64,000 bases of DNA from Frankia casuarinae (GTDB lineage Bacteria; Actinomycetota; Actinomycetes; Frankiales; Frankiaceae): positions 1,116,001-1,180,000 of the forward strand of contig NC_007777.1 in assembly GCF_000013345.1 (NCBI RefSeq). Reading direction: 5' to 3'. Made by a program: the position numbers and the translations under genes. The notes beneath the pieces are model-generated. The model saw only the letters and a program-made list of their open reading frames with translations. It ran no database searches and was not told the DNA's origin. Of the stretch, positions 1 to 64,000 are shown piece by piece. Every line of letters begins with the position of its first letter. Positions within the stretch are counted from its first letter, which is position 1.

Positions 1-1
1 G

Positions 2-1057
2 CGGGACTACCCGGACGTCTTCCTCACCCTGGAGGCGACGCCCGGGGCCGAGTCGGCAGCCAAGTTCCGCAACTCGCGCTACTACGTGCCCGCCTCGATC
101 ACCGCTCCGTCGGCCCGGCCGGCTCCCGAGGAGCTGCCGTCCCTGCGGCAGCAGTCGGTGATCTCGCAGCTCGTGACGCTGAGCCGACGAACAATGGCGG
201 TCGTCGCATCCGACAAGTCATACCTGCGGCTCATCATCGCTTTCCCGTTCCTGCTCGGGCTGATACCCAGGGCCATCGGCGGGAACTTTGATCTCACGGC
301 CGAACAGGCCAAACAGTTCTCGCCGAACTCGGATGCCCCGACAGTTCTTTTGATCATGGTTCTCTGTGCCTGTTTCATGGGCATGGCGAACTCGGTCAGA
401 GAGATCGTCAAGGAACGGGCGATCTATCGAAGAGAGAGAGCCATCGGTCTGTCCCGGACCGCGTATGTCGGTTCGAAGATCCTCGTTCTTATCGTGATCA
501 CTGTCGCCCAGGCGATCCCGTTCACGTTGATCGGTCTTGCCGGGCGAACGCCGGACAGGGGCGTCGTGCTCGGGAACGCCCTGCTCGAACTGCTCATCGC
601 CGTGATCGTGGTCTCGCTTGCGTCGGCCATGCTCGGGCTGGTGATCTCGGCGATGGTCGACAACGCGGACAAGACCATGCCGCTCCTGGTGTTGATCACC
701 ATGGCCCAGCTCATCTTCAGCGGTGGCATCGTGCCGGTGAAGGGCACGCCCGGTCTGGAGCAGATCAGCTACATCGCGCCGGCCCGCTGGGGCTTCGCGT
801 CGATGGCCTCGGTCGGTGACCTGAACCGCATCACCCTGGCCGGCGTGCTGCGGCCGGACAACCAGAAGCCGGTGAACCCGAAGGTCGTTGACGACCCCTT
901 CTTCGACCACAGCGCTTCGGCGTACCTCACCGACATCGTCGCCGGTCTCGTCGTCGGCGTCTTCCTCGTGATCATCACCTCCCTCCTGATTCGCCGGATG
1001 GACCCGAAGACCGTCAAACGCGCCGCCGCCGCACCGGTCAGCGGCCCACCCCGCTAG
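2..1057 (+). CDS. ABC-2 type transporter permease domain, C-terminal part (5' end outside window)
   Basis: The reading frame is open from the first bases of the window, so the gene begins upstream; the GTG at 86 is inside the protein. The visible part starts with a soluble linker and then has several hydrophobic segments typical of an ABC-2 permease: one near LRLIIAFPFLLGLIP, one near VLLIMVLCACFMGMANSV, the conserved amphipathic stretch IVKERAIYRRERAIGLS, then three further spans and a last one near DIVAGLVVGVFLVIITSLL. The YRRERAxGLS motif before a membrane pair is characteristic of ABCG-like and FHA-ABC fusion exporters of actinobacteria, where the ATPase precedes the permease in the same chain. 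The substrate cannot be inferred. A hairpin follows the stop codon directly. Confidence 0.85.
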   Translation, partial: RDYPDVFLTLEATPGAESAAKFRNSRYYVPASITAPSARPAPEELPSLRQQSVISQLVTLSRRTMAVVASDKSYLRLIIAFPFLLGLIPRAIGGNFDLTAEQAKQFSPNSDAPTVLLIMVLCACFMGMANSVREIVKERAIYRRERAIGLSRTAYVGSKILVLIVITVAQAIPFTLIGLAGRTPDRGVVLGNALLELLIAVIVVSLASAMLGLVISAMVDNADKTMPLLVLITMAQLIFSGGIVPVKGTPGLEQISYIAPARWGFASMASVGDLNRITLAGVLRPDNQKPVNPKVVDDPFFDHSASAYLTDIVAGLVVGVFLVIITSLLIRRMDPKTVKRAAAAPVSGPPR

Positions 1058-1061
1058 GCCC

Positions 1062-1112
1062 CTTGCCTATCCAGAGGTATAAATCAGGCACAAAAGCCTC
1101 TGGACAGGCAAG
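1062..1112 (+). terminator. Hairpin after the ABC permease gene
   Basis: Bases 1062-1077 pair with 1097-1112 (16-bp stem, one mismatch, 19-nt loop) five bases after the permease stop. There is no long T run, as is common in high-GC actinobacteria. The same hairpin sequence occurs inverted at 1706-1765, at the end of the converging kinase gene, so it may be a repeated element used as a terminator. Confidence 0.55.
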
Positions 1113-1149
1113 GAAGCCGGGAGCCTCGGGCGTCCGTCCCGGGTTCCCG

Positions 1150-1619
<470 letters not shown>

Positions 1620-1768
1620 GGGACTGGGTCACGTCCCCAGCGTCGATCACGGTTCGAGTATCCTGCCGGGCTCGTCCGCGATCTGTGCATAACCGACTCC
1701 TCTCGCCGGCTTCCTTGCCTGTCCAGAGGCTTTTGTGCCTGATGTATCCCGCTGGATGGGCAAGGAGC

Positions 1769-3973
1769 TCAGCCGGCGTTCCAACGGGCGTGGCCGTTGA
1801 ACCCGCCGGTAGTGGTGAGCTTGCGGTCACCATCGTTCAGATCGTCCGGATTCAGAACGTAGAGCTGCCGGTCATCGGGGTTCGTGGGATTGCGCTGCCC
1901 GCTGAAGGCGATGCGACCGTCCGGCGCGTAGGCCGGGTCCTGGTCGTCCCCGCGCACCCGGGTGAGCTGCCGGGCGTCGGTGCCGTCCGAGTTCATCTCG
2001 AAGATCTCCAGATCGCCGTTCTTCGCTCGGGTGAAAGCGATCTTTCTGCTGTCCGGGGACCAGACCGGGTCCGAGTCCCCGTTACCCTGATCCTGCGTGA
2101 TCGGGGTCGGCTGGGCATCCGGTTGGGTCGGGATCACCACGATGAAGCCGCGGTTGCCACCGGTACTGTTCGACCAGTAGGCGATCCGCTCGCCATCCGG
2201 CGACCAGGCGGGGTCGGTCGCCTGTGGCTTCGCGTTGAGCCGTCGCACGCTCGAGCCGTCCAGTTTCACCACATACAGGCCGGGGTTCAGCGTTCCGGTC
2301 TGATCCGTGGTGGAACGGATGACCAGGAAGCCGCCGTCGGGGGAGAGCGAGGGCCGGGCGTCGTCCGCGATCGTCAGCTTGGCGGCCGGGCCCAAGGTGA
2401 ACAGCTGTACCGGTTTCCCGGAGCCATCGGCGGCGATCGCCTGCAGCGTATTCGGGCTGCCCTTCTTGAAGTAGACGATCGTCTTGCGATCGCTGCTGAT
2501 CGCGGGCAGCATCTCCTGGTCCGGACCGGTGACGATCGGCTTGTCGTTCGCGAGCGGCCCGTTGTCCGTGACCTGCCCGGTGAACAGGTCGTAGTTGCCG
2601 TTGCGGTTGGACGCGTAGACGAGGGTGTCCTTGCCAAGCGGCTGGGCCGCCCTGGGCAGCGTGAAGGCCGCCGATTGGGCCGATTGGGTCGATGTGGCCG
2701 GAGCCCCGGAGACGGTGGCCGGATTGGCCGCGTCGGTCCCGGAGCCGCCGTCACCACCCGCGCTGAGGGCGAATACTCCCGCGAGGATCGCGCCGACGAC
2801 CACGACACCTCCACCGACGAGCAGCGGGGTGCGGTTCCTGCTCCTGCCCGTGCCGCCCTGCCGGCCGGGGCCATCGGCTCCACCGCCCCCGGGACCCCCG
2901 GGACCCCCGGCGCTGGCGGGTAGCCGGGTCGGGGCGTCCTGGTCGACGGTGTAACCGCTGCTGACGGGGGCCGCTGCCGGCGCGGGGAATCCGGCCCCGT
3001 GGGGCCCGGTGCTGCCTGTGGCAGGGGTGCCTGTGGCCGGGGCGCCTGGGCCGGGCACCGGCAGCTTCCAGCCCTGCAGGACGTTCGTGACGTCCTGCGG
3101 GTTGACGGCGGCGGCGGCGTCCGGGCCGGTGCCCGACGGGTCGCCGAGCAGGCGCAGCATGAGCTGCTGGGCGCTCGGGCGGGTACTCGGGTCCTTGCGC
3201 ATCGCGTGCCAGACGATCGGGCGCAGCGCCGGGTCGACGTCGTCGAGTTGCGGTTCCTCGTGTAGGGCGCGGTAGAGCAGCACCTGCGCCGAGGCCTCAC
3301 CGAAGGGGTAGTGCCCGGTGGCGGCGAAGGCGACGAGGCCACCCCATGCCCAGATGTCGACCGCCGAGGTGATCGGCCGGCTCTCGATCTGCTCCGGGGA
3401 CATGAACGCCGGCGTCCCGAGCTGCTGGAGATCGCCGGTGAGGTTGCTGCCGGCGTCCACTGCCCGGGCGATACCGAAGTCGATCACCCGAGGGCCGAAC
3501 GGTGAGAGGATGACGTTCGCGGGCTTGAGGTCGCGGTGCACGATCCCGGCGCTGTGGATGGCGGTGAGCGCCGCGGCCACGCCGACCGCGAGTTGTTCGA
3601 GGTTGGCATCGGCGAGCGGGCCGTTGCGCTGGACGTACCGGGCGAGGGTCTCGCCCTCGATGAACTCGGTGACCAGGTAGGGCCACTCGGCGTCCGGATC
3701 GGCGTCGAGCACCTCGGCGGTGCAGACCCGGGCGACTCGCCGGGCGGTCTCGGCCTCCAGCCGGAACCGGGCTCGGAACTCGGGGTTTCCGACGGCCTCG
3801 TTCCGGATCACCTTGATGGCGACGAGCCGGCCCTTCCCGGAGCGGCCCAGATAGACCATGCCCATTCCACCCTGGCCGAGTTTGCCCAGCAGCGTGTACG
3901 AGCCGAGCTCGTGGGGGTCGTCCGGGCCAAGGGGGGCGGATCGTGCCGCCACACCCGCATCCGATGACATCAT
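1769..3973 (-). CDS. Membrane Ser/Thr protein kinase with extracytoplasmic beta-propeller domain
   Basis: A 734-residue protein kinase of the bacterial Hanks/PknB type. Visible: glycine loop GKLGQGGMGMVYLG (about residues 30-43), ATP-binding Lys54 in VAIKVI, catalytic loop HRDLKPANV (Asp148), DFG at 165-167 and the GTPAFMSPEQ activation segment end. A proline/glycine-rich linker leads to one transmembrane helix (about 383-405, LLVGGGVVVVGAILAGVFAL). The outside part contains TolB/WD40-like propeller repeats with SPDG or SPDS turns (LSPDGGFLVIRS, WSPDGERIAYWS, WSPDSRKIAFTR). The propeller probably senses a cell-surface ligand; the signal is unknown. The ATG pair at 3968-3973 lies just before the family N-terminus and is preferred to a more upstream start. 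It converges on the inverted repeat. Confidence 0.93.
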   Translation of the reverse strand: MMSSDAGVAARSAPLGPDDPHELGSYTLLGKLGQGGMGMVYLGRSGKGRLVAIKVIRNEAVGNPEFRARFRLEAETARRVARVCTAEVLDADPDAEWPYLVTEFIEGETLARYVQRNGPLADANLEQLAVGVAAALTAIHSAGIVHRDLKPANVILSPFGPRVIDFGIARAVDAGSNLTGDLQQLGTPAFMSPEQIESRPITSAVDIWAWGGLVAFAATGHYPFGEASAQVLLYRALHEEPQLDDVDPALRPIVWHAMRKDPSTRPSAQQLMLRLLGDPSGTGPDAAAAVNPQDVTNVLQGWKLPVPGPGAPATGTPATGSTGPHGAGFPAPAAAPVSSGYTVDQDAPTRLPASAGGPGGPGGGGADGPGRQGGTGRSRNRTPLLVGGGVVVVGAILAGVFALSAGGDGGSGTDAANPATVSGAPATSTQSAQSAAFTLPRAAQPLGKDTLVYASNRNGNYDLFTGQVTDNGPLANDKPIVTGPDQEMLPAISSDRKTIVYFKKGSPNTLQAIAADGSGKPVQLFTLGPAAKLTIADDARPSLSPDGGFLVIRSTTDQTGTLNPGLYVVKLDGSSVRRLNAKPQATDPAWSPDGERIAYWSNSTGGNRGFIVVIPTQPDAQPTPITQDQGNGDSDPVWSPDSRKIAFTRAKNGDLEIFEMNSDGTDARQLTRVRGDDQDPAYAPDGRIAFSGQRNPTNPDDRQLYVLNPDDLNDGDRKLTTTGGFNGHARWNAG

Positions 3974-4615
3974 CGACCTGTACCCCCACCCGCCGCGTGC
4001 CGACCGCGGCCTCGCCCGGGAACGCCGCGCAGGTCGCGGGCCCGCCGGTGGACGCGCACCGACTCTTGATCCATCATGGAATTTCCCGATCAACCATTAC
4101 GGTCAACCGCTGGGAAAATCTTAGGCGAGAGTGACCGGGCACCGGGCCGTCGGGGCCCCGATAGCCCCCGCCACCTCGATGTCAATGCAGCGACAGGCAT
4201 TCGGCACCCGCGTGGCTTCCGTCCTCCGGTCACGTCCTGCCACCTCGTCGGCCGGGGGCCGACCAGGGTACGGTCGGGATCTGACCGGGGCCGACCGGGG
4301 CTGGCCAAGGTCCGGGCGGGGGAGTCTCCCGGGAACGCCGCGTCGCGTCCCCGGGAACCCCCCGAGTCACGGCCGAGCCGTCGCGGACCTCGCGGCATCT
4401 CCGATTGCCGGTCGGTCCACCGGCGACCCGGTCTGGTCCCGATCAAAGCGGCTGGCGGCCCACGCAACCCCGTATCTGTGCGGCCTTCGCCAAATGTGTC
4501 AGGAAGGGACGCTGAACGGCTGAACGTGAACGGCTGAACGTGAACGGCTGACCGCGCACGGCCGGCCATGGGTGGTCAGCCGTGCACGGTCGGTCTCGAA
4601 CGGAGCCGAACGGTG
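3974..4615. other. Non-coding stretch between kinase and nitroreductase genes
   Basis: Open frames here have no recognisable protein signature and look like GC-rich shadows. It should hold the kinase promoter on the minus strand. A short direct repeat (GAACGGCTGAACGT-like units, about 4513-4551) lies next to the 3' end of the nitroreductase gene. Confidence 0.5.
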
Positions 4616-5656
4616 CTACGCCCGATCATTCGACCCGACGACCTCCAGGACCTCGTCAACGTCCCGGCGGGGAGTGGGGCCGAGCGGTTGCGCACCCGGC
4701 TCGGGATAGCCGGCCCGCAGGATCATCTGGACGTGCCCGAGACCGCTGGTGGTGCCGCGGAACTGCTCCCGCATGCCCTCGACGTCGATCGCCTGCGACA
4801 TCGGCGACGAGGCGAGACCGAGCAAGGTGGCGGTGAGCAGCACACGTTGCATCGCCTGCCCGGCGCGCAGCCGGTCGGCGGTCGTGTCCGTATCGGTGCC
4901 GATGATCAGGATGCCGGGCCGTTCCACATCCGTCTCGTCCAGCACGGTCCCCGCCTCGCCGACCACGTCGAGGTCCCGCATCGGAAACTCGGACTGGCGC
5001 GGGGCGTCGGTGTGGACGACTGCGCTGCGCGGGATGCCGTCGGCCGACGTGGACCCCGTTCGACTCCACGAGGCCAGTTCCTCCCGGTAGGCCGCGTTGT
5101 GCGCCTCGATCCAGTCCGCCCGGGACAGCAGGACGCTGACCTGGACGCGCAGCTCCGGGTCGATCGGCGCGGTAAGCCAGCAGCCCTCCGCCTCGGCCGC
5201 GGCACGCAGGCGGCTGATTACCTCGGTCGGCAACGGCTGGTCGTCGAACGGCCGGCGATCGGTGTGCCGCCGCGGGATGGCATCGGCCAACGCCCGCTCG
5301 TCGTCCTCGGCAGGCTGATGGCCGATCACCGAGATGGTGGCGAGCGGAGCGGAGCGGAAGTCGTCAACGCCGTCGGGTAGCGGCTCCACCACGGGGACCT
5401 CGCCGCGGGCCCGCAGCGCCAGCCGGGCGTTGAACAGCGCCGCTCCGCAGCTCAACAGCATCTGCCGGCCCTCGGGATCGGCGACCTTGAGCTGGCGGGT
5501 GCTGTCGGCGAGAAGGGTGAGCCGGCCTGCCTCCAGGCGCCAGCGCCACGGCTGCGTGTTATGGATGGACGGCGCCGCGGCGGATGCGGCGACCACCTCC
5601 CGAGCCAGGTCGGGAGTCAGGGGAACCAGCGCGGACCGTGCTGCTTTGGTGGACAT
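4616..5656 (-). CDS. Acg-type nitroreductase-family protein
   Basis: 346 residues. Near the N-terminus is ASAAAPSIHNTQPWRWRLEAG, the signature of the Acg/Rv2032-like subgroup of FMN-binding nitroreductases, in which SxHNxQPWRW sits over the flavin. A second family segment, IPRRHTDRRPFDDQPL, and a C-terminal MQRVLLTATLLGLASSPMSQ followed by RAGYPEPGAQPLGPTPRRDV complete a pseudo-duplicated nitroreductase fold. Mycobacterial relatives belong to the dormancy regulon and may store FMN rather than reduce nitro compounds; whether this holds here is unknown. Length is normal for the subgroup. It appears monocistronic. Confidence 0.88.
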   Translation of the reverse strand: MSTKAARSALVPLTPDLAREVVAASAAAPSIHNTQPWRWRLEAGRLTLLADSTRQLKVADPEGRQMLLSCGAALFNARLALRARGEVPVVEPLPDGVDDFRSAPLATISVIGHQPAEDDERALADAIPRRHTDRRPFDDQPLPTEVISRLRAAAEAEGCWLTAPIDPELRVQVSVLLSRADWIEAHNAAYREELASWSRTGSTSADGIPRSAVVHTDAPRQSEFPMRDLDVVGEAGTVLDETDVERPGILIIGTDTDTTADRLRAGQAMQRVLLTATLLGLASSPMSQAIDVEGMREQFRGTTSGLGHVQMILRAGYPEPGAQPLGPTPRRDVDEVLEVVGSNDRA

Positions 5657-5898
5657 CTCAGCCTCCCTTCTCTCAAGTGTCTACCCCCAGCCTGCCCTCC
5701 CGACCGGGTAGAGGGCATGTGCCGAGAGGAACAGCCGGGGGTGGACCAACGGCCGGCAGGCGGAAGTCGGGCGTCGGGTAGCGAGGCGTCGGGTAGCGGG
5801 CCCGAGACACCGCCGCGGACGTGGTGGGTGGGTACCGCCCCGCCGGGGCGGCATGGCCGGGGCGGAGTGATGGCGGGTATCGCGGGTAGTCCCACTGC
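5657..5898. promoter_or_regulatory. Divergent intergenic region
   Basis: Bounded by the divergent nitroreductase and HhH genes, so promoters for both should lie here. On the minus strand a GAGAGAAGGGAGG-like Shine-Dalgarno precedes the nitroreductase ATG. A short GCGTCGGGTAGCG direct repeat is seen at about 5768-5798. No convincing operator was found. Confidence 0.4.
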
Positions 5899-6558
5899 AT
5901 GGCTGGAACCGACACAGAAGCGGTGCTCGCCGAACTGCTCGCCCGGCATGGGCGGACCTACGCCGACGAGATCGGCGCCGACGTGCCGGCTGACACCGCG
6001 GAGGCGATGTTCAAGATGATCGTCTTTGCCCTGCTCGCGAGCGCGCGGATCCGCACGTCGATCGCGGTCGCCGCCTGCCGTTCCCTGATGGACGCCGGCT
6101 GGACCGACGCCGCCGCCATGGCCGAGGCGACCTGGGAGGACCGTACCCGGGTGCTGAACAGCAGCGGGTACGCGCGCTACGACGAGAGCACCTCTCGGAT
6201 GTTGGAGGCGGCCTGCCGTTCCCTGATGGACACCTACGACGGTGATGTCCGCCGGCTGCGGGATGCCGCCGAGCACTCCCCGGACCGGGAGCGAGAGCTG
6301 CTACAGAAGATAAAGGGGATCGGGCCGGTCGGTGCCGACATCTTCCTGCGCGAGGCGCAGGCCGGATGGGACGAGCTGGTGCCCTACCTCGACGAACGCA
6401 CCCGGAGAACGGCCGGAGCGCTCGGGCTGCCGACCGACCCGGCGAGGCTCGCCGCGCTGGTTGGCCGGCAGGACTTCCCGCGGCTGGTCGCCGCGCTGGT
6501 GCGGGCGCGTCTCGAGCACGACGTCACCGACCTGCGGGAGGCGGCGAGCAGGCCCTGA
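5899..6558 (+). CDS. HhH-GPD (endonuclease III-like) protein lacking an Fe-S cluster
   Basis: 219 residues, mostly helical. The helix-hairpin-helix element LLQKIKGIGPVGADIFLREA (about residues 134-153) matches the LxxLPGVGxxTA motif of endonuclease III and related base-excision glycosylases. The N-terminal part (MFKMIVFALLASARIRTSIA) resembles the helix that positions damaged DNA. The four-cysteine Fe-S motif of EndoIII is absent, and the catalytic Lys of bifunctional glycosylases cannot be identified, so enzymatic activity is uncertain. Actinobacteria often carry such short paralogues annotated only as endonuclease. Confidence 0.75.
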   Translation: MAGTDTEAVLAELLARHGRTYADEIGADVPADTAEAMFKMIVFALLASARIRTSIAVAACRSLMDAGWTDAAAMAEATWEDRTRVLNSSGYARYDESTSRMLEAACRSLMDTYDGDVRRLRDAAEHSPDRERELLQKIKGIGPVGADIFLREAQAGWDELVPYLDERTRRTAGALGLPTDPARLAALVGRQDFPRLVAALVRARLEHDVTDLREAASRP

Positions 6559-6646
6559 CGCCAGTCCGGTCCCGACCCCAACCGGCGAGGCAGCAGGCAG
6601 GCAGGAGTCAGATAGGCAGGCAGGAGTCAGGTAGGAGGACGTGTCG

Positions 6647-7216
6647 ATGACGACGCACGACGACAGGATTCAACGCAAGATCGCGTTTCTGGTGGCGCCG
6701 GAGGGCGTCGAGCAGGTCGAACTCACCGAGCCGTGGAAGGCCATCGAGCAGGCCGGCCTGAGTCCGGTGCTGGTGTCGACGGAGGGAGGCAGGGTGCAGG
6801 CGTTCCGGCACCTGAACCCCGCGGACACCTTCCCGGTCGACATCACGGTCGCCGAGGCGGATCCCGCGGACTTCGACGCGCTGGTGCTGCCCGGCGGAGT
6901 CGCCAATCCGGACGAGCTGCGGTGGCAGCCGGGTGTTGTCGAGTTTGTCCGGTACTTCTTCGACGCCGGCCGCCCGGTGGCGTCGATCTGCCACGCTCCG
7001 TGGACCCTGATCGAGGCGGACGTGGTCCGCGGACGGCGGATCACGAGCTGGCCGAGCCTGCGCACCGATCTGCGCAACGCCGGGGCCGAGGTCGTGGACG
7101 AGCAGGTCGTCATCTGCCGGTCCGGGCCGAACACGCTGATCAGCAGCCGCAGGCCGGACGATCTGCCGGCCTTCGACAGCGCCCTGGTGGAGCATCTCAC
7201 CTCGGTGGGCGTCTGA
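6647..7216 (+). CDS. DJ-1/PfpI family protein (type 1 glutamine amidotransferase-like)
   Basis: About 189 residues. The family core is visible: KIAFLVAPEGVEQVEL at the N-terminus, the FDALVLPGGVANPDELR strand-turn, and the nucleophile elbow ASICHAPWTLIEADVVRG with its Cys and following His, then RRITSWPSLRTDLRNAGAE. This matches YhbO/PfpI-like proteins linked to protein or nucleotide deglycation and general stress. An AGGAGG at 6632-6637 lies about 9 bases before the ATG at 6647; the in-frame GTG at 6641 is too close to it. The leader contains a GGCAGGCAGGAGTCAG-type direct duplication (6594-6631). Confidence 0.9.
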   Translation: MTTHDDRIQRKIAFLVAPEGVEQVELTEPWKAIEQAGLSPVLVSTEGGRVQAFRHLNPADTFPVDITVAEADPADFDALVLPGGVANPDELRWQPGVVEFVRYFFDAGRPVASICHAPWTLIEADVVRGRRITSWPSLRTDLRNAGAEVVDEQVVICRSGPNTLISSRRPDDLPAFDSALVEHLTSVGV

Positions 7217-7646
7217 TCACCTCGGTGGACGCCCCAGCTCGGGATGCCGTTCACCGTGGATGCGAAGGAACCGCCGGAAACGGCTCCTTCGCCCGGGCTG
7301 CTCGCTACCTCGGATCAGGTGGGTCGCTACCCCGCACCAGGTGGATCATTGCGGGGTATCCCGTCGCCGGACATCCGTAACCTGGAACAGCGATGATGCG
7401 GCATTCCGGCCGCCGTGCCGGATGGCGCGGGCCGGCTCGCCGGGGTCGCCGTGGTCGTTCGTGGACACGCCGTCGTTGTCGTGGACATGTCATTACCAGG
7501 GTGGGGTCACCAGAGCCGGGTCACCGGGCGGGTCGGAAGATCTGCGGGGGAGGGGCTGTTACCCTTCCTGGCTCACCTGACGGCGTTGGCTCGCAGCCCG
7601 GGAAGCCGCAATCCAAGAATCCGACCGCGACCGGGAGGGAGAGCCG
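7217..7646. other. Non-coding stretch upstream of the helicase gene
   Basis: About 430 bases without a supported gene. Two near copies of a TCAGGTGG/CCAGGTGGATC-like motif around 7313-7350 are the only structure noticed. It presumably holds the helicase promoter; the last bases (GGGAGGGAGAGCCG) supply its ribosome-binding site. Confidence 0.4.
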
Positions 7647-10136
7647 GTGCCGACCACGCAGGACGTCGAGCGCGCCCGTGAACAGGCGTACCTGGACACG
7701 CTGTACATCCGGTTGGACGAGGTCCGCGAGATCACCCGTGGGCAGCTGCGCCGGGTCCTGCTGGAAAGTGGCACGGGCACCCCCCAATCACTCGTGGAAC
7801 GGGACGTGTTCGCGGCGACCCACGCCGACCGGCTCGCCCGCCTCGACGCCGCCGAAGGGCGGCTGTGTTTCGGCGCGATGGACTACGCCGACGGGCGCCG
7901 GACGTACATCGGCCGGATCGGCCTGTCCGACAGCGGGCAGGAACCGATCCTGGTGGACTGGCGGGCCCCGGTGGCCACCGCCTTCTACCGGGCGACGCTG
8001 GCCGATCCGCATGGTCTGGTGCGCCGGCGTCATCTGCGGACCAAGGGCCGGGAGGTCACCGGCATCGCCGACGACCCGTTGAGCCTGCCGGTCGACATGG
8101 CCACCGGCACCGGTAGCGGCACGGCCACGGGCAAGTCCGGCGGGGTGACGGCGTCCGGCGACACGATGCTGCTCGAGGCGCTGGCAGCGCCCAGGACCGG
8201 GCGCATGCACGACATCATCGCCACGCTGCAGGCCGAGCAGGACCGTATCATCCGGGCGCGGGCGAACGGCGTGCTCGTTGTCGACGGCGGACCGGGGACC
8301 GGTAAGACCGCGGTGGCGCTGCACCGTGCCGCCTATCTGCTCTACAACGACCGGGCTCGGCTCGACCAGTCCGGCGTGCTGGTCGTGGGGCCGAGTCCGG
8401 TGTTCCTGCGCTACATCGACCAGGTGCTGCCCTCCCTCGGGGAGACCGGGGTGATCTTCGCCACGCCGGGACGGCTCTTTCCCGGGGTCGACGCGCACGG
8501 CGTCGAGGACGTCGCGACCGCGGCGCTCAAGGGTGATCCGAGGATGGTCGAGGTCATCGCCGCCGCCGTCAGGGACCGGCAGCGGCTGCCGCGGCGAGAG
8601 GTGCTCATCCCCTACGACGATCGCATGCTGCGCCTCGGTCGCGACACGGTCGCGCGGGCCCGCACCCGGGCGCGGCGCAGCCGCCGCCCGCACAACTCGG
8701 CCCGTCGGATCTTCCTGCGCGAGCTGTTGGCTGAGCTGACCACCCAGGTGGTGAACCAGATCCCGGGCGGGCTGCTCGACGCCGACGAACGTGGCCAGAT
8801 CACCCGGGACCTGTGGTCGGAGGAGGGGGTCCGTACGGCGCTCGACGGCCTCTGGCCGCTGCTGACCCCCCAGCGGCTCCTCGGGGAGCTCTTCGCCGAT
8901 CCGGCGGCCCTGGCGCGCGCGGCGGGTAGCCGGCTCACCCCGGCGGAACGATCCCTGCTCGAGGACCGGCGGACGGCCGCGGCGTCCGCCCGGATCCCGG
9001 TGCAGCGCGACGGCGCGGGTACGGCGGGTACAGCGGCCGTCGATCGGGCCGATCGGGCGTGGACTCCGGCCGATGTGCCGCTGCTCGACGAGGCCGCCGA
9101 GCTGCTCGGCGACCCGGACGAGGAGACCGGCCGCGAGACCGCCCGCCGTGCCGAGCGGGAACGCGAGGAGGAGCGCGAGTACGCCCGGGGCGTGGTGGAC
9201 ATGCTCGGACTCGAGGGGCAGGTCGACGCCGAGGCGCTCGCCGAGCGGTGGAGCGGGCCGCGGGCGCGGCGCAGTGCCGCCGACCATGCCCGCGAGGACC
9301 GTACCTGGACCTTCGGTCACCTGATCGTCGACGAGGCCCAGGAGGTCTCGCCGATGTTGTGGCGGCTGCTGTGGCGGCGCTGCCCGGGACGCACGGCGAC
9401 CCTCGTCGGTGACCTGGCCCAGACCGCCCGGCCGGGCGCGCCGGCGTCCTGGGGGGAGCTGCTGGGGCCCGCGGTCGGCGACCGGTTCACGGTCGAGCGG
9501 CTCAGCGTCAACTACCGCACACCTCAGGAGATCATGGATGTCGCCGCCGACGTCCTGCGGGCGCAGGACCCGACGGTCTCCGTTCCCCTCTCGGTGCGTT
9601 CGGTGGGCTGTGCCCCGACGGCGGTGCGCGTGGGCGACGTGACGGCCGACGAAGTCTCGGGCCTCGTCGGTCTGCTCGGGACTGGTCTGCTCGAGACTGG
9701 TCCGCTGGAGGACAGGCGGACCGTCGCCCAGGCGCATCCCGGGGACCTCGTCGCCGCCGTGGTGTACGCGGCGAGCCGGGCCGCGAGCGAGGTCGGTGAC
9801 GGGCGGGTCGCCGTGATCTGCCGCCCGCAGGACATCCCGGGGTTGCGCGGCGCCCTCATGGCAGCCCTCCCGGATTTGGCGGTCGCGGCGGACTCCGTCG
9901 ACCCCGCCAGCGCCGTCGGCAATGCTCTCGACGCGCCGGTGGCGGTGCTGAGCGTGGCGGAGAGCAAGGGTCTCGAGTTCGACGCGGTGGTGCTGGTGGA
10001 ACCGGCCGCGCTGCTGGCCGGGCCGACCCGGGGGCTTGCCGACCTCTACGTCGCGCTGACCCGGGCCACCCGTTTCCTGACCGTGGTGTATTCCGGCGAG
10101 CTTCCGCCGGTGCTGGGCCGGCTTGCCCCGCGGTGA
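7647..10136 (+). CDS. HelD/HelR-family superfamily 1 helicase-like RNA polymerase factor
   Basis: 829 residues. The N-terminal YLDTLYIRLDEVREITR is the coiled arm found in HelD proteins, which reaches into the RNA polymerase secondary channel. It is followed by the HelD-specific FGAMDYADGRRTYIGRIGL and ILVDWRAPVATAFYRAT. Walker A is GGPGTGKTAVALHR (about residue 214), motif II is HLIVDEAQEVSPMLWRLL, and motif VI-like sequence is ADLYVALTRATRFLTVVY near the C-terminus. HelD recycles stalled RNA polymerase by ATP-driven removal of nucleic acid; a subgroup (HelR) protects against rifamycins by displacing the drug. The long acidic/arginine-rich middle (about 430-540) is typical of the actinobacterial class. 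A strong hairpin follows the stop. Confidence 0.9.
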   Translation: MPTTQDVERAREQAYLDTLYIRLDEVREITRGQLRRVLLESGTGTPQSLVERDVFAATHADRLARLDAAEGRLCFGAMDYADGRRTYIGRIGLSDSGQEPILVDWRAPVATAFYRATLADPHGLVRRRHLRTKGREVTGIADDPLSLPVDMATGTGSGTATGKSGGVTASGDTMLLEALAAPRTGRMHDIIATLQAEQDRIIRARANGVLVVDGGPGTGKTAVALHRAAYLLYNDRARLDQSGVLVVGPSPVFLRYIDQVLPSLGETGVIFATPGRLFPGVDAHGVEDVATAALKGDPRMVEVIAAAVRDRQRLPRREVLIPYDDRMLRLGRDTVARARTRARRSRRPHNSARRIFLRELLAELTTQVVNQIPGGLLDADERGQITRDLWSEEGVRTALDGLWPLLTPQRLLGELFADPAALARAAGSRLTPAERSLLEDRRTAAASARIPVQRDGAGTAGTAAVDRADRAWTPADVPLLDEAAELLGDPDEETGRETARRAEREREEEREYARGVVDMLGLEGQVDAEALAERWSGPRARRSAADHAREDRTWTFGHLIVDEAQEVSPMLWRLLWRRCPGRTATLVGDLAQTARPGAPASWGELLGPAVGDRFTVERLSVNYRTPQEIMDVAADVLRAQDPTVSVPLSVRSVGCAPTAVRVGDVTADEVSGLVGLLGTGLLETGPLEDRRTVAQAHPGDLVAAVVYAASRAASEVGDGRVAVICRPQDIPGLRGALMAALPDLAVAADSVDPASAVGNALDAPVAVLSVAESKGLEFDAVVLVEPAALLAGPTRGLADLYVALTRATRFLTVVYSGELPPVLGRLAPR

Positions 10137-10144
10137 CGTGCCCG

Positions 10145-10175
10145 CCTGCGGACGGGTTCCGGATCCGTCCGCAGG
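10145..10175 (+). terminator. Terminator hairpin of the helicase gene
   Basis: Perfect 11-bp GC-rich stem, 10145-10155 pairing with 10165-10175, with a 9-nt loop, beginning nine bases after the stop codon. No U-tract follows. Confidence 0.7.
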
Positions 10176-10209
10176 TAACAGCTGGCGGAGCATGATTCTG
10201 ATTCCTTTG

Positions 10210-11094
10210 TCAGCCGTTGTTGGCAACCAACTTCTTGATGTTGGTCTCGACGAGTTCGATCTTGGCCAGAATCTCCCCGGCTGTCGCGGTCCAGACGAAC
10301 GGCTCCGCAGTGGAGTTCCAGTGCTCGATGTAGTCCCGGATCTGTTTGATCAGCACCTTGACCGAGCTGAAGGTGCCCCGCCGGATCGGCTGCTTGGTGA
10401 TGATACCGAACCAGTTCTCGATCTGATTGATCCACGACGATCCTTTGGGAGTGAAGTGGAACGTGATTCTGGGGTTCTCCTCGAGCCACTTCATCGCGTC
10501 GGGCGTCGTGTGCGTGGAGAGATTGTCAAGGATGATGTGGATCTCTTTATCTCTGTGAGGCTCAACGGCTTTCTTGATGAACTCCAGGAAGTCGTCGCCC
10601 GTGCGGGTGGGGTAGCATTCACCGAAAACCTTTCCCGTGCCCACATCGAGGGCCGTGAGCAGGTTGGTGGTGCCATGGCGGACATAGTCGTGGGTTCGCT
10701 TCTCGGTGGCGACGAAGTGCCAGGAGACCGAGACTCCGATGGTGCGGGTGACGTACTTCCGCCATCTGTCGGGACGACCAGTGCCTCAGGCCCGTCTCCA
10801 CCGGTGGAGTAGAGCGTGTGAGAGCGAGGACACGGCTGCGGATGTTCGCGGGGATCTGCTCTCGCGGTGCGGCGCGTGAACGGTCAAGGAGCCCGGCGCT
10901 TCCCTCGGATCCGTACCGCGAGATCCACAGGTTTACAGTCGGCAGCGAGACGCCGGCAAGTCTGACTATTTCCTCTTGGGTCGATGCTCGGCATGCCACG
11001 GAACGATTCGCGCCCGTGTTGCAACGTTCGCAGGAACGTCGCGATCATTGATCATGCCTCGGAGTTCCGCGATCTCTTCCGTCGAGAGTTCCAC
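10210..11094 (-). pseudogene. IS630-family transposase, frameshifted and internally deleted
   Basis: Reading leftward from a GTG at 11094 the frame begins VELSTEEIAELRGMINDRDV and reaches ATRARIV. Homology continues in another frame as ACRASTQEEIVRLAGVS, the helix-turn-helix of IS630 transposases. A second shift occurs after HWSSRQM, where the correct frame reads RKYVTRTIGVSVSWHFVA and passes directly to TEKRTHDYVRHGT. In intact relatives some tens of residues carrying the first catalytic Asp lie between these pieces, so an internal deletion has occurred. The C-terminal half (GTGKVFGECYPTRTGDDFLE, IHIILDNLSTHT, NQIENWFGI) keeps the last D and E of the DDE triad. It is certainly inactive. Confidence 0.88.
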
Positions 11095-11130
11095 GCTGCC
11101 ATTACATTGCAGTGGGTAGCCTATCGTCGA

Positions 11131-11325
11131 TCATTTTCGGCGGCTAACATGTCGCCAGTCCGACCCGGTCTGGGCACGCAGCGCCTCGATCTCCCTGTTC
11201 GCCCGCTCCAGCGCGGCCTCGGTCCCGGCCAGCCTCGCCAGCGTCTCGGCGAGCGCCGTGGCCTGTGTAACGACCAGCGCCGCGAGCTCGTCGTACGACG
11301 GCGCGGACGGATCTTCGGGCACCAT
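11131..11325 (-). pseudogene. IS66-type transposase, N-terminal fragment
   Basis: Begins MVPEDPSAPSYDELAALVV and continues with the leucine-zipper-like stretch LARLAGTEAALERANREIEA typical of the first 60 residues of IS66-family TnpC, where it precedes the conserved SSKPPSSD segment. That segment is missing and the sequence is lost after TGSDWRH. Only a stub of the gene remains, lying directly beyond the start of the IS630 relic. Confidence 0.6.
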
Positions 11326-11452
11326 CGGGCGATGTGCGTCGTGCCTTCCGGTTCGCCGCTCGAGGCGCCGCTCATGCCGGTCGGCCTACGCTTGCGGCAT
11401 GCCAGGCCATCCACCTCGATCCACCACTAGGGGCAGTACTTATGCGTGTCTT

Positions 11453-12526
11453 ATGCGTCTCCTCTCCCTACTGCTCGTGCTGTGCATCGAGGGTGGGCTG
11501 ACCGAACTGAGGCTGTACTCCGACCTTGTCCACCAGGCCCAGCAGCGAGCGCTTACGATCTCGCGTGCCGTGGCATCCGACCCGCGCGTGGCCCGGGCGG
11601 TCATCGCGAGGGACCCCGAGGGGGAGGTGCAGGCCCTCGCCGAACACGACCGGCGACTCACAGAAGCGCAGTTCGTGGTCGTCACCGACAGCCGGGGTAT
11701 CCGCTGCTCCCATCCCGATCCGAAGAACATCGGCAAACCGGTCAGCACCGACCCCTCGGACGCCCTCCACGGACGGGAGACTGTCAGTTTCGAGTCCGGG
11801 AGTCTGGGGCTGTCCGCTCGCGGCAAGGCTCCGCTGCGCGACGCCGACGGTGTGATCGTCGGTGAGGTCAGCACCGGCTTCAGTGCGAAGGATCTGCACC
11901 ACCAGTTGCTCGCGCAGCTGCCCAGCGTCGCGGAGAATCTGGGCCTGCAACTGGTCGCCGGCACCATCGGTATCGTGATGATCACGCTACATCACCGGGT
12001 CGAACTCAAAAAACTTGCCCGCGAAATCGACGTTCTCCGGGGTCTTCTCAGGGACCGGCCGCGCGCCAGTGAAGGGCACCAGACGCCTCCGAGCAGCGAT
12101 CGACAGCCCGACCAGCCCGCGGCGCCCGACCAGCCCGCGGCGCCCGACCAGCCCGCGGCGCCCGACCAGCCCGCGGCGCCCGACCAGCCCGCGGCGCCCG
12201 ACCAGCCCGCGGCGCCCGACCAGCCCGCGGCGCGGTCCCCCGCAGGTAGTTCACCCGTGCCAGACCTCCGCCTCGGCAAGTACCGCTCGCGCCAGATTAT
12301 GGAGGAGATCGTCGCCGTGCTGCGCTCGGCGCCCGAGCCGATCTCGACGGCGCAGATCGCCGACAAGATCGGCCGGGACCGGTCCACGGCCCAGCGGTAC
12401 CTCAAGGATCTCGAGCGGGACGACTACGTCACCATGATCTTGGACCGCGGGTCCCGCGGGCGTCCCAGGCACCTTTACCAATGGCGCGACAAACCCTCGC
12501 CCCCGCCCGCCCGCCCGAACCCCTAA
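11453..12526 (+). CDS. Membrane one-component regulator: CitA/DcuS-like Cache sensor fused to CitB-type HTH
   Basis: 357 residues. A short N-terminal hydrophobic helix (MRLLSLLLVLCIEGGL) is followed by an extracytoplasmic domain with the features of CitA/DcuS sensors: RALTISRAVASDPRVARAV, then FVVVTDSRGIRCSHPDPKNI, then GKPVSTDPSDALHGRE. A second membrane helix (LQLVAGTIGIVMITL) leads to a cytoplasmic linker containing seven exact PDQPAA repeats. The C-terminus, VLRSAPEPISTAQIADKIG then RDRSTAQRYLKDLERDDYV ending GRPRHLYQW, matches the C-terminal HTH of CitB/DpiA response regulators. Kinase and receiver domains are absent, so it looks like the ends of a two-component pair joined into a one-component sensor. 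It is flanked by IS remnants. The start is the last ATG before the membrane helix; an upstream reading is possible. Confidence 0.75.
   Translation: MRLLSLLLVLCIEGGLTELRLYSDLVHQAQQRALTISRAVASDPRVARAVIARDPEGEVQALAEHDRRLTEAQFVVVTDSRGIRCSHPDPKNIGKPVSTDPSDALHGRETVSFESGSLGLSARGKAPLRDADGVIVGEVSTGFSAKDLHHQLLAQLPSVAENLGLQLVAGTIGIVMITLHHRVELKKLAREIDVLRGLLRDRPRASEGHQTPPSSDRQPDQPAAPDQPAAPDQPAAPDQPAAPDQPAAPDQPAAPDQPAARSPAGSSPVPDLRLGKYRSRQIMEEIVAVLRSAPEPISTAQIADKIGRDRSTAQRYLKDLERDDYVTMILDRGSRGRPRHLYQWRDKPSPPPARPNP
12107..12232 (+). repeat. 18-bp coding minisatellite, 7 exact copies (PDQPAA)
   Basis: Seven identical 18-bp units encode PDQPAA in the linker between membrane helix and DNA-binding domain. Unit length is a multiple of three, so copy-number change would alter linker length without shifting frame. 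Confidence 0.97.
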
Positions 12527-12539
12527 TGACCACGGCCGG

Positions 12540-12625
12540 GTACGCGGACGCGGAGTATCTCTGTCCTCTCCTCTCCCTCGGTCGATGAAGACATGCGGAA
12601 GCCCGGCAGGGTCGCGGCCTGTCAA
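12540..12625 (-). pseudogene. Stub of a VapC45-like PIN toxin gene
   Basis: A few bases past the antitoxin stop a TTG at 12625 opens a frame reading LTGRDPAGLPHVFIDRGRG. VFIDR followed by a small residue and G resembles the start of PIN-like toxins of the VapC45 group that are typically encoded just downstream of DUF433 antitoxins. Homology stops after about 19 residues, where the sequence of the Cache-HTH neighbour's 3' region begins. This is a short match and is offered as inference. Confidence 0.35.
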
Positions 12626-12629
12626 GTCA

Positions 12630-13349
12630 TCAGGCGGCGATTTTGCTTGCGACACGGACGGCGCCTTCAAGGTCAGGGAGAGGCACGCCGAATTCCTCCG
12701 CCACCTCGGCGAGTGGTTCGCCGGCGTGGAAGCGGCCCAGGGCGTCTTCGACGCGGGCGCCGCCATGAGTGAAGATCGGCTGACCGAAGCCACGGTGGGG
12801 ATCGACGATGACGGAGCCGGGCTCGTACCGCGGTAGCCGGATGAGCCGGGGGTAGCCGTCCGAGGCGAACTCCACCAGCCGGAGGTAGGACTCGACGATC
12901 TCCCCGAACACCCGCTGCCCGTTGCGCACCACGACCAGTTCCCGGGCTCCGCGTGCTTCGGGCGTGTCGCCCTGGCTCTCAGCGAAGTCGTAGAGAACCT
13001 CGGCGCCGTCGGTGTACAGGGCGCGTGAGGCGAGGACGTGCTCGATCCCCAACTGCTCGGACAGGCGGGCCAACGCGGGGCGGATCCGCTGTAGCGGCAC
13101 CCCAGCGGCTCGGATGGCTGCCAGGATCATCCCCTCGGCAAGCCCGATGAACGGCACGACGGCCGTGCCATGGCGCTGACGGGGCAGCACGGTGACGATC
13201 GGCTCACCATGGACCGGGACGCGGCCCGGTGCGTGCCGGGTGTAGCCGTAGGCCCAGGTCGCGAAAGTCGACGTCGGCACGCCCAGGTGCCGGCCCGCCT
13301 CGGCGACGCTGTACAGGGGCAGGTCGAAACGGCCGCGATCCTGAATCAT
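12630..13349 (-). CDS. DUF433-family antitoxin-like protein with MerR-like N-terminus
   Basis: 239 residues, starting MIQDRGRFDLPLYSVAEAG, with GAGAGGAGG about 10 bases upstream of the ATG at 13349. The N-terminal LYSVAEAGRHLGVPTSTFAT WAYGY stretch is a MerR-like helix-turn-helix for DNA binding. The C-terminal SVIVDPHRGFGQPIFTHGGA plus EPLAEVAEEFGVPLPDLEGA is the DUF433 domain, which neutralises PIN-like toxins and carries its own small HTH. Such pairs are typically antitoxin first, toxin second; here only a truncated toxin stub follows, so this is probably an orphan antitoxin or solitary repressor. A nearly contiguous IS-rich neighbourhood may explain the loss. Confidence 0.75.
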   Translation of the reverse strand: MIQDRGRFDLPLYSVAEAGRHLGVPTSTFATWAYGYTRHAPGRVPVHGEPIVTVLPRQRHGTAVVPFIGLAEGMILAAIRAAGVPLQRIRPALARLSEQLGIEHVLASRALYTDGAEVLYDFAESQGDTPEARGARELVVVRNGQRVFGEIVESYLRLVEFASDGYPRLIRLPRYEPGSVIVDPHRGFGQPIFTHGGARVEDALGRFHAGEPLAEVAEEFGVPLPDLEGAVRVASKIAA

Positions 13350-13878
13350 CGCGCCTCCTCTCAAGCCTGCTGGATCCGAAGGTCCCTGCCACGCAGCACC
13401 ATGATCATAGCTCCTTGCAGGCACGACGACGCCGGGGAGGAGGCCACCGCAAGCCGTGCTGCCGCAGTTTCTCCGGGGCCGGATCGGGTCGGCATCGTCA
13501 ACAAGGGTCCGGCCGGTGCGGTGGTCGGTGTACGGCGTCCAAGCCGTGCGGCATGTGCACCTCGGGTGCGGACCAGGGACCGGTCCGATTGCCCAAAGGC
13601 GCTGGTCAGAAGCCTGGATCCTCTGCGAATACGACTGGTACCACCCCCGGATTGCACATGTCTAGGCACCCGCATGACGCGCTGCGACAAGTGGGCTGCC
13701 ACATGCCATGTTACGACTAGGTTCGGCGGTCTGGCATTGCGCTGTCCACGGGACCCGACGCGGCTGTTGTCGGCCACAAACGATCACGGGACTGGCCGCG
13801 CATGGTTAGCGAACCGGGGCTGGTGACGGGCATATGCAGGCGCCGGACAGCGCCGCTCCGCGCTACCCCCGCATCTCA
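13350..13878. other. Non-coding stretch with no recognised gene
   Basis: About 530 bases. No frame shows a family motif. A segment near 13599-13640 resembles 14929-14970 beside the group II intron remnant (GCTGGTCAGA, then CCTGGAT), perhaps debris of the same kind of element. The match is weak. Confidence 0.35.
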
Positions 13879-14490
13879 TCATTTGCCGTCAACAGACGCC
13901 GTATACTTGGAACGAGCGGCGCGGAGGCGTGAATAGAGGACGCTCGCGGCCTTCCTGGAATCAGTGAAGTCGAGTACGGCGTCGAGCCAACGAAAATCGT
14001 TCTGGCTCCATGCGGCCACCTCAAGCTGCCGGCGGCTGATCTTGTATTCTGTACCTGGGCGTCGATGGCGGCGCGATGCTGCGTTGATCATATAGTCCTC
14101 TAGATGTTGCCCAACATCGCGCATCAACTTTAGATGCGGAACGCTGCGGTCAAACTCGGCGATTGCGTCAGTCAATGCCAGGTCGGACGGAAGCCGTCGA
14201 GCGGCGGCGAGTGTCACGGTGCGGATTTTCCAAAGCGTTATGATCAAAAAATCGATATCAGCCCATACACGGAAGAGATAGTCTTCATCCTCGGGCTCGT
14301 CTCCCGCTATTCGACGTATCTGAATGTCGATTACATATAGACTGTTGCTTGCAAGCCTCACAGCTCGATTCAAGACTTCGATTTCGGTTGGCTGTTGGGT
14401 GTCGTTGTAATACCATTCGCGGATGCGGAGCGTCTCTCTTGATTCGGGCACATCACCTGAGCTGGTGACTTCTGACTCGCTGTCGGTCAT
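13879..14490 (-). CDS. Orphan protein of unknown function, AT-richer than its surroundings
   Basis: 203 residues, soluble, with tryptophan-rich and charged segments (LRIREWYYNDTQQPTEIEVL, VIDIQIRRIAGDEPEDEDYL, EVAAWSQNDFRWLDAVLDFT). No motif or family was recognised. Predicted mostly helical with no signal peptide. Codon use has more A/T at third positions (ATA, AAA, TAT) than the neighbours, and the gene sits between IS fragments, which suggests recent acquisition. The ATG at 14490 is followed by a strongly acidic, flexible first 15 residues. Coding status is supported by frame length and composition rather than homology. Confidence 0.6.
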   Translation of the reverse strand: MTDSESEVTSSGDVPESRETLRIREWYYNDTQQPTEIEVLNRAVRLASNSLYVIDIQIRRIAGDEPEDEDYLFRVWADIDFLIITLWKIRTVTLAAARRLPSDLALTDAIAEFDRSVPHLKLMRDVGQHLEDYMINAASRRHRRPGTEYKISRRQLEVAAWSQNDFRWLDAVLDFTDSRKAASVLYSRLRAARSKYTASVDGK

Positions 14491-14555
14491 CGTTTGATGA
14501 TAGCTACAGTAGTGTCCTGAATCCTTAGTTCACGTGTAGATCGTATACTGCGGTT

Positions 14556-14810
14556 ATGTCTGGGCCGCGTGCTGTGGAGATCGTGCTGACCGACGAGGAG
14601 CTGGAGGCGCTGACTGGCTGGGTCCGGGCGTCCGAAGACGGCGCAGGCGTCGCGGTCGCGGATCGTGCTGGCGTGCGCGGAGAGCGGGACGAACGGGCAG
14701 GTCGGGGCGTCGGTGGGGACGATGGCGAAGTGGCGGAACCGGTTCGCCGTCGACCGGTTGGAAGGGCTGACCGACGAGCCGCGGCCGGAGGTCGCTCTCC
14801 CGTGCCGCCG
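14556..14810 (+). pseudogene. IS630-type transposase, N-terminal fragment with frameshift
   Basis: Begins MSGPRAVEIVLTDEELEAL then TGWVRAS, shifts frame near 14628 and continues RPKTAQASRSRIVLACAESG, then GASVGTMAKWRNRFAVDRLE and GLTDEPRP. This is the helix-turn-helix part of an actinobacterial IS630 transposase different from the one at 10.2 kb. The catalytic domain is absent. Confidence 0.75.
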
Positions 14811-14994
14811 GCCCCGGCCGGCCTCGTCGGGGGCGGCAGTGTCTCCGTACGGTGGCCGGCGCACTGCGTCCGAGCCTTGGGTGTGTGCAACGTGGGGACG
14901 GACACGGGAGCAGCCTGATCACCAAAACATGCTGGTCAGAGACCTGGATATACGCCAACCCGATTGGGACCGTCCTTGCGGAGGCCCCCGCACC

Positions 14995-15027
14995 GATCCC
15001 AGCGTGCGGAATTACCGCACTGGGCTC
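14995..15027 (-). ncRNA. Group II intron domain V remnant
   Basis: On the minus strand the 33 nt fold as GAGCCCAGTGCGG, a TAAT loop, and a complementary TCCGCACGCTGGGATC arm with a small bulge, the size and shape of the catalytic domain V hairpin. As in bacterial class C introns, the stop codon of the intron-encoded protein (TAA, 15012-15014) falls inside it. The 5' part of the intron is missing. Confidence 0.6.
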
Positions 15028-15462
15028 CTGCCTCGGGTTCTGGCGTCGAAGCGCACGCTCGGCATCGGGTGGCGTGGGCGGGCGGGTGGTAGCCATCAGT
15101 CGGCATGGCGCCCCATGCGCGCCCAGGTCAGTCGCGTGCGCCGGCTTCGTCGGCGAAGCGCCTTGAACCAGTGCCGTGTCGCCTGGATGCGGAAGGACGC
15201 GACCGCGTCCGTGTTGCCGCGCACGGCGTAGTAGTTGAGATGCCCAACCACCACACTGCGTAGCCGCTGCCCTTGGAGCGGGACGGGTTGGTGCCGGCGC
15301 CGCTTCAGTTCCTCCTTGATCTCTTTGAGCTTCGCCCGCATCCGCCTCTTGCCCGTGACGCGCCTCACCCAGAAGTTCCCCTTCTTGGACGTCGCGCACA
15401 GACACGTGAACCCCAGAAAAGTGAACGTCTCCGGCTTCCCGAGACCGTGGGTCTTCCGCTAC
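15012..15462 (-). pseudogene. ltrA: Group II intron reverse transcriptase/maturase, C-terminal fragment
   Basis: Reading leftward: GLGKPETFTFLGFTCLCATS, then KKGNFWVRRVTGKRRMRAKL, KEIKEELKRRRHQP and GHLNYYAVRGNTDAVASFR, ending with the RHWFKALRRRS segment. These are the maturase and HNH-proximal regions of class C-type intron-encoded proteins. The frame hits a TGA at 15096, but the family C-terminus resumes in another frame as RPRHPMPSVRFDARTRGRSP and ends at the TAA in domain V, so one frameshift is present. The reverse transcriptase domain is absent. The element is dead. Confidence 0.85.
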
Positions 15463-15552
15463 TGAGTTTTAATCCGCGTTTTAATCCGCGAAGTCGTGTG
15501 GAAGCATAATGATCCTTCACCTTATTGCTATCTTTGGGTGGGTGGTGAGGGT

Positions 15553-15670
15553 TCTGTTCGGGTAGCCGGCTGGTTGAGCGGGAGACCGAGCGTGAGGCGC
15601 TGCGGGCTGGGCTCGCGGTGCTGCGGAAGATCGCGTTCGGGCGGTCGCCGGAAAAGGCCGGTGTGGGGTG
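15553..15670 (+). pseudogene. IS66-type transposase fragment
   Basis: Reads SRLVERETEREALRAGLAVL then RKIAFGRSPEKAG, the coiled coil and (F/Y)GRxSEK motif near the N-terminus of IS66 TnpC. Downstream homology is lost by frameshift. It is too short to be functional. Confidence 0.5.
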
Positions 15671-15729
15671 GGCTGGCGGTCGCGGTCCCGGCAGCGCTGC
15701 TCGCCGGTGCGGGCCAGCTCCTCGCCTGC

Positions 15730-15947
15730 GCAGAATGCGCAAAAAGCTGTCTATTCACAAAACTTGCCGGCTCGTTCGCAGCGTTCACCGCTGTGCGATC
15801 TGCGTGCCAGCCCCACGGCGGTGACACGCCGCCGGCGGTTTCTTCCGCTGTGGCCGGCGGCCCCTCACCACCGGCCCCGATCCGCAGAATGCGCAAAAAA
15901 GTCATTTATTCACAAAACTTGCCGGCTTGCCGGCCCGTTCGTAACGT
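15730..15947. repeat. Two diverged direct copies of a ~55-bp sequence
   Basis: 15730-15785 and 15882-15947 share GCAGAATGCGCAAAAA, then TATTCACAAAACTTGCCGGC and a GTTCGnAnCGTTt tail, about 152 bases apart. Each begins with a TGCGC/GCGCA palindrome. They may be nested ends of a lost insertion sequence. No coding. Confidence 0.7.
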
Positions 15948-15989
15948 TTTTGGAAGGGCGGCAAGTCCTACCGGCCGGAAGAGCTACGA

Positions 15990-16454
15990 CTAGCGCGGAC
16001 CAGCGCGCACGAGCCCGTTGATGAACGATTCGGAGGCGGCGGGATGACGTCCATAGCCGTGGGCAAGCCGCCGGTGGGCGGTAAGCCAGGCGAGGGTGCG
16101 TTCGACCACCCCTCGTCCCGGCAGGGCCCCGGAGGTTTTCCGGCCGGGGTTCTCCCGGGTGGTCTCGACGGTGGTCTTCAGGATGGTCCACGACCCCCGC
16201 GGGCCGGGTCCGCCCCGCGACGCGCCCTGGGCCCTGGCGGTCACGCCCTTGTTCTTCCACCGGTCGAAGAAGCCGCAGACCGCCCGCCACGCCGGGAAGC
16301 CCGCCGGCAGCGCCCGCCACGCGATCCCGTTGCGGGCCACGTAGCCACGTACCGGATGGCGCCCACGATGCCCCGGCGGCAACACCGCTTCGGCAACCAC
16401 CCACCCGGCGTCACCAAGACCCGACCGGTACCGGTGTGTACCCACCACGGCCAC
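15990..16454 (-). pseudogene. IS5-family (IS4811-like group) transposase with internal deletion
   Basis: Starts MAVVGTHRYRSGLGDAGWVV and continues with the family N-terminus (YVARNGIAWRALPAGFPAWR, VCGFFDRWKNKG). It then jumps through a non-homologous linker to the C-terminal GRGVVERTLAWLTAHRRLAH carrying the last catalytic Glu region. The central half with the first two catalytic Asp residues is missing: 154 residues against roughly 270. Subgroup naming is tentative; inactivity is certain. Confidence 0.8.
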
Positions 16455-16522
16455 CCGGGGCGGTCTCAGATGATCAGAGCATCAGTGCTGGTAGAAAGAT
16501 GATCCACTGATCGGAGGGCTGA

Positions 16523-17056
16523 GTGCGCGGCGTCGAGTTGACCTTGGAGGAGCGGGAGGCGATCTCCAGGGGCTTGGCCGAGGGACTGTCACACCGGATG
16601 ATCGCGGCCCGGCTGGACCGAAACCAGTCGGTGATCAGCCGTGAGGTCGCGCGCAACGGCGGCAATGCCGGATACCGCGCCGCGGACGCGCAGAAACGCG
16701 CCGACGAGCGGCGGCGGCGACCGAAGGCGTTCAAGCTGGAAACTCACGTCCGGCTGCACGACGCGGTGGCCGAACGGCTGTCGGCCGACTTCTCGCCGGA
16801 ACAGGTGTCTAATCGGCTGAAGAAGGATTTCCCGGATGATCCGGAGATGCGCGTGTCGCACGAGACGATCTACCAGACGCTCTTCGTTCAGGCGCGTGGC
16901 GAACTGAACACGCGGCTGAAGCTCGCGCCGCGGTCGGGCCGGGCGGAGCGCCGGCCGCGGGGGTCGACTCGGCCGAAGCAGGCCAGGATCGCCGGCATGG
17001 TCGGCATCTCCGAGCACTCTGCCGAGGCCGCCGACCGCGCGGTACCCGGCCACTGA
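16523..17056 (+). pseudogene. IS30-family transposase, 3'-truncated
   Basis: Begins MRGVELTLEEREAISRGLAE then GLSHRMIAARLDRNQSVISR, the paired HTH of IS30 transposases, followed by the DAQKRADERRRRPKAFKLE linker and FPDDPEMRVSHETIYQTLFV, a family hallmark. The frame ends abruptly after AAEAADRAVPGH-type sequence, exactly before the WxGDLI catalytic domain, where a converging IS5-like transposase joins. 177 of roughly 400 residues remain. Confidence 0.85.
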
Positions 17057-17057
17057 T

Positions 17058-17736
17058 TTTGCTGGTGGTAGGCTTGTGTGACTCTCTGGGTAGGAGCCGT
17101 GGGCTTCTTGCGGGCGAGCGTGGGCGGCCCGGCCGGGCCGCCCAACCCTTCGTAACCGAGGTCGAACAGCACCTCGTGTAGGTCGGCGGTCCACTCCTCT
17201 TCCAGGATCGGCGGCGCGCCGGAGGCGCGCAGAGCGGTCGAGTCGTGTTCGCGGCCGGGGGGCACCTCCGAGACCCACAGCGGCCAGCCGTCGTCGGGGG
17301 TCGACAGGATTTGGACGTTGCCACCGTGATCGGAGATCTTGCCGGACCACCACAGGTCCACGCCCTCGCTCGGACCAGGCACGCGCAGCCGGTCGGTCTC
17401 GATGACCGTGCCATCGACGATCAGATGGCGATAGCCTGCGATCCTGGCCCGCATCAACGCCTCGCGCAGGTCAGGGGCCTGCCAGGCCAGCACGGCGACG
17501 CCCTCGTGCAGGTAGCGGTAGCCCACTGAGCGGGATACTCCATGATCGTTGAGGGGCGGGCGGGTCCGCGTGCCGTCACAGAACCAGCGCAGGGCCATCA
17601 CGGCCTGCTCCAGCGCGGACAGCGTGCGAGTGCCGTTACGGGTACCACGACGCTGACGCTCCGCGACCAACAGTCCGGCCAGGCGGAAGACGGTGTGATC
17701 GCCGAAGGGCAGCTCGGCGGTGTATGTGAAACTCAT
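17058..17736 (-). pseudogene. IS5-like (DDE_Tnp_4) transposase, C-terminally truncated
   Basis: Starts MSFTYTAELPFGDHTVFRLA. HTH-containing N-domain: LSALEQAVMALRWFCDGTRT with SVGYRYLHEGVAVLA. Catalytic core: HLIVDGTVIETDRL (first Asp) and PPGREHDSTALRA (second Asp), then EVLFDLGYEG. The chain loses homology after VTQAYHQ, before the last catalytic Glu, at its junction with the IS30 relic, through which the frame simply runs on antisense. Two IS elements have therefore been fused by deletion or insertion at about 17058. Confidence 0.85.
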
Positions 17737-17944
17737 GCGGGACGCGGGGTCCTTCGGTGAAGTGATCTGTGGAAGGACACTTCCTACCGAGACCCCGCGC
17801 CGCCTTGTCTCCCGGCCCGACCCCACCCGCCAGACCATCACAGTCCGTTACGGCTACCCAGTGCGACGACCCGTTGCCGGGAAAGGCTCATTGACCGCGT
17901 CGTGCAACCGCGTTTTCACCGCCAGCTTGTGCGGCTTAGGTCGT

Positions 17945-18694
17945 ATGGCCTGCGCTTCCGCTCGTTCCTGGGCCTCGACATTGCTGGCCGACGACCGCGC
18001 TCAGCGCCAGACGTGGCGCAAGCTGTCCCCACACGGGCAGGCACTCCTCGTGCTCGCGCACCTACGCAACGGCGACACCTACGAGCGACTCGCCGAAGGC
18101 TTCGGCGTCAGTGTCGGGACGGTCTACAACTACGTGCGCGAGGCCGTCGATCTGCTGGCCACCCGCGGCCGTAGCCGCCTCGCGGCGGTGTGGACGTTCG
18201 CGTGGACGCAGAGCAACTTCCTCATCCTCGACGGAACGGTCGTGCGCACCACCCGTGTCCGGGCACACAACAAGCTGTACTACTCGGGCAAGCACAAGTA
18301 CCACGGCATCAACCTCCAGGGCCTCACCGACCCCTACGGCAGGATGATCTGGATCTCCGAGGGGCTTCCCGGCAGCGTCCACGACCTCACCGCCGCCCGC
18401 ATGCACGACATCCTCCACGTGATCGACCGCTCGGAGCTCCACCTCTTCGCCGACAAGGGATATGTCGGCGGCGAAGGAGACCACCTCCTCGTTCCGTACA
18501 AGAAGCCACCCGGCGGCGACCTGTCCGATCAGCTAAAGGAGATCAACCGTGCCCACGCCGCCACCCGCGCCAGAGGCGAGCGCGGCTTCGCGATCCTGAA
18601 GAACTGGCACATCTTCGACCGCTTCCGCGGCTGTCCCCGCCGTGTCGGGAAGTTCGCCCTCGCCGCATTCATTCTCACCGAGGAAGAGATTTAG
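17945..18694 (+). CDS. IS5-like (DDE_Tnp_4) transposase
   Basis: About 249 residues from the ATG at 17945; the frame is open from 17720 but the first part overlaps the other transposase's start and has no family similarity. Visible: LSPHGQALLVLAHLRNGDTY and LAEGFGVSVGTVYNYVREAV (HTH), NFLILDGTVVRTTRV (first Asp), GLPGSVHDLTAARMHD (second Asp), LFADKGYVGGEGDHL, and RARGERGFAILKNWHIF with the last Glu. The DDE triad is complete, so this is the only catalytically plausible transposase in the 10-19 kb cluster, although its N-terminus may have decayed. Terminal repeats were not identified. Confidence 0.7.
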   Translation: MACASARSWASTLLADDRAQRQTWRKLSPHGQALLVLAHLRNGDTYERLAEGFGVSVGTVYNYVREAVDLLATRGRSRLAAVWTFAWTQSNFLILDGTVVRTTRVRAHNKLYYSGKHKYHGINLQGLTDPYGRMIWISEGLPGSVHDLTAARMHDILHVIDRSELHLFADKGYVGGEGDHLLVPYKKPPGGDLSDQLKEINRAHAATRARGERGFAILKNWHIFDRFRGCPRRVGKFALAAFILTEEEI

Positions 18695-18711
18695 GAAAGC
18701 TAACTTTGAAA

Positions 18712-18790
18712 AGGCTCAGTGAGCGGCCGAAGGAGGCCACCGACCGTGCCGTGCCCGGGTTCCGGGAGGGCGATCTCATTGAAGATCCAC
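18712..18790 (+). pseudogene. IS30-family transposase fragment (internal)
   Basis: Reads LSERPKEATDRAVPGFREGD then LIED: the junction between DNA-binding and catalytic domains of an IS30 transposase (normally W-E-G-D-L-I). It overlaps in content with the end of the 16.5 kb copy but differs in sequence, so it comes from a second IS30 element, not from the interrupted remainder of the first. Confidence 0.7.
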
Positions 18791-18842
18791 AGTGGCAGGT
18801 CGATCCGGTGCGGCCGGCCCGGCCCGTGGCGAGGATGGTGGG

Positions 18843-21800
18843 GTGCAGCGGGAGCAGCGTCGCGTGCGGGTCCAACGGTTTCGCCGACAGTTTCGGCGTC
18901 CCGGGGATCGGGCCGGGGCCGGAACAGGGGCCGGGGACCGGGCGGAGCTGGTCCAGATGCTGCGGGCGGCGCTCGGGGAGCGACCGACCACGGCCGGATC
19001 GATGGTCGCCGGCACCGGTGTAGATCATGATCGAGTGGTCCGGCCCATGGTCGACGCCTCGGCCCGGCGCCGGGCCGAGTACTCCTCCGACGCCTCGAAC
19101 TACCGGGTGCCGCCCGCGGTTGTGGTGTTCCCCCGGGAGGTCGGGGACATCCTGGCGATCGCGGCAGTTTGCCGGTCCACCGCGACCCCGCTGACCACCC
19201 GGGGCGCGGGCACCTCCATCGCGGGCAACGCCGTGGGCCCCGGGGTGGTGATGGATCTCAGCCGCCACCTGCACCGCATCATCTCCCTGGACCCGGCCGC
19301 CCGCACCGCGAGCGTGCAGCCCGGGGTCATCCTGGACAGCCTCCAGGAGGCGGCCGGCCGGCACGGGCTGCGATTCGGTCCGGATCCCTCCACCCATGCC
19401 CGCTGCACCATCGGCGGCATGATCGGCAACAACGCCTGCGGCGCACGGGCGATCGCCTACGGCCGGACCGCCGACAACATCGTCGATCTCGACGTGCTCG
19501 ACGGCACGGGACGTCGACTACGGGTCGGCCCGGGTGGCTCCGGGCGATCGGGTGGCTCTGGGTATCCGGCAGTCCCCGGGTATCCGGCAGTCCCCGGGCT
19601 CGACGACCTCGTCCGGGCCAACCTGGCGGTCCTGCGCACCGAACTCGGCAGGTTCCCCCGCCAGGTCTCCGGCTACTCGCTGGAGCACCTGCTGCCCGAA
19701 CGCGGCGGCGACCTGGCGAAGGCCCTGGTGGGCTCCGAGGGCACCTGTGTGGTCGTGCTCGGGGCGACCGTCCGCCTCGTCCCCCGGCCGGCCGCGACCG
19801 CGATGGTCGTGCTGGGCTATCCGGACATGCCGGCCGCCGCGGACGCCGTGCCGCTGCTGTTCCCGCACGCTCCGCTGGCGGTGGAGGGCATGGACGCGCG
19901 CCTGGTCGACATCGTGCGCCGGCACCGGGGACCGCGGGCCGTACCGGAGCTTCCCGCCGGCACCGGCTGGCTGTTCGTCGAGGTCGGTGGGGCGAGCCCG
20001 GCGGAGGCGCTCGCGGCCGGCTGGGCGTTGGCGACCGCCGCGGGCACGAGGGCCACCCGGGTGCTGCCCACCGGCCCGCAGACCCGCGCCCTCTGGCGGA
20101 TCCGCGAGGACGGCGCGGGTCTCGCCGGGCGGAGCGCGGCGGGGGAACCAGCCTGGCCCGGCTGGGAGGACGCGGCCGTGCCGCCGCAGCGCCTGGGAGC
20201 CTACCTGCGTGACTTCGAAGACCTGCTGCGCGCGCACCGGATCGACGGGGTGCCGTACGGACACTTCGGGGACGGCTGCGTGCACATCCGGATTGATCTA
20301 CCGTTGGCGGAGGCCCCGGGGCGCCTGCGCCCGTTCCTGACCGAGGCCGCCGACCTGGTCGCCTCCTACGGCGGCTCGATATCCGGTGAGCACGGGGACG
20401 GCCGGGCCCGCGGTGAGCTGCTGGCCAGGATGTACTCGCCGGCCGCGCTCGGCGTCTTCGCCGGTTTCAAGGCCCTGTTCGACCCGGACGATCTTCTCAA
20501 CCCGGGTGTGCTGGTCCGGCCGAGGCCGATCGACGCCGACCTGCGCCTGCCGGCGGCTCGCCCGCTGCCCACTATCGGCGGATTCGCCTTCACCGCCGAC
20601 GCGGGGGAGTTCGGGCGGGCCGTCCACCGCTGCGTCGGGCTGGGCACCTGCCGGGCCGACACGCCGGCGGCCGGCGGCTTCATGTGCCCGTCGTACCTCG
20701 CGACGCGCGACGAGAAGGATTCCACCCGCGGCCGGGCCAGGGTGCTGCAGGAGATGGCGAACGGCTCGCTGGTCCGCGGAGGTGCCGGGGGCGCCCGGGC
20801 CCCGGAGGTGGCCGAGGTGCTCGACCTGTGCCTGTCGTGCAAGGCGTGCGCGCGCGACTGCGCGGCCGGGGTGGACATGGCGACGTACAAGTCCGAGGTG
20901 CTGTTCCGCGCCTACCGGCATCGACTCCGGCCGGTCAGCCATTACGTGCTCGGCTGGTTGCCCCGATGGGCCCGGGTCGCCGGGCGGGCGCCACGCCTGG
21001 TCAACGCGGTGCTGGCCGGACCGGCGGTGCGACGGCTGCTGCTGCGGATGGGGGGCATGGACGCGCGCCGCGAGGTGCCGGCCTTCGCCAGGCAACCGTT
21101 CAGCCGCTGGTGGCGCGAGCACGGCGGCTCGGACCTGGGAAGCGGCTCGGACCTGGGAAACGGGTACCCGGCCGACGGGTACTTGGCTGACGGGCGGCCG
21201 GCTGACGGGCAAGCGGCCGACGGGCGGGCGATCCACCGGCGCGAGGCCCACAGCCGGGAGGTGGTGCTGTGGATCGACACGTTCACGGAGGCGTTCTCCC
21301 CCGAAGTCGGCCGGGCCGCCGTGGCAGTTCTGGCGGACGCCGGCTACCGGGTGATCGTGCCGCCGGGCCCCGCGTGCTGTGGTCTCACCTGGATCACCAC
21401 CGGCCAGCTCGACGGTGCGCGCCACCGGTTGCGAGCGACCGTCGACTGCCTCGCGCCGTACGCCCGGGCCGGGACGCCGATCGTCGGCCTGGAACCGTCT
21501 TGCACGGCGGTGCTGCGCGGCGACCTCGTCGAGCTGCTCGCGGGCGACCCCGCAGCCGCGCTGGTCGCCGGTGCGGTGCGTACCCTCGCCGAGCTGCTCG
21601 CCGACACCATCGGCTGGACTCCGCCGCGTCTCGACGGGGTGCGCGTCCTTGCCCAGCCGCACTGCCACCAGCACGCGGTCATGGGATTCGCCGCCGACCG
21701 CGGCCTGCTGGCGGCGGCCGGCGCGGACGTCGACGTCCTCGCTGGCTGCTGCGGCCTGGCCGGCAACTTCGGTATGGAGGCCGGGCACTACGACGTGTCG

Positions 21801-21977
21801 ATGGCGATCGCTGCCCGTACCCTGGGCCCGGCGATCGCCTCGGCTCCCGCGGGCACCGTGCTGCTCGCCGACGGATTCTCCTGCCGGACCCAGGCCGAAC
21901 ACGTCGCCGCCCGGCGCGGGCGGCATCTCGCCGAGTTGCTCGCCGAGCGTCTCGCCGGGCTCAGATCTCCACAGTGA
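18843..21977 (+). CDS. FAD-linked oxidase / Fe-S (CCG) dehydrogenase, D-2-hydroxyacid type
   Basis: About 1044 residues. FAD-binding PCMH domain: RAEYSSDASNYRVPPAVVVF, LTTRGAGTSIAGNAVGPGVV and IGGMIGNNACGARAIAYGRT. The linked C-terminal FAD-oxidase domain includes GVPYGHFGDGCVHIRID and GGSISGEHGDGRARGELLAR. Then come two Fe-S motifs (HRCVGLGTC ... FMCPSY and CLSCKACARDC) and two CCG domains (GPACCGLTW, CCGLAGNFGMEAGHYDV). This is the architecture of YdiJ-like D-2-hydroxyglutarate/lactate dehydrogenases that pass electrons through Fe-S clusters. Two linkers contain short repeats (GYPAVP twice; GxxADG copies at 21160-21230). The start is unclear: GTG 18843 follows GAGGATGGTGG; a later start near 18957 would match relatives better. 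Confidence 0.88.
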   Translation: MQREQRRVRVQRFRRQFRRPGDRAGAGTGAGDRAELVQMLRAALGERPTTAGSMVAGTGVDHDRVVRPMVDASARRRAEYSSDASNYRVPPAVVVFPREVGDILAIAAVCRSTATPLTTRGAGTSIAGNAVGPGVVMDLSRHLHRIISLDPAARTASVQPGVILDSLQEAAGRHGLRFGPDPSTHARCTIGGMIGNNACGARAIAYGRTADNIVDLDVLDGTGRRLRVGPGGSGRSGGSGYPAVPGYPAVPGLDDLVRANLAVLRTELGRFPRQVSGYSLEHLLPERGGDLAKALVGSEGTCVVVLGATVRLVPRPAATAMVVLGYPDMPAAADAVPLLFPHAPLAVEGMDARLVDIVRRHRGPRAVPELPAGTGWLFVEVGGASPAEALAAGWALATAAGTRATRVLPTGPQTRALWRIREDGAGLAGRSAAGEPAWPGWEDAAVPPQRLGAYLRDFEDLLRAHRIDGVPYGHFGDGCVHIRIDLPLAEAPGRLRPFLTEAADLVASYGGSISGEHGDGRARGELLARMYSPAALGVFAGFKALFDPDDLLNPGVLVRPRPIDADLRLPAARPLPTIGGFAFTADAGEFGRAVHRCVGLGTCRADTPAAGGFMCPSYLATRDEKDSTRGRARVLQEMANGSLVRGGAGGARAPEVAEVLDLCLSCKACARDCAAGVDMATYKSEVLFRAYRHRLRPVSHYVLGWLPRWARVAGRAPRLVNAVLAGPAVRRLLLRMGGMDARREVPAFARQPFSRWWREHGGSDLGSGSDLGNGYPADGYLADGRPADGQAADGRAIHRREAHSREVVLWIDTFTEAFSPEVGRAAVAVLADAGYRVIVPPGPACCGLTWITTGQLDGARHRLRATVDCLAPYARAGTPIVGLEPSCTAVLRGDLVELLAGDPAAALVAGAVRTLAELLADTIGWTPPRLDGVRVLAQPHCHQHAVMGFAADRGLLAAAGADVDVLAGCCGLAGNFGMEAGHYDVSMAIAARTLGPAIASAPAGTVLLADGFSCRTQAEHVAARRGRHLAELLAERLAGLRSPQ

Positions 21978-21991
21978 CGTCAGAAGCGAAG

Positions 21992-22681
21992 TCAGATCTC
22001 CACGGTGAAGACCGTCGCCGGCAGGCCGTCGCCGTCGTCGGTGACCGCGGCGGGGCCGGCCGGGTTGCCGGCCAGCTCTCCCCGGGGAACGGCGAGTACG
22101 ACGACGGGATGGTGACGGGCGAGCTTCGCGATCAGTGGCCGGAGCCGGGCGACCTCCACCCGGGTATGGCCGACCTGCACGACTCCCGTCATCCCGCCAT
22201 CGAGGCGGACGAATCCGTCGGGAACGTGCGACCCGGTGTGCAGGGCGGCCTCGTTTTCGTGCCGCCACTGTCGCTCGCTGATCCAGGCCAGCACCCGCGA
22301 CCCGCCCACCCCGGCGTTCTCGATCCGCAGCCGGGCGCGGGCGACCATGGCGTGGCGCACGGCCCCCGCCGCGCTCGTCGCCGCCCCGTCGGATTCCAGC
22401 TCCATCGAACTGACCAGCCGGGTGCCCTCGGCGGTGAGCCGTACGAGCCGGCCCTGGCCGGCGAGTACGGGATCGGCGGAGGCGACTCCGGCGTTCTCCC
22501 AGCGCTTCACGACGGCGCGGGCCGCGTTCTTGGAGATCGGGTGTTCCGGGCCGAGAATCTCCGAGATGTCCGACTCGAAGGCGGCCCGCATATCGAAGAT
22601 CCATTCGAGGGCGTGGAGATCCCGTTGGTTGAGGCGAACGTGCCCCCTGTCCGCTCTGCTCTTGCGAGGCTGGTCTGACAC
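21992..22681 (-). CDS. Winged-helix DNA-binding protein of unknown role
   Basis: 229 residues. N-terminal LNQRDLHALEWIFDMRAAFE and NAARAVVKRWENAGVASADP then RLVRLTAEGTRL form a winged-helix fold with the wing at LVRLT. The second half contains RRWRHENEA-like and HVPDGFVRLDGGMTGVVQVG, a pattern seen in actinobacterial proteins distantly related to replication-relaxation family regulators, where a C-terminal nuclease-like fold (VEVARLRPLIAKLARHHPVV) follows. I cannot name the family safely. It converges on the dehydrogenase, whose stop lies 14 bases away. Confidence 0.65.
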   Translation of the reverse strand: MSDQPRKSRADRGHVRLNQRDLHALEWIFDMRAAFESDISEILGPEHPISKNAARAVVKRWENAGVASADPVLAGQGRLVRLTAEGTRLVSSMELESDGAATSAAGAVRHAMVARARLRIENAGVGGSRVLAWISERQWRHENEAALHTGSHVPDGFVRLDGGMTGVVQVGHTRVEVARLRPLIAKLARHHPVVVLAVPRGELAGNPAGPAAVTDDGDGLPATVFTVEI

Positions 22682-23232
22682 CGTGCTCCCTGGGGTTTAT
22701 GGCTGGGAAGTCTATGGGCGCGGGGTTCTGCGGTCGTGACTGTCGTCAACCCGGCCGGGGTGGTTCCACGTGTTGTCGCGATGTACCGCTCCGTGGGGCC
22801 GGGACTTGTGGCCCTATGCGGGGATGTTGATCGGTGATTTCTGAATTATAGGGCCGGACGGTACCGGCCAACCGGGTTGCCCGGAAGTGTCGGAAAGCAT
22901 GCCGGTGGAGTGCGGTGTGGCACGGCGCACCCGGCTTAGCGGGGAGGCCGTGTCTCGGAGTGTTCCTGGTGGTCACCCGCCCCCGCCGGCTGACGACCTG
23001 CGGTAATTTTTCGCCCGGCCTTATGACTGTAGGGCCCGGATCGGGCATGGGGTGCCGGTAGATGGCTCGATCCGAGGCTTCTCTTGTTCCGCTGCCTCTG
23101 GGGGAAATTCGTTATGATCACCACAGGAATGTGGCCGCGTGAATGTTGCGCTGTATTGTCCGGAATTCGACGGATCGGGATTATCTCGGCGTTGACTCGC
23201 GTTTCGCGGGTCTGTGGCCCCGGGGGGATCCG
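22682..23232. other. Divergent intergenic region before the glycosyltransferase group
   Basis: About 550 bases containing the promoters of the winged-helix gene and of the glycosyltransferase genes. AT-richer patches lie at 22835-22855 and 23090-23125. No clear operator or RNA was found; open frames here have no family signatures. Confidence 0.4.
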
Positions 23233-24699
23233 ATGACCTCGACCGATCAGGGGGGCAGGACCGATCAAGCGAGTAGGACCGATCAAGCGAGTAGGACCGA
23301 GCAGGGGAGCCGGACCGGGCCGGCGGGCAGACCGGACGACCGCACGGGCCTGCTCCGTCTGCCCGTTCTGCCGCATCCCCGCCACCCGCTGGAGCGTCCC
23401 GAGCGGACGGGCGGTTCGGCCGCGGAACCGGTCGGTTCCCGGCTGGACGTCGGGCCACAGGTGTCGGTCGTGATACCCACCCGCAACGAGGCGCGCAACG
23501 TCGAACCGCTGCTGCGGCGCCTCGACGAGGCGCTGCACGGCCTGTCCGGAGAAGTAATCTTCGTTGACGACTCCGACGACGGAACGCCCGAGGTCATCGC
23601 GCGCGTCCGCCCCTCGGTGCGGTTACCGGTACGGGTGCACCACCGGACCCCGGCCCAGCGGGTCGGCGGGCTGGGGGGCGCGGTCAGCGAGGGCTTCGCG
23701 CTCTGTGCCGCGCCCTATGCGGTGATCATCGATGGGGACCTCCAGCATCCGCCGGAGACCATCCCGGCGCTGCTCGGCACCGCCGTGGAACATGCCGCCG
23801 ATGTGGTGATCGGCAGCCGGTACGTGTCCGGCGGCAGCGCATCGGGGCTCGCTGGAAGCATGCGGCACCTGGTCTCGACGGGGTCGAACCGGTTGTGTCG
23901 GTGGGTCTTCCCCCGTCGGCTGCGCGGCGTCTCGGACGTGATGAGCGGCTTCTTCCTGGTACGGGTCGCCGTCGTGGACCGGGCCGGCCTGCGACCGGAC
24001 GGCTACAAGATCCTGCTGGAGCTGCTCGTCGCGTCCGGACGGCTGCGCGTCCGCGAGATCGGGTACGCCTTCGCCGAGCGGCACGCCGGGACCTCCAACG
24101 CCTCGCTGACCGAAGGCGCCCGCTTCGCCCGGCGGCTGTTCGCGTTGCGGGTTCCGAAGCCCGCGCGGTTCGCCCTGGTCGGGGCGTCCGGGACGGTGCC
24201 GAACCTGCTTGGCACCGCCGTGCTTCACCACGTCGGCTTGCACTACCTGGTCGCGGCGATCGTCGCGACCCAGATCGCCGTCGGCTGGAACTTCCTCGGC
24301 TGCGAGCTCCTGGTCTGGGATCGGGAGACGGGTTCCCGGCTGCGTCGCTATCCGGCGTTCGCGCTCATCAACAATCTCGATCTGGTCATTCGGCTGCCAC
24401 TGCTCGCGGTGCTGGTCGGGCGATGGCATCTCGGCGTCGGCATCTCGACCCTGATGTCCCTGGCCGCCGCGGTGATCGTCCGATACCTGGTGGTGGATCG
24501 GCTGGTGTACCGGCGACGGGCGGTGTCTGAGCGGGCGGTGTCTGAGCGGGCGGTGTCTGAGCGGGCGGTGTCTGAGCGGGCGGTGTCTGAGCGGGCGGTG
24601 TCTGAGCGGGCGGTGTCTGAGCGGGCGGTGTCTGAGCGGGCGGTGTCGCCGTCCCACGGAAGGCCGTCGGAGGACGGGGTGTCCGGTGCGGTTTCGTAG
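23233..24699 (+). CDS. Polyprenol-phosphate glycosyltransferase (GT2) fused to a GtrA-like membrane domain
   Basis: 488 residues. The GT2 domain is clear: VSVVIPTRNEARNVEPLLRR, FVDDSDDGTPEVI, the YAVIIDGDLQHPPETI metal-binding DxD-type motif, then DVVIGSRYVSGG and MSGFFLVRVAVVDR, as in dolichol-phosphate mannose synthases. After about residue 310 a four-helix GtrA-like domain follows (RFALVGASGTVPNLLGTAVL, QIAVGWNFLGCELLV, ALINNLDLVIRLPLLAVL). The enzyme should charge polyprenol phosphate with a sugar at the inner membrane face. The ATG at 23233 begins a disordered, repeat-bearing N-terminus (TDQASR units). The C-terminus carries eight RAVSE repeats. Confidence 0.88.
   Translation: MTSTDQGGRTDQASRTDQASRTEQGSRTGPAGRPDDRTGLLRLPVLPHPRHPLERPERTGGSAAEPVGSRLDVGPQVSVVIPTRNEARNVEPLLRRLDEALHGLSGEVIFVDDSDDGTPEVIARVRPSVRLPVRVHHRTPAQRVGGLGGAVSEGFALCAAPYAVIIDGDLQHPPETIPALLGTAVEHAADVVIGSRYVSGGSASGLAGSMRHLVSTGSNRLCRWVFPRRLRGVSDVMSGFFLVRVAVVDRAGLRPDGYKILLELLVASGRLRVREIGYAFAERHAGTSNASLTEGARFARRLFALRVPKPARFALVGASGTVPNLLGTAVLHHVGLHYLVAAIVATQIAVGWNFLGCELLVWDRETGSRLRRYPAFALINNLDLVIRLPLLAVLVGRWHLGVGISTLMSLAAAVIVRYLVVDRLVYRRRAVSERAVSERAVSERAVSERAVSERAVSERAVSERAVSERAVSPSHGRPSEDGVSGAVS
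24517..24648 (+). repeat. 15-bp coding minisatellite, 8 copies plus partial (RAVSE)
   Basis: Eight identical CGGGCGGTGTCTGAG units and a partial ninth form the cytoplasmic tail after the last membrane helix of the glycosyltransferase. Frame-neutral length variation is expected. Confidence 0.97.
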
Positions 24700-24787
24700 C
24701 CCACCCGCCGGTGACGGCGTACACCTCGGCGCCGGTGGGGTCCTCATCCGGCTGTTCTGTTCCGGGCATGCGCAGCTCCCCGACAGG

Positions 24788-24925
24788 CGGATCATGCTTG
24801 CCGGCGGCACCTTGGCGTATTCCACGCCGACGACGAACTACAAGGGAATGGCGAGGAGCTAATTCGCCGACACCACGGTCGCCGAGTACGTGGCCGACCT
24901 CCCGAAGCTCGTCGCGGCGAACTGA
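24788..24925 (+). pseudogene. Possible C-terminal relic of a secreted protein
   Basis: In one frame: RIMLAGGTLAYSTPTTNYKG then MARS, an in-frame TAA, then FADTTVAEYVADLPKLVAAN and a stop. The composition looks like real coding sequence broken by one stop, but the family is not recognised and no start is visible. Low confidence. Confidence 0.25.
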
Positions 24926-25009
24926 CCTTCCATCCAGGCCGGGGACCGGACCCGCCGCGGTGTCGCCCGCCCGCGGTGCTCCGTGCCCACCCCTTTCAGG
25001 CAGGTACAG

Positions 25010-26944
25010 GTGACATCCGATTCTGATTCCGAAGTCCCGCGTGCGCGGGCGCTCCCCCGCGGCGCGCGTCGGCATGCCCATGCGCACCGAGATCCCCGCG
25101 TGCCCCGACGCTCACCTCGGCTGTGGATGGTAGCGGCCGCGGGGTGGTGGGCCGCGGGGTGGGGGGCCGCCCTGCACACCACGTCGGCCCTCGTGTTGTC
25201 CGCGTTGGTCGGTCTGGACGGGAGCATGTCTTACCTCTTGCCCGGCGCACTCGCGGTCGTCCTGCCTCGGATGTTCGGCCGGGGTGGCCGGGGCCGGCGG
25301 ATCCCGTGGCTCGCCCGGCTCGCGTGCGAGTCGGGCGGCTGGTACGTCTACATGTTCGCCGGTTCGCCGGACATCAGGCTGGTCTCGTACGGCGGTCCGC
25401 GCCTGGGCCAGCCGTTCGCCGTGGTACTGGGCGCGGTGGCGGCGGTGACCGGCGGCCTGGTCCTGTCCGGTCGGCTCCGGGCGCGGACCCGCGGGTCGAT
25501 CCCCGGCGCCAGCCGCCGGCGGCGCTGGGTGTGGGCGCTGGTCAGCGTGCCCCTCGCGGTGACGCTGGGGGTGCGTGCGGCCGAGCATCACCACGTCGTG
25601 CTACTCGCCGCATGGACGATCGTCTCGTTGCTGATGCTGCTGGTCGCCAGCCTGACCCTCGTGCGCGGCCAGTACAGCTGGCAGCGTCCCGAGCGGGTGC
25701 ATCACGTGGACCTGACCGGCAACCTCGCGCCCCGCAACCGCTTCTCCCTCATCGTCCCCGCCCGCGACGAGCCGGTGCTCGGGCGGACCCTGACCCAGAT
25801 CCTTGCCGGCGACTACCCCGGCGACCTGGTGGAACTGGTCGTGATGGTGTCGTATGACGAGGTCGACCAGGAGACCCGACGGGTCGCCGAGGAGATCGCC
25901 GGCCGGCATTCCAACGTGCGGGTCGTCGCGCCCGAAGGCAGCCGGCGTAGTAAACCCCTGTCCCTGGAGGACGCCCGCCGGCACTGCACCGGCGACCTGG
26001 TCGGCGTCGTCGACGCGGAGTCCCTGCTCGCCGGGGGACTCCTGCGTTACGTGAACACGCTGGCCCTGCGCCACGCCGACGTCGGCATCTTTCAGGGCGG
26101 CGTGCAGCTCATGAACGCGCGTGCCACGGCGTGGCGGCGCGCCGCGGACCACTCACCGATACGGGCGTTCCTCCACTGGTTGGACGCGGGCACCTCCTGG
26201 TGGCGGGCCCGCAACTGCCTCGAATACTACATCTGGTTCATGTCGCGGCTGCGTTTCCAGGCGCGCGCGCGTTTCATCCCACTCGGCGGCAACACGGTGT
26301 TCATTCGGCGAACGGTGCTGGAAAGGCTCGGTGGGTGGGACGTCTCCTGCCTCACCGAGGACTGTGACCTCGGGGTGCGGGCTTCGGCCGCCGGAATCCC
26401 GACCGCGGTCTTCTACCATCCGGATCTGACGACCCGGGAGGAGACCCCGGAAAGCCTCACGAAACTCATCATCCAGCGCACCCGCTGGATGATGGGGTTC
26501 ATGCAGGTCCTCTTCAAGGGGGACTGGCGGGCGCTGCCGGGAGCACGTCAGCGCATCATGGCGGTGGAGATGCTCACGATGCCGTTCTTCCAGGCACTCG
26601 CCGGCGTCCTGCTGCCGGTGTCGCTGGTCCTCACGTTGTTTCTGGCGGCGCCGACCGGTCTGGTCATCGTCTTCTGGCTTCCGTTCGGTGCGACCGTCAT
26701 GACGGTTTTCTCCGAGCAGGCGGCGTTCCGCGAGTTCGCCGAGGCGTACGGGCTCGATCTGCGTCGCTGGGACAGCGTGCGGCTCGTGCTCTGCGCCCCG
26801 CTGTACCAGCTCGCGCTCTCCGCCGCCGCGGTGCGCGCCACGGCCCGGTTGCTGCGTGGCCGGGTCGAGTGGGAGAAGACCTCCCACTCCGGGGCCCACC
26901 ACAGCACCGGCTCCGGCCGCTTCGAGCTGGAGGCGGCGTCGTGA
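25010..26944 (+). CDS. Processive GT2 membrane glycosyltransferase (cellulose-synthase-like)
   Basis: About 644 residues. An N-terminal membrane region with roughly five helices leads to a catalytic domain with NRFSLIVPARDEPVLGRTLT, the DAES metal-binding motif (LVGVVDAESLL), LTEDCDLGVRASAAGIPTAV (TED catalytic base) and IIQRTRWMMGFMQV (QxxRW), the set that defines processive beta-glycosyltransferases such as cellulose and hyaluronan synthases. C-terminal helices follow (FFQALAGVLLPVSLVLTLFL). No PilZ domain is seen. Probable role: synthesis of a surface polysaccharide. The GTG at 25010 is preceded by an AGGCAGGTACAG ribosome-binding region; GTG 24983 is an alternative. Its stop overlaps the next gene's start. 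Confidence 0.85.
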   Translation: MTSDSDSEVPRARALPRGARRHAHAHRDPRVPRRSPRLWMVAAAGWWAAGWGAALHTTSALVLSALVGLDGSMSYLLPGALAVVLPRMFGRGGRGRRIPWLARLACESGGWYVYMFAGSPDIRLVSYGGPRLGQPFAVVLGAVAAVTGGLVLSGRLRARTRGSIPGASRRRRWVWALVSVPLAVTLGVRAAEHHHVVLLAAWTIVSLLMLLVASLTLVRGQYSWQRPERVHHVDLTGNLAPRNRFSLIVPARDEPVLGRTLTQILAGDYPGDLVELVVMVSYDEVDQETRRVAEEIAGRHSNVRVVAPEGSRRSKPLSLEDARRHCTGDLVGVVDAESLLAGGLLRYVNTLALRHADVGIFQGGVQLMNARATAWRRAADHSPIRAFLHWLDAGTSWWRARNCLEYYIWFMSRLRFQARARFIPLGGNTVFIRRTVLERLGGWDVSCLTEDCDLGVRASAAGIPTAVFYHPDLTTREETPESLTKLIIQRTRWMMGFMQVLFKGDWRALPGARQRIMAVEMLTMPFFQALAGVLLPVSLVLTLFLAAPTGLVIVFWLPFGATVMTVFSEQAAFREFAEAYGLDLRRWDSVRLVLCAPLYQLALSAAAVRATARLLRGRVEWEKTSHSGAHHSTGSGRFELEAAS

Positions 26945-28623
26945 CCGCACCCGACGCCGCGAACCCGTACCCCCGACCGCTCGGCCCGCAGACCGCCGTG
27001 ACCTGGATCGCAGCCCGGGCCGGGGAGCTCACCGGCCGACTGGTCGGCTGGGTCGGCGTCCGCCGCCGCAGCCTGCTCCTGCTCGCCGTGCTCCTGACGG
27101 TGGTGGCGGTGCTGCACGGTTACAATTTCGACGGCTGGCCGGGCCGCGTCACCGACGACGAGGGCACGTATGCCGCCCAGGCTTATTCGATGCAGTACTG
27201 GAACCGGATCGCGCATTACACGTACTGGTATGACCATCCGTTCGGCGGATGGCTGTTGATTGCCATCTACACGAAGATCACTGATGGTTTCAACCGGGCG
27301 CCGACGGCGGTCACCGCGGCCCGCGAGCTCATGTTCGGCGTGCATCTGGTGAGCTGCGTGCTGCTGTACCGGTTCGGCCGGCTCCTCGGCCTACGACGGT
27401 TCTTCGCCGGCCTGGCCCTGCTCGTCTTCTCGCTTTCACCGCTCGCCCTGTGGTATCAGCGGATGGCGTTCCTCGACAACATCGCCGTGATGTGGCTGCT
27501 CGCCGCCCTGGTGTGCGCGGCGTCGCCGCGACGCAGTGTCGCGGCGGCGGCGTTCGCCGGGATCTTCATGGCCTTCGCGTTCTGGTCGAAGGAAACCGTC
27601 CTGCTCTTCCTCCCGGGGTTGTACGTACTGCTCCGGCAGAATCGTGATCCTCGTAACTGGCGATTCGTGCGGCGCAACTTCATGGGCTGCCTGATCGGCG
27701 TGTGCGGCATCTACATCCTGTATGCGGCCGCGAAGAACGAGCTGTTCGAGGGGCCCGGCCACGTCTCGCTGGAATGGGCGATCAGATGGCAGCTGTTCGA
27801 CCGGGCCCCGAGCGGCAGCGTGCTCGACACCGGCAGTGACACCTACCATGTCGTGCGGTCCTGGCTCGATCTCGATCCCTACCTGGTCCTCGCCGGTATT
27901 GCGGCCGCGGTTCCCCTGCTCGCCCTGCGGCGGCTGCGGGTCGTCGCCGGACTACTGCTGCTGCAGTTTGCCTTCGTCTTCCGCAACGGCTACCTGCCCA
28001 ACCCCTACGTCACCGCGATGCTCCCGTTCGCCGCGTTGTGCGTGGCAGGGTTGCTCGACGCCGTCCTGCCGAGTGGAGCACGGCCGCGACGCGGTCCGCC
28101 GCATCATGCCGGGCCGGGGTCGGGGCCCGGGGCGGGGGTGGGGGCGACCGCGGCCATGATCGTCAATGGCCTGCGCTGCCTCGTGGTCCTGGTGGCCCTG
28201 TCCGTGGCCGCCGCGACGGTGATCCCGGACTGGACACCGAAAATTCGCACCGCGCTCACCCAGGACGCGAGTGCCCCGAGCCGGGAGGCGACCCGATGGT
28301 TCCTCGCGAACGTTCCCCCGGAGGGCATCGTTATCACCGACGACATCGCCTGGACCGACCTCACGATCGCCGGGCGCCGGCCGCTGCCGGTGTGGTTCTA
28401 CAAGCTGGACCTCGACCCTCAGGTGCGCGGCCGGTTCCCCCACGGCTGGCGTGATGTCGACTACCTGATGATGGGCAAGCCCCCCGACTCGGTGCTCGCT
28501 GAGGTCCCGCTCGTCGCCGAGGCGCTCCGGCACTCGGTGGTCCTCAAGTCGTTCGGCGATGGAGAGATCGAGATTCGCCGGGTCATCGTCCCGGACTGCC
28601 GCGGCCGGCCTGACCGGTGCTGA
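26941..28623 (+). CDS. GT39/ArnT-like membrane glycosyltransferase
   Basis: 560 residues, about ten membrane helices. The first extracytoplasmic loop contains RVTDDEGTYAAQAYSMQYWN; the DE pair here corresponds to the catalytic acidic residues of GT-C enzymes that use polyprenol-phosphate sugars (ArnT, PMT). Helices follow through RFFAGLALLVFSLSPLALW, then MAFLDNIAVMWLLAALV and YLPNPYVTAMLPFAALCVAG; a C-terminal periplasmic domain contains ITDDIAWTDLTIAGRR. GTG at 26941 overlaps the preceding stop by four bases, so translation is coupled. With its two upstream neighbours it forms a pathway: charge a lipid carrier, build a glycan, and transfer sugar on the outer face. Confidence 0.85.
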   Translation: MTAPDAANPYPRPLGPQTAVTWIAARAGELTGRLVGWVGVRRRSLLLLAVLLTVVAVLHGYNFDGWPGRVTDDEGTYAAQAYSMQYWNRIAHYTYWYDHPFGGWLLIAIYTKITDGFNRAPTAVTAARELMFGVHLVSCVLLYRFGRLLGLRRFFAGLALLVFSLSPLALWYQRMAFLDNIAVMWLLAALVCAASPRRSVAAAAFAGIFMAFAFWSKETVLLFLPGLYVLLRQNRDPRNWRFVRRNFMGCLIGVCGIYILYAAAKNELFEGPGHVSLEWAIRWQLFDRAPSGSVLDTGSDTYHVVRSWLDLDPYLVLAGIAAAVPLLALRRLRVVAGLLLLQFAFVFRNGYLPNPYVTAMLPFAALCVAGLLDAVLPSGARPRRGPPHHAGPGSGPGAGVGATAAMIVNGLRCLVVLVALSVAAATVIPDWTPKIRTALTQDASAPSREATRWFLANVPPEGIVITDDIAWTDLTIAGRRPLPVWFYKLDLDPQVRGRFPHGWRDVDYLMMGKPPDSVLAEVPLVAEALRHSVVLKSFGDGEIEIRRVIVPDCRGRPDRC

Positions 28624-28676
28624 ACCCGTGACATCTTCCCCTCCAGCTGACCGGCCGTGGACTGACGACGCGTCCG

Positions 28677-28862
28677 ATGGGCCAGGTCGACGGAAACCCG
28701 ATCTTCACCATCGACTTCGACTTCGTCGGTCATGAGCTGGTCGTCCAGCGCCTGGACGGCGAGAGGATCTCATTTCCCCTGGTCGCGCAGTCGGTAGCGT
28801 CGTTCTACCGCCGCACCTTCGACGCGCTGGCGGCGCTCGGCATCAAGATCCGCCTTGACCAT
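28677..28862 (+). pseudogene. DUF5996-type protein, C-terminal fragment
   Basis: Reads NPIFTIDFDFVGHELVVQRL then DGERISFPLVAQSVASFYRR, a conserved core of DUF5996 proteins, ending KIRLDHPHP. The usual 200-residue N-terminal part is missing and the C-terminal end is shifted. Remnant. Confidence 0.5.
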
Positions 28863-28945
28863 CCGCATCCGTGCCGTCCTCCCGCTCGCGGCCCTCGAGC
28901 GCGGCCCGGACCGGCGGGCCGGCGTTCTCGACTTCGACGACAGCG

Positions 28946-29015
28946 CCTACCGGGCCGGGGCCTACCGGGCCGGGGCCTACCGGGCCGGGGCCTACCGGGC
29001 CGGGGCCTACCGGGC
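28946..29015 (+). repeat. 15-bp minisatellite, 4 copies plus partial
   Basis: Four exact CCTACCGGGCCGGGG units and a partial fifth in the decayed region after the DUF5996 fragment. In one frame it reads AYRAG repeated. No gene clearly uses it. Confidence 0.95.
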
Positions 29016-29166
29016 GGGTAGGGACATCGAGCGGTTCGCCTGCCCCCACGGCGTCACCGACCCTGTCCTCGCCTCCGGGCACTGACATCGACGGGCCACC
29101 CGGCAAGATCGGGGGGTGACCAGGTCCACGTCGGACGGGCGGCGAGGCATCTCATAGGTTCGCCGT

Positions 29167-31803
29167 ATGCACAGCCTCACCCGGGACGAAGCCCTCGCCC
29201 GCGCCGGCCTGGTCCGCGTCGATGGCTACGAGATCGAGCTCGACCTGACCGCGGCTCGCACGTCGACGGAGTTCGGCTCGACGACCAGGGTGCGCTTCAG
29301 CCTCCGTCCCCCCACGGACGGCTCCCTCGCCACGGACGGCTCGTCGGCGGACGGCGAACCGGCACCGGCGACGTTCGTCGAGCTCAAACCGGTATCCATC
29401 CAGCAACTGTGGCTCAACGGCCAGCCGCTGGACCCCTCCGCCGTCGACGGCAACCGGCTCCCCCTCGCGACGCTGCACGCGACGAACGAGCTCGTGGTGA
29501 CGGCCACGATGAGGTACTCGAACACCGGCGAGGGGCTGCACCGGTTCACCGACCCGGAGGACGGCGAGGTCTACCTGTATGCGCAGACCTTCCTCGACGA
29601 CGCCCAGCGGATGTTCGCCTGCTTCGACCAGCCCGATCTCAAGGCGCCGGTGCGCCTGAGCGTGGCCGCACCCCCCGACTGGACGGTGCGGGCGAACGGT
29701 GCCGGGAAGCAGGCCTCGCCGGGGCGGTGGGAGTTCACCGAGACGGCACCCCTGGCGACCTACTTCGTGACGGTGGTCGCGGGGCCGTACCACCTCGTCG
29801 AGGACTTCCACGACGGCATCCCGCTCGGGCTGCTCTGCCGCCGCTCACTCGCGCCGTACCTCGACGCCGACGCGGCGGAGATCTTCGGCGTCACCCGGGC
29901 CTGCCTGGACCGCTACCACGAGCTGTTCGCGAGCCGGTACCCGTTCGGGACCTACGATCAGGCGTTCGTGCCCGAGTTCAATGCCGGCGCGATGGAAAAC
30001 CCGGGGTGCGTGACCTTCCGGGACGAGTTCGTGTTCCGCTCGGCGGTGACCGAGGCCGAACGGGAGCTGCGTGCCGTCGTCATCGCCCACGAGATGGCCC
30101 ACATGTGGTTCGGTGATCTGGTCACCATGCGCTGGTGGGACGACCTGTGGCTGAACGAGTCGTTCGCCGAGTACATGGGCTATCGGGTGACCGCCGAGGC
30201 GACGCGGTTCACCGGGGCGTGGACCAGCTTCGCCGTCGGTCGCAAGAGCTGGGGCTACGCCGCCGACCAGCGGCCGTCGACGCACCCGGTGGCCCCGGCC
30301 GACGTCCCCGACACCGCACTCGCCCTGCTGAACTTTGACGGCATCTCCTACGCCAAGGGAGCGTCGGCCCTGCGGCAGCTGGTCGCCTGGGTGGGCGACG
30401 GCGCCTTCCTGACCGGGCTGCGGACGTACTTCGCCCAGCACGCCTTCGCCAACGCGTCCCTGGCCGACCTGCTCGCCGCGCTGACCACGGCGAGCGGCCG
30501 GGACCTCGCCGGCTGGGCCGAGGTGTGGCTGCGCCACGCACAGGTCAACACGCTGCGCCCCGAGATCACGATCGGCTCCGACGGCCGCCTCGCCCAGGTC
30601 GCAGTGGTCCAGACGGCACCGCCGACGCACCCGACGCTGCGTCCGCACCGCATCGGCATCGGCGTCTACGGCCCGGCGGAGCAGACCGAGCCGATGGAGC
30701 CGACCAATCCGACGGAGCCGACCAATCCGACGGAGCCGACCGGGCCGATCGTGCTGCTCCGCCGGGTGGAGGTGGACATCGATCCGGCGGCGCCGGGCGG
30801 GCGCACCGGGATCGCGTCACTGGTCGGGAGCGAGGCGGGACGCCTGCTGCTGGTCAACGACGGCGACCTGACCTACGCCAAGATCCGTTTCGTCCCGGCC
30901 GATCTCGCCGCTTTGCCCACTGTCCTGCCGCGGACGGCCGATCCGCTTGCCAGGGCGATCATCTGGGCGGCCGCGGCCGACGCGACCCGGGACGCCGAAT
31001 GGCCCGCCGCCGACTATCTGACGCTCGCCGCGGGTGCGCTGCCCCGGGAGACCGAGATCGCCGTCTTCGAGGACGCCCTGCGTTTCGCCCGGGCCACCGT
31101 GCTGAACCGCTATCTCGCGCCGTCGGCGCGACCGGCGGCGGCGCAGGCGCTCCACGCCGCCTGCGCGCGGGCCTTCGCGGCCGCAGCACCGGGAGGCGGT
31201 CATCAGCTCTCCGCCGCCCGCGGGGTCATCGGGTGTAGCGGACCGGCGCAGGCGGGAACGCTGGCGGCGTGGCTCGCCGGGACGGACGTGCCGGCCGGAC
31301 TGGTCATCGACCCGGAACTACGCTGGACTCTGCTGCACCGGCTGGTCGTACTCGGGCGGGCCGGGGAGGGGGAGATCGCGGCCGAGAGCCGGCGTGATCG
31401 CAGCGCCCGGGCCGCCGAGCATGCGGCGCGGGCCCGCGCCGCCGTTGCCGATCCCGAGGCGAAAGCCCGGGCCTGGCGGATGATCGTGGACGACGACACG
31501 ATGTCCGCCCGGCTGGTCGCCGCGACGGCCGAGGGTTTCTGGCAGCCCGAGCAGGCGGATCTCACCGACGGGTACGTCTCCCGCTACTTCGAGCAGATGC
31601 CGGCGATGGCGGCCCGGCGATCCCCGCACGCCGCCCGGCAGATCGCCACCCACGCCTATCCGCAGTTCGCCGTGTCCGTGGGGACGGTGCGGGAGGCGGA
31701 CGCCCTGCTGGCCCGCGACCGTCTCGACCCGCTCCTGCGCCGCGTCGTCGTCGACGCGACCGACGAACTCCGCCGAGCGGTGCGGGCCCGTCTCCGCCCC
31801 TGA
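29167..31803 (+). CDS. pepN: Aminopeptidase N (M1 family zinc metallopeptidase)
   Basis: 878 residues, full length for actinobacterial PepN. Exopeptidase motif GAMENPG (274-280), zinc site HEMAHMWFGDL with His308, Glu309 and His312, and the third ligand Glu331 in NESFAEYMGY. The N-terminal saddle domain includes EDGEVYLYAQTFLDDAQRMF and the typical FACFDQPDLKAPV. The C-terminal ERAP1-like helical domain is present and ends in DELRRAVRARLRP. It removes N-terminal residues from peptides in the cytosol. A repeat-rich insertion (TNPTEP twice, about 30690-30745) lies in the loop between catalytic and C-terminal domains. The ATG at 29167 matches the family start MHSLTRDEALARA. Confidence 0.96.
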   Translation: MHSLTRDEALARAGLVRVDGYEIELDLTAARTSTEFGSTTRVRFSLRPPTDGSLATDGSSADGEPAPATFVELKPVSIQQLWLNGQPLDPSAVDGNRLPLATLHATNELVVTATMRYSNTGEGLHRFTDPEDGEVYLYAQTFLDDAQRMFACFDQPDLKAPVRLSVAAPPDWTVRANGAGKQASPGRWEFTETAPLATYFVTVVAGPYHLVEDFHDGIPLGLLCRRSLAPYLDADAAEIFGVTRACLDRYHELFASRYPFGTYDQAFVPEFNAGAMENPGCVTFRDEFVFRSAVTEAERELRAVVIAHEMAHMWFGDLVTMRWWDDLWLNESFAEYMGYRVTAEATRFTGAWTSFAVGRKSWGYAADQRPSTHPVAPADVPDTALALLNFDGISYAKGASALRQLVAWVGDGAFLTGLRTYFAQHAFANASLADLLAALTTASGRDLAGWAEVWLRHAQVNTLRPEITIGSDGRLAQVAVVQTAPPTHPTLRPHRIGIGVYGPAEQTEPMEPTNPTEPTNPTEPTGPIVLLRRVEVDIDPAAPGGRTGIASLVGSEAGRLLLVNDGDLTYAKIRFVPADLAALPTVLPRTADPLARAIIWAAAADATRDAEWPAADYLTLAAGALPRETEIAVFEDALRFARATVLNRYLAPSARPAAAQALHAACARAFAAAAPGGGHQLSAARGVIGCSGPAQAGTLAAWLAGTDVPAGLVIDPELRWTLLHRLVVLGRAGEGEIAAESRRDRSARAAEHAARARAAVADPEAKARAWRMIVDDDTMSARLVAATAEGFWQPEQADLTDGYVSRYFEQMPAMAARRSPHAARQIATHAYPQFAVSVGTVREADALLARDRLDPLLRRVVVDATDELRRAVRARLRP

Positions 31804-31974
31804 CGCCGGGCCCGTCTCCGGCCCTGACGCCGGCCCTGCTCCAACCCACCCGTTATCCGGCCGGCGGCATCGTCATTCCACTGACGATGTCATCTCGCCG
31901 ACGGCTCTGGACGCGCCCGCGCTCTTTCCGGCATAGTTCGCGCAGCAAGGGTGTCTCAGGGGACGGGGGGCGGT

Positions 31975-32547
31975 ATGGCAGCCGGCACGGACCGGGCCGA
32001 ACGGCAGACGAGTGCGGGTGCGGCATTAGGCGTTACTTTGTTGGTCGGTGCCGCCGTCGCGGTGTCGACCGGTGTGTACGCGAGGGTTCACGAACCGGCC
32101 GGGCGGCCGCTGTTCACCCTCGGTTTCTCTGGCATGCTGCCGATGAAGGCGTGGCTGACGACGGCCGCCGCCGTTCTGCTATTCGTTCAGCTGGCCACGG
32201 CACTGTGGATGTGGGGACGGCTGCCCGGCGCGGGCCCGGCGCCGAGCTGGGCCGGTCCGCTGCACCGATGGAGCGGGACGACCGCGTTCGTCCTCACCCT
32301 GCCGGTGGCCTTCCACTGCATCTGGGCGCTGGGCTTTGCCAGCGATGGTACCCGGGTGCTTCTCCACAGCCTCCTGGGTTGCGCCTTTTACGGGGCCTAC
32401 GCGGCAAAGATGATCAGCCTACGGACTAGCGGGTTACCGGGGTGGGTACTGCCCGTCCTCGGCTCGACGGTTCTCGTTTCCCTGGTCGCAATCTGGTTGA
32501 CGGCTTCACTGTGGTTTTTCACCCGGTCCGGTATTCCGCACGTCTGA
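31975..32547 (+). CDS. DUF6529-type multi-helix membrane protein (cytochrome b-like)
   Basis: 190 residues, about five to six membrane helices. Potential haem-ligating histidines sit at helix ends: PLHRWSG, AFHCIWAL and LLHSLLGC, the arrangement seen in cytochrome b561-like proteins. It is followed 22 bases later by a Rieske gene, so the pair may form a small membrane electron-transfer unit. No haem binding has been shown from sequence alone. The ATG at 31975 follows a GGGGACGGGGGG-like ribosome-binding region; GTG 31951 is an alternative start. Confidence 0.7.
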   Translation: MAAGTDRAERQTSAGAALGVTLLVGAAVAVSTGVYARVHEPAGRPLFTLGFSGMLPMKAWLTTAAAVLLFVQLATALWMWGRLPGAGPAPSWAGPLHRWSGTTAFVLTLPVAFHCIWALGFASDGTRVLLHSLLGCAFYGAYAAKMISLRTSGLPGWVLPVLGSTVLVSLVAIWLTASLWFFTRSGIPHV

Positions 32548-32569
32548 ACAGGATCCCGAGGAAAAAGTC

Positions 32570-33052
32570 ATGACGCAGGAAGCACCGACGCGGCGCCTCG
32601 TGGTCCCCGGCATCGCGGTCACCGTCGCCGCGGGTGCCGTCGGGTATGTCGTCGCCAGCAGCAGCGACGCGGCCGATCCGAAACCACGGCAGGCAACCGC
32701 GGGCGGGACCCGCGCGGGTGGCGACGGTTCGGGCGCGGGTAACGGCGGTGGCCAGGCCGGCGGCGCGGCGCCCCTCGCCCGGGTCGACGAGGTGCCTGCC
32801 GACGGCGGTCTCATCCTCGGCGACGCCGGCCTGGTGCTCACGAGGAATGCCGCCGGCACGATCCAGGGTTTCTCCACCGTCTGCACCCATCAGGGCTGCT
32901 CGGTGAACGCGATCGCGAAGGGCCGCATCCTCTGCCCGTGCCACGGCAGCGCCTTCGACACCCGTACCGGGGAACCCGTCGCGGGGCCGGCGAAACAGCC
33001 GCTGCCGCCGGTCGCCGTCACCGTCCGCGACAACGCGATCTTCCCCGCCTGA
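32570..33052 (+). CDS. Rieske [2Fe-2S] protein, membrane anchored
   Basis: 160 residues. One N-terminal hydrophobic helix (RRLVVPGIAVTVAAGAVGYV) acts as a Tat-like or uncleaved anchor, followed by a Gly/Ala-rich linker and a Rieske domain. Cluster ligands: CTHQGC (Cys, His) and CPCHGSAF (Cys, His); the extra cysteines CTHQGCSV and CPC can form the disulfide of high-potential Rieske proteins. It probably accepts electrons at the outer membrane face with the DUF6529 partner. GAGGAAAAAGTC precedes the ATG. Confidence 0.9.
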   Translation: MTQEAPTRRLVVPGIAVTVAAGAVGYVVASSSDAADPKPRQATAGGTRAGGDGSGAGNGGGQAGGAAPLARVDEVPADGGLILGDAGLVLTRNAAGTIQGFSTVCTHQGCSVNAIAKGRILCPCHGSAFDTRTGEPVAGPAKQPLPPVAVTVRDNAIFPA

Positions 33053-33112
33053 CCCCCGCGCCCCGATCGCCCGGATCTCGGCAGGAGCCGGATCCTCCCA
33101 GGAGGAGAAACA

Positions 33113-33664
33113 GTGGACCCGACAGGGCTGCGGATCACCGTCCCGTCCGGCCAGAGCGTGCTGTCCGCCGACCGCAGTCACGTCGTCGGCCGGGGCCGTG
33201 ACTGCGATGTCGTCATCGCGGACGGCCGGGTGTCTCGGCGTCACGTCCTGCTGGAGCCCCGCGGCGATGCCGGGTGGCTCGCCCGGGACGTCAGTTCCAA
33301 CGGCATCTGGGTGGACGGCGCCCGGACCGGCAGCATCGCCCTGAACGACGGCGAGGTGCAGGTGCACCTCGGCGCGGCGAACGGGCCGACGGTCGTCCTG
33401 GCCCCGGTCAGTCCCACGCCGCGGCGCCCGCCCGCCGCGCCCGACGACCCGGACGTCGGGAATCTGGCGACCATGCTGGCCGGCCAGGGCGGCCAGGGCC
33501 GCATCGATCCCAGCCCCGTCCCGGCGGGGGCGGACTCCGCCCAGGTTCCGGCCCAGCGTCACGCCGGCCACTCGCCCGTGGCGAGCTGGCTGCGCGCTCT
33601 GCCCACCCTCGTGTGGCTCGCCGCGGTCGGCTTCACCCTCGGCGCGTTGCTCGCGCTGTCCTGA
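33113..33664 (+). CDS. FHA-domain protein with C-terminal membrane anchor
   Basis: 183 residues. FHA domain (about 5-95): VVGRGRDCDVVIADGRVSRR, HVLLEPRGDAGWLARDVSSN and GIWVDGARTG, i.e. the GR, SxxH-like and SxNG phosphothreonine-binding positions. A proline-rich linker leads to a C-terminal helix (ALPTLVWLAAVGFTLGALLA). It likely docks phosphothreonine proteins at the membrane, a partner for Hanks-type kinases. AGGAGG precedes the GTG start at 33113. Confidence 0.88.
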   Translation: MDPTGLRITVPSGQSVLSADRSHVVGRGRDCDVVIADGRVSRRHVLLEPRGDAGWLARDVSSNGIWVDGARTGSIALNDGEVQVHLGAANGPTVVLAPVSPTPRRPPAAPDDPDVGNLATMLAGQGGQGRIDPSPVPAGADSAQVPAQRHAGHSPVASWLRALPTLVWLAAVGFTLGALLALS

Positions 33665-33667
33665 GCT

Positions 33668-33687
33668 CCGGCCGGCCCTCCGGCCGG
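33668..33687 (+). terminator. GC-rich hairpin after the FHA gene
   Basis: Perfect 8-bp CCGGCCGG stem (33668-33675 with 33680-33687), 4-nt loop, three bases past the stop. Confidence 0.45.
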
Positions 33688-33716
33688 CCAGGCACTCACC
33701 CATCGCGGCCAGGCAC

Positions 33717-34100
33717 TCACCCATCGGTCGTGGACCCGGACGGCAAGCCCGTCCAGACCGGTAGGGGTGGCGTGGGGTAGCGGGGACGGCTGGGGTAGCG
33801 GGGACGGCTGGGGTAGCGGGGACGGCTGGGGTAGCGGGGACGGCTGGGGTAGCGGGGACGGCAGCGGGGACAGCAGGATGTGGCCACGAGCCGGAGCCGG
33901 GCCGCGGGCGGCTGTGGGCCGGATCCGGGCGGGTGGGCCTTGAGCACGACGTCACCGTGGCGCACGATCAGCCGTTCACCGTGGTGCGACAGCACGACGG
34001 AAGTCTCCCGGCCGCCCGGTCGGAGCCGGCGGGCGAGATCCGCCATGCCCGTCAGCAGAGCGGCGTGCGGGGCGGCGTCGCCAGTCAGCGTGGTCGTCAC
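33717..34100 (-). pseudogene. Phosphotransferase-like N-terminal domain ending in a repeat tail
   Basis: 127-codon frame. The first 70 residues (LTGMADLARRLRPGGRETSV, LSHHGERLIVRHGDVVLKAH, PPGSGPQPPAARLRLVA) resemble the N-lobe of actinobacterial APH-like phosphotransferases, where V(V)K-AH is the ATP-binding strand. Immediately after, coding sequence is replaced by five PRYPSR-type repeats from an 18-bp minisatellite, and the catalytic C-lobe is missing. It starts 13 bases after the methyltransferase stop, so it was probably the second gene of that operon. Whether the stub is translated is unknown. Confidence 0.5.
33773..33862. repeat. 18-bp minisatellite, 5 exact copies
   Basis: Five identical TGGGGTAGCGGGGACGGC units at the 3' end of the truncated phosphotransferase-like frame. 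Repeat expansion may mark the deletion breakpoint. Confidence 0.97.
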
Positions 34101-34113
34101 GAGGCCGATGCCT

Positions 34114-34914
34114 TCACCGCGTCGGCTTGCGTAGCCGCCAGATGCATTCGGAGGGCCAGCGGCGCGCCCATGCCTTGTCGCCGCGTTCGGGCTGGGCGGG
34201 TGCCGGTTCCTCGCTGTGACTGTCGGATGCCGGCGGTGCCGGGCGGGGTTCCAGAAGATCTTCGATGACGAGGTCGTTGTCCCGGAAGAGCCTGATCCAG
34301 GTGCCGTAGGGAAGGTTGGCGCTGACCAGGCCGTCGGCCTCGGCCAGCAAACGCAGCCCGAAGTAGTCGCGGGTCAGGCGACTGCCAGGGGCGTCCCGGC
34401 CCGGCGCCACGGTGATCTCGTAGATCGGGCTGACGTGGCTGAAGGCGAGCAGGCCGCCGGGGCGCAGCACGCGTGCGGCTTCCGGCACGGCCCGGAAGGG
34501 GTCCGCGAAGGAGAAGGCGCCGTGGTCGGCGAAGACGATGTCGAACGAGTCGTCGGCGAAGGGCACCGCCTCAGCACTCGCCTGGATCAGGGGGAAGGAC
34601 AGCCCGGTCTCCGCGGCGAGCTGTCTGCTGTGGTGCAGCTGCCGTTCGGAGAGGTCCAAGCCGATCGGTCGGCCCCCCCGCCGGACCAGCGCGCTCGACC
34701 ACTGGCCGCCCCCGCAGCCCATCTCCAGGATGTCCCGTCCGGTGACCTCACCGAGCACGCCGAGCCGTGATTCCGGAACGGCCCATAGCCCCCAGGAGAT
34801 GTCGCCGGTGAACACCTGCCGGCGGATCTGCGGGGCGTTCAGTCGCTGGTAGTCGTCAGAGATCTCGTTCCAGCGGGCACGGTTGGTCCGTACGTGGGCA
34901 GCATTATTGATCAT
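34114..34914 (-). CDS. Class I SAM-dependent methyltransferase
   Basis: 266 residues. SAM-binding motif I is DILEMGCGGGQWSSALVRRG (about residues 62-81), motif II is RPIGLDLSERQL, and the acidic loop SFDIVFADHGAFSFADPF plus VLRPGGLLAFSHVSPIYE complete a Rossmann methyltransferase fold. The N-terminal NNAAHVRTNRARWNEISDDY resembles UbiE/menaquinone-type and small-molecule methyltransferases. Substrate unknown. A short palindrome at 35035-35050 lies about 120 bases upstream of the start. Confidence 0.88.
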   Translation of the reverse strand: MINNAAHVRTNRARWNEISDDYQRLNAPQIRRQVFTGDISWGLWAVPESRLGVLGEVTGRDILEMGCGGGQWSSALVRRGGRPIGLDLSERQLHHSRQLAAETGLSFPLIQASAEAVPFADDSFDIVFADHGAFSFADPFRAVPEAARVLRPGGLLAFSHVSPIYEITVAPGRDAPGSRLTRDYFGLRLLAEADGLVSANLPYGTWIRLFRDNDLVIEDLLEPRPAPPASDSHSEEPAPAQPERGDKAWARRWPSECIWRLRKPTR

Positions 34915-35265
34915 CCATCCCTCGTCCTTCTCCGGGTGGCCACGGACTGCGCGCCGATCGCGGTGCCGGGACAGGCCACCGCGGCACGACGGCCTGCCTG
35001 CCTCGACGAATCAGTCGGTCATCGTATGAGACCAGCAGGAGCACTCCTGCGCTCGCCGTTGGCGAGGCACACGGCCGCTTCGACGAGGTCGCGGTCGTCC
35101 AGTCGCTCCCGCCGCTCACCATGGCGCCGGCCCGGGGGTCAAAATGTAGGCAAAGTAGCCGGACGAGTGATGGATGGGATGAGTACGGTGCGCCTGTCTC
35201 CCGGATGACGCCCTGGTGGTGGATGCGTCTGGACAGGCTGTGATGGAGCGTGCACCCTTGATCGC
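34915..35265. promoter_or_regulatory. Divergent intergenic region with a 16-bp palindrome
   Basis: Between the methyltransferase (minus) and a small zinc-ribbon gene (plus). GCAGGAG-CA-CTCCTGC at 35035-35050 is a perfect inverted repeat and a candidate operator. Nothing else was recognised. Confidence 0.35.
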
Positions 35266-35472
35266 GTGGCGAGACAACGAAAAAGATCCAGTCGGTATTT
35301 TCGGCCGCCCGACGAGCGGCTCAGCCTAGGCCTGATGACCTGCTCGTCCTGCAACGGCACGCAGTATCAGACGCGCCCGCAGGCGGAATCGGACGAGGAC
35401 GGTCTTTTCGACGGTGACGCCAACATCAAGTGTCGGGAATGCGGTGGAACCGGAAAGGTTCCCCTGCCATGA
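35266..35472 (+). CDS. Small zinc-ribbon-like protein
   Basis: 68 residues with two DnaJ-like metal knuckles: CSSCNGT and CRECGGTGKV, separated by an acidic loop. This is enough for one zinc site. The start is uncertain: GTG at 35266 or ATG at 35335, which would give a minimal knuckle protein beginning MTCSSCNG. Its last codons overlap the next start (ATGA), implying translational coupling. Function unknown. Confidence 0.5.
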   Translation: MARQRKRSSRYFRPPDERLSLGLMTCSSCNGTQYQTRPQAESDEDGLFDGDANIKCRECGGTGKVPLP

Positions 35473-35687
35473 AGAAATCGATGCCCGTTCAGGCCGACTT
35501 CTTGTACCTGCGGTGTCCGGAACATCGGGGACGGCGTCCCCGCCAGGGGCTGAAGACGATGGCGCGGCCGGGGACACCGTGCCCGCGGTGTCGCATGGTC
35601 CGCGCCGCGGACCTCGAACGCGAGGGCTGTCCGGAGCTTCCTGCGGACGAGCCGGATGGCGGAGGGGGGACGCCGCCGTCACGCTGA
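35469..35687 (+). CDS. Small Cys-containing protein, translationally coupled
   Basis: 72 residues starting MKKSMPVQADFLYLRCPEH, with LRCPEHRGRR and GTPCPRCRMVR as two possible zinc knuckles. Its ATG overlaps the preceding stop by four bases. No family recognised; the Arg-rich C-terminal half may bind nucleic acid. Confidence 0.45.
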   Translation: MKKSMPVQADFLYLRCPEHRGRRPRQGLKTMARPGTPCPRCRMVRAADLEREGCPELPADEPDGGGGTPPSR

Positions 35688-35738
35688 CAGGCGTCCCCCA
35701 GGTGATCTTCGATGCCGGGATAGGCCCTCGGCGGTAGG

Positions 35739-36257
35739 TCAGTCCTGGGGCTGGGCGACGACCACCGCCGTGCGGGTGCCGTCCTTGACCGTCGCGCCCA
35801 CCCGGACCGTCGCCCCCGGGTGGAGGTCGGAGACCTTCGCGGCGTCCCCGTCGATCCGCAACCGGGTATCGGCGTTGATCACATAGGTGCCGACGTAGCC
35901 GTCCTCACTGGTGACCGTCAGGGAGGTGGGGCTCACCGCGGTCACCTTCCCGCGTTGCCCCGCCACTACCTGGAAGCCCTTGCCGGTTTTGACCGTTGCC
36001 TCACCGTGTACGCCGCCGCCGGCCCAGATGCCGCCATGGGGACGCAGCCCGTCGTGGGAACGCAGCCGGGCCTCGGCGAGTCGCGGATGGTCGCCCAGGA
36101 ACGTGTGGTCGGCTGGGGTGGCTGCTGCGCTGGCAGTCCGGTCCGAGGCAGCGGATGCGGCTGTCCCGCCGAACCCGAGCCCGACCCCCAACCCGAGCCC
36201 AAGCAGACCCGCTGCGGCGACCCCAGCACCCCATCGTCCGGTCAGGAAGCTGCGCAT
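35739..36257 (-). CDS. Secreted DUF5666-type protein
   Basis: 172 residues. A signal peptide is evident: MRSFLTGRWGAGVAAAGLLG, a long hydrophobic Gly/Leu-rich core and AASA cleavage region near residue 35-38. The mature C-terminal half, GQRGKVTAVSPTSLTVTSED then TYVINADTRLRIDG and VGATVKDGTRTAVVVAQ, is one DUF5666 OB-like beta domain. Role in the cell envelope unknown. The start at 36257 is chosen because it begins directly at the signal peptide. Confidence 0.75.
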   Translation of the reverse strand: MRSFLTGRWGAGVAAAGLLGLGLGVGLGFGGTAASAASDRTASAAATPADHTFLGDHPRLAEARLRSHDGLRPHGGIWAGGGVHGEATVKTGKGFQVVAGQRGKVTAVSPTSLTVTSEDGYVGTYVINADTRLRIDGDAAKVSDLHPGATVRVGATVKDGTRTAVVVAQPQD

Positions 36258-36440
36258 CTGTGTCGTCCTTCCGCGTCGCGTCACTACGCCGCGAACCGGT
36301 CGTCGGCCCTGAGCGGCGGCGATCGGCCGGGCGCCGCGCGCCACGGCGGCACGCGGTCGGAGCCCACGATGCGACAGCGAGATGTGAGCAACATGCGAGC
36401 GTGGTGCGAACCACGTGGAAGGCCGGATCCGCGCTACGCG

Positions 36441-37943
36441 CTAGACCCGGGACGGTTGCCGGCTGTCCTCGCCCTTGCCCTCGCCCTTGGCCTGCGGCTG
36501 CATCGGCACGATCGTCCGGGCCCCCGTCCAGGACGGCGCCTCCTGACTCGCGTGCGGGGGCAGGGAGGGCGCGAAGTCCGTTCCGAGGCGTTGGACCGCG
36601 ACCCGGGCGAAGATCTGCTGCTCGGTGACGGTACGTTCCGACCGGCCCCGGCCGATGAAGCTCACCGTCCAGTGAAGCAGGGTGGTCAGCCGGTGCTTGA
36701 ACCCGATGATGTAGACGAGGTGCACGGCCAGCCAGACGAGCCAGGCGAAGAAGCCGCTGAACTGCACCTTGCCAATGCTCGCCACCGCGCTGAACCGCGA
36801 GATGGTGGCCATGCTGCCCTTGTCATGGTATTCGAACGGCCGGCCCGTCTGCTTGCCGGCGACCCAGGCCTGGATCTCCTTGGCGGCGTGCCGGCCGCCC
36901 TGGATCGCGACCTGCGCCACGCCGGGCAGCCGGTTGAGGCTCGCCATGTCCCCGATGACGAACACCTCCGGATGACCCGGCAGGGTCAGGTCGGGCAGCA
37001 CCTCGATGCGGCCGGCGCGGTCGAGCCCCGCACCGGTCTGCTCGGCGAGCTGTCGGCCCAGCGGGCTCGCGGCAACGCCGGCGGCCCAGACCTTGCAGAC
37101 CGAGTCGATGCGCCGGCGGGTGCCGTCGCTGTCCTCGACGTCGATGCCGGTCGCGTCGACATTGACGACCTTGGCGCCCAGCTGCACATCGACGCCGATC
37201 TTGGTCAGCTTGTCGGCCGCCTTCGCGCCGAGCCGCTCGCCGAACGGCGGCAGGACGGCGGGTGCGGCGTCCAGCAGGATGACTCGGGCCTTGGCGGGGT
37301 CGATGCTGCGGAAGTCCCGCCGCAGGGTCCGGCGCGAGAGTTCCGCGATCTGCCCGGCCATCTCCACGCCGGTGGGGCCCGCCCCGACGACGACAAAGGT
37401 CAGCAACCGCTCCACGTCCGCGGGATCGGTGGACGCCTCGGCGAGCTCGAACATCCCGAAGATCCGGCCGCGCAGCTCGAGCGCGTCGTCGATGCTCTTC
37501 ATGCCCGGGGCGTGCGTGGCGAAATGGTCGTTGCCAAAGTACGACTGGCCCGCGCCCGCGGCGACGACGAGGCTGTCGTAGTGGTGCACGGTCGTGCGAC
37601 CCAGCAACTGGGACGTGACCGTTCTTGCGTTCACGTCGATGGTGGTCACCTCGCCGAGGACGACCTGCGCGTTGTCCTGCCGGCTCAGTACCTCACGGGT
37701 GGTCGGGGCGATCTCGCCCTCGGACAGGATACCCGTCGCCACCTGGTAGAGCAGCGGCTGGAACAGATGGTGCGTCGTCTTCGCGACGAGAGTGACCTCG
37801 ACCGGTGCTTTGCGGAGGGCCTGCGCGGTGAACAGACCTCCGAAGCCAGACCCGATGATCACTACTCGGTGCGGGGAGGTGCTTCGCTCCTCGAGCCGTT
37901 CCGGTTCGCCGGCCTGCCCTGTCTGGGCGCTGTCCGTGGTCAC
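36441..37943 (-). CDS. ndh: Type II NADH dehydrogenase (NDH-2)
   Basis: 500 residues. Two dinucleotide folds: FAD site VVIIGSGFGGLFTAQALRKA near the N-terminus and NADH site FVVVGAGPTGVEMAGQI (about residue 190). Between them QPLLYQVATGILSEGEIAPT, the signature linking flavin and quinone sites in NDH-2, and later VWAAGVAASPLGRQLAEQTG and FVIGDMASLNRLPGVAQVAI (FAD-binding GD). The C-terminal GFFAWLVWLAVHLVYIIGFK is the amphipathic membrane anchor. It transfers electrons from NADH to menaquinone without proton pumping. The GTG at 37943 follows GGAGAAGG; longer reading frames upstream are unsupported. Confidence 0.93.
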   Translation of the reverse strand: MTTDSAQTGQAGEPERLEERSTSPHRVVIIGSGFGGLFTAQALRKAPVEVTLVAKTTHHLFQPLLYQVATGILSEGEIAPTTREVLSRQDNAQVVLGEVTTIDVNARTVTSQLLGRTTVHHYDSLVVAAGAGQSYFGNDHFATHAPGMKSIDDALELRGRIFGMFELAEASTDPADVERLLTFVVVGAGPTGVEMAGQIAELSRRTLRRDFRSIDPAKARVILLDAAPAVLPPFGERLGAKAADKLTKIGVDVQLGAKVVNVDATGIDVEDSDGTRRRIDSVCKVWAAGVAASPLGRQLAEQTGAGLDRAGRIEVLPDLTLPGHPEVFVIGDMASLNRLPGVAQVAIQGGRHAAKEIQAWVAGKQTGRPFEYHDKGSMATISRFSAVASIGKVQFSGFFAWLVWLAVHLVYIIGFKHRLTTLLHWTVSFIGRGRSERTVTEQQIFARVAVQRLGTDFAPSLPPHASQEAPSWTGARTIVPMQPQAKGEGKGEDSRQPSRV

Positions 37944-38316
37944 GATCCTTCTCCGCTCAGCCTCTTGACTCCGGCGGTGCCCCTTGGCGCCGCGAAGACC
38001 ATATACCTGATGGTGCCGGCCCCCGGCTACTATTTTCCGCCGTATATCCGAGATGGGATCGTGTTTATCGTCACCTCCTGTCGCCGGATAGCATCGACGG
38101 GACATGTGGCATGCAACACAATTCGTGGGCGATTGATGCCTCGTCGAGTGATACGCCCAGTTCGGAGTGCGACCATGGGTGGGCACTGAAGATCGTGTCT
38201 GACCGGAAGGCGGCGGCGCAGGGCCGAACGGAAATACGGCGAACCGGCCCCGCGGACGCGGACGACCACCCGGTCCCTGGGCCCCGACGGCGGGGATCGG
38301 TCTGGCCAGAGCTATG
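37944..38316. other. Intergenic region upstream of ndh
   Basis: About 370 bases, locally AT-rich near 38000-38065 (TATTTTCCGCCGTATAT-like), likely holding the ndh promoter on the minus strand. No gene or RNA recognised. Confidence 0.4.
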
Positions 38317-38536
38317 ATCATGTTTTCTTCGTGCGGTGGATTTGACCGAGTGCACTTTCCGGGGGTCCGGTTTAGCGCATCAGTCTATTCGGACACTGCT
38401 TTCACCACCTGCACCTTCATTCGGTGCTCGTTCTTTGACGTGACGTTCGCGTCCTGCACGTTCACGGGCAGCGTTCACGGGCAGCGTGTTCGGCGGATGC
38501 ATCTTCGATCTCATGAAGATGGTCGGCGGGGATTAG
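38317..38536 (+). pseudogene. Pentapeptide-repeat protein disrupted by a 13-bp tandem duplication
   Basis: From 38317 the frame gives VHFPGV RFSAS VYSDT AFTTC TFIRC SFFDV TFASC TFTGS, a run of pentapeptide repeats with F or L at the central position, which fold into a right-handed square helix. At 38461-38486 the 13 bases TTCACGGGCAGCG occur twice in tandem; this shifts the frame. Removing one copy restores VFGGC IFDLM KMVGGD and a TAG at 38534, a natural end. So a recent slippage event probably broke a small gene of about 68 codons. The family can mimic DNA, but no function is implied at this size. Confidence 0.7.
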
Positions 38537-38593
38537 TCCTTCGTGGGTCTGCCCCGAGCGGGCCCGGGGAGGATTGCGGACCCGGGGAGAATC

Positions 38594-39637
38594 TCAGTCC
38601 CGCAGCGGATCATGGGCAAAGGCCCGCATCCCCTCGGCGAAGTCGACCCGCGGCCGGTAGCCGAGAAGATCGCCTGCTCGGGCCGAGGAGGCTGCGATAT
38701 GGCGGACGTCGCCGACCCGGGAGGTGCCGGTCACGACGGGCCTCGGACCGCCGAAGGCACGAGCCAGCGCGTCCGCCATGTCCCCGACGGTGTGGGGATC
38801 ACCGGAGCCGATGTTGAGGGGAACCAGCCGGCCAGGTGCCTGCGGCTGGCCGGACGCCAGCAGGTTAGCCCGCGCGACGTCGTGGACGTGCACGAAATCC
38901 CTCAGCTGCCGGCCGTCCTCGAAGACCCGCGGGGCCCGCCCGTGTTCCAGCGCACTGCGGAAGATCGACGCGACGCCGGCGTAGGGGGTGTCCCGGGGCA
39001 TCCGCGGACCGTAGACGTTGTGGTAGCGCAGTGCCACGGCGGTTCCGCCGGTTTCCGCCGCCCACGCCGCCGCGAGATGCTCCTGGGCGACCTTGGTCGC
39101 CGCGTACGCGTTGCGGGGATCCAGGGGGGCGTCCTCGTGGACCACGATGGGCGCGAGCGGCCGGTGGCACCGTGGGCACGGCGGCTCGAAACGGCCCGCG
39201 TCCAGCTCGGCGGCCTGCCGTGGTCCGGGGCGCACTGGTCCGTCCGTCGGGCAGCGGTAACCACCCTCGCCGTAGACCACCATGGAGCTCGCCAGGACCA
39301 GTCGCCCCACCCCGGCGCGGGCCATCGCCGCGAGCAGGACCGCGGTGCCGAGATCGTTGTTCGTGGCATACGCCGGAAGGTCGTCCAGATCAACCCCCAG
39401 ACCCACCATGGCGGCCTGGTGGCATACGACATCGATCCCGCTCAGTGCCTCGGCGACCTGGTCCCGATCGGTCACGTCCCCAACGATCATCTCGGCGGCG
39501 TTGTTGACCTGGGGCTTCGTCCGGTGCACCGCCGGAAGCAGGGCGTCGAGGATCCTGACCTCGTCGCCCGCCGCGACCAGCGCGTCAACAACGTGAGAAC
39601 CGATGAAGCCGGCGCCACCGGTGACGAGAACCCGCAT
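38594..39637 (-). CDS. NAD-dependent sugar epimerase/dehydratase with a cysteine-rich insertion
   Basis: 347 residues, short-chain extended SDR. NAD site VLVTGGAGFIGSHVVDALVA, the VCHQAAMVGLG segment, catalytic Ser in SSMVVYGEGGY, and YAATK with the catalytic Tyr and Lys, then ALRYHNVYGPRMPRDTPYAG and the sugar-binding RDFVHVHDVARAN. Between the Ser and Tyr regions lies an insertion with CPTDG and FEPPCPRCHRPL, four Cys/His residues that could hold a metal and which most UDP-glucose 4-epimerases lack. It is probably a nucleotide-sugar 4-epimerase or dehydratase feeding the neighbouring glycosyltransferases. Confidence 0.9.
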   Translation of the reverse strand: MRVLVTGGAGFIGSHVVDALVAAGDEVRILDALLPAVHRTKPQVNNAAEMIVGDVTDRDQVAEALSGIDVVCHQAAMVGLGVDLDDLPAYATNNDLGTAVLLAAMARAGVGRLVLASSMVVYGEGGYRCPTDGPVRPGPRQAAELDAGRFEPPCPRCHRPLAPIVVHEDAPLDPRNAYAATKVAQEHLAAAWAAETGGTAVALRYHNVYGPRMPRDTPYAGVASIFRSALEHGRAPRVFEDGRQLRDFVHVHDVARANLLASGQPQAPGRLVPLNIGSGDPHTVGDMADALARAFGGPRPVVTGTSRVGDVRHIAASSARAGDLLGYRPRVDFAEGMRAFAHDPLRD

Positions 39638-39742
39638 GACGCTGACGCTAACGGTGCCGGGACGCGCCGGATCTTACGAACCACGGAACGTCTCCAGCCC
39701 GGCCCGGCCCGTGCCGTCGCAACCCCGGGCGGCGTCCGGACG

Positions 39743-40882
39743 TCAGGACGTGGGAAGCGCGACGACGAAGCGGCAGCCCTCCCGATGGTTGTGCACGGTG
39801 ACGTCGCCCCCGTGCGCCTCGACGATGCCACGGACGATCGCGAGGCCGATCCCCGACCGCATCCGTGGCTGGTGCGGATGGTCGTCACCACCGGGGGTCC
39901 GGGCCGACTCGCCCCGGAATCCGAGGTCGAACACGCGGGGCAGCTCCTCCTGCGGGATGCCGCCGCACCGGTCCGCCACGGCGAAGACCGCCCGGTCGGC
40001 GTCCGCGGTAGCGGTGATCTCCACCGTTCCGTCGTCGGGGGTGTGCCTGATGGCGTTGACGAGGAGATTGGTCAGCACGCGCCCCACCTCGGCCGCGTCG
40101 GCGTCAACGTACCCGGCGTGGTCGGCCCGCCCGTTGACGACGACTCCCTTGGCCCGCGCGATCGGGTCCACCGCGGCGATCGCGTCCGAGACGACGTCGG
40201 CGACGCGCACCTTCTCCAGACTCAGCCGCAGCGCACCGGCCTGCAGCCGGGCCAGTTCGAACAGGTCGTCGACCATGCCGGTCAGCCGCTCGGCGTCGGC
40301 GAGCATCAGCCGGTGGTAGCGGGCCGTCGTCTCGGCGTCCGTGACCAGGCCGTCCTGCAGGGCCTCGGCCGTCGCCCGGATTCCCGCGAGCGGGGTTCTC
40401 AGGTCATGACTGATCCAGGCCACCAGCTCGCGGCGACTTGCCTCCAGTGCCCGTTCCCGTTCCCGCGCCTCGACGAGGCGGACATGGGTCGCGTCCAGGG
40501 TCGTCGCCAGCGCGCCGAGCTCGGCGGTCGGAACACGGTCGGCGCCGTGATAGCCCGGCTCGCCCAGGGCCGCCGTCGCCCGGGTCAGCGTCCCGATCGC
40601 CGCCACGACCGGGCCACCCAGGCGCACCGCGGATGCCGACGCCACCACCGCCGACACGACCACCACGATGAGCACGACCCGCAAGTCATGATCGGAGAGG
40701 AACATTGCCTGTGCCGTGCCGGCGACCCCCACCGTCACCGCGACGACCGGTATCACGCTCAATGACGCTGCTGTCGCCCACAATGGCCGCCTCCGGAGCG
40801 CCCGCAGCAACGGCAGGCCGGTGAGCGCGGCCGCCGTCGAACAGCCGAGCGCGATCCCCATGACCTCCAGGTCGGCGTTCAT
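39743..40882 (-). CDS. Sensor histidine kinase
   Basis: 379 residues. Two to three N-terminal membrane helices (LWATAASLSVIPVVAVTVGV, VVLIVVVVSAVVASASAVRL) with almost no extracytoplasmic domain, then a HAMP-like segment, the HisKA phosphoacceptor in RELVAWISHDLRTPLAGIRA, and HATPase_c boxes N (RVLTNLLVNAIRHTP), G1 (VADRCGGIPQEELPRVFDLG) and G2 (RSGIGLAIVRGIVEAHGG). Lack of a sensor domain suggests intramembrane sensing. It follows the response regulator by 64 bases on the same strand, so the two form an operon. Confidence 0.93.
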   Translation of the reverse strand: MNADLEVMGIALGCSTAAALTGLPLLRALRRRPLWATAASLSVIPVVAVTVGVAGTAQAMFLSDHDLRVVLIVVVVSAVVASASAVRLGGPVVAAIGTLTRATAALGEPGYHGADRVPTAELGALATTLDATHVRLVEARERERALEASRRELVAWISHDLRTPLAGIRATAEALQDGLVTDAETTARYHRLMLADAERLTGMVDDLFELARLQAGALRLSLEKVRVADVVSDAIAAVDPIARAKGVVVNGRADHAGYVDADAAEVGRVLTNLLVNAIRHTPDDGTVEITATADADRAVFAVADRCGGIPQEELPRVFDLGFRGESARTPGGDDHPHQPRMRSGIGLAIVRGIVEAHGGDVTVHNHREGCRFVVALPTS

Positions 40883-40946
40883 CGGGGCCTCGCTCTCGCT
40901 CGCAGCCCGCCCGTGGGGTCGTCGTCCCGCCGCACCGCCTCGGGTC

Positions 40947-41750
40947 TCATCCTCGGTGTCGTCCCTCGTCCGGTGCCGCCACCTGTCCGGTGGGGGTGCT
41001 GTCGGGGCGCGGGGTGCTGTCGGGGCGCGGGGTGCTGTCGGGGCGCGGGGTGCTGTCGGGGCGCGGGGTGCCGGGATCGTAGCGGTACCCGACCCCCCAC
41101 ACCGTGACAAGCATCCGGGGCGCGGTCGGATCATCCTCGATCTTCTCCCGCAGTCGACGGATGTGCACGGTGACCGTCGAGGGGTCGCCATAGCTCCATC
41201 CCCACACGTGTTCGAGCAGCTCGCCCCGGGTGAAGGCCCGGCCGGGCCGGCGCAGCAGGAAGGCCAGCAGATCGAACTCGCGCACCGTCAGCCCGAGCGG
41301 AACCCCGTGCCGGGTGGCGGTCCGCGCGGCCGCGTCGACGACGAGGGTGCCGGCCCGCAGGACGCCGGCTTCCGCGCCCGGCACCGTCTCGTTCGCCCGC
41401 CGCAGCACCGACTGCACGCGCAGGGTCAGCTCCCGCGGCGAGAACGGCTTGGTCACGTAGTCGTCGGCGCCGATCTCCAGACCGGTGATGCGATCCGACT
41501 CGTCGGCACGTGCGGTCAGCATGATCACTGGTACCGGTCGGTGCGCCCGGAGCCGGCGGAACACCTCGATGCCATCGAGACCGGGCAGCATCAGGTCGAG
41601 GACGACGAGGTCCGGTGGGGTTGTCTCGGCCACCCGCAGGGCCGTGGGTCCGTCCGCGGCGCGGTCGACGTCGAAGCCGGCGTTGCGCAGGTAGCGGTCA
41701 ACCACCTCGGAGACGAGGGCGTCGTCGTCAACGACGAGCACACGGGCCAC
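40947..41750 (-). CDS. OmpR-family response regulator
   Basis: 267 residues. Receiver: VLVVDDDALVSEVV (acidic pocket), phospho-accepting Asp in LVVLDLMLPGLDGIEVF, Thr and Lys in PVIMLTARADE and DYVTKPFSPREL. DNA-binding winged helix: LGLTVREFDLLAFLLRRPGR, FTRGELLEHVWGW, STVTVHIRRLREKIEDDP and MLVTVWGVGYRYDP. The C-terminus is extended by four TPRPDS repeats. GTG at 41750 begins directly at the receiver domain. The divergent glycosyltransferase gene is a natural target. Confidence 0.94.
   Translation of the reverse strand: MARVLVVDDDALVSEVVDRYLRNAGFDVDRAADGPTALRVAETTPPDLVVLDLMLPGLDGIEVFRRLRAHRPVPVIMLTARADESDRITGLEIGADDYVTKPFSPRELTLRVQSVLRRANETVPGAEAGVLRAGTLVVDAAARTATRHGVPLGLTVREFDLLAFLLRRPGRAFTRGELLEHVWGWSYGDPSTVTVHIRRLREKIEDDPTAPRMLVTVWGVGYRYDPGTPRPDSTPRPDSTPRPDSTPRPDSTPTGQVAAPDEGRHRG
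40993..41064 (-). repeat. 18-bp coding minisatellite, 4 copies (TPRPDS)
   Basis: Four identical units form a disordered tail after the winged-helix domain of the response regulator. Frame-neutral. Confidence 0.97.
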
Positions 41751-41938
41751 CCAGCCACGATAGGTAAGGCGACGGCCGTCCCGGCCATGATCGGTTCGGA
41801 TGTCTCCGCTTCGTAATGCTCCGCTTCGTCGTGCTCGTCGTGCTCGTCGTCGTGTCCGTGCCGAGCCGCCGGACGGGACCCGGGCATTCCTTGTTTCGTA
41901 AGGGTTGATCACGCGCGGACGGCACTACAGTCCCGATC
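41751..41938. promoter_or_regulatory. Divergent promoter region between response regulator and glycosyltransferase
   Basis: 188 bases that must carry both promoters. GTGCTCGTCGTGCTCGTCGTCG-like short repeats occur on the plus strand at about 41828-41855, but no symmetrical operator is evident. Confidence 0.4.
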
Positions 41939-42619
41939 ATGTTCACGCAACGTAGTGGGATCGGGGCCTCCGTCGACGTCGTCCTGCCCTGCCTGGACGA
42001 GGCCGGGGCGTTACCTTGGGTGTTGGACCGGATGCCCGTCGACTATCGGCCGATCGTCGCGGACAACGGATCGCGCGACGGCTCCCGCCAGGTGGCGCTG
42101 GAACGCGGGGCGGTCGTCGTTGACGTGCCCGAGCGCGGCTACGGCGCCGCCGTGCACGCCGGGCTGCTCGCTGCGGACGCCGACGTGGTCGGCGTGTGCG
42201 ACGCGGACGCATCCCTCGACCCCGCCGAGCTTCCCGGTCTCGTCACGCAGTTGCTGGCCGGCCGGGCCGATCTGGTTCTCGGTCGCCGTCGCCCGACCTC
42301 GATGCGGGCCTGGCCGCCGCACGCCCGACTCGGGAACGCGGTGGTCGCCGGGCGGCTGCGCCGGCACGGCGTTCCCGTCCATGATCTGGGCCCGATGCGG
42401 GTGGCCCGCCGGGAGGACCTGCTCCGACTGCCCGTCGCCGACCGCCGGTTCGGCTATCCGCTGGAACTGCTGCTGCGGGCGGCCCAGGCCGGTTGGCGGA
42501 TAGTCGAGACCGACGTGGCCTACACCCCTCGGGTCGGGCGCTCCAAGGTGACCGGGACACCGCTCGGCGCCGCCCGGACGGCCCGGGACATGTCCGCCCT
42601 GTTGGCGAGCCTCCGGTGA
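41939..42619 (+). CDS. Soluble GT2 glycosyltransferase, polyprenol-phosphate type
   Basis: 226 residues without membrane helices. VDVVLPCLDEAGALPWVLDR, VADNGSRDGSRQVALERGA and VGVCDADASLDPAELPG (DxD metal site), then DLVLGRRRPTSMRAW and RFGYPLELLLRAAQAGWRIV. Resembles TIGR04283-like and dolichol-phosphate-glucose synthase-like GT2 enzymes that pair with TIGR04282 proteins, and one follows directly with a 4-base overlap. The sugar is unknown. Confidence 0.88.
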   Translation: MFTQRSGIGASVDVVLPCLDEAGALPWVLDRMPVDYRPIVADNGSRDGSRQVALERGAVVVDVPERGYGAAVHAGLLAADADVVGVCDADASLDPAELPGLVTQLLAGRADLVLGRRRPTSMRAWPPHARLGNAVVAGRLRRHGVPVHDLGPMRVARREDLLRLPVADRRFGYPLELLLRAAQAGWRIVETDVAYTPRVGRSKVTGTPLGAARTARDMSALLASLR

Positions 42620-43353
42620 GGCTGCTCGTGATGGCGAAGGAGCCGGTACCTGGGCGGGTCAAGACCCGCCTCACGCCGCCCCTGCGCCCGGACCAGGCGG
42701 CGGCCGTCGCGGCGGCCGCGCTCGCGGACACGCTGGCCGCGGTTGAGGAGCTGACTCGCCTGCCCGGGTTCGACGCACTGCGCCCGGTCCTCGTCCTCGA
42801 CGGCGCGGTCGGCCCATGGCTGGAGACCTCGTTCGCACGAATCCCGGCCGGACGAATCCCGGCCGGACGAACCCCGGGCGGACGAACCCCGGGCGGACGA
42901 ATCGCGATCGAAGTGATGCCGCAGGTGTCGGGGCCGTTCGACGTCCGGCTCGCCGCCGCCTTCGACGCCGGCACCGAGCCGACCCTGCTCATCGGGATGG
43001 ACACTCCCCAGGTGACCGCAGCCCTGCTCGCCTCCGCCTGCCACGCGCTGCACGCGACCGACGCGGTGTTCGGTCCCGCCGCGGACGGGGGATGGTGGGC
43101 ACTCGGCCTGACCACCCCCGACGGCGATCTTCTCCGTGGCGTGCCGACCTCGCGCCCGGACACCGGCGCACGGCAGCGGGCCCGCCTGTCCGAAGCCGGC
43201 CTGACGGTCACAACCCTGCCGACGGTGCGTGACGTCGACACCATGGCCGACGCCGACGCGGTCGCCCGGCTCGTGCCCGGTGGACGCTTCGCCGCGGCGC
43301 TGCGCGCCACGCACGGGGATCGCATCGCCGCCGGCCGGGCCACCGCGTGTTGA
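42616..43353 (+). CDS. TIGR04282/DUF2064-family glycosyltransferase-like protein
   Basis: 245 residues, starting VRLLVMAKEPVPGRVKTRLT, a signature shared with CofC/MobA-like nucleotidyltransferases (MAK-PxxGxxKTRL). Later LLIGMDTPQVTAALLASACH and DAVFGPAADGGWWALGL carry the family D-P and G-AxDGG-W motifs. Named for arsenosugar biosynthesis loci, but no ArsM or radical SAM partner is present here. GTG 42616 overlaps the previous stop. A repeat insertion (RIPAG and RTPGG units, 42838-42902) lies in a surface loop. Confidence 0.85.
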   Translation: MRLLVMAKEPVPGRVKTRLTPPLRPDQAAAVAAAALADTLAAVEELTRLPGFDALRPVLVLDGAVGPWLETSFARIPAGRIPAGRTPGGRTPGGRIAIEVMPQVSGPFDVRLAAAFDAGTEPTLLIGMDTPQVTAALLASACHALHATDAVFGPAADGGWWALGLTTPDGDLLRGVPTSRPDTGARQRARLSEAGLTVTTLPTVRDVDTMADADAVARLVPGGRFAAALRATHGDRIAAGRATAC

Positions 43354-44072
43354 CCGGCGTCCCCGACGGCCGGTGGGGACCGACGACCGTCTACGAGGCG
43401 GGACTGCGCTCCGCCGGTGGACAGCTGTGGATGCGCCGTCCCGACGGGCGACGCGACCCGCTGCCGGTGAACCGCTGGCGTGGCACCCTGTCCCCGGCGG
43501 CGTCGACCCCGCCCACCTGGTCCACCTGGTCCACCGGGGCGCTGTCCCCCGGGGATCTGTCGTTGTTGCGTCACTGCGGCGGCCCGACCCTCGACGTCGG
43601 CTGCGGGCCCGGCCGGCTCGCGGCCGCGCTCGCGGCCCGCGGGGTGCCGGCCCTCGGCATCGACGTCGCGCCGTTCGCGGTGCACCTTACCCGGCGGGCC
43701 GGTGTGCCGGCACTACGGCGGGACGTGTTCGGCCGGGTGCCTGCCGAGGGACGATGGGTCGCGCTGCTGCTTGCCGACGGAAACATCGGCATCGGCGGCG
43801 ACCCGACCCGGTTGTTGCGCCGGGCCGGGGAACTCCTCGCCCCCTCCGGCCGGGTGCTCGTCGAACTCGAACCGCCGGGCACCCAGACCGGTCCGATGCG
43901 GGTCCGGCTGGAGGACGCGACCGGCCGGGTGTCGCGGCCCTTCTCCTGGTGCCTGGTGGACGGGGACGATCTGACCGGCATCGCGCCGGACGCCGGACTG
44001 CTGATCACCCGGACCTGGTGCGACGCCGGTCGGCACTTCGCCGCGCTGCGCCGGCGTCTCCCGACTGGATGA
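43347..44072 (+). CDS. Class I SAM-dependent methyltransferase
   Basis: 241 residues. SAM motif I GGPTLDVGCGPGRLAAALAA (about residue 76), motif II ALGIDVAPFAVHL, then GRWVALLLADGNIGIGGDPT and LLAPSGRVLVELEPPG. GTG at 43347 overlaps the preceding gene by seven bases, so the three genes GT2, TIGR04282 and methyltransferase are one transcript. The start is chosen for that overlap. Its 3' end overlaps the converging gene by 68 bases. Confidence 0.88.
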   Translation: MLTGVPDGRWGPTTVYEAGLRSAGGQLWMRRPDGRRDPLPVNRWRGTLSPAASTPPTWSTWSTGALSPGDLSLLRHCGGPTLDVGCGPGRLAAALAARGVPALGIDVAPFAVHLTRRAGVPALRRDVFGRVPAEGRWVALLLADGNIGIGGDPTRLLRRAGELLAPSGRVLVELEPPGTQTGPMRVRLEDATGRVSRPFSWCLVDGDDLTGIAPDAGLLITRTWCDAGRHFAALRRRLPTG

Positions 44073-44490
44073 TTCCCCGCCGGGCGCGGACCGCCCGACT
44101 CACCATGAGGGCCGCCGCGCCGGCCCAGACCACTGCGAGAACGAGCGCGAGGTTGCGTCCGTACGGCAGCGGGTTCACCGTCGGGTTCCCAGGGTCCCCG
44201 CCGTAGCCACGCCACAGCGGTAGCGACGACAGGGCGACCGCCGCACTCACCAGCAGTGCGCCCTGTGCGACGGACCGGTAGGGCGGTGGGACCAACCGGG
44301 TGAGCAGGAAGCCGACGAGCATCGTCGCGGGCACGAGCAACGCGTCATGGACCAGGACCCCGCCGATCAGCCAGACCACGGTGTTCGGCGGCCGGGTGGC
44401 CTGCTGGTGGGTGAGCACGCCGTCGACCCCGTAACCAATCGCGGCCAGCCCGGCCGCCACCGCGACACCGCGCAGCACGACGGCGTTCAT
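44005..44490 (-). CDS. Small membrane protein
   Basis: 161 residues, four predicted helices (VAVAAGLAAIGYGVDGVL, VWLIGGVLVHDALLVPATML, QGALLVSAAVALSSLPLW, NLALVLAVVWAGAAALMVS). No family name recognised; short proteins of this type often follow sulfite-oxidase-like genes in actinobacteria. Its start overlaps the preceding stop (ATGA), so translation is coupled, and its last 22 codons overlap the converging methyltransferase gene. Confidence 0.7.
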   Translation of the reverse strand: MNAVVLRGVAVAAGLAAIGYGVDGVLTHQQATRPPNTVVWLIGGVLVHDALLVPATMLVGFLLTRLVPPPYRSVAQGALLVSAAVALSSLPLWRGYGGDPGNPTVNPLPYGRNLALVLAVVWAGAAALMVSRAVRARRGIIQSGDAGAARRSADRRRTRSG

Positions 44491-45767
44491 ACCATCACCA
44501 CCCGATGTACCCATTTCGTCTGGAGGACCCCGGGCCGGTTCGGCGCGATGAGCCGGGCCGGATAACCGTGATCGAGGTCGAGGTCGGCGCCGTTCACTCC
44601 GGTCGCGAGCAGGGTCAACGAGTCCCGGGCGTGCGAGGGGTTGACGTCGCTTGCCCGGTAGCCCCCGCGGGCCTCGAGGGACTCGACCCGGACCGTCGCG
44701 TCGGCGGGGATCATGGCGGCGTCCAGTAGATTCCGCAGCCGCGGCCCGTGCCAGGTGGCGTCCGCGGCCCATCCCTCGACGCAGGTGATCGGCAGCTTCG
44801 AGCTGTACCGACGCAGCGCGTGCAGCTCCTCGATGGTGTACACCACCCGGCGCGGACCGACCACCTCCAGCCGGTACCCGGGGTCACGGGCGAGGGAGGT
44901 GACCCGCGCGGCTCGCGCCGTGCGGTTCACCGGGAGCCCCTGCGGGCCGATGTCGGGCCGCCGCGGCGCGAGCAGGTCCAGCCGGGCCAGGCCCGGAACC
45001 GACTGACCGGCGGTCGTCGCCACGATCACCCCGGCGGCGGTCCCCGTCGCGAGGCCGAGGCCGCGCCGCGTCAGACCGCCCGTCCCCGGGGCGGCGCCGG
45101 CCATGGTGGTGGTGGCCATGGTGGCGGCGGCCAGGTGCGCGCGCTCATGGCGGCGACGGCCCACATTCGCCCGGATGACGGTGAGCTTCGCGACGATGTG
45201 GAGGACCAGCGCGCCGATCGTGATCCAGGCGACCCAGTAATGGGTCACGGTGAAGAAGAAGTGGAACCGGTACCACTGCGCGATGTTCGCGATGCCCGTG
45301 CTGAGCTGGAAGATCGCCCCTGCGATCAACGGCACGATCGTCATCCGCTCCACCGCATGGGCGACGGAACGGATCGGGGGCCATTCCCACAACAGCGGAT
45401 ACACCGTCCACAGCTTCGCCAGCAGCAGTGGGACGCTCGCGAGTCCGGTGGTCACGTGCAGGCCCTGGGTCACCCGGTACAGCCAGGCGGGTCGGGAAGG
45501 CCATTCCAGCCAGGACGGCGGATGCTGCATGAAATGCGATACCAGCCCGGTCAGAAAGCATGTTCCGAAGGCGATCCCGAGCCAGACTCCGAGGAGAGCC
45601 GCCATCCGTGGATCGTGCAGCCGACTGGGGAATGCGTTTTCGCGCAGGGGGCCGCGCCGCAGGACCGGGGGTGGTTCCGGCAGCTTTTCGGTCAGCAGAC
45701 GAGGTAACCGGCGGGGCAACCAGCGGGGCAACTGTCGCACGAATGCACGGTAGGTCGCCGGGACCAC
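44487..45767 (-). CDS. Molybdopterin-dependent (sulfite-oxidase-like) enzyme fused to a cytochrome b-type membrane domain
   Basis: About 426 residues. The N-terminal half has four to five helices with haem-ligand-like His: GLVSHFMQHPP, TQGLHVTTGLASVPLLLAKL and TVTHYWVAWITIGALVLHIV, a DUF4405-like cytochrome b fold. The C-terminal half is an oxidoreductase molybdopterin-binding domain: YTIEELHALRRYSSKLPITC, with catalytic Cys in ITCVEGWAADATWHG, then GYRASDVNPSHARDSLTLLA and HGYPARLIAPNRPGVLQTKW. Membrane-bound relatives reduce or oxidise sulfur compounds or protein Met-sulfoxide (MsrP-like). A frame is open to 45854, but its ATG overlaps the divergent gene's start; GTG 45767 or a later start is likelier. 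Confidence 0.87.
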   Translation of the reverse strand: MVPATYRAFVRQLPRWLPRRLPRLLTEKLPEPPPVLRRGPLRENAFPSRLHDPRMAALLGVWLGIAFGTCFLTGLVSHFMQHPPSWLEWPSRPAWLYRVTQGLHVTTGLASVPLLLAKLWTVYPLLWEWPPIRSVAHAVERMTIVPLIAGAIFQLSTGIANIAQWYRFHFFFTVTHYWVAWITIGALVLHIVAKLTVIRANVGRRRHERAHLAAATMATTTMAGAAPGTGGLTRRGLGLATGTAAGVIVATTAGQSVPGLARLDLLAPRRPDIGPQGLPVNRTARAARVTSLARDPGYRLEVVGPRRVVYTIEELHALRRYSSKLPITCVEGWAADATWHGPRLRNLLDAAMIPADATVRVESLEARGGYRASDVNPSHARDSLTLLATGVNGADLDLDHGYPARLIAPNRPGVLQTKWVHRVVMV

Positions 45768-45852
45768 TCGCGACCGAGGACCGGCATTACGGAACGAGGA
45801 AGGCCCGGCGCGGTGTTCCCGCGCCGGCGCTGCGCCTGCCAGTCTCGGGACC

Positions 45853-47328
45853 ATGCCCAGAACCCGCGCCGCGCCACGCCTCAGGCCCGCCCTGGCCCTG
45901 GTCGGGGCGGGTGTCGGGCTCGCGGGTCTGCTCGCGACGCAGTGCGCCGTCCTTGCGGCGCCGGGATACCTGCCTGGCCGGGCAGGGGTGCTCTACCCCG
46001 TCATGCTCTGGTGGGCGCTCGGTGTCGCCACGGCCGCGCTGCTGGTACACGCGGCCCCGCGCCGGTTGGCCGTCGCCATGCTGCTCGGCGGAATCGTCGC
46101 CATCCACGCCGTAGCGGCCACCACCGGCCCGCAGCTCTCCGACGACCTGTACCGCTACGCCTGGGACGGTCGGGTCCAGGCCGCCGGGATCGACCCCTAC
46201 CGGTACGGCCCGCTCGCTCCGGAACTGGCCCGGCTGCGCGATCGCTGGCTGTTCCCGGATCCGGCCGGATGCGCGGCGATCGGGCGCGGCCCGCACTGCA
46301 TCCGGCTGAACTACCCGCGCGCCCACACCATCTACCCGCCGGTGGCGCAGGCGTACTTCACCGCCGTTCATGTCCTGCCGGGGCCGCCACGCGAACACAA
46401 ACTCCAGCTCTACGCCTCGCTGATGTCCCTGGCGCTGGTCGGGCTGATGATGCGGATGCTGGTGGCGCGAGGCCGCGATCCGCGCCACGCGGCCTTCTAT
46501 GCGTTCTCGCCGCTCGCCGGCCTGGAGATCGGTTCCGATGCGCACGTCGACGTCCTCGGGGCCGTGCTGGCGCTCAGCGCTCTGGCGGTCCTCACCGCCC
46601 GGTCCCGCCCGCTGCGGACGGGGGTCGCCGGGGCGCTGCTCGGCGGCGCGGTAGCGGTGAAGCTGTACCCGGCGTTGCTGCTGCCCGCGGCGGCCCGGCG
46701 CCGGCCCGTCACGCTCGTCGGAGCCGCCGCCGGGGTGGTCGTGCTGTCCTACCTGCCGCACATCCTCGCCGTCGGCACACAGGCGCTGGGCTTCCTCCCG
46801 CAGTACCTCGACGTCGAGGGCTACGGGGAGGGCAGCCGCTTTCTCCTGCTCGCCGGGCTGCTGCACCTGGACGGATCCGCAGCGAAGGCGGCAGCGGCCA
46901 CCCTGCTGGCGGCGGTCACGGTCGCCGTGCTGCGGACCGATCCACAGCGGGTTCCCGTCGAACGGGCCGCGCTGTGGCTGGTCGGTGCCGCGTTCCTTGT
47001 CGCGACCCCGGTCCAGCCCTGGTACGGGGTGCTGCTGGCGGCGCTCGCCGTCATCGCCGGGCGGCTGGAATGGCTCGCCGTCGCCGCGGCCGCGCACCCC
47101 GTCTACGTCTCGCTGTTCACGGATCTGCCCGGTGACGCGTGGACTTTGCGGGTGTATTCCTACGCCGTCGGTGGTGGCGTCGTGCTCGCCGCGACCGGTC
47201 TGCGCCGGTGGACCGGCCGACGGCTGGCGGTCGACGAGCGCGCTGCCGCACCCGCGGCCCGATCCGTCGTCGAACCCCGGCCCGAGTCGTCACCGGGCGC
47301 AGGGACTGAAGGGCAGGTGAGGGTGTAA
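45853..47328 (+). CDS. GT-C membrane glycosyltransferase (GT87/polyprenol mannosyltransferase-like)
   Basis: 491 residues, about eleven helices. The first outer loop reads TTGPQLSDDLYRYAWDGRVQ then AAGIDPYRYGP; the DD pair is the catalytic motif of polyprenol-phosphate-mannose-dependent GT-C enzymes of actinobacteria. Further markers: YPPVAQAYFTAVHVLPG and AVAVKLYPALLLPAAARR, ending in a basic cytoplasmic tail. Expected to add a sugar (often mannose) to a lipid or glycan on the outer face. It diverges from the molybdopterin gene with almost no space between starts. Confidence 0.86.
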   Translation: MPRTRAAPRLRPALALVGAGVGLAGLLATQCAVLAAPGYLPGRAGVLYPVMLWWALGVATAALLVHAAPRRLAVAMLLGGIVAIHAVAATTGPQLSDDLYRYAWDGRVQAAGIDPYRYGPLAPELARLRDRWLFPDPAGCAAIGRGPHCIRLNYPRAHTIYPPVAQAYFTAVHVLPGPPREHKLQLYASLMSLALVGLMMRMLVARGRDPRHAAFYAFSPLAGLEIGSDAHVDVLGAVLALSALAVLTARSRPLRTGVAGALLGGAVAVKLYPALLLPAAARRRPVTLVGAAAGVVVLSYLPHILAVGTQALGFLPQYLDVEGYGEGSRFLLLAGLLHLDGSAAKAAAATLLAAVTVAVLRTDPQRVPVERAALWLVGAAFLVATPVQPWYGVLLAALAVIAGRLEWLAVAAAAHPVYVSLFTDLPGDAWTLRVYSYAVGGGVVLAATGLRRWTGRRLAVDERAAAPAARSVVEPRPESSPGAGTEGQVRV

Positions 47329-47483
47329 TGGCGGGCTCGTTGACGAGGCCGGCGAGTACGAGGCCCTGCTCAGAGCTTGGTCGGCGCGGGTGTGGGACGC
47401 TTGGGTTCCCGCCACGCCACGATCAGGGACTGGATTGAGAAGGCCCTTCCCTGAAGACGACGAGCCCTCGGCCCCCGCGCCGT

Positions 47484-47594
47484 TTACTCTTGGAGTTCGG
47501 CGGCTCTGCGCAGGAGTTGCTGGGCGACGTCCCGATGCTCCGCGCCACTGTCCTCGGCGATGACCGCGACCGCCAAGGCCGCGAAGCGCAGCAT
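47484..47594 (-). CDS. 36-codon frame, probably the C-terminal relic of a larger gene
   Basis: MLRFAALAVAVIAEDSGAEH followed by RDVAQQLLRRAAELQE and TAA. The amphipathic helical pattern looks like genuine protein, and the same frame exists in the duplicated copy, where the ISKra4-type element interrupts it inside the QQL codons. Family unknown. Confidence 0.35.
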   Translation of the reverse strand: MLRFAALAVAVIAEDSGAEHRDVAQQLLRRAAELQE

Positions 47595-47650
47595 GCCGAC
47601 CCGGGGTCCGGGCGGATCCGGTATCTGTCGGACACACACCGCTGATCAAC

Positions 47651-48454
47651 TTACGCTGCATCGCTTTCGGGCAGGCTTGCAGCTCTGCCGAAGGCTTCCT
47701 TGATCTCGGCCTCCACCTCCCCGTGGATATCGGAAGCGTTGGTTTCGGTCTCGGGGTAGCAGCGGCGTCTGAAGTCCGCCCAGACCTCGAGATTGTCGGT
47801 CGTCACTTTGAAGGACATCCTGCTTTCGTCGCCGCCGACATCCTTGGCCCGCTGGCTCGAGATTGCGAGATTGTCGGTTTTATTGCCAATTGTAAACATT
47901 TGCACGATCCAGCCAGGGTCGTACTCGTGGAAGGTGCCGTAGATATCGACCTTCGAGTCCCCGATGAAACGGAGGCGCCAACGTCCACCAGGTCTGGGGT
48001 CCCAGAACATGATCCTGACCTGCGTCTCAGGCGGCGAAATCCATTGCACGTACAGCTCAGGATCCGTTCGGATACGGTGCAGCTGCCTTAGGGGGAACGG
48101 GAATTCTCGGACAACTACGAATTCTCCCGGGGCCGGGTTAGCTGTCCTTATGATCTCTCCGGTGATATCGTTGTTCTTGGATCTGAGGCGAGAGTTGTAA
48201 AATTCCTCGATCCACTGGGCCGCTGGGCCGAGCGCATCCTCTTCGAGACGTACCGGGCTGCGGTGGCCACCTCCAGGGCGGCGGATCAAGCCGGCTTCCT
48301 GAAGCACCTTGAGGTGCCTGGAGACCGCCTGGAGGCTTATCCCATACGGCTTGGCGAGCTCACCGACTGTGGCGTCATTTTCGACAAGTCGCTCGACCAT
48401 GTTACGACGGGTCGCGTCTGCAAGAGCCGCGAAAATTTTGGAATATTCAGTCAT
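47651..48454 (-). CDS. ArsR-family regulator fused to an SRPBCC (AHSA1-like) domain
   Basis: 267 residues. ArsR winged helix: IFAALADATRRNMVERLVEN, ATVGELAKPYGISLQAVSRH and LKVLQEAGLIRR; no metal-binding cysteine box. Then an AHSA1/SRPBCC ligand-binding domain: VVVREFPFPLRQLHRIRTDP, YVQWISPPETQVRIMFWDPR, GGRWRLRFIGDSKVDIYGTF and HEYDPGWIVQMF. In actinobacteria ArsR genes are often neighbours of AHSA1 genes; here both are in one chain, so the regulator may bind a hydrophobic ligand itself. It ends FGRAASLPESDAA, a tail kept in the shortened paralogue 3.2 kb away. The promoter leader is AT-rich. Start: ATG 48454, after a second ATG at 48466. Confidence 0.85.
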   Translation of the reverse strand: MTEYSKIFAALADATRRNMVERLVENDATVGELAKPYGISLQAVSRHLKVLQEAGLIRRPGGGHRSPVRLEEDALGPAAQWIEEFYNSRLRSKNNDITGEIIRTANPAPGEFVVVREFPFPLRQLHRIRTDPELYVQWISPPETQVRIMFWDPRPGGRWRLRFIGDSKVDIYGTFHEYDPGWIVQMFTIGNKTDNLAISSQRAKDVGGDESRMSFKVTTDNLEVWADFRRRCYPETETNASDIHGEVEAEIKEAFGRAASLPESDAA

Positions 48455-48540
48455 AATCGTACCCAATCAACAACATTATCAAAATTTCTCAATCAAGATC
48501 AATCGGGCGTCTCGGCCTGCGAATAATACATATTCAGATG

Positions 48541-48770
48541 TAACTGGCCAGAGGTGCCGCTTGATTGACAGTGACGGATGGTTGCGCGGCGGCGGTGAGG
48601 GCTGGGCTGTTTTCGGGCAGCGACGGGCGGCCCGTGGTGAGACGAGCGAGGGCGTCGAGCGCGCCGAGGCCGTTCTTGCGGGCTGTCGAAGATAGCTGTG
48701 CAGAGCACAGAAGTGGCGGATCCCAGCGAGCGAGCGCAGACGGCCAGAGATCTTCTGTCTCAGTTTTGAC
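48541..48770. other. ~230-bp insertion in the upstream region of copy A
   Basis: Absent from the corresponding place in copy B, where ACATAATTC runs straight into GGATTATTCGGGCGG. A minus-strand open frame across it (SALARWDPPLLCSAQLSSTA, then RKNGLGALDALARLTTGRPS) is not recognised. Probably part of a small mobile element; no terminal repeats identified. Confidence 0.4.
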
Positions 48771-48887
48771 CATGCGAATTATCCGGGCGGCCTCAAGAGG
48801 TCGGTGCATCGACAGCTATAGATGTTAGCATATCATCGAGGCAACTGGCGGTGGTTTGTTGTGATGGGCAGTTCGTGATCTGTGATC

Positions 48888-49195
48888 TACGGGGGTAGGT
48901 AGAGGCAGAGCTGGTGTCCGGCGGCGAGCGTGTCGATCAGTTCGCGGGGTGTGGGGCATCGGGGCGGTGTGCCAGGACGGACCGGGTGCGGGCTGTCGCC
49001 GGCTGGGCTGGGTGCGGGCGGCTTGGCGGGGGTGTCGTGCCAGCACAGGCTGAACGCGCAGTTCACCAGGGTCCAGTGGCGGGCGATCGCGGTGGCGGAG
49101 CGGACCTGGAAGTCGGCCCAGCCCAGTTCGTGTTTGACCTGCTTGTAGTCCGGTTCGACCCAGCCGCGGGCGGCCCGCGGTGAGACGAGCCGCCC
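48888..49195 (-). pseudogene. IS701-like transposase, C-terminal fragment
   Basis: Reads RGWVEPDYKQVKHELGWADF then QVRSATAIARHWTLVNCAFS and LCWHDTP. (W-V-E-x-x-Y-K-Q-x-K-x-E-L-G-W-x-D-x-Q-V-R is the last catalytic region of IS701-type transposases.) After an apparently shortened linker it ends ELIDTLAAGHQLCLYLPP and TAG at 48888. The N-terminal two thirds are missing. It sits exactly at the joint between the two duplicated segments. Confidence 0.75.
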
Positions 49196-49263
49196 TACGA
49201 CGAGTCCTCGGCCCCCGCGCCGTTTACTCTTGGAGTTCGGCGGCTCTGCGCAGGAGTTGCTGG

Positions 49264-51094
49264 GGGGTGCGTCTTTTTGAGAGGTTGGTGATTCCGGGTC
49301 ATTCCGGTCGTGCAGGGTGGAGTCCGAGGTCGGGGATGCTGGCGGGGTCGTAGCGGGCGAGGTGGTGCTCGGTGAGGTAGCGCTGCTTGTAGTAGGTCAG
49401 GTAGGTGTTGAGGTCGCCGTTGATGACGACGGCGCGGAGCTTGAGGATGTCCTCGGCGCCGTCGGGGGACCAGCGGGCGCCGGTCAGGCCGAACCGGTCT
49501 TCGATGATGTGGCGGCAGGCGCCCTCGATGAGGCCGGTGGCGATCGGCCAGCCGTTGGCGAGGGCTTGGTCGTAGCGCATGTGCTGGTGGTTGTCGGTCA
49601 GGTAGGTCACGGCCCGGTCGACGTCGGCGAGGTCCTGGTCGCGGGTGCGCGGGTTGTTCCGCCGCTTCGCGGCGAGCGAGGCGAGGGTGGCGGCGACCGG
49701 CTTGGCGCGGCCGTGCAGGAGGCGCAGTAGTTGCCCGTCGCCCCAGTCGCTGACCTCGGTGGGGGTCTTCCCGCGGTTGAGCTGGACGGGCGGCCTTGCG
49801 GACGTATTCGGCGGCGTGGATGTAGTCGATGATGACCGGGACGGTCAGGCCGCGGGTGCGCGCGTGCTCGCCGATGGCGGTGATCTGCTGCCTGTTGCCG
49901 TCGACGAGGAAGATCCGCTGGTGCAGGTGCAGGGGGTCGCGCCAGTCGGCCTCGTCGAACGCCCGGCCGATCACGGCGGGGATGTCGTCGGTGATCGACG
50001 CGGAGACCCACGTGTCGCGCGCGGTGGGTCCGGGGCGTTCAGCGCGGCGGGCGGGTGGGGCGGCGATGTCCTCGGGTTGGCGGACGGCGGGAGTGAAGGT
50101 CGTGACGGCGACGATCTCGGCCATCTTCTTGATCCCGGGATGGGTGGCGTCGCTCCTGGCGGTGGTGCGGTGCTCGGGGCGCAGCGCGATGCCCTTGCCG
50201 TCGGCCTGCGTCATCAGCACGTCGCCGGCGGCGAGGTCGCCCGCGGTGGCGGCACGCAGGTCGTAGAAGTCGCTGACCCAGCGGGCCAGGTCGTGGGCGA
50301 GCTGGGCGAGTTGGGCGCGCCCGATGGTGACCCCGGTCCTCGCGGTGATGACCTGCTGGGCCTGCCCGTAGCCGCTGGTCCCGAGGTGGAAGGCCGCCAG
50401 GGCGCGGATCCCCAGCGAGTAGGCGTCGTCGGCGAGCGCCCAGCGGGCGTCGGCCGGGTAGAGGTTCGCCTCGCGCCGGTTGCGGTAGGCGAGCCGGGAC
50501 GCCCGGACCGGGCCGAAGACGCTGATCACGCCCCGGTCGTGGCTCTTCTCGACGCCGCCGTGGCGGATCCCGGCCGCGGACACCAGGTGGCTGACGCGCT
50601 GTTCGCGGGCGGCGTCGAGGGCGAACGTGGTCTCCAGCAGCGTGCGCAGCAGTTCGCGGCCGTCCGTCTCGAGCGTCTTCTCCCGGTCGCCGTGATCCAG
50701 GGCGGCGGCGCCGTCGACCGCCCAGCCGATCAGCGAGGAGCACCGCTCGATCGGACCCGCGAGCAGAGCGGCGGTCTCGGGGTCCAGCGGGACCCTGCCG
50801 CCGTCCTCACCGACGCGCTCCACCGTCACCGCAACCGCCACCGCAGGGCCTCCGTGACCTGTCTGGGACAAGGGCACCAACGTCGCCCATGATCCCGCGA
50901 ACTGGACGGCAGTCGACGATCCCGGCGACGAAGTCCCTCCCCGCCGGTGCTTCCCTCGGTCGGTCAACCAGCCGCTGACCAGCGACGATCACACCTGGTA
51001 GTGCCTGAAACATCCGTAAAGGTCCGGACTCGCCGATGGCAGGATGTCTTGACTCCAATCAGACACAAATGACGCTTTCAGAAAAGACGCACCC
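49264..51094. mobile_element. ISKra4-family-like insertion sequence with 8-bp target duplication
   Basis: Ends GGGTGCGTCTTTT at 49264-49276 and its inverted copy AAAAGACGCACCC at 51082-51094 (13-bp perfect terminal repeats). It is flanked by GTTGCTGG at 49256-49263 and 51095-51102. Length 1831 bp. The uninterrupted target, with a single GTTGCTGG, is preserved at 47516-47523 in the duplicated copy, which proves the ends. Confidence 0.92.
49299..50967 (-). pseudogene. ISKra4-family-like transposase with one frameshift
   Basis: First frame, from about 50967: RELLRTLLETTFALDAAREQ, ISVFGPVRASRLAYRNRREA, NLYPADARWALADDAYSLGI, MTQADGKGIALRPEH with the first catalytic Asp, IFLVDGNRQQITAIGEHART and VIIDYIHAAEYVRKAARP with the second. 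At about 49788 homology changes frame (VQLNRGKTPTEVSDWGDGQL) and ends LANGWPIATGLIEGACRHII EDRFGLTGARW-type sequence with the last Glu, stopping at 49299. A single-base or two-base lesion thus splits the gene unless frameshifting is programmed; other ISKra4 genes are one frame. Start codon uncertain. Confidence 0.85.
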
Positions 51095-51234
51095 GTTGCT
51101 GGGCGACGTCCCGATGCTCCGCGCCACTGTCCTCGGCGATGACCGCGACCGCCAAGGCCGCGAAGCGCAGCATGCCGACCCGGGGTCCGGGCGGATCCGG
51201 TATCTGTCGGACACACACCGCTGATCAACTTACG

Positions 51235-51672
51235 CTATAGGGCTTTTTCGGGCAGGCTTGCAGCTCTGCCGAAGACGGTCTCCAGCGCGGTCTCCAGCGC
51301 GGTCTCCAGCGCGGTCAGCGCCTCCTTTTCCCGGACAGCTATTAATTTCTCCGGGTTAGCTACCCCTGTGAGATTTCCGGCGATATCGTCGTCCTTGAAT
51401 CTGAGGCGAGAGCTGTAAAATTCCTGGATCCATCGGGCCGCTGGGCCGAGCGCATCCTCTTCGAGACGCACCGGGCTGCGGTGGCAACCTCCAGGACGGC
51501 GGATCAAGCCGGCTTCCTGAAGCACCTTGAGGTGCCTGGAGACCGCCTGGAGACTTATCTCATACGGCTCGGCAAGCTCACCTACTGTGGCGTCATTTTT
51601 GACAAGTCGCTCGACCATGTTGCGACGGGTCGCGTCTGCAAGGGCCGCGAAAATTCTAGAAAATTCATCCAT
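51235..51672 (-). CDS. ArsR-family regulator, paralogue that has lost its SRPBCC domain
   Basis: 145 residues. The first ~105 residues are nearly identical to the 48.4-kb regulator (IFAALADATRRNMVERLVKN, LQAVSRHLKVLQEAGLIRR, RSPVRLEEDALGPAARWIQE). After AVREKEALTALETALETALE the ligand-binding domain is gone and the chain goes straight to the common tail TVFGRAASLPE. Three 12-bp repeats (ALET) mark the deletion junction. The HTH is intact, so it could still bind the same operators without responding to the ligand. Confidence 0.8.
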   Translation of the reverse strand: MDEFSRIFAALADATRRNMVERLVKNDATVGELAEPYEISLQAVSRHLKVLQEAGLIRRPGGCHRSPVRLEEDALGPAARWIQEFYSSRLRFKDDDIAGNLTGVANPEKLIAVREKEALTALETALETALETVFGRAASLPEKAL

Positions 51673-51910
51673 CTATCGCTCATCCTATCGCTTATCCAAT
51701 TAATAATATTATCCGAATTTCTCAATCAAGATAAATTATCGATGAAGTCCCGGCCCGCGATAATACATAATTCGGATTATTCGGGCGGTCTCAAGGAGTC
51801 GATGCGTCAGCATCTATATGTTAGTGGCAGATCATTGAGGGCGGAATCAAGTGGTCATGGCGACGTATAAGAGCGTGTCTCGTGTGGGTGCGCGGGGTGC
51901 ATCTCTGATC

Positions 51911-52050
51911 ATGGACGTAATGGAGAACAGCCTCGCGGTGCGACTGGTCCCGGACGATCTGTGGGAGCTGGTGGAAGCATTGCTGCCCTCGGTTCGAGAC
52001 GCGTCGGCAGGGCGGTGGGACCGCACCGATCGGTTGGGACCGCCCCGCTC
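51911..52050 (+). pseudogene. IS5-family transposase, N-terminal stub
   Basis: MDVMENSLAVRLVPDDLWEL then VEALLPSVRD is the beginning of an actinobacterial IS5-type transposase (…LVPDxLWxLVxPLLP). Homology ends after about 30 residues; the next gene's 3' end follows. Confidence 0.65.
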
Positions 52051-52099
52051 TGAACGCGTTCGATCTCACGTTCGACGGCCACCGGGCCCCGGCACGCCG

Positions 52100-54409
52100 T
52101 CACCTCACCTCATTTTCGGGGTCAGCGCCCACGGGCTTTGATGCCTCGATGGCCTCGATGACCCGCGGGCGCAATTCGGCGGGGGGGATGACGGCGTCGA
52201 CGGAGCCGACCTCGACCGCGCGTTGGATAGTGTGCCGGCGGTCGAACTCCGTGGCTATCTCGCGATGCTTCTCCGCGTGGACCGAGACGCGGAGCTCGTC
52301 GAGCTCCGCGGTTAGCGCGGTGTGGTCGGCGCCGGTGGCAGCCGCGACGCGGGCCTCCAGGCCGCGCACCCGCGGGTCGGCCGCGGTGCGGGCGTCGACT
52401 TCGCGGGCGAATACCACCGCGGCGGCGGGAGCGCCGCCGAGAACCGAGGCGAACGAGCCCTCCAGCGCCAGCACGGTCATGTTCGGGTTCAGCGCCTTCG
52501 AGAACACCACGAACGCGCCACCGTGGTACCGCGAGATCACGCAGAATACAATGGGCCCGCGGAAGTTCACGATCGCGCGGCCGATCTCGGCGCCGTACTC
52601 CAGCTGCAGCTTGCGCATCGACTCCGGCGAGCCGTCGAAGCCCGACAGGTTCGCCAGCACCACCAGCGGCCGGTTCCCGCTTGCCGCGTTGATCGCCCGT
52701 GCGACCTTCTTCGAGGACTGCGGGAACAGCGTGCCCGGAGTATAGATTTCCGGGCCGTCGGTGGGCGGGAAACCGTGCCGCGGCACAGCGCGCGACTCGA
52801 TGCCGATCAGGCATACCGGTATGCCGCCGAGGTGTACGTCCCACACCACCGCGGTCTCCGCGCTCTCCATGTGCTTCCAGCGTTCCAGCACCGGGTGGTC
52901 CTGGTCGGACAGCGCCTCCATCACAGGGCGGATGCCGAAGGGCTTCTTGCGGTCCGGGTTGGCCTCGGCGGAGAAGATCTCACCGACGGAGGTGAAGTCG
53001 CTGCCAGCCACCGAGTGAGGGTAGTCGGAGATGTCGCGGTCGACGGGGTCGTTCGTCTCCGCTCGCCGCGGACCATCCTCGCCGGGGGCGACATATGTGT
53101 GATTGTAGTATGCCATCAGCATGTCCACGGCGGCGGTCAGGTTCGGCGCCCAATACTGCCCCTGCCCGTTCGGGCCCATCACTCGGTCGTAGCCGCCAAT
53201 GCCGAAGTTGTCCTCGGCCGACACGCCGCCGGAGACATCCACTGCCTGCTTGCCGGTGAGCACCATCGTCGAGTCCGGGATCATCACCAGGATGCCCTTG
53301 GTGTGCATGAGCATCGTCGCCTCGGCGTTCCAGTACGGCTGCGCACCGACGGTGATGCCCGTGACCACGATGTTGATCTCGCCGCCGGCCTGGGTGAACT
53401 CGACGATCTGCTTGAGTGCCGCGCCCACCCAGTCCATGTTTTCCGTGCCCGATTCCATGGAGATCCGGGCACCGGAGGACAGCGCGTACCATTCCAGCGG
53501 CAACCGCCTCCGCTCGGCCAGGTTCAGTGCGGCGATCACGCGGCGGCACTCCGGCTCTGACAGTGCGCCGAGCGACTTCGTCGGGTCGCTGAGCAGTACG
53601 ACCCTGGTGACACCCTGCGGGTGCAGCCTGGTCGGGGTGGTGGCCACACCCACGACGATCGCCGCGGTGTTGTGCCCCTTCGGCCGGTCGACCGGCACCA
53701 GCGCGCAGTTGTCGTCGAGGTCGTACTCGACGAAGTCGCCGAGCAGGTCGGTCAGTTCATACGGGTGCATCATCTTGCGGTTGCTCGCGCGTAGCACCTT
53801 GAGCCGGTAATCGTCGATCGGCTCGACCGGCTCGACCGAAGGCTCGCCAACGGTCAGCTCGGCGCCCGTGGTCTTGAAGGAGACACACACGGCGATCTCA
53901 GACAGCTCGCCGGTCTGCGGGCTGCGCTGCTGGGCGATGAACAGGATCTCCTCCAGCTCGGCGTCCGCGGTCATCAGCAGCACACGCTCAGCGATCATCT
54001 CCAGCTCGGTGCGGGTGATGTCGCTCGGCGGCCAGACGTAGACCACGATCCGGTTGGTGTTGAAACGCTTGTCCGACGGTCGCCGCGACCGAGCGCGGCG
54101 GATCGAGTCGACGCAGGCGGCCACGGCGTCCTCGGCCGCTGGCAACGCGACCAGCTGGCCATCATGATCGTGCTCCCTAAACAGGTCGCGTACCTGGATG
54201 AACGCGACAAAGCGGTTATCCGACGGATTCTCCCGCGCCACGCACTGGTAGAGGTAGACATCCTCGTCTGACGACGGCAACCGGGTGAGGTCGAATTTGC
54301 TCAGCCGTTCCAGCTGCATCCGCTGCGCGATGCACGGGTGCAGGCCGCGGATCAGCCGTTCCTCGGCCATCCCGGCGTCCGACGGCCGGAACGTGAAGTG
54401 GTGGGTCAT
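52100..54409 (-). CDS. Acyl-CoA carboxylase, carboxyltransferase subunit of eukaryotic multidomain type
   Basis: 769 residues. The N-terminal ~250 residues (FDLTRLPSSDEDVYLYQCVA, RFVAFIQVRDLFREHDHDGQ, KRFNTNRIVVYVWPPSDITR) match the end of the central (AC) region of eukaryotic acetyl-CoA carboxylases, not bacterial AccD. Then the two crotonase-like CT halves: PLEWYALSSGARISMESGTE, INIVVTGITVGAQPYWNAEA, TGKQAVDVSGGVSAEDNFGI with DYPHS, and NRPLVVLANLSGFDGSPESM, then FRGPIVFCVISRYHGGAFVV and FASVLGGAPAAAVVFAREVD. It transfers carboxyl from biotin to acyl-CoA. Start overlaps the previous stop (ATGA), so the two subunits are made together. The acyl substrate is unknown. Confidence 0.9.
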   Translation of the reverse strand: MTHHFTFRPSDAGMAEERLIRGLHPCIAQRMQLERLSKFDLTRLPSSDEDVYLYQCVARENPSDNRFVAFIQVRDLFREHDHDGQLVALPAAEDAVAACVDSIRRARSRRPSDKRFNTNRIVVYVWPPSDITRTELEMIAERVLLMTADAELEEILFIAQQRSPQTGELSEIAVCVSFKTTGAELTVGEPSVEPVEPIDDYRLKVLRASNRKMMHPYELTDLLGDFVEYDLDDNCALVPVDRPKGHNTAAIVVGVATTPTRLHPQGVTRVVLLSDPTKSLGALSEPECRRVIAALNLAERRRLPLEWYALSSGARISMESGTENMDWVGAALKQIVEFTQAGGEINIVVTGITVGAQPYWNAEATMLMHTKGILVMIPDSTMVLTGKQAVDVSGGVSAEDNFGIGGYDRVMGPNGQGQYWAPNLTAAVDMLMAYYNHTYVAPGEDGPRRAETNDPVDRDISDYPHSVAGSDFTSVGEIFSAEANPDRKKPFGIRPVMEALSDQDHPVLERWKHMESAETAVVWDVHLGGIPVCLIGIESRAVPRHGFPPTDGPEIYTPGTLFPQSSKKVARAINAASGNRPLVVLANLSGFDGSPESMRKLQLEYGAEIGRAIVNFRGPIVFCVISRYHGGAFVVFSKALNPNMTVLALEGSFASVLGGAPAAAVVFAREVDARTAADPRVRGLEARVAAATGADHTALTAELDELRVSVHAEKHREIATEFDRRHTIQRAVEVGSVDAVIPPAELRPRVIEAIEASKPVGADPENEVR

Positions 54410-57400
54410 CGTGCGGCTGCCTCCGGGGTGATGGTGATGGTGAGCCGACGCACCTGGGGCGGCAGCGGGTGCGCGCTGGCGGCCTCGCCCAGCGCGGCCG
54501 CCATCACGTCGGAGTCCGCCGGCTGGTTCTCCCAGGACAGGTAGATGTCAGCATCGACGGAGCGCTCGCCGCCTGCCAGCTCCGCAAGCCCACCCAGCGC
54601 CGCGTCCAGCGCGTCGAAGCCAACTGCGCAGGAGACGAGCCTGGAGCCCGCGCGCTCGGCCACCCAGAACCGGTAGCCGGCGTACTCGGTGGCGCGGATG
54701 TGGGTGAGGTCCTTGTTGCCGTAGTACCGGCGGGTCAGCACTTCCAGTATGACCGTGTTATCCCGGTCGCCGCGCAGCAGCCGCTGGCCCAGCAGCGGCA
54801 CCAGCGGCTCGGTGCTGCGCACCATCTCGGCGATGCGCTCGGTGCGATCCGGCGCGTCCGGGTAGGCGTCCAGGTGGAGCAGGTGCTCGAAGATACGGAT
54901 GCGCTCCTGGGCACGGCGCAGCAACTGCTGATGCTGGAACCAGGCGAACATCACGTCGAGCGCGAGGTCGGCAACCACGGGGAAGTGGCCCTTCGTGGCG
55001 GCCACCAGCCGCTCCAGCGCCAGACGCACCGGTTTGTGCACGGACTTGTCCGGCGGCGGCTCCCACCGCCACGATTCCAGCAGCGCCGCAACTACCTTGG
55101 CGGCCACCTTGGCGGTGGCGGGCTGCCGGGCGAGGAAGATCCGGAACACCGCGGCCTCGAGCTCGGGGGAGCGTTTCAGGTCGGTGACGTCGTAATGCCC
55201 GAGCGCCTTGGCCAGTTTGGCCTGGAACGCCTCCGGTAGCCCGGCCCGCTCGACGTCGAGGCTGCGCAGGTAGGTGTGGAAGTGCTCGTGAGGGTTGCGC
55301 AGGTGGCCCTCATCGCCGACGTCCATGCGGGCAGGCCGGTTCCGGCTCAGCTCGGCCAGGTCGGCGAATATTTCGATGATCTCTAGCTCCTTGGCCAGCG
55401 GCTGGTGGCCCTCCTCGGTGGCCGCCCGACGCGCGGCGAGGTAGTCGTGGAGCACCTGGCGCTCATCGTGCAGGTCGAAGCCCAGCAGCAAAGCGCGCAG
55501 ATCCTCCAGGCCGCGCGCGGTGCGCTCACGCGCCGGGACCTCCTCGGGCGCGGTCGGCAGGTCCAGCCCGGCCGCCGCGGCGGCCGGGCTGTCCTCGACC
55601 TCGGCGCCGGCGATCGGCTCCAGCCGCAGCAGCGGCGCACCCGCCTCTACCTGGCTGCCCACGGAGACGAAGTATTCCCTCACCCGCGCCTTGAACGGCG
55701 CCTGCAGCACCGTCTCCATTTTCATGCTCTCCAGCACCAGGATTTGTGCGCCCGCCTCGATCTCGGCGCCAACCTCCAGCGGCGTGGCGATAACCATGGC
55801 AGGCATGGGCGAGCGGACGACGTCGCCCTCGTCGCGGCTGACCCGGTGGGTGACGCCGTCCACCTCGATCAGGTGGACGGGCCCGTGGATGTCGGCGAGT
55901 AGCCGGTACCGGGCACCGTTGACGACGATCTGCCCGGTGTGCCGATCGAAGCGGTCAATCTTGACGTCAGCGGTGCGGACCTCGGCGCCCGCTTCGAGGC
56001 TGACGTGGAACCGGCACGGGCCCCGCCGCGCCACGCGCGCCCGGTAGCCGACGTCGCGCAACTTGAGGTCCAGCGGCCGAGCGCTGTCGTGCTGCACCTG
56101 CGGGCGTCCGCCGAACGCCGTCAACAGCAGCCGCTGCCGCTCGACGTGCTCCTTCTCCTCGTACGCGTCGATGGCCGCTGCCACCAGGGCCACGGCGGAG
56201 TGCCGGTGCGAGACAAGCCCGTCCCCGACGCGGTCGATCCAGCCGGTGTCCGCGCTGGCGTCGATCAGCTCGGGCCGGTTGAGCAGGTCCAGCAGGAAGC
56301 TCTTGTTCGTGACACCACCCTTGATGATCACTTTGGTCTCCTGAATCGCCCGGCGCAGCCGGCCCAGCGCCCCGTCGCGATCGCGGCCGTAGGCGATGAT
56401 CTTCACGATCATCGAGTCGAAGTCGGCCGGGATGGTGTCGCCCTCGCTGAAGCCAGTGTCGACGCGGATGCCGGGTCCGGCTGGCAGCTCCAGCCGCGTG
56501 ATGTGGCCCGGGCACGGCATGAAGTCGCGGTCGGGGTCCTCCGCGTTGAGCCGGGCCTCGACGGCGTGTCCGCGCTCGACCGGCCGCACGCCCTGCAGCC
56601 GGCCGGCCGAGGCCACGTGTAGTTGGGCCTTGACCAGGTCGAACCCGGTTGTGGCCTCGGTGATCGGGTGCTCGACCTGCAGGCGGGTGTTGACCTCGAG
56701 AAACGTGACCTGCTTGTCGCCGGGATGGTAGAGGAACTCGACGGTCGCCGCGCCCCGGTAGCCGACCGCGACGATCAGCCGCTCGGCCGCGGCCTTGAGG
56801 TTGGCCGCCTGCTCCGGGCTGAGCACCGGCGAGGCCGACTCCTCGATTACCTTCTGGTTGCGCCGCTGCACCGAGCAGTCACGGACGCCGAGCGCCCACG
56901 CGGTGCCCTGGCCGTCGGCAATCACCTGGACCTCGACGTGCCGGGCCCCAGTAATTAGGCGCTCCAGGAACATGACATCGATGCCGAACGCCCGCGCGGC
57001 CTCTTGCCTGGTGCGCTCGAAGGCGTTGACAAGCTCGGACTCGTCCCTGATCACACGGATGCCCCGACCGCCGCCGCCCGCGGCCGCCTTGAGCATAAGC
57101 GGATAACCGATCTTGGCAGCCGCTGCCAGGGCGGCGTCCAGGCTCTCGACCGGACCGCGGCTCCACGGCGCGACCGGCACGCCGACCTCCTCGGCGATCC
57201 GCTTCGCGCCGATCTTGTCGCCGAGCTTACGCATGGCCTCGGAACTAGGCCCGATGAAGGTGACCCCGAGCCTCTCGCAAAGCTCTTCGAACGCCGGGTC
57301 CTCCGCGACGAAGCCCCAGCCGACCCACGCGGCGTCGGCCCCAGTCTCCACCAGCGCGCGCTCTAGGACCCTCAGATCGAGATAGGGACGCGCGGCGGCC

Positions 57401-57576
57401 GGGCCAAGACAGTAGGCCCTGTCGGCCTCGCGCACGAACGTCGCGGTGCGGTCGACGTCGGTGTACAGGGCGACGGTCTCGATCGCTGTCGCGGTCTCGG
57501 CGACTATCTCCCGAACGGCTCGGATGAGGCGCATCGCGGCCTCACCACGGTTGACGATGGCGACGCAGCGGAACAC
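54406..57576 (-). CDS. Biotin carboxylase-BCCP subunit with central domain (split eukaryotic-type ACC)
   Basis: 1056 residues. Biotin carboxylase: CVAIVNRGEAAMRLIRAVRE, KIGYPLMLKAAAGGGGRGIR (glycine-rich ATP loop), HVEVQVIADGQGTAWALGVR, CSVQRRNQKVIEESASPV and FLEVNTRLQVEHPITEATTG. BCCP: IVVNGARYRLLADIHG, PMPAMVIATPLEVGAEIEAG and ILVLESMKMETVLQAPFKA with biotinylated Lys619. The last ~380 residues (LRALLLGFDLHDERQVLHDY, RDNTVILEVLTRRYYGNKDL) correspond to the AC central region found only in multidomain carboxylases. GTG 57576 is preferred: AGGAAGG lies 8 bases upstream. Follows the KAS III gene by 145 bases. Confidence 0.9.
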   Translation of the reverse strand: MFRCVAIVNRGEAAMRLIRAVREIVAETATAIETVALYTDVDRTATFVREADRAYCLGPAAARPYLDLRVLERALVETGADAAWVGWGFVAEDPAFEELCERLGVTFIGPSSEAMRKLGDKIGAKRIAEEVGVPVAPWSRGPVESLDAALAAAAKIGYPLMLKAAAGGGGRGIRVIRDESELVNAFERTRQEAARAFGIDVMFLERLITGARHVEVQVIADGQGTAWALGVRDCSVQRRNQKVIEESASPVLSPEQAANLKAAAERLIVAVGYRGAATVEFLYHPGDKQVTFLEVNTRLQVEHPITEATTGFDLVKAQLHVASAGRLQGVRPVERGHAVEARLNAEDPDRDFMPCPGHITRLELPAGPGIRVDTGFSEGDTIPADFDSMIVKIIAYGRDRDGALGRLRRAIQETKVIIKGGVTNKSFLLDLLNRPELIDASADTGWIDRVGDGLVSHRHSAVALVAAAIDAYEEKEHVERQRLLLTAFGGRPQVQHDSARPLDLKLRDVGYRARVARRGPCRFHVSLEAGAEVRTADVKIDRFDRHTGQIVVNGARYRLLADIHGPVHLIEVDGVTHRVSRDEGDVVRSPMPAMVIATPLEVGAEIEAGAQILVLESMKMETVLQAPFKARVREYFVSVGSQVEAGAPLLRLEPIAGAEVEDSPAAAAAGLDLPTAPEEVPARERTARGLEDLRALLLGFDLHDERQVLHDYLAARRAATEEGHQPLAKELEIIEIFADLAELSRNRPARMDVGDEGHLRNPHEHFHTYLRSLDVERAGLPEAFQAKLAKALGHYDVTDLKRSPELEAAVFRIFLARQPATAKVAAKVVAALLESWRWEPPPDKSVHKPVRLALERLVAATKGHFPVVADLALDVMFAWFQHQQLLRRAQERIRIFEHLLHLDAYPDAPDRTERIAEMVRSTEPLVPLLGQRLLRGDRDNTVILEVLTRRYYGNKDLTHIRATEYAGYRFWVAERAGSRLVSCAVGFDALDAALGGLAELAGGERSVDADIYLSWENQPADSDVMAAALGEAASAHPLPPQVRRLTITITPEAAAR

Positions 57577-57721
57577 GGCTGAGTCCTTCCTGCTCAAGAC
57601 ACATCATTCGGCTGGCGGGTGGCCGGTTCGTCCTCGCGACTGGTGACTGACCGGAATGTGGGGATGGCGCCCGGCCGGTCGCGATGACCGCGCCGGGATC
57701 GGCGACTGCTTGATATCGGGC

Positions 57722-58705
57722 CTACGCCCAGCGCAAGGCGACTCCACCCCACGTCGCGCCGCCGCCGAAAGCCACGATAAGGAGCAGGGAGTCCCGCTGG
57801 AGCCGACTGGCCCGTACAGCGTCATCCAGTGTGATCGGCACGGAAGCGGCACCGGTGTTGCCGTACTTGCCGACGGTGAGATGCAACATTCCCGAGGCGA
57901 GCCCCAGGTTCTCAGCCAGGTCGGCCAGCATCACGCCGTTCGCCTGATGAGACACGATGAGATCAACGTCGGGCAGCGTTATACCCACAGTCGTGCACAG
58001 TTCCGTCACGACTGCTGCCAACTTCTCGGTTGCCAGGCGACGAACCTCCCGGCCGTTCATCATGAAGTAGTGCTGATGTTTCTCGATGCTGAGATGGCTC
58101 GGAGGTATTCGACTGCCTCCGCCTGGGATCTGGATCAAGTCCTTGTTGCGCCCGTCCGAGTACAGGGTGCTCGCCAACAGGCCTTGTCCGTCAGGTACCT
58201 TGCCGAGGACGACCGCGCCAGCACCGTCTCCGAAAAGAGTCGAGGTGCGGTAGTCGGTGTAGTCAAGAATGCGCGAATAGGTGTCGGCGCCAATAACCAA
58301 GGCGGTGGAGTAATCCGGGTCCGCGGCAAGTAGGGAGTCGGCGCACTTCAGCGCGTAGATGAAGCCGGTGCAGACCGCTTGAATATCGAAGGCGAACGCT
58401 CGAGTGGCGCCGATGGATGCTTGAACGTGGCATGCGGTGGCGGGCATGGGCTGGTCGGGTGTGGATGTGGCAAGCACGATCAGATCGATGTCCCGGGCCT
58501 GCATGCCTGCCGCGGCGAGCGCCTGTCGTGCGGCGTGGGCAGCCAGATCCGAGGTGGCCTCGTGCGGTGCTGCCACACGGCGTTCGCGGATGCCGGTCTT
58601 CTCGAAGATCTTGCCACGGTCGAGACCGAGGCGATCTTCCATTTCTTCACTCGTCAAAATTTTTTCTGGGACGTATGACCCGGTTCCCAGAATGGCTGTG
58701 TTCAC
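57722..58705 (-). CDS. Beta-ketoacyl-ACP synthase III family (KAS III/FabH-like)
   Basis: 327 residues. Active-site Cys112 in FDIQAVCTGFIYAL, His253 in DLIVSHQANGVML and Asn283 in VGKYGNTGAASVPITLDD form the full Cys-His-Asn triad. GDGAGAVVLGKVPDGQGLLA and the C-terminal LLIVAFGGGATWGGVALRW are family hallmarks. In a PKS operon such proteins start chains, transfer acyl groups or join two beta-ketoacyl chains (pyrone-forming relatives). It is 24 bases behind the PKS; AAAGGA precedes the GTG start. Confidence 0.92.
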   Translation of the reverse strand: MNTAILGTGSYVPEKILTSEEMEDRLGLDRGKIFEKTGIRERRVAAPHEATSDLAAHAARQALAAAGMQARDIDLIVLATSTPDQPMPATACHVQASIGATRAFAFDIQAVCTGFIYALKCADSLLAADPDYSTALVIGADTYSRILDYTDYRTSTLFGDGAGAVVLGKVPDGQGLLASTLYSDGRNKDLIQIPGGGSRIPPSHLSIEKHQHYFMMNGREVRRLATEKLAAVVTELCTTVGITLPDVDLIVSHQANGVMLADLAENLGLASGMLHLTVGKYGNTGAASVPITLDDAVRASRLQRDSLLLIVAFGGGATWGGVALRWA

Positions 58706-58729
58706 GATTAATCCTTTCAGGGGTCGAGG

Positions 58730-61700
58730 TTACAGCAGTTCGGCGATATACTCACTGAATTCTGCGATTGTGGGATGCTCCCGGATTGCGGCGAGCGAGA
58801 TGGAGACCTTGAATATTTGCTGGATTCGTCCGCGGAATTCCACGGCGCGTAGGGAGTTCAGACCGAGTTCCGAAAAGGCGGCACTAGGGCTCAGTCGACG
58901 CGCTCGCAAGCTGAGGATCTCACGCAAGATTTCAATGATCATCTTTCTGATGATCTTGAGGCGTTCATCTCTGGTAGCCTGTGAAATCTCGGCGCTGATG
59001 TCGGCGTCCGTCCCAGTGTCCGGACGTTGCTCGGTCGGCTCTGTATGCGCTGACCGGGCCGAGTCGGTCGGGGGCGCCAGGTTCCTGAGTAGCTTGATCA
59101 GATAGGTGCGTCTGTCCCACGTCGTAGGCGGCACGTCCGCGATGGCTCCATCGCCGTGCCACCGCCGCCAATTCATGTCGAGCCCGGCGCAATGAAGCGC
59201 TGCGATGCTCGTTCGTAGGGCTGTGGCCTGATCGTGCCTGTTATCGGTAGTCGGTACAACCGTGGCCTCCGGCGCCCCGGCCGCCTGGAGGGTCAGAATA
59301 AGCGGGTGGATTGCCACCGGATGTGGAGAGATCTCCTGGAAAAGCTGGTGTCCGTCGTTGACGATGGCGGTCGTGGCATCCACCGCCCGAACCGGGCAGC
59401 GCATGTTCTCACCCCAGTAGGCAGCATCGAATGTGGGTGTCTGCCGCGGATCAGGCAGAACCGTGGTATAGAAACGGATCGTCGGCTGCCTAGGCCGTAT
59501 ATCGCTGAGCTCAGCGGTCAACGCGTCGGCGACTGGATGGATCAGGGGACAGTGCGAGGCGACATCGACATTGATCATATGCGCGGGAACGTCGCGGGAT
59601 GTCCAGCTTTCGACCAGGCGTTCGACTTCGACTCGAGTACCGCCGATCACGGTGGACCGGGGTGCGGCGAAGAACGCGACAGCCACGTCGGGAAGATGGT
59701 CGATCTCTGCCTGGACCGTGGCCGCATCCAGTTCGACGACCGCCATCGCCGCAACGCGGGCTTCGGCGATGGGAACGCACAGCCGAGACCGACGGCAGAT
59801 GACGCGGATGCCGTCTTCCACGGTCAACGCCTCCGCGATCACGGCGGCGGCGATTTCACCCATGGAGTGTCCTACTACGGCGGCGGGGTGGATGCCGTGG
59901 GATTGCAGGGTGCGCGCCAGAGCGACCTGTACCACGAAAATCAAGGGCTGTACCTGGTCGATTCGGGTCACCTCGTCACCGGCCCGCAGCACCTCCTCCG
60001 GCGAGAAACCCGACTCGGCGCGAATCAGGGGGTCGAGCGCCGCGATCGTGTCGGCAAACACGGGTTCGGTGGCGAACAGGTCTCGCCCCATACCGGGCCA
60101 CTGCGAGCCGTGGCCGCTGAACACCCACACCGGTCCCGTTGCGTGCTCGGCGTGGACATAATCGTTGACCATGCCTTCAGGACGGGGGTGTGTCCCGTCG
60201 GCATATGCGCGTAGGCGGTTGACGAGATCGTCCCGGGAGCGAGCGACGACCGCCAGTCTCTCGGGGCCGTGCGAGCGGCGTACCGCGAGCGTGTGCGCGA
60301 TATCTTTCAAGGGTGTCGTCGCGCCGGAGCGGATGAGCCAGTCGGCGAGCCTGATCGCGGAATGCTGCAGCGCAGTTTCTGATCCTTCCGACAGCAGGAA
60401 CGTGAGAACGGAATCGTCGCTGCTGCTGGACGACCTCGGCGCGACCGGGGAGCTGGAATCCGGCGGTTCCTCCACGATGGCATGCGCGTTGGTCCCGCCC
60501 ACACCGTAGGAGGACACGGCCGCGAGGCGCGGACCACCGGTGACTGGCCATGGTGTCGTTACGGTCGGAACGAACAACCTGGTGCCGGACGGGTTGATAG
60601 CGGGGTTCCACCGTCGGAAATGCAGGGACGCCGGGACCTCACCGTGGTACACCGCCAATATGGCTTTGAGTAGCCCCACCATGCCCGCGGCGGGTTCGGC
60701 GTGGCCGAAGTTCGTCTTAGCCGAACCCAATGCACACCGGCCTCGTCCCCGTCCGTAGACGGCGGCCAGCGAACGGAACTCGATCGGGTCGCCAACGATG
60801 GTTCCGGTGCCGTGCGCTTCGATCATTCCAATTTCTTCCGGGTCGACATCGGCAATACTCAGGGCGGTACGGAACACCTCTTCCTGAGCTTGCTCGGAAG
60901 GAACGGTGAACGGGGACGTCTTCCCGTCATGATTGACCGCCACCCCCCGTAGCACGGCGAGCACGCGGTCCTGGTCACGCATCGCGTCGTCGAGACGTTT
61001 AAGTACGAGGACCACGCAGCCCTCGGCCCGAACGTAGCCGTCCGCTCGTTCGTCAAAGCTGAAGCATCGCCCGGTGGGAGATAGCACTCCCAACTCGTTA
61101 TAGGCCAGGAACGTTCGGGGGCTGAGTAGCAGGTTGACCGCGCCAGTGATCGCGAGGTCACACTCGTCCTGCCGAAGGCTGTTACATGCCAGGTACACGG
61201 TGGCCAACCCTGTCGAACACGACGTGTCCACGGTCATGCTGGGACCGCGCAAACCGAAGACGTGCGATATCCGACCGGATGCCGGTCCGGCCTGGTTACC
61301 GGGCACAAAGTAGGGGCCCCCGCCGCTCGGGAGCTGATGTGCGTGGAGCATATGGTCCAAGTTGGACATGCCGACGAACACAGCAGTGCTGCTCCCTACC
61401 AGGTCATCGGTTGGCAATCCAGCGTGCTCGAACCCCTCCTGCACGACCTCCAGCAACAGCCGATGTTGAGGATCGATCAACTCTGCCTCGGTCGGGTCGA
61501 TACCGAAGGCCTCTGGATCGAAGGCGCCGACGTCCTCCGACAAAAACCCGCCACGCCACAGCACGTTCCGATCGGTCTCTGCCTGCGATGCTTCCCGCGA
61601 CGCCTCACTCCATCGCTCTGATGGCACATCGGTGACCGCATCACGACCGTCGCGGAGGAAATCCCACAGCGACGCCGCGGAACCAACGCCGCCAGGAAGG

Positions 61701-61960
61701 CGGCACCCGATCCCAATCACCGCAACCGCGCTGGAGGTGTTTCCCCCAGCATCCCGCGTCCGTTCACCCGAACCCTTACTCGGATCCGCGCGGATGGTCT
61801 GATCCGCCTTCTTGACCGGAGCGTCGTTGGCGGAGTCGTCGGTTGTAGTGACCGTGATGTCACTGTTGGTCAGCTGTTCGACCAGGACGGGCCGGATCGG
61901 GTCCGCAAGATCCGGGGAGACCCGGGGCAGTCGATCGTCGCTCTTCCTCTGCTTCGACAC
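58730..61960 (-). CDS. Single-module type I polyketide synthase: KS-AT-ACP
   Basis: 1076 residues. KS: VAVIGIGCRLPGGVG, active Cys248 in VDTSCSTGLA, His383 in EAHGTGT and His420 in KTNFGHAEPAAG. AT: VFSGHGSQWPGMGRDLF, nucleophile Ser699 in GHSMGEIAAAV, and NVDVASHCPLI (residues near 803), the selectivity box most like methylmalonyl- or alkylmalonyl-type ATs of mycobacterial PKSs. ACP: FSELGLNSLRAVEFRG, with the phosphopantetheine Ser1036 preceded by Asn where Asp is usual. No KR, DH, ER or TE. The first 75 residues are unstructured and unlike known docking domains. GTG 61960 has a GAGGAG 8 bases upstream and is preferred to the longer TTG reading at 62011. Confidence 0.92.
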   Translation of the reverse strand: MSKQRKSDDRLPRVSPDLADPIRPVLVEQLTNSDITVTTTDDSANDAPVKKADQTIRADPSKGSGERTRDAGGNTSSAVAVIGIGCRLPGGVGSAASLWDFLRDGRDAVTDVPSERWSEASREASQAETDRNVLWRGGFLSEDVGAFDPEAFGIDPTEAELIDPQHRLLLEVVQEGFEHAGLPTDDLVGSSTAVFVGMSNLDHMLHAHQLPSGGGPYFVPGNQAGPASGRISHVFGLRGPSMTVDTSCSTGLATVYLACNSLRQDECDLAITGAVNLLLSPRTFLAYNELGVLSPTGRCFSFDERADGYVRAEGCVVLVLKRLDDAMRDQDRVLAVLRGVAVNHDGKTSPFTVPSEQAQEEVFRTALSIADVDPEEIGMIEAHGTGTIVGDPIEFRSLAAVYGRGRGRCALGSAKTNFGHAEPAAGMVGLLKAILAVYHGEVPASLHFRRWNPAINPSGTRLFVPTVTTPWPVTGGPRLAAVSSYGVGGTNAHAIVEEPPDSSSPVAPRSSSSSDDSVLTFLLSEGSETALQHSAIRLADWLIRSGATTPLKDIAHTLAVRRSHGPERLAVVARSRDDLVNRLRAYADGTHPRPEGMVNDYVHAEHATGPVWVFSGHGSQWPGMGRDLFATEPVFADTIAALDPLIRAESGFSPEEVLRAGDEVTRIDQVQPLIFVVQVALARTLQSHGIHPAAVVGHSMGEIAAAVIAEALTVEDGIRVICRRSRLCVPIAEARVAAMAVVELDAATVQAEIDHLPDVAVAFFAAPRSTVIGGTRVEVERLVESWTSRDVPAHMINVDVASHCPLIHPVADALTAELSDIRPRQPTIRFYTTVLPDPRQTPTFDAAYWGENMRCPVRAVDATTAIVNDGHQLFQEISPHPVAIHPLILTLQAAGAPEATVVPTTDNRHDQATALRTSIAALHCAGLDMNWRRWHGDGAIADVPPTTWDRRTYLIKLLRNLAPPTDSARSAHTEPTEQRPDTGTDADISAEISQATRDERLKIIRKMIIEILREILSLRARRLSPSAAFSELGLNSLRAVEFRGRIQQIFKVSISLAAIREHPTIAEFSEYIAELL

Positions 61961-62025
61961 GAGGACGCTCCTCAGCGACTCGGTTGAGATGATGAAGGAA
62001 GAGTACCCCAATCCGGTCGCTTATC

Positions 62026-62061
62026 AACCACTTGGTTAATATATATTCCACTTTGGTGTGG
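62026..62061 (-). promoter_or_regulatory. Candidate operator/promoter of the PKS operon
   Basis: Two direct motifs on the plus strand, CCACTTGG at 62028-62035 and CCACTTTGG at 62048-62056, start exactly 20 bases apart (two helical turns). The first lies in the palindrome AACCACTTGGTT (62026-62037) and the second in CCACTTTGGTGTGG. Between them is an AT-rich TTAATATATATT, -10-like in either direction. It is 66 bases upstream of the PKS start and could bind the LuxR-type regulator encoded upstream. Confidence 0.4.
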
Positions 62062-62210
62062 TTGTCGGCGGGGCGGACACGCCGGGCCTCGACCGGGCCC
62101 ACGCAGGAGGAGGTGCCTGGTGTCCCGGTCCGGAGATCTGCGCTCTGATGAGATCTGTGATGAGGCCCCGTCAGATGATCCACAGCCGCCAGCGAAGTCG
62201 CGGCCCGTGA

Positions 62211-64000
62211 CTACCCGTGAGGTTGTACGCCTCCAGACTCTCCATGAGGAGGCGGGGGTGAGGTGGAGGCGCTCCGCTCGCGCTCGCCAACATGTCGCTG
62301 CGGCTCACACGTACGTTCCTGGGGGCTCCTGCTGCTGTCCTTAACCCACGCGACGATCTGGGCCCGTGAGGTGAAACCGAGCTTGCCGAGAATGCGCTCG
62401 ACGTGACCTTCCGCCGTGCGCTGGGCGATCACCAGGTAGCTCGCGATCTCCTTGTTGCTCAGACCGCGGGCGACGAGGTCCGCCACCTGACGCTCCCGAG
62501 GGGTCAGGGGCACCTCCGGCTCGCCGGCGGGAACGACGGGGTGGGCGACGGGAGTCCCGGTGCCCTGGGTAGCCGCGGCGACGGCCTCGTCCAGGTCGAG
62601 TTCCGCGCCCTGCGCTAGGGCGCGTTCGAGCTTCCGTTGATCCAGGACGCGTCGCAGGGACGCCTCGCATCGGTGGTGGAACGAGGCGAGCCCGAAGACG
62701 GCGATCGACGCCCCGGTCTCACGCCAGATCCGCCCGGCCGCGCCGAGCAGGACCGCGGACTCGTGGTGCCGACCGGCCGAGGCCATGACCCACGCCTGCT
62801 GCTCCAGCGCGACGGCGATGCCGACATGGTCGTGGAACGCGTATTTGAGGGAGATGGCCGCGGCATGGTGCTCCATCGCCTGCTCCAACTCGCCTAGCTG
62901 CCAGGCCGCCAGACCGAGGCCGCACAGAGCGAACGAGCGGAAGCAGCATTCGCCGAAGCGCTCGGTCAACGCCACGCATTCCGCGAAGACGGTCGCCGCC
63001 GCGTCCTGTTCCTCGCGGATTCCGTGGGCCAGCCCGAGATAGAGCAGTGATTGGGCGAGACCGAGCGGCTCGTCGAGGTCAGTGAACCGGCGGCGGGCGT
63101 CCTGACTGCGCTCCACCGCCGCCGACGTGTCCCCGCTGATGGCGGCGAGCCTGCCCTCGACGCAGGCGATGCGTGCGAGCACCCGCTGCTCGTGCAGCCT
63201 GGCGGCCAGATCGCGAGCCTCGGCCAGCAGCGACGCCGCCGCGGTGATGTCGCCCTGGAGGGACGCGGCGTGGGCGGCCGATTGCAGACCGATGGCCCGG
63301 ATCCCGTCCGGCTCCGTGGCCTTGCTCAGCCCCCGATCAAACCAGAAGCGCGCCTCGCTGAGTAGCCCGATGGCGGCCCAGTATTGCCACAAGGCCACCA
63401 TGATGGACAGAGCGGTCTCCGCCAGGCCCGGTGTGGTGAGGCAGAGGTCCAGCGCAACCCGTAGGTTCGCTTGCTCGTTCCGGATCCGCCGGATCCAGTC
63501 CAGTTGGGCCGGGCTGCACCACTGAGCGTCGGCGAGGGCCGCCATCCGGCGGTAGTAGGCGAGATGCCGACGGCGCACGTCCTGTTCCCGACCGGACTCG
63601 CGCAGGCGGTCCTGGCCGTACTGGTGAATGGTGTCCAGCATCCGGAACCGGACCATCCCCTCGTCGTCGTCACGGACCAGAATCGACTTGTCAACCAGCC
63701 CGCTCAGCACGTCCAGCACGACTGCCGGCGGGTACCTGGCGCCCTCCACCTGCTCAGCCGCCTCCAAGGTGAACCCGTCGGCGAACACCGACAGGCACGC
63801 CCACATCTGCTGCTCCTCGGGATTGCACAGGCCGAAGCTCCAGTCGATCAGCGCGCGCAGGGTCTGCTGGCGGCGGGGTCCGGCCCTGTTGCCTCGCGTC
63901 AACAGGGCGTAGCGGTTGTCGAGCCGATCGAGGATCTGCTCCAGGGACAGCGTCCGGAGCCGAGCAGCCGCCAGTTCGATCGCCAGCGGGATGCCATCCA
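62211..64000 (-). CDS. Large ATPase/TPR regulator with LuxR-type HTH (5' end outside window)
   Basis: The frame is open to the window end, where it reads GIPLAIELAAARLRTLSLEQ, the GxPLAIxLAAxRL motif of AfsR/LAL-like STAND ATPases; the Walker motifs lie beyond 64000. Then RQQTLRALIDWSFGLCNPEE, VFADGFTLEAAEQV and RFRMLDTIHQYGQDRLRESG, a TPR-like helical region, and a C-terminal LuxR HTH: VPLTPRERQVADLVARGLSN KEIASYLVIAQRTAEGHVER. Such regulators switch on adjacent biosynthetic operons after ATP or effector binding. It lies on the same strand just upstream of the PKS, with about 250 bases between. Confidence 0.9.
   Translation of the reverse strand, partial: DGIPLAIELAAARLRTLSLEQILDRLDNRYALLTRGNRAGPRRQQTLRALIDWSFGLCNPEEQQMWACLSVFADGFTLEAAEQVEGARYPPAVVLDVLSGLVDKSILVRDDDEGMVRFRMLDTIHQYGQDRLRESGREQDVRRRHLAYYRRMAALADAQWCSPAQLDWIRRIRNEQANLRVALDLCLTTPGLAETALSIMVALWQYWAAIGLLSEARFWFDRGLSKATEPDGIRAIGLQSAAHAASLQGDITAAASLLAEARDLAARLHEQRVLARIACVEGRLAAISGDTSAAVERSQDARRRFTDLDEPLGLAQSLLYLGLAHGIREEQDAAATVFAECVALTERFGECCFRSFALCGLGLAAWQLGELEQAMEHHAAAISLKYAFHDHVGIAVALEQQAWVMASAGRHHESAVLLGAAGRIWRETGASIAVFGLASFHHRCEASLRRVLDQRKLERALAQGAELDLDEAVAAATQGTGTPVAHPVVPAGEPEVPLTPRERQVADLVARGLSNKEIASYLVIAQRTAEGHVERILGKLGFTSRAQIVAWVKDSSRSPQERTCEPQRHVGERERSASTSPPPPHGESGGVQPHG

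Follow-up and report, generated by a model that had tools for sequence, protein, structure and literature searches.

Two neighboring genes on the minus strand of the window, which is the whole 64,000-nucleotide stretch of DNA that was analyzed, encode an acetyl-CoA carboxylase (ACC) in two pieces, alpha and beta. The features of the locus are collected in Table 1. A two-gene layout with a 4-base overlap had been proposed in a preliminary description of this DNA, and this was confirmed, as both open reading frames were found and share an ATGA. The alpha gene most likely starts at the GTG at position 57576, which is also the end coordinate given in the preliminary description; the family N-terminus is matched there and AGGAAGGA lies 7 bases upstream; the longest alpha frame begins at the TTG at 57597 and gives a protein of 1063 aa, called P0002 in the searches. 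Pfam placed Biotin_carb_N, CPSase_L_D2, Biotin_carb_C, and Biotin_lipoyl (residues 593-659) on P0002, and ACC_central (residues 3-82, E = 1.1e-11) and Carboxyl_trans (265-757) on the beta protein, P0001. All the catalytic motifs sought were present, including QRRNQKVIEE and EVNTRLQVEH in the biotin carboxylase (BC) domain, and QRRNQK was found in 77 of 78 aligned family sequences where E. coli-type enzymes carry histidine. The best match of the beta protein in the PDB was yeast ACC (E = 3.9e-25).

Table 1. Features of the split ACC and its neighbors (window coordinates)
Feature	Position	Strand	Basis
ArsR-type regulator, downstream of the beta gene	51235..51672	minus	domain search
ACC beta gene, AC5-CT, 769 aa, ATG start	52100..54409	minus	ORF, Pfam
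Carboxyltransferase (CT) domain	52139..53617	minus	Pfam, P0001 residues 265-757
AC5 (CDC2) domain, approximate limits	53801..54409	minus	Pfam, profile, fold model
ATGA stop/start overlap, fission point	54406..54409	minus	sequence comparison with relatives
ACC alpha gene, BC-BT-BCCP-AC1..AC4, 1056 aa	54406..57576	minus	ORF, Pfam, family N-terminus
AC1-AC4 (CDN-CDL-CDC1) region, approximate limits	54409..55533	minus	fold model of the homologous L030 stretch
Shine-Dalgarno-like GGAGG, 10 bases upstream of the beta ATG (slightly long spacing)	54420..54424	minus	sequence
Biotin carrier (BCCP) domain with MKM	55621..55821	minus	Pfam, P0002 residues 593-659
Biotin carboxylase (BC) domain	56233..57570	minus	Pfam, P0002 residues 10-455
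KASIII (FabH-like), next gene upstream	57722..58705	minus	above the fabH cut-off
Type I PKS, KS-AT-ACP, 1093 aa	58730..62011	minus	domain search
LuxR-type regulator with ATPase domain, runs past the window end	62211..63998	minus	domain search

Ordinary actinobacterial AccA/AccB subunits lack the ACC central region and have about 600 aa (alpha) and about 520 aa (beta). The Frankia pair resembles these enzymes, which come with an epsilon subunit, in having two catalytic genes, one for BC-BCCP and one for CT. It differs in that its proteins are 1056 and 769 aa long and contain AC1-AC4 and AC5, and in that its two-gene layout is secondary, as described below.

The extra regions of both proteins had been proposed to match the ACC central region. 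For AC5 this was established by sequence, with Pfam and with a profile built from 22 relatives. A comparison with the ACC_central family thus succeeded for P0001 but not for P0002, in whose Pfam listing ACC_central was absent even at E values up to 1. With the profile of 22 relatives, the alpha tail of about 400 residues gave weak local matches, and the whole profile matched human ACC1 (E = 8e-15). Since Pfam was silent on ACC_central in P0002, fold comparison was used. The structure was modeled from the 22 relatives for the homologous stretch of the nearest relative, locus L030, rather than for the split copy, to which L030 is 84.7% identical in protein overall (mean pLDDT 80.7, pTM 0.70). 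This model aligned with yeast ACC (5csk_B, chain 796-1572) over 559 residues with a Z score of 30.7 and with human ACC1 (8xkz) with a Z score of 30.9, and Foldseek agreed (5csl_B, E = 1.6e-23). Matches to folds other than ACC, such as PP2A B56 and beta-catenin, scored Z 6.7 and less and were set aside as common arrangements. A model of P0002 made alone, with no alignment, was discarded (mean pLDDT 37). The names AC1 to AC5 are carried onto the bacterial protein from the fold alignment, so the domain limits are approximate. By sequence for AC5 and by the predicted fold of the homologue for the alpha part, the extra regions of both proteins correspond to the ACC central region. The likeness to the eukaryotic enzymes (yeast 5csk and 5csl, human ACC1 8xkz) thus covers the fold and order of AC1-AC5, and in AC5 also the sequence; the eukaryotic enzymes differ in being single chains with a longer central region, and a phospho-regulatory loop is described for yeast in PMC5126230. 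The same source describes the central region as lying far from the active sites and proposes that it positions BC and CT.

The domain assignment in the preliminary description is supported. The "eukaryotic architecture" named there is not exotic in actinobacteria, as a relative was found in 76 of 393 genomes drawn from the class (own genome included) and one has been characterized. This is SACE_4237 of Saccharopolyspora erythraea, described in PMC6491548 as a single chain of about 200 kDa that is essential for fatty acid synthesis. According to that report, it is an active homodimer that accepts acetyl-CoA and propionyl-CoA, and its CT groups with those of eukaryotic ACCs. The Frankia enzyme is likewise actinobacterial and has the same domain set of BC, BCCP, ACC central region, and CT; it shares the CT similarity and the central-region homology of this class, but the single polypeptide of about 200 kDa is replaced by two genes in a PKS cluster. 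SACE_4237 was compared by its published description (PMC6491548), and the relative from its genus that was aligned is S. rosea locus L093, with 75.9% identity.

A scan of the genome collection gave at least 585 relatives among the 595 stretches listed, and the best 80 were taken. In all 80, both halves of the enzyme lie in one frame, with a beta identity of 77-87%. In the class sample, the 75 other genomes with a match showed a beta identity of 50-87%. A draw from the phylum gave a match in 30 of 396 genomes, 10 of which were already among the 76, so that 96 distinct genomes carry the enzyme over both draws. Only this genome was seen to be interrupted at the AC4/AC5 junction. For 87 of the 95 others, the enzyme was called fused because the frame around the match stays open for 1822 residues or more; the remaining eight, with open frames under 1800 residues, were inspected. 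No interruption at the AC4/AC5 point was seen in six of these, and the other two, G484 and G380, cannot show one. Among the six, the frame of G197 (L142) shifts at beta residue 62, off the junction; G101, G053, G362, and G728 have one frame across the junction in a stretch that starts at a contig end or close to one; and G559 has a 1418-residue frame without BC that also crosses the junction. G484 has the beta side only, near a contig start, with a frame that is open upstream by its length and no alpha match in the stretch examined, and the protein of G380 is a biotinyl-CT only. Locus L061 was also rejected as a second fission because an assembly gap, marked by a run of N, interrupts it and removes most of the alpha part. 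A second CT piece of 352 residues is present on another contig of G728.

The nearest relative, L030, is from Candidatus Frankia californiensis Dd1 (NZ_CAAAFO010000143.1), and its ACC is fused in one frame. In a quick maximum-likelihood tree of whole proteins (82 rows, rooted on three more one-frame genes), the window copy is sister to L030 with an SH-aLRT of 100 and is nested inside the one-frame genes. The preliminary description had offered two origins, an ancestor-like split form and the fission of a horizontally acquired enzyme. Since the two-gene copy is nested among fused genes, which include all of the best 80 relatives, and has a fused sister, fission is the origin that the sequences support. 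The layout does look like that of ordinary actinobacterial alpha and beta subunits, which would suit two genes as the starting state, with the fused enzyme derived from it. However, the tree refutes such an order of events unless many independent fusions took place at the identical residue, and residues conserved in the linker of the fused enzymes are lost in the window copy. We therefore give an ancestral split practically no credence. Horizontal acquisition of the enzyme in Frankia is plausible. A long match was found in one of 13 genomes of the genus, where the other 12 gave weak CT matches only, and in three of 35 genomes of the family. Branching around the Frankia pair among other actinobacteria is poorly supported and fits either transfer or retention with losses elsewhere.

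Next, the junction was compared with the linker of the fused enzymes. The consensus in 77 aligned relatives is LTxTVAGxxGAV-M-HHHFTF, and the window copy reads LTITITPEAAAR-stop, followed by MTHHFTF in the new frame. Fourteen linker columns are shared by at least 95% of the 77 relatives; the window copy has kept eight and changed six (V, A, G, G, V, and the first H). The junction falls at residue 406 of the L030 model, in a loop that joins strand 391-399, the last of AC4, to strand 408-415, the first of AC5, with pLDDT under 50 at residues 402-404. In yeast ACC, AC4-AC5 is described as a hinge that is stabilized by phosphorylation of Ser1157 (PMC4833862, PMC5126230). At the junction site, 55 of 77 relatives have GTG-ATG, and any shift of frame there immediately encounters TGATG, which makes the site easy to split.

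The net difference in length from L030 at the linker is one base, the window copy being shorter, and the junction was read in one strain. One base lost from the reference sequence in this GC-rich stretch would have the same effect on length. However, the 30 columns of the junction hold 13 differences from L030 against a mean of 3.1, a density exceeded only in the C-terminal tail, in a gene that is about 90% identical to L030. A single miscalled base leaves these 13 differences and the GGAGG ahead of the beta start unexplained, so we regard a sequence error as very improbable. GGAGG occurs in the corresponding stretch in one of 96 compared loci, and in seven ORFs of the window 1.8% of positions have it at such a distance. 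Its spacing of 10 bases exceeds the usual one, which was counted against the explanation that we favor. We give slightly less weight still to the possibility that a single chain continues to be made by a -1 ribosomal shift into the beta frame. That frame does lie at -1 relative to the alpha stop, as such a shift requires, but no slippery heptamer was visible by eye around the stop, and ATGA together with GGAGG fits termination and reinitiation better.

Substitutions since the split from L030 were then used to weigh constraint against decay. The branch counts cover all change since L030, including change that preceded the gene split. On the window branch, 113 nonsynonymous and 74 synonymous changes were counted in alpha and 74 and 62 in beta, compared to 54 and 43 in alpha and 39 and 24 in beta on the fused L030 branch. 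The branch ratios are 0.56 and 0.42 for the window copy and 0.46 and 0.57 for L030. In a neutral simulation that used the observed spectrum of the 342 changes, junction columns included, 6.1 stops were expected and none was observed (p = 0.0015). The deficit of nonsynonymous changes was slight (p = 0.0245 for both genes together, 0.24 for alpha alone, and 0.02 for beta). Changes at conserved columns numbered 52 in alpha against 63.9 expected (p = 0.03) and 39 in beta against 54.6 expected (p = 0.003); the corresponding numbers on the L030 branch were 29 against 34.3 (p = 0.14) and 18 against 25.9 (p = 0.02). Among the 78 aligned sequences, the window copy departs from the conserved columns most often (93 departures), followed by fused L030 (59), with a median of 6. 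Private changes at these columns were also more numerous in the window copy than in L030 (74 vs 40, p = 0.0019).

By these counts, the split gene is weakly constrained and is evolving fast. Pairwise dN/dS between the window copy and L030 was 0.50 in alpha and 0.43 in beta, compared to 0.34 and 0.44 between L030 and L031 and 0.03-0.23 in two other pairs; for the KASIII beside the ACC it was 0.42. Since high values are also seen in the L030 pair and in KASIII, the relaxation seems to belong to this block of genes in Frankia and not to the split alone. Five other CT loci are present in the genome, and therefore the split enzyme need not be essential.

Because of the fast evolution of the split copy, the main rival to a working two-part enzyme is early decay, in which a redundant enzyme was disabled by a frameshift in a linker that tolerates change, leaving two open frames as remains still free of stops. 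The redundancy fits the five other CT loci and the single long match in the genus, and the speed comes with a bias of GC-to-AT changes over the reverse (129 vs 23 in alpha, 96 vs 18 in beta); the nonsynonymous count of alpha, taken alone, fits neutral change. On the other hand, both frames are free of stops, conserved columns have been spared, and the other six gaps relative to L030 in 5.5 kb, the C-terminal tail apart, are all multiples of three. In addition, GGAGG precedes the new start, and the fused sister has similar branch ratios. We consider decay unlikely, but clearly ahead of the other alternatives.

The genes around the ACC suggest the function that it would serve. Beyond the LuxR-type regulator, in locus L110, lie a gene for a tryptophan-halogenase-like flavoprotein, a crotonyl-CoA carboxylase/reductase (TIGR01751, above cut-off), and a tandem 3-hydroxybutyryl-CoA dehydrogenase. 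From this gene content, we infer a polyketide cluster with its own supply of extender units. L030 has the same order of PKS, KASIII, and ACC as far as its 9.6-kb contig reaches, with 84.7% protein and 90% DNA identity in the ACC and 80-84% identity in KASIII; it differs in that its ACC is in one frame and that identity drops to 59% in the PKS end present on the contig. Across the family (35 genomes), KASIII has an 84% match in G308, and the next best other genome reaches 55%. Near an ACC, a KASIII match was found at L030 only among loci L030 to L141, whose flanks ranged from 1.5 to 9 kb and were in some cases ended by the contig. At 49195-50967, the sequence looks transposase-like by eye and has no Pfam match.

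Taken together, the data favor a fission at the AC4/AC5 (CDC1/CDC2) hinge, followed by coupled translation and assembly of an alpha2beta2 enzyme that supplies the polyketide cluster, and we place the probability of this explanation at roughly two in three. At the level of sequence, a net shortening of the linker by one base and many further changes produced the ATGA overlap and the GGAGG. Both products would then most likely be made by coupled translation, and alpha (BC, BCCP, and AC1-AC4) and beta (AC5 and a dimeric CT) would most likely form a non-covalent alpha2beta2 complex. Such a complex would make malonyl-CoA, and perhaps also methylmalonyl-CoA, for the adjoining cluster, where, judging by gene content, ethylmalonyl-CoA would come from the crotonyl-CoA carboxylase/reductase together with the 3-hydroxybutyryl-CoA dehydrogenase. 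More tentatively, selection may have favored the hinge fission because it gave a functional alpha2beta2 enzyme reserved for the cluster, and the loose joint would then permit control through assembly or through swapping of subunits with the other carboxylases of the cell; we view this as possible but doubtful.

In the open-licence literature searched, no description of a eukaryote-type ACC in two pieces was found. The enzyme class itself has been published (PMC6491548); what is new is a natural two-gene version, located in a polyketide cluster that also contains a halogenase-like gene and a crotonyl-CoA carboxylase/reductase. An ACC cut by nature at one of its hinges tests the need for a covalent link, and an ACC in two parts is an enzyme open to dismantling and recombination. 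In addition, an enzyme that S. erythraea is reported to require for fatty acid synthesis (PMC6491548) here sits in a biosynthetic cluster. If the pair is decaying, the locus is no more than a minor case of a pseudogene.

Transcription of the row was approached through locus tags of Frankia casuarinae CcI3, which we take to be the source of the window. Interpolation between tags 0764 (sigma 54 modulation/HPF, 889.3 kb) and 1057 (ribosomal protein S1, 1259 kb) places 0991 at about 1176 kb if the genome is CcI3, and the PKS at 1174.7-1178.0 kb is the only acyltransferase match within 90 kb. Francci3_0991, an "acyl transferase region", is listed among the top 100 transcripts of Frankia CcI3 in two of three conditions, with RPKM values of 1015 and 691 (PMC3188489). 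On this published listing, and if the genome is CcI3, the PKS gene upstream of the ACC is probably transcribed at a good level.

The biotin carboxylase (BC) motif QRRHQK was found to be replaced by QRRNQK in 77 of the 78 aligned sequences of the multidomain acetyl-CoA carboxylase (ACC) family. At L145, a locus in another genome, a 633-aa protein carries a biotinyl domain fused straight onto a carboxyltransferase (CT) domain of this family, with a 46% match to the CT of the window; both BC and the central region are absent from it. BC is also not present in the 1418-aa frame of the ACC at L153, a further such locus.

Features discussed, with coordinates within each locus or the window
Feature	Location	Strand	Remarks
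QRRNQK motif, BC domain	window, about 56860		in 77 of 78 aligned sequences
Biotinyl-CT ORF	L145:2819-4720	-	
Type I FAS-like ketosynthase gene	L145:5037-8903	-	adjoins biotinyl-CT gene
Multidomain ACC	L153:2443-6696	+	biotinyl, ACC_central, CT
KR-DH (PKS/FAS-type) ORF, 692 aa	L153:3-2078	+	upstream of ACC
Halogenase-like flavoprotein	L110:4571-7123	+	
324-aa ORF	L110:7120-8094	+	ATP-grasp-like by eye
ArsR-type regulator, longer	window 47651-48466	-	AHSA1 domain
ArsR-type regulator, shorter	window 51235-51672	-	
590-aa ORF	window 49195-50967		

Past the window end, upstream of the ACC genes (L110), the halogenase-like gene and the 324-aa ORF, which has no Pfam match, overlap by four bases, and the pair probably belongs to the polyketide cluster. 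Downstream of the beta gene, the 590-aa ORF, also without a Pfam match, sits between two ArsR-type regulators that resemble each other. This arrangement looks like a duplication flanking an inserted element.
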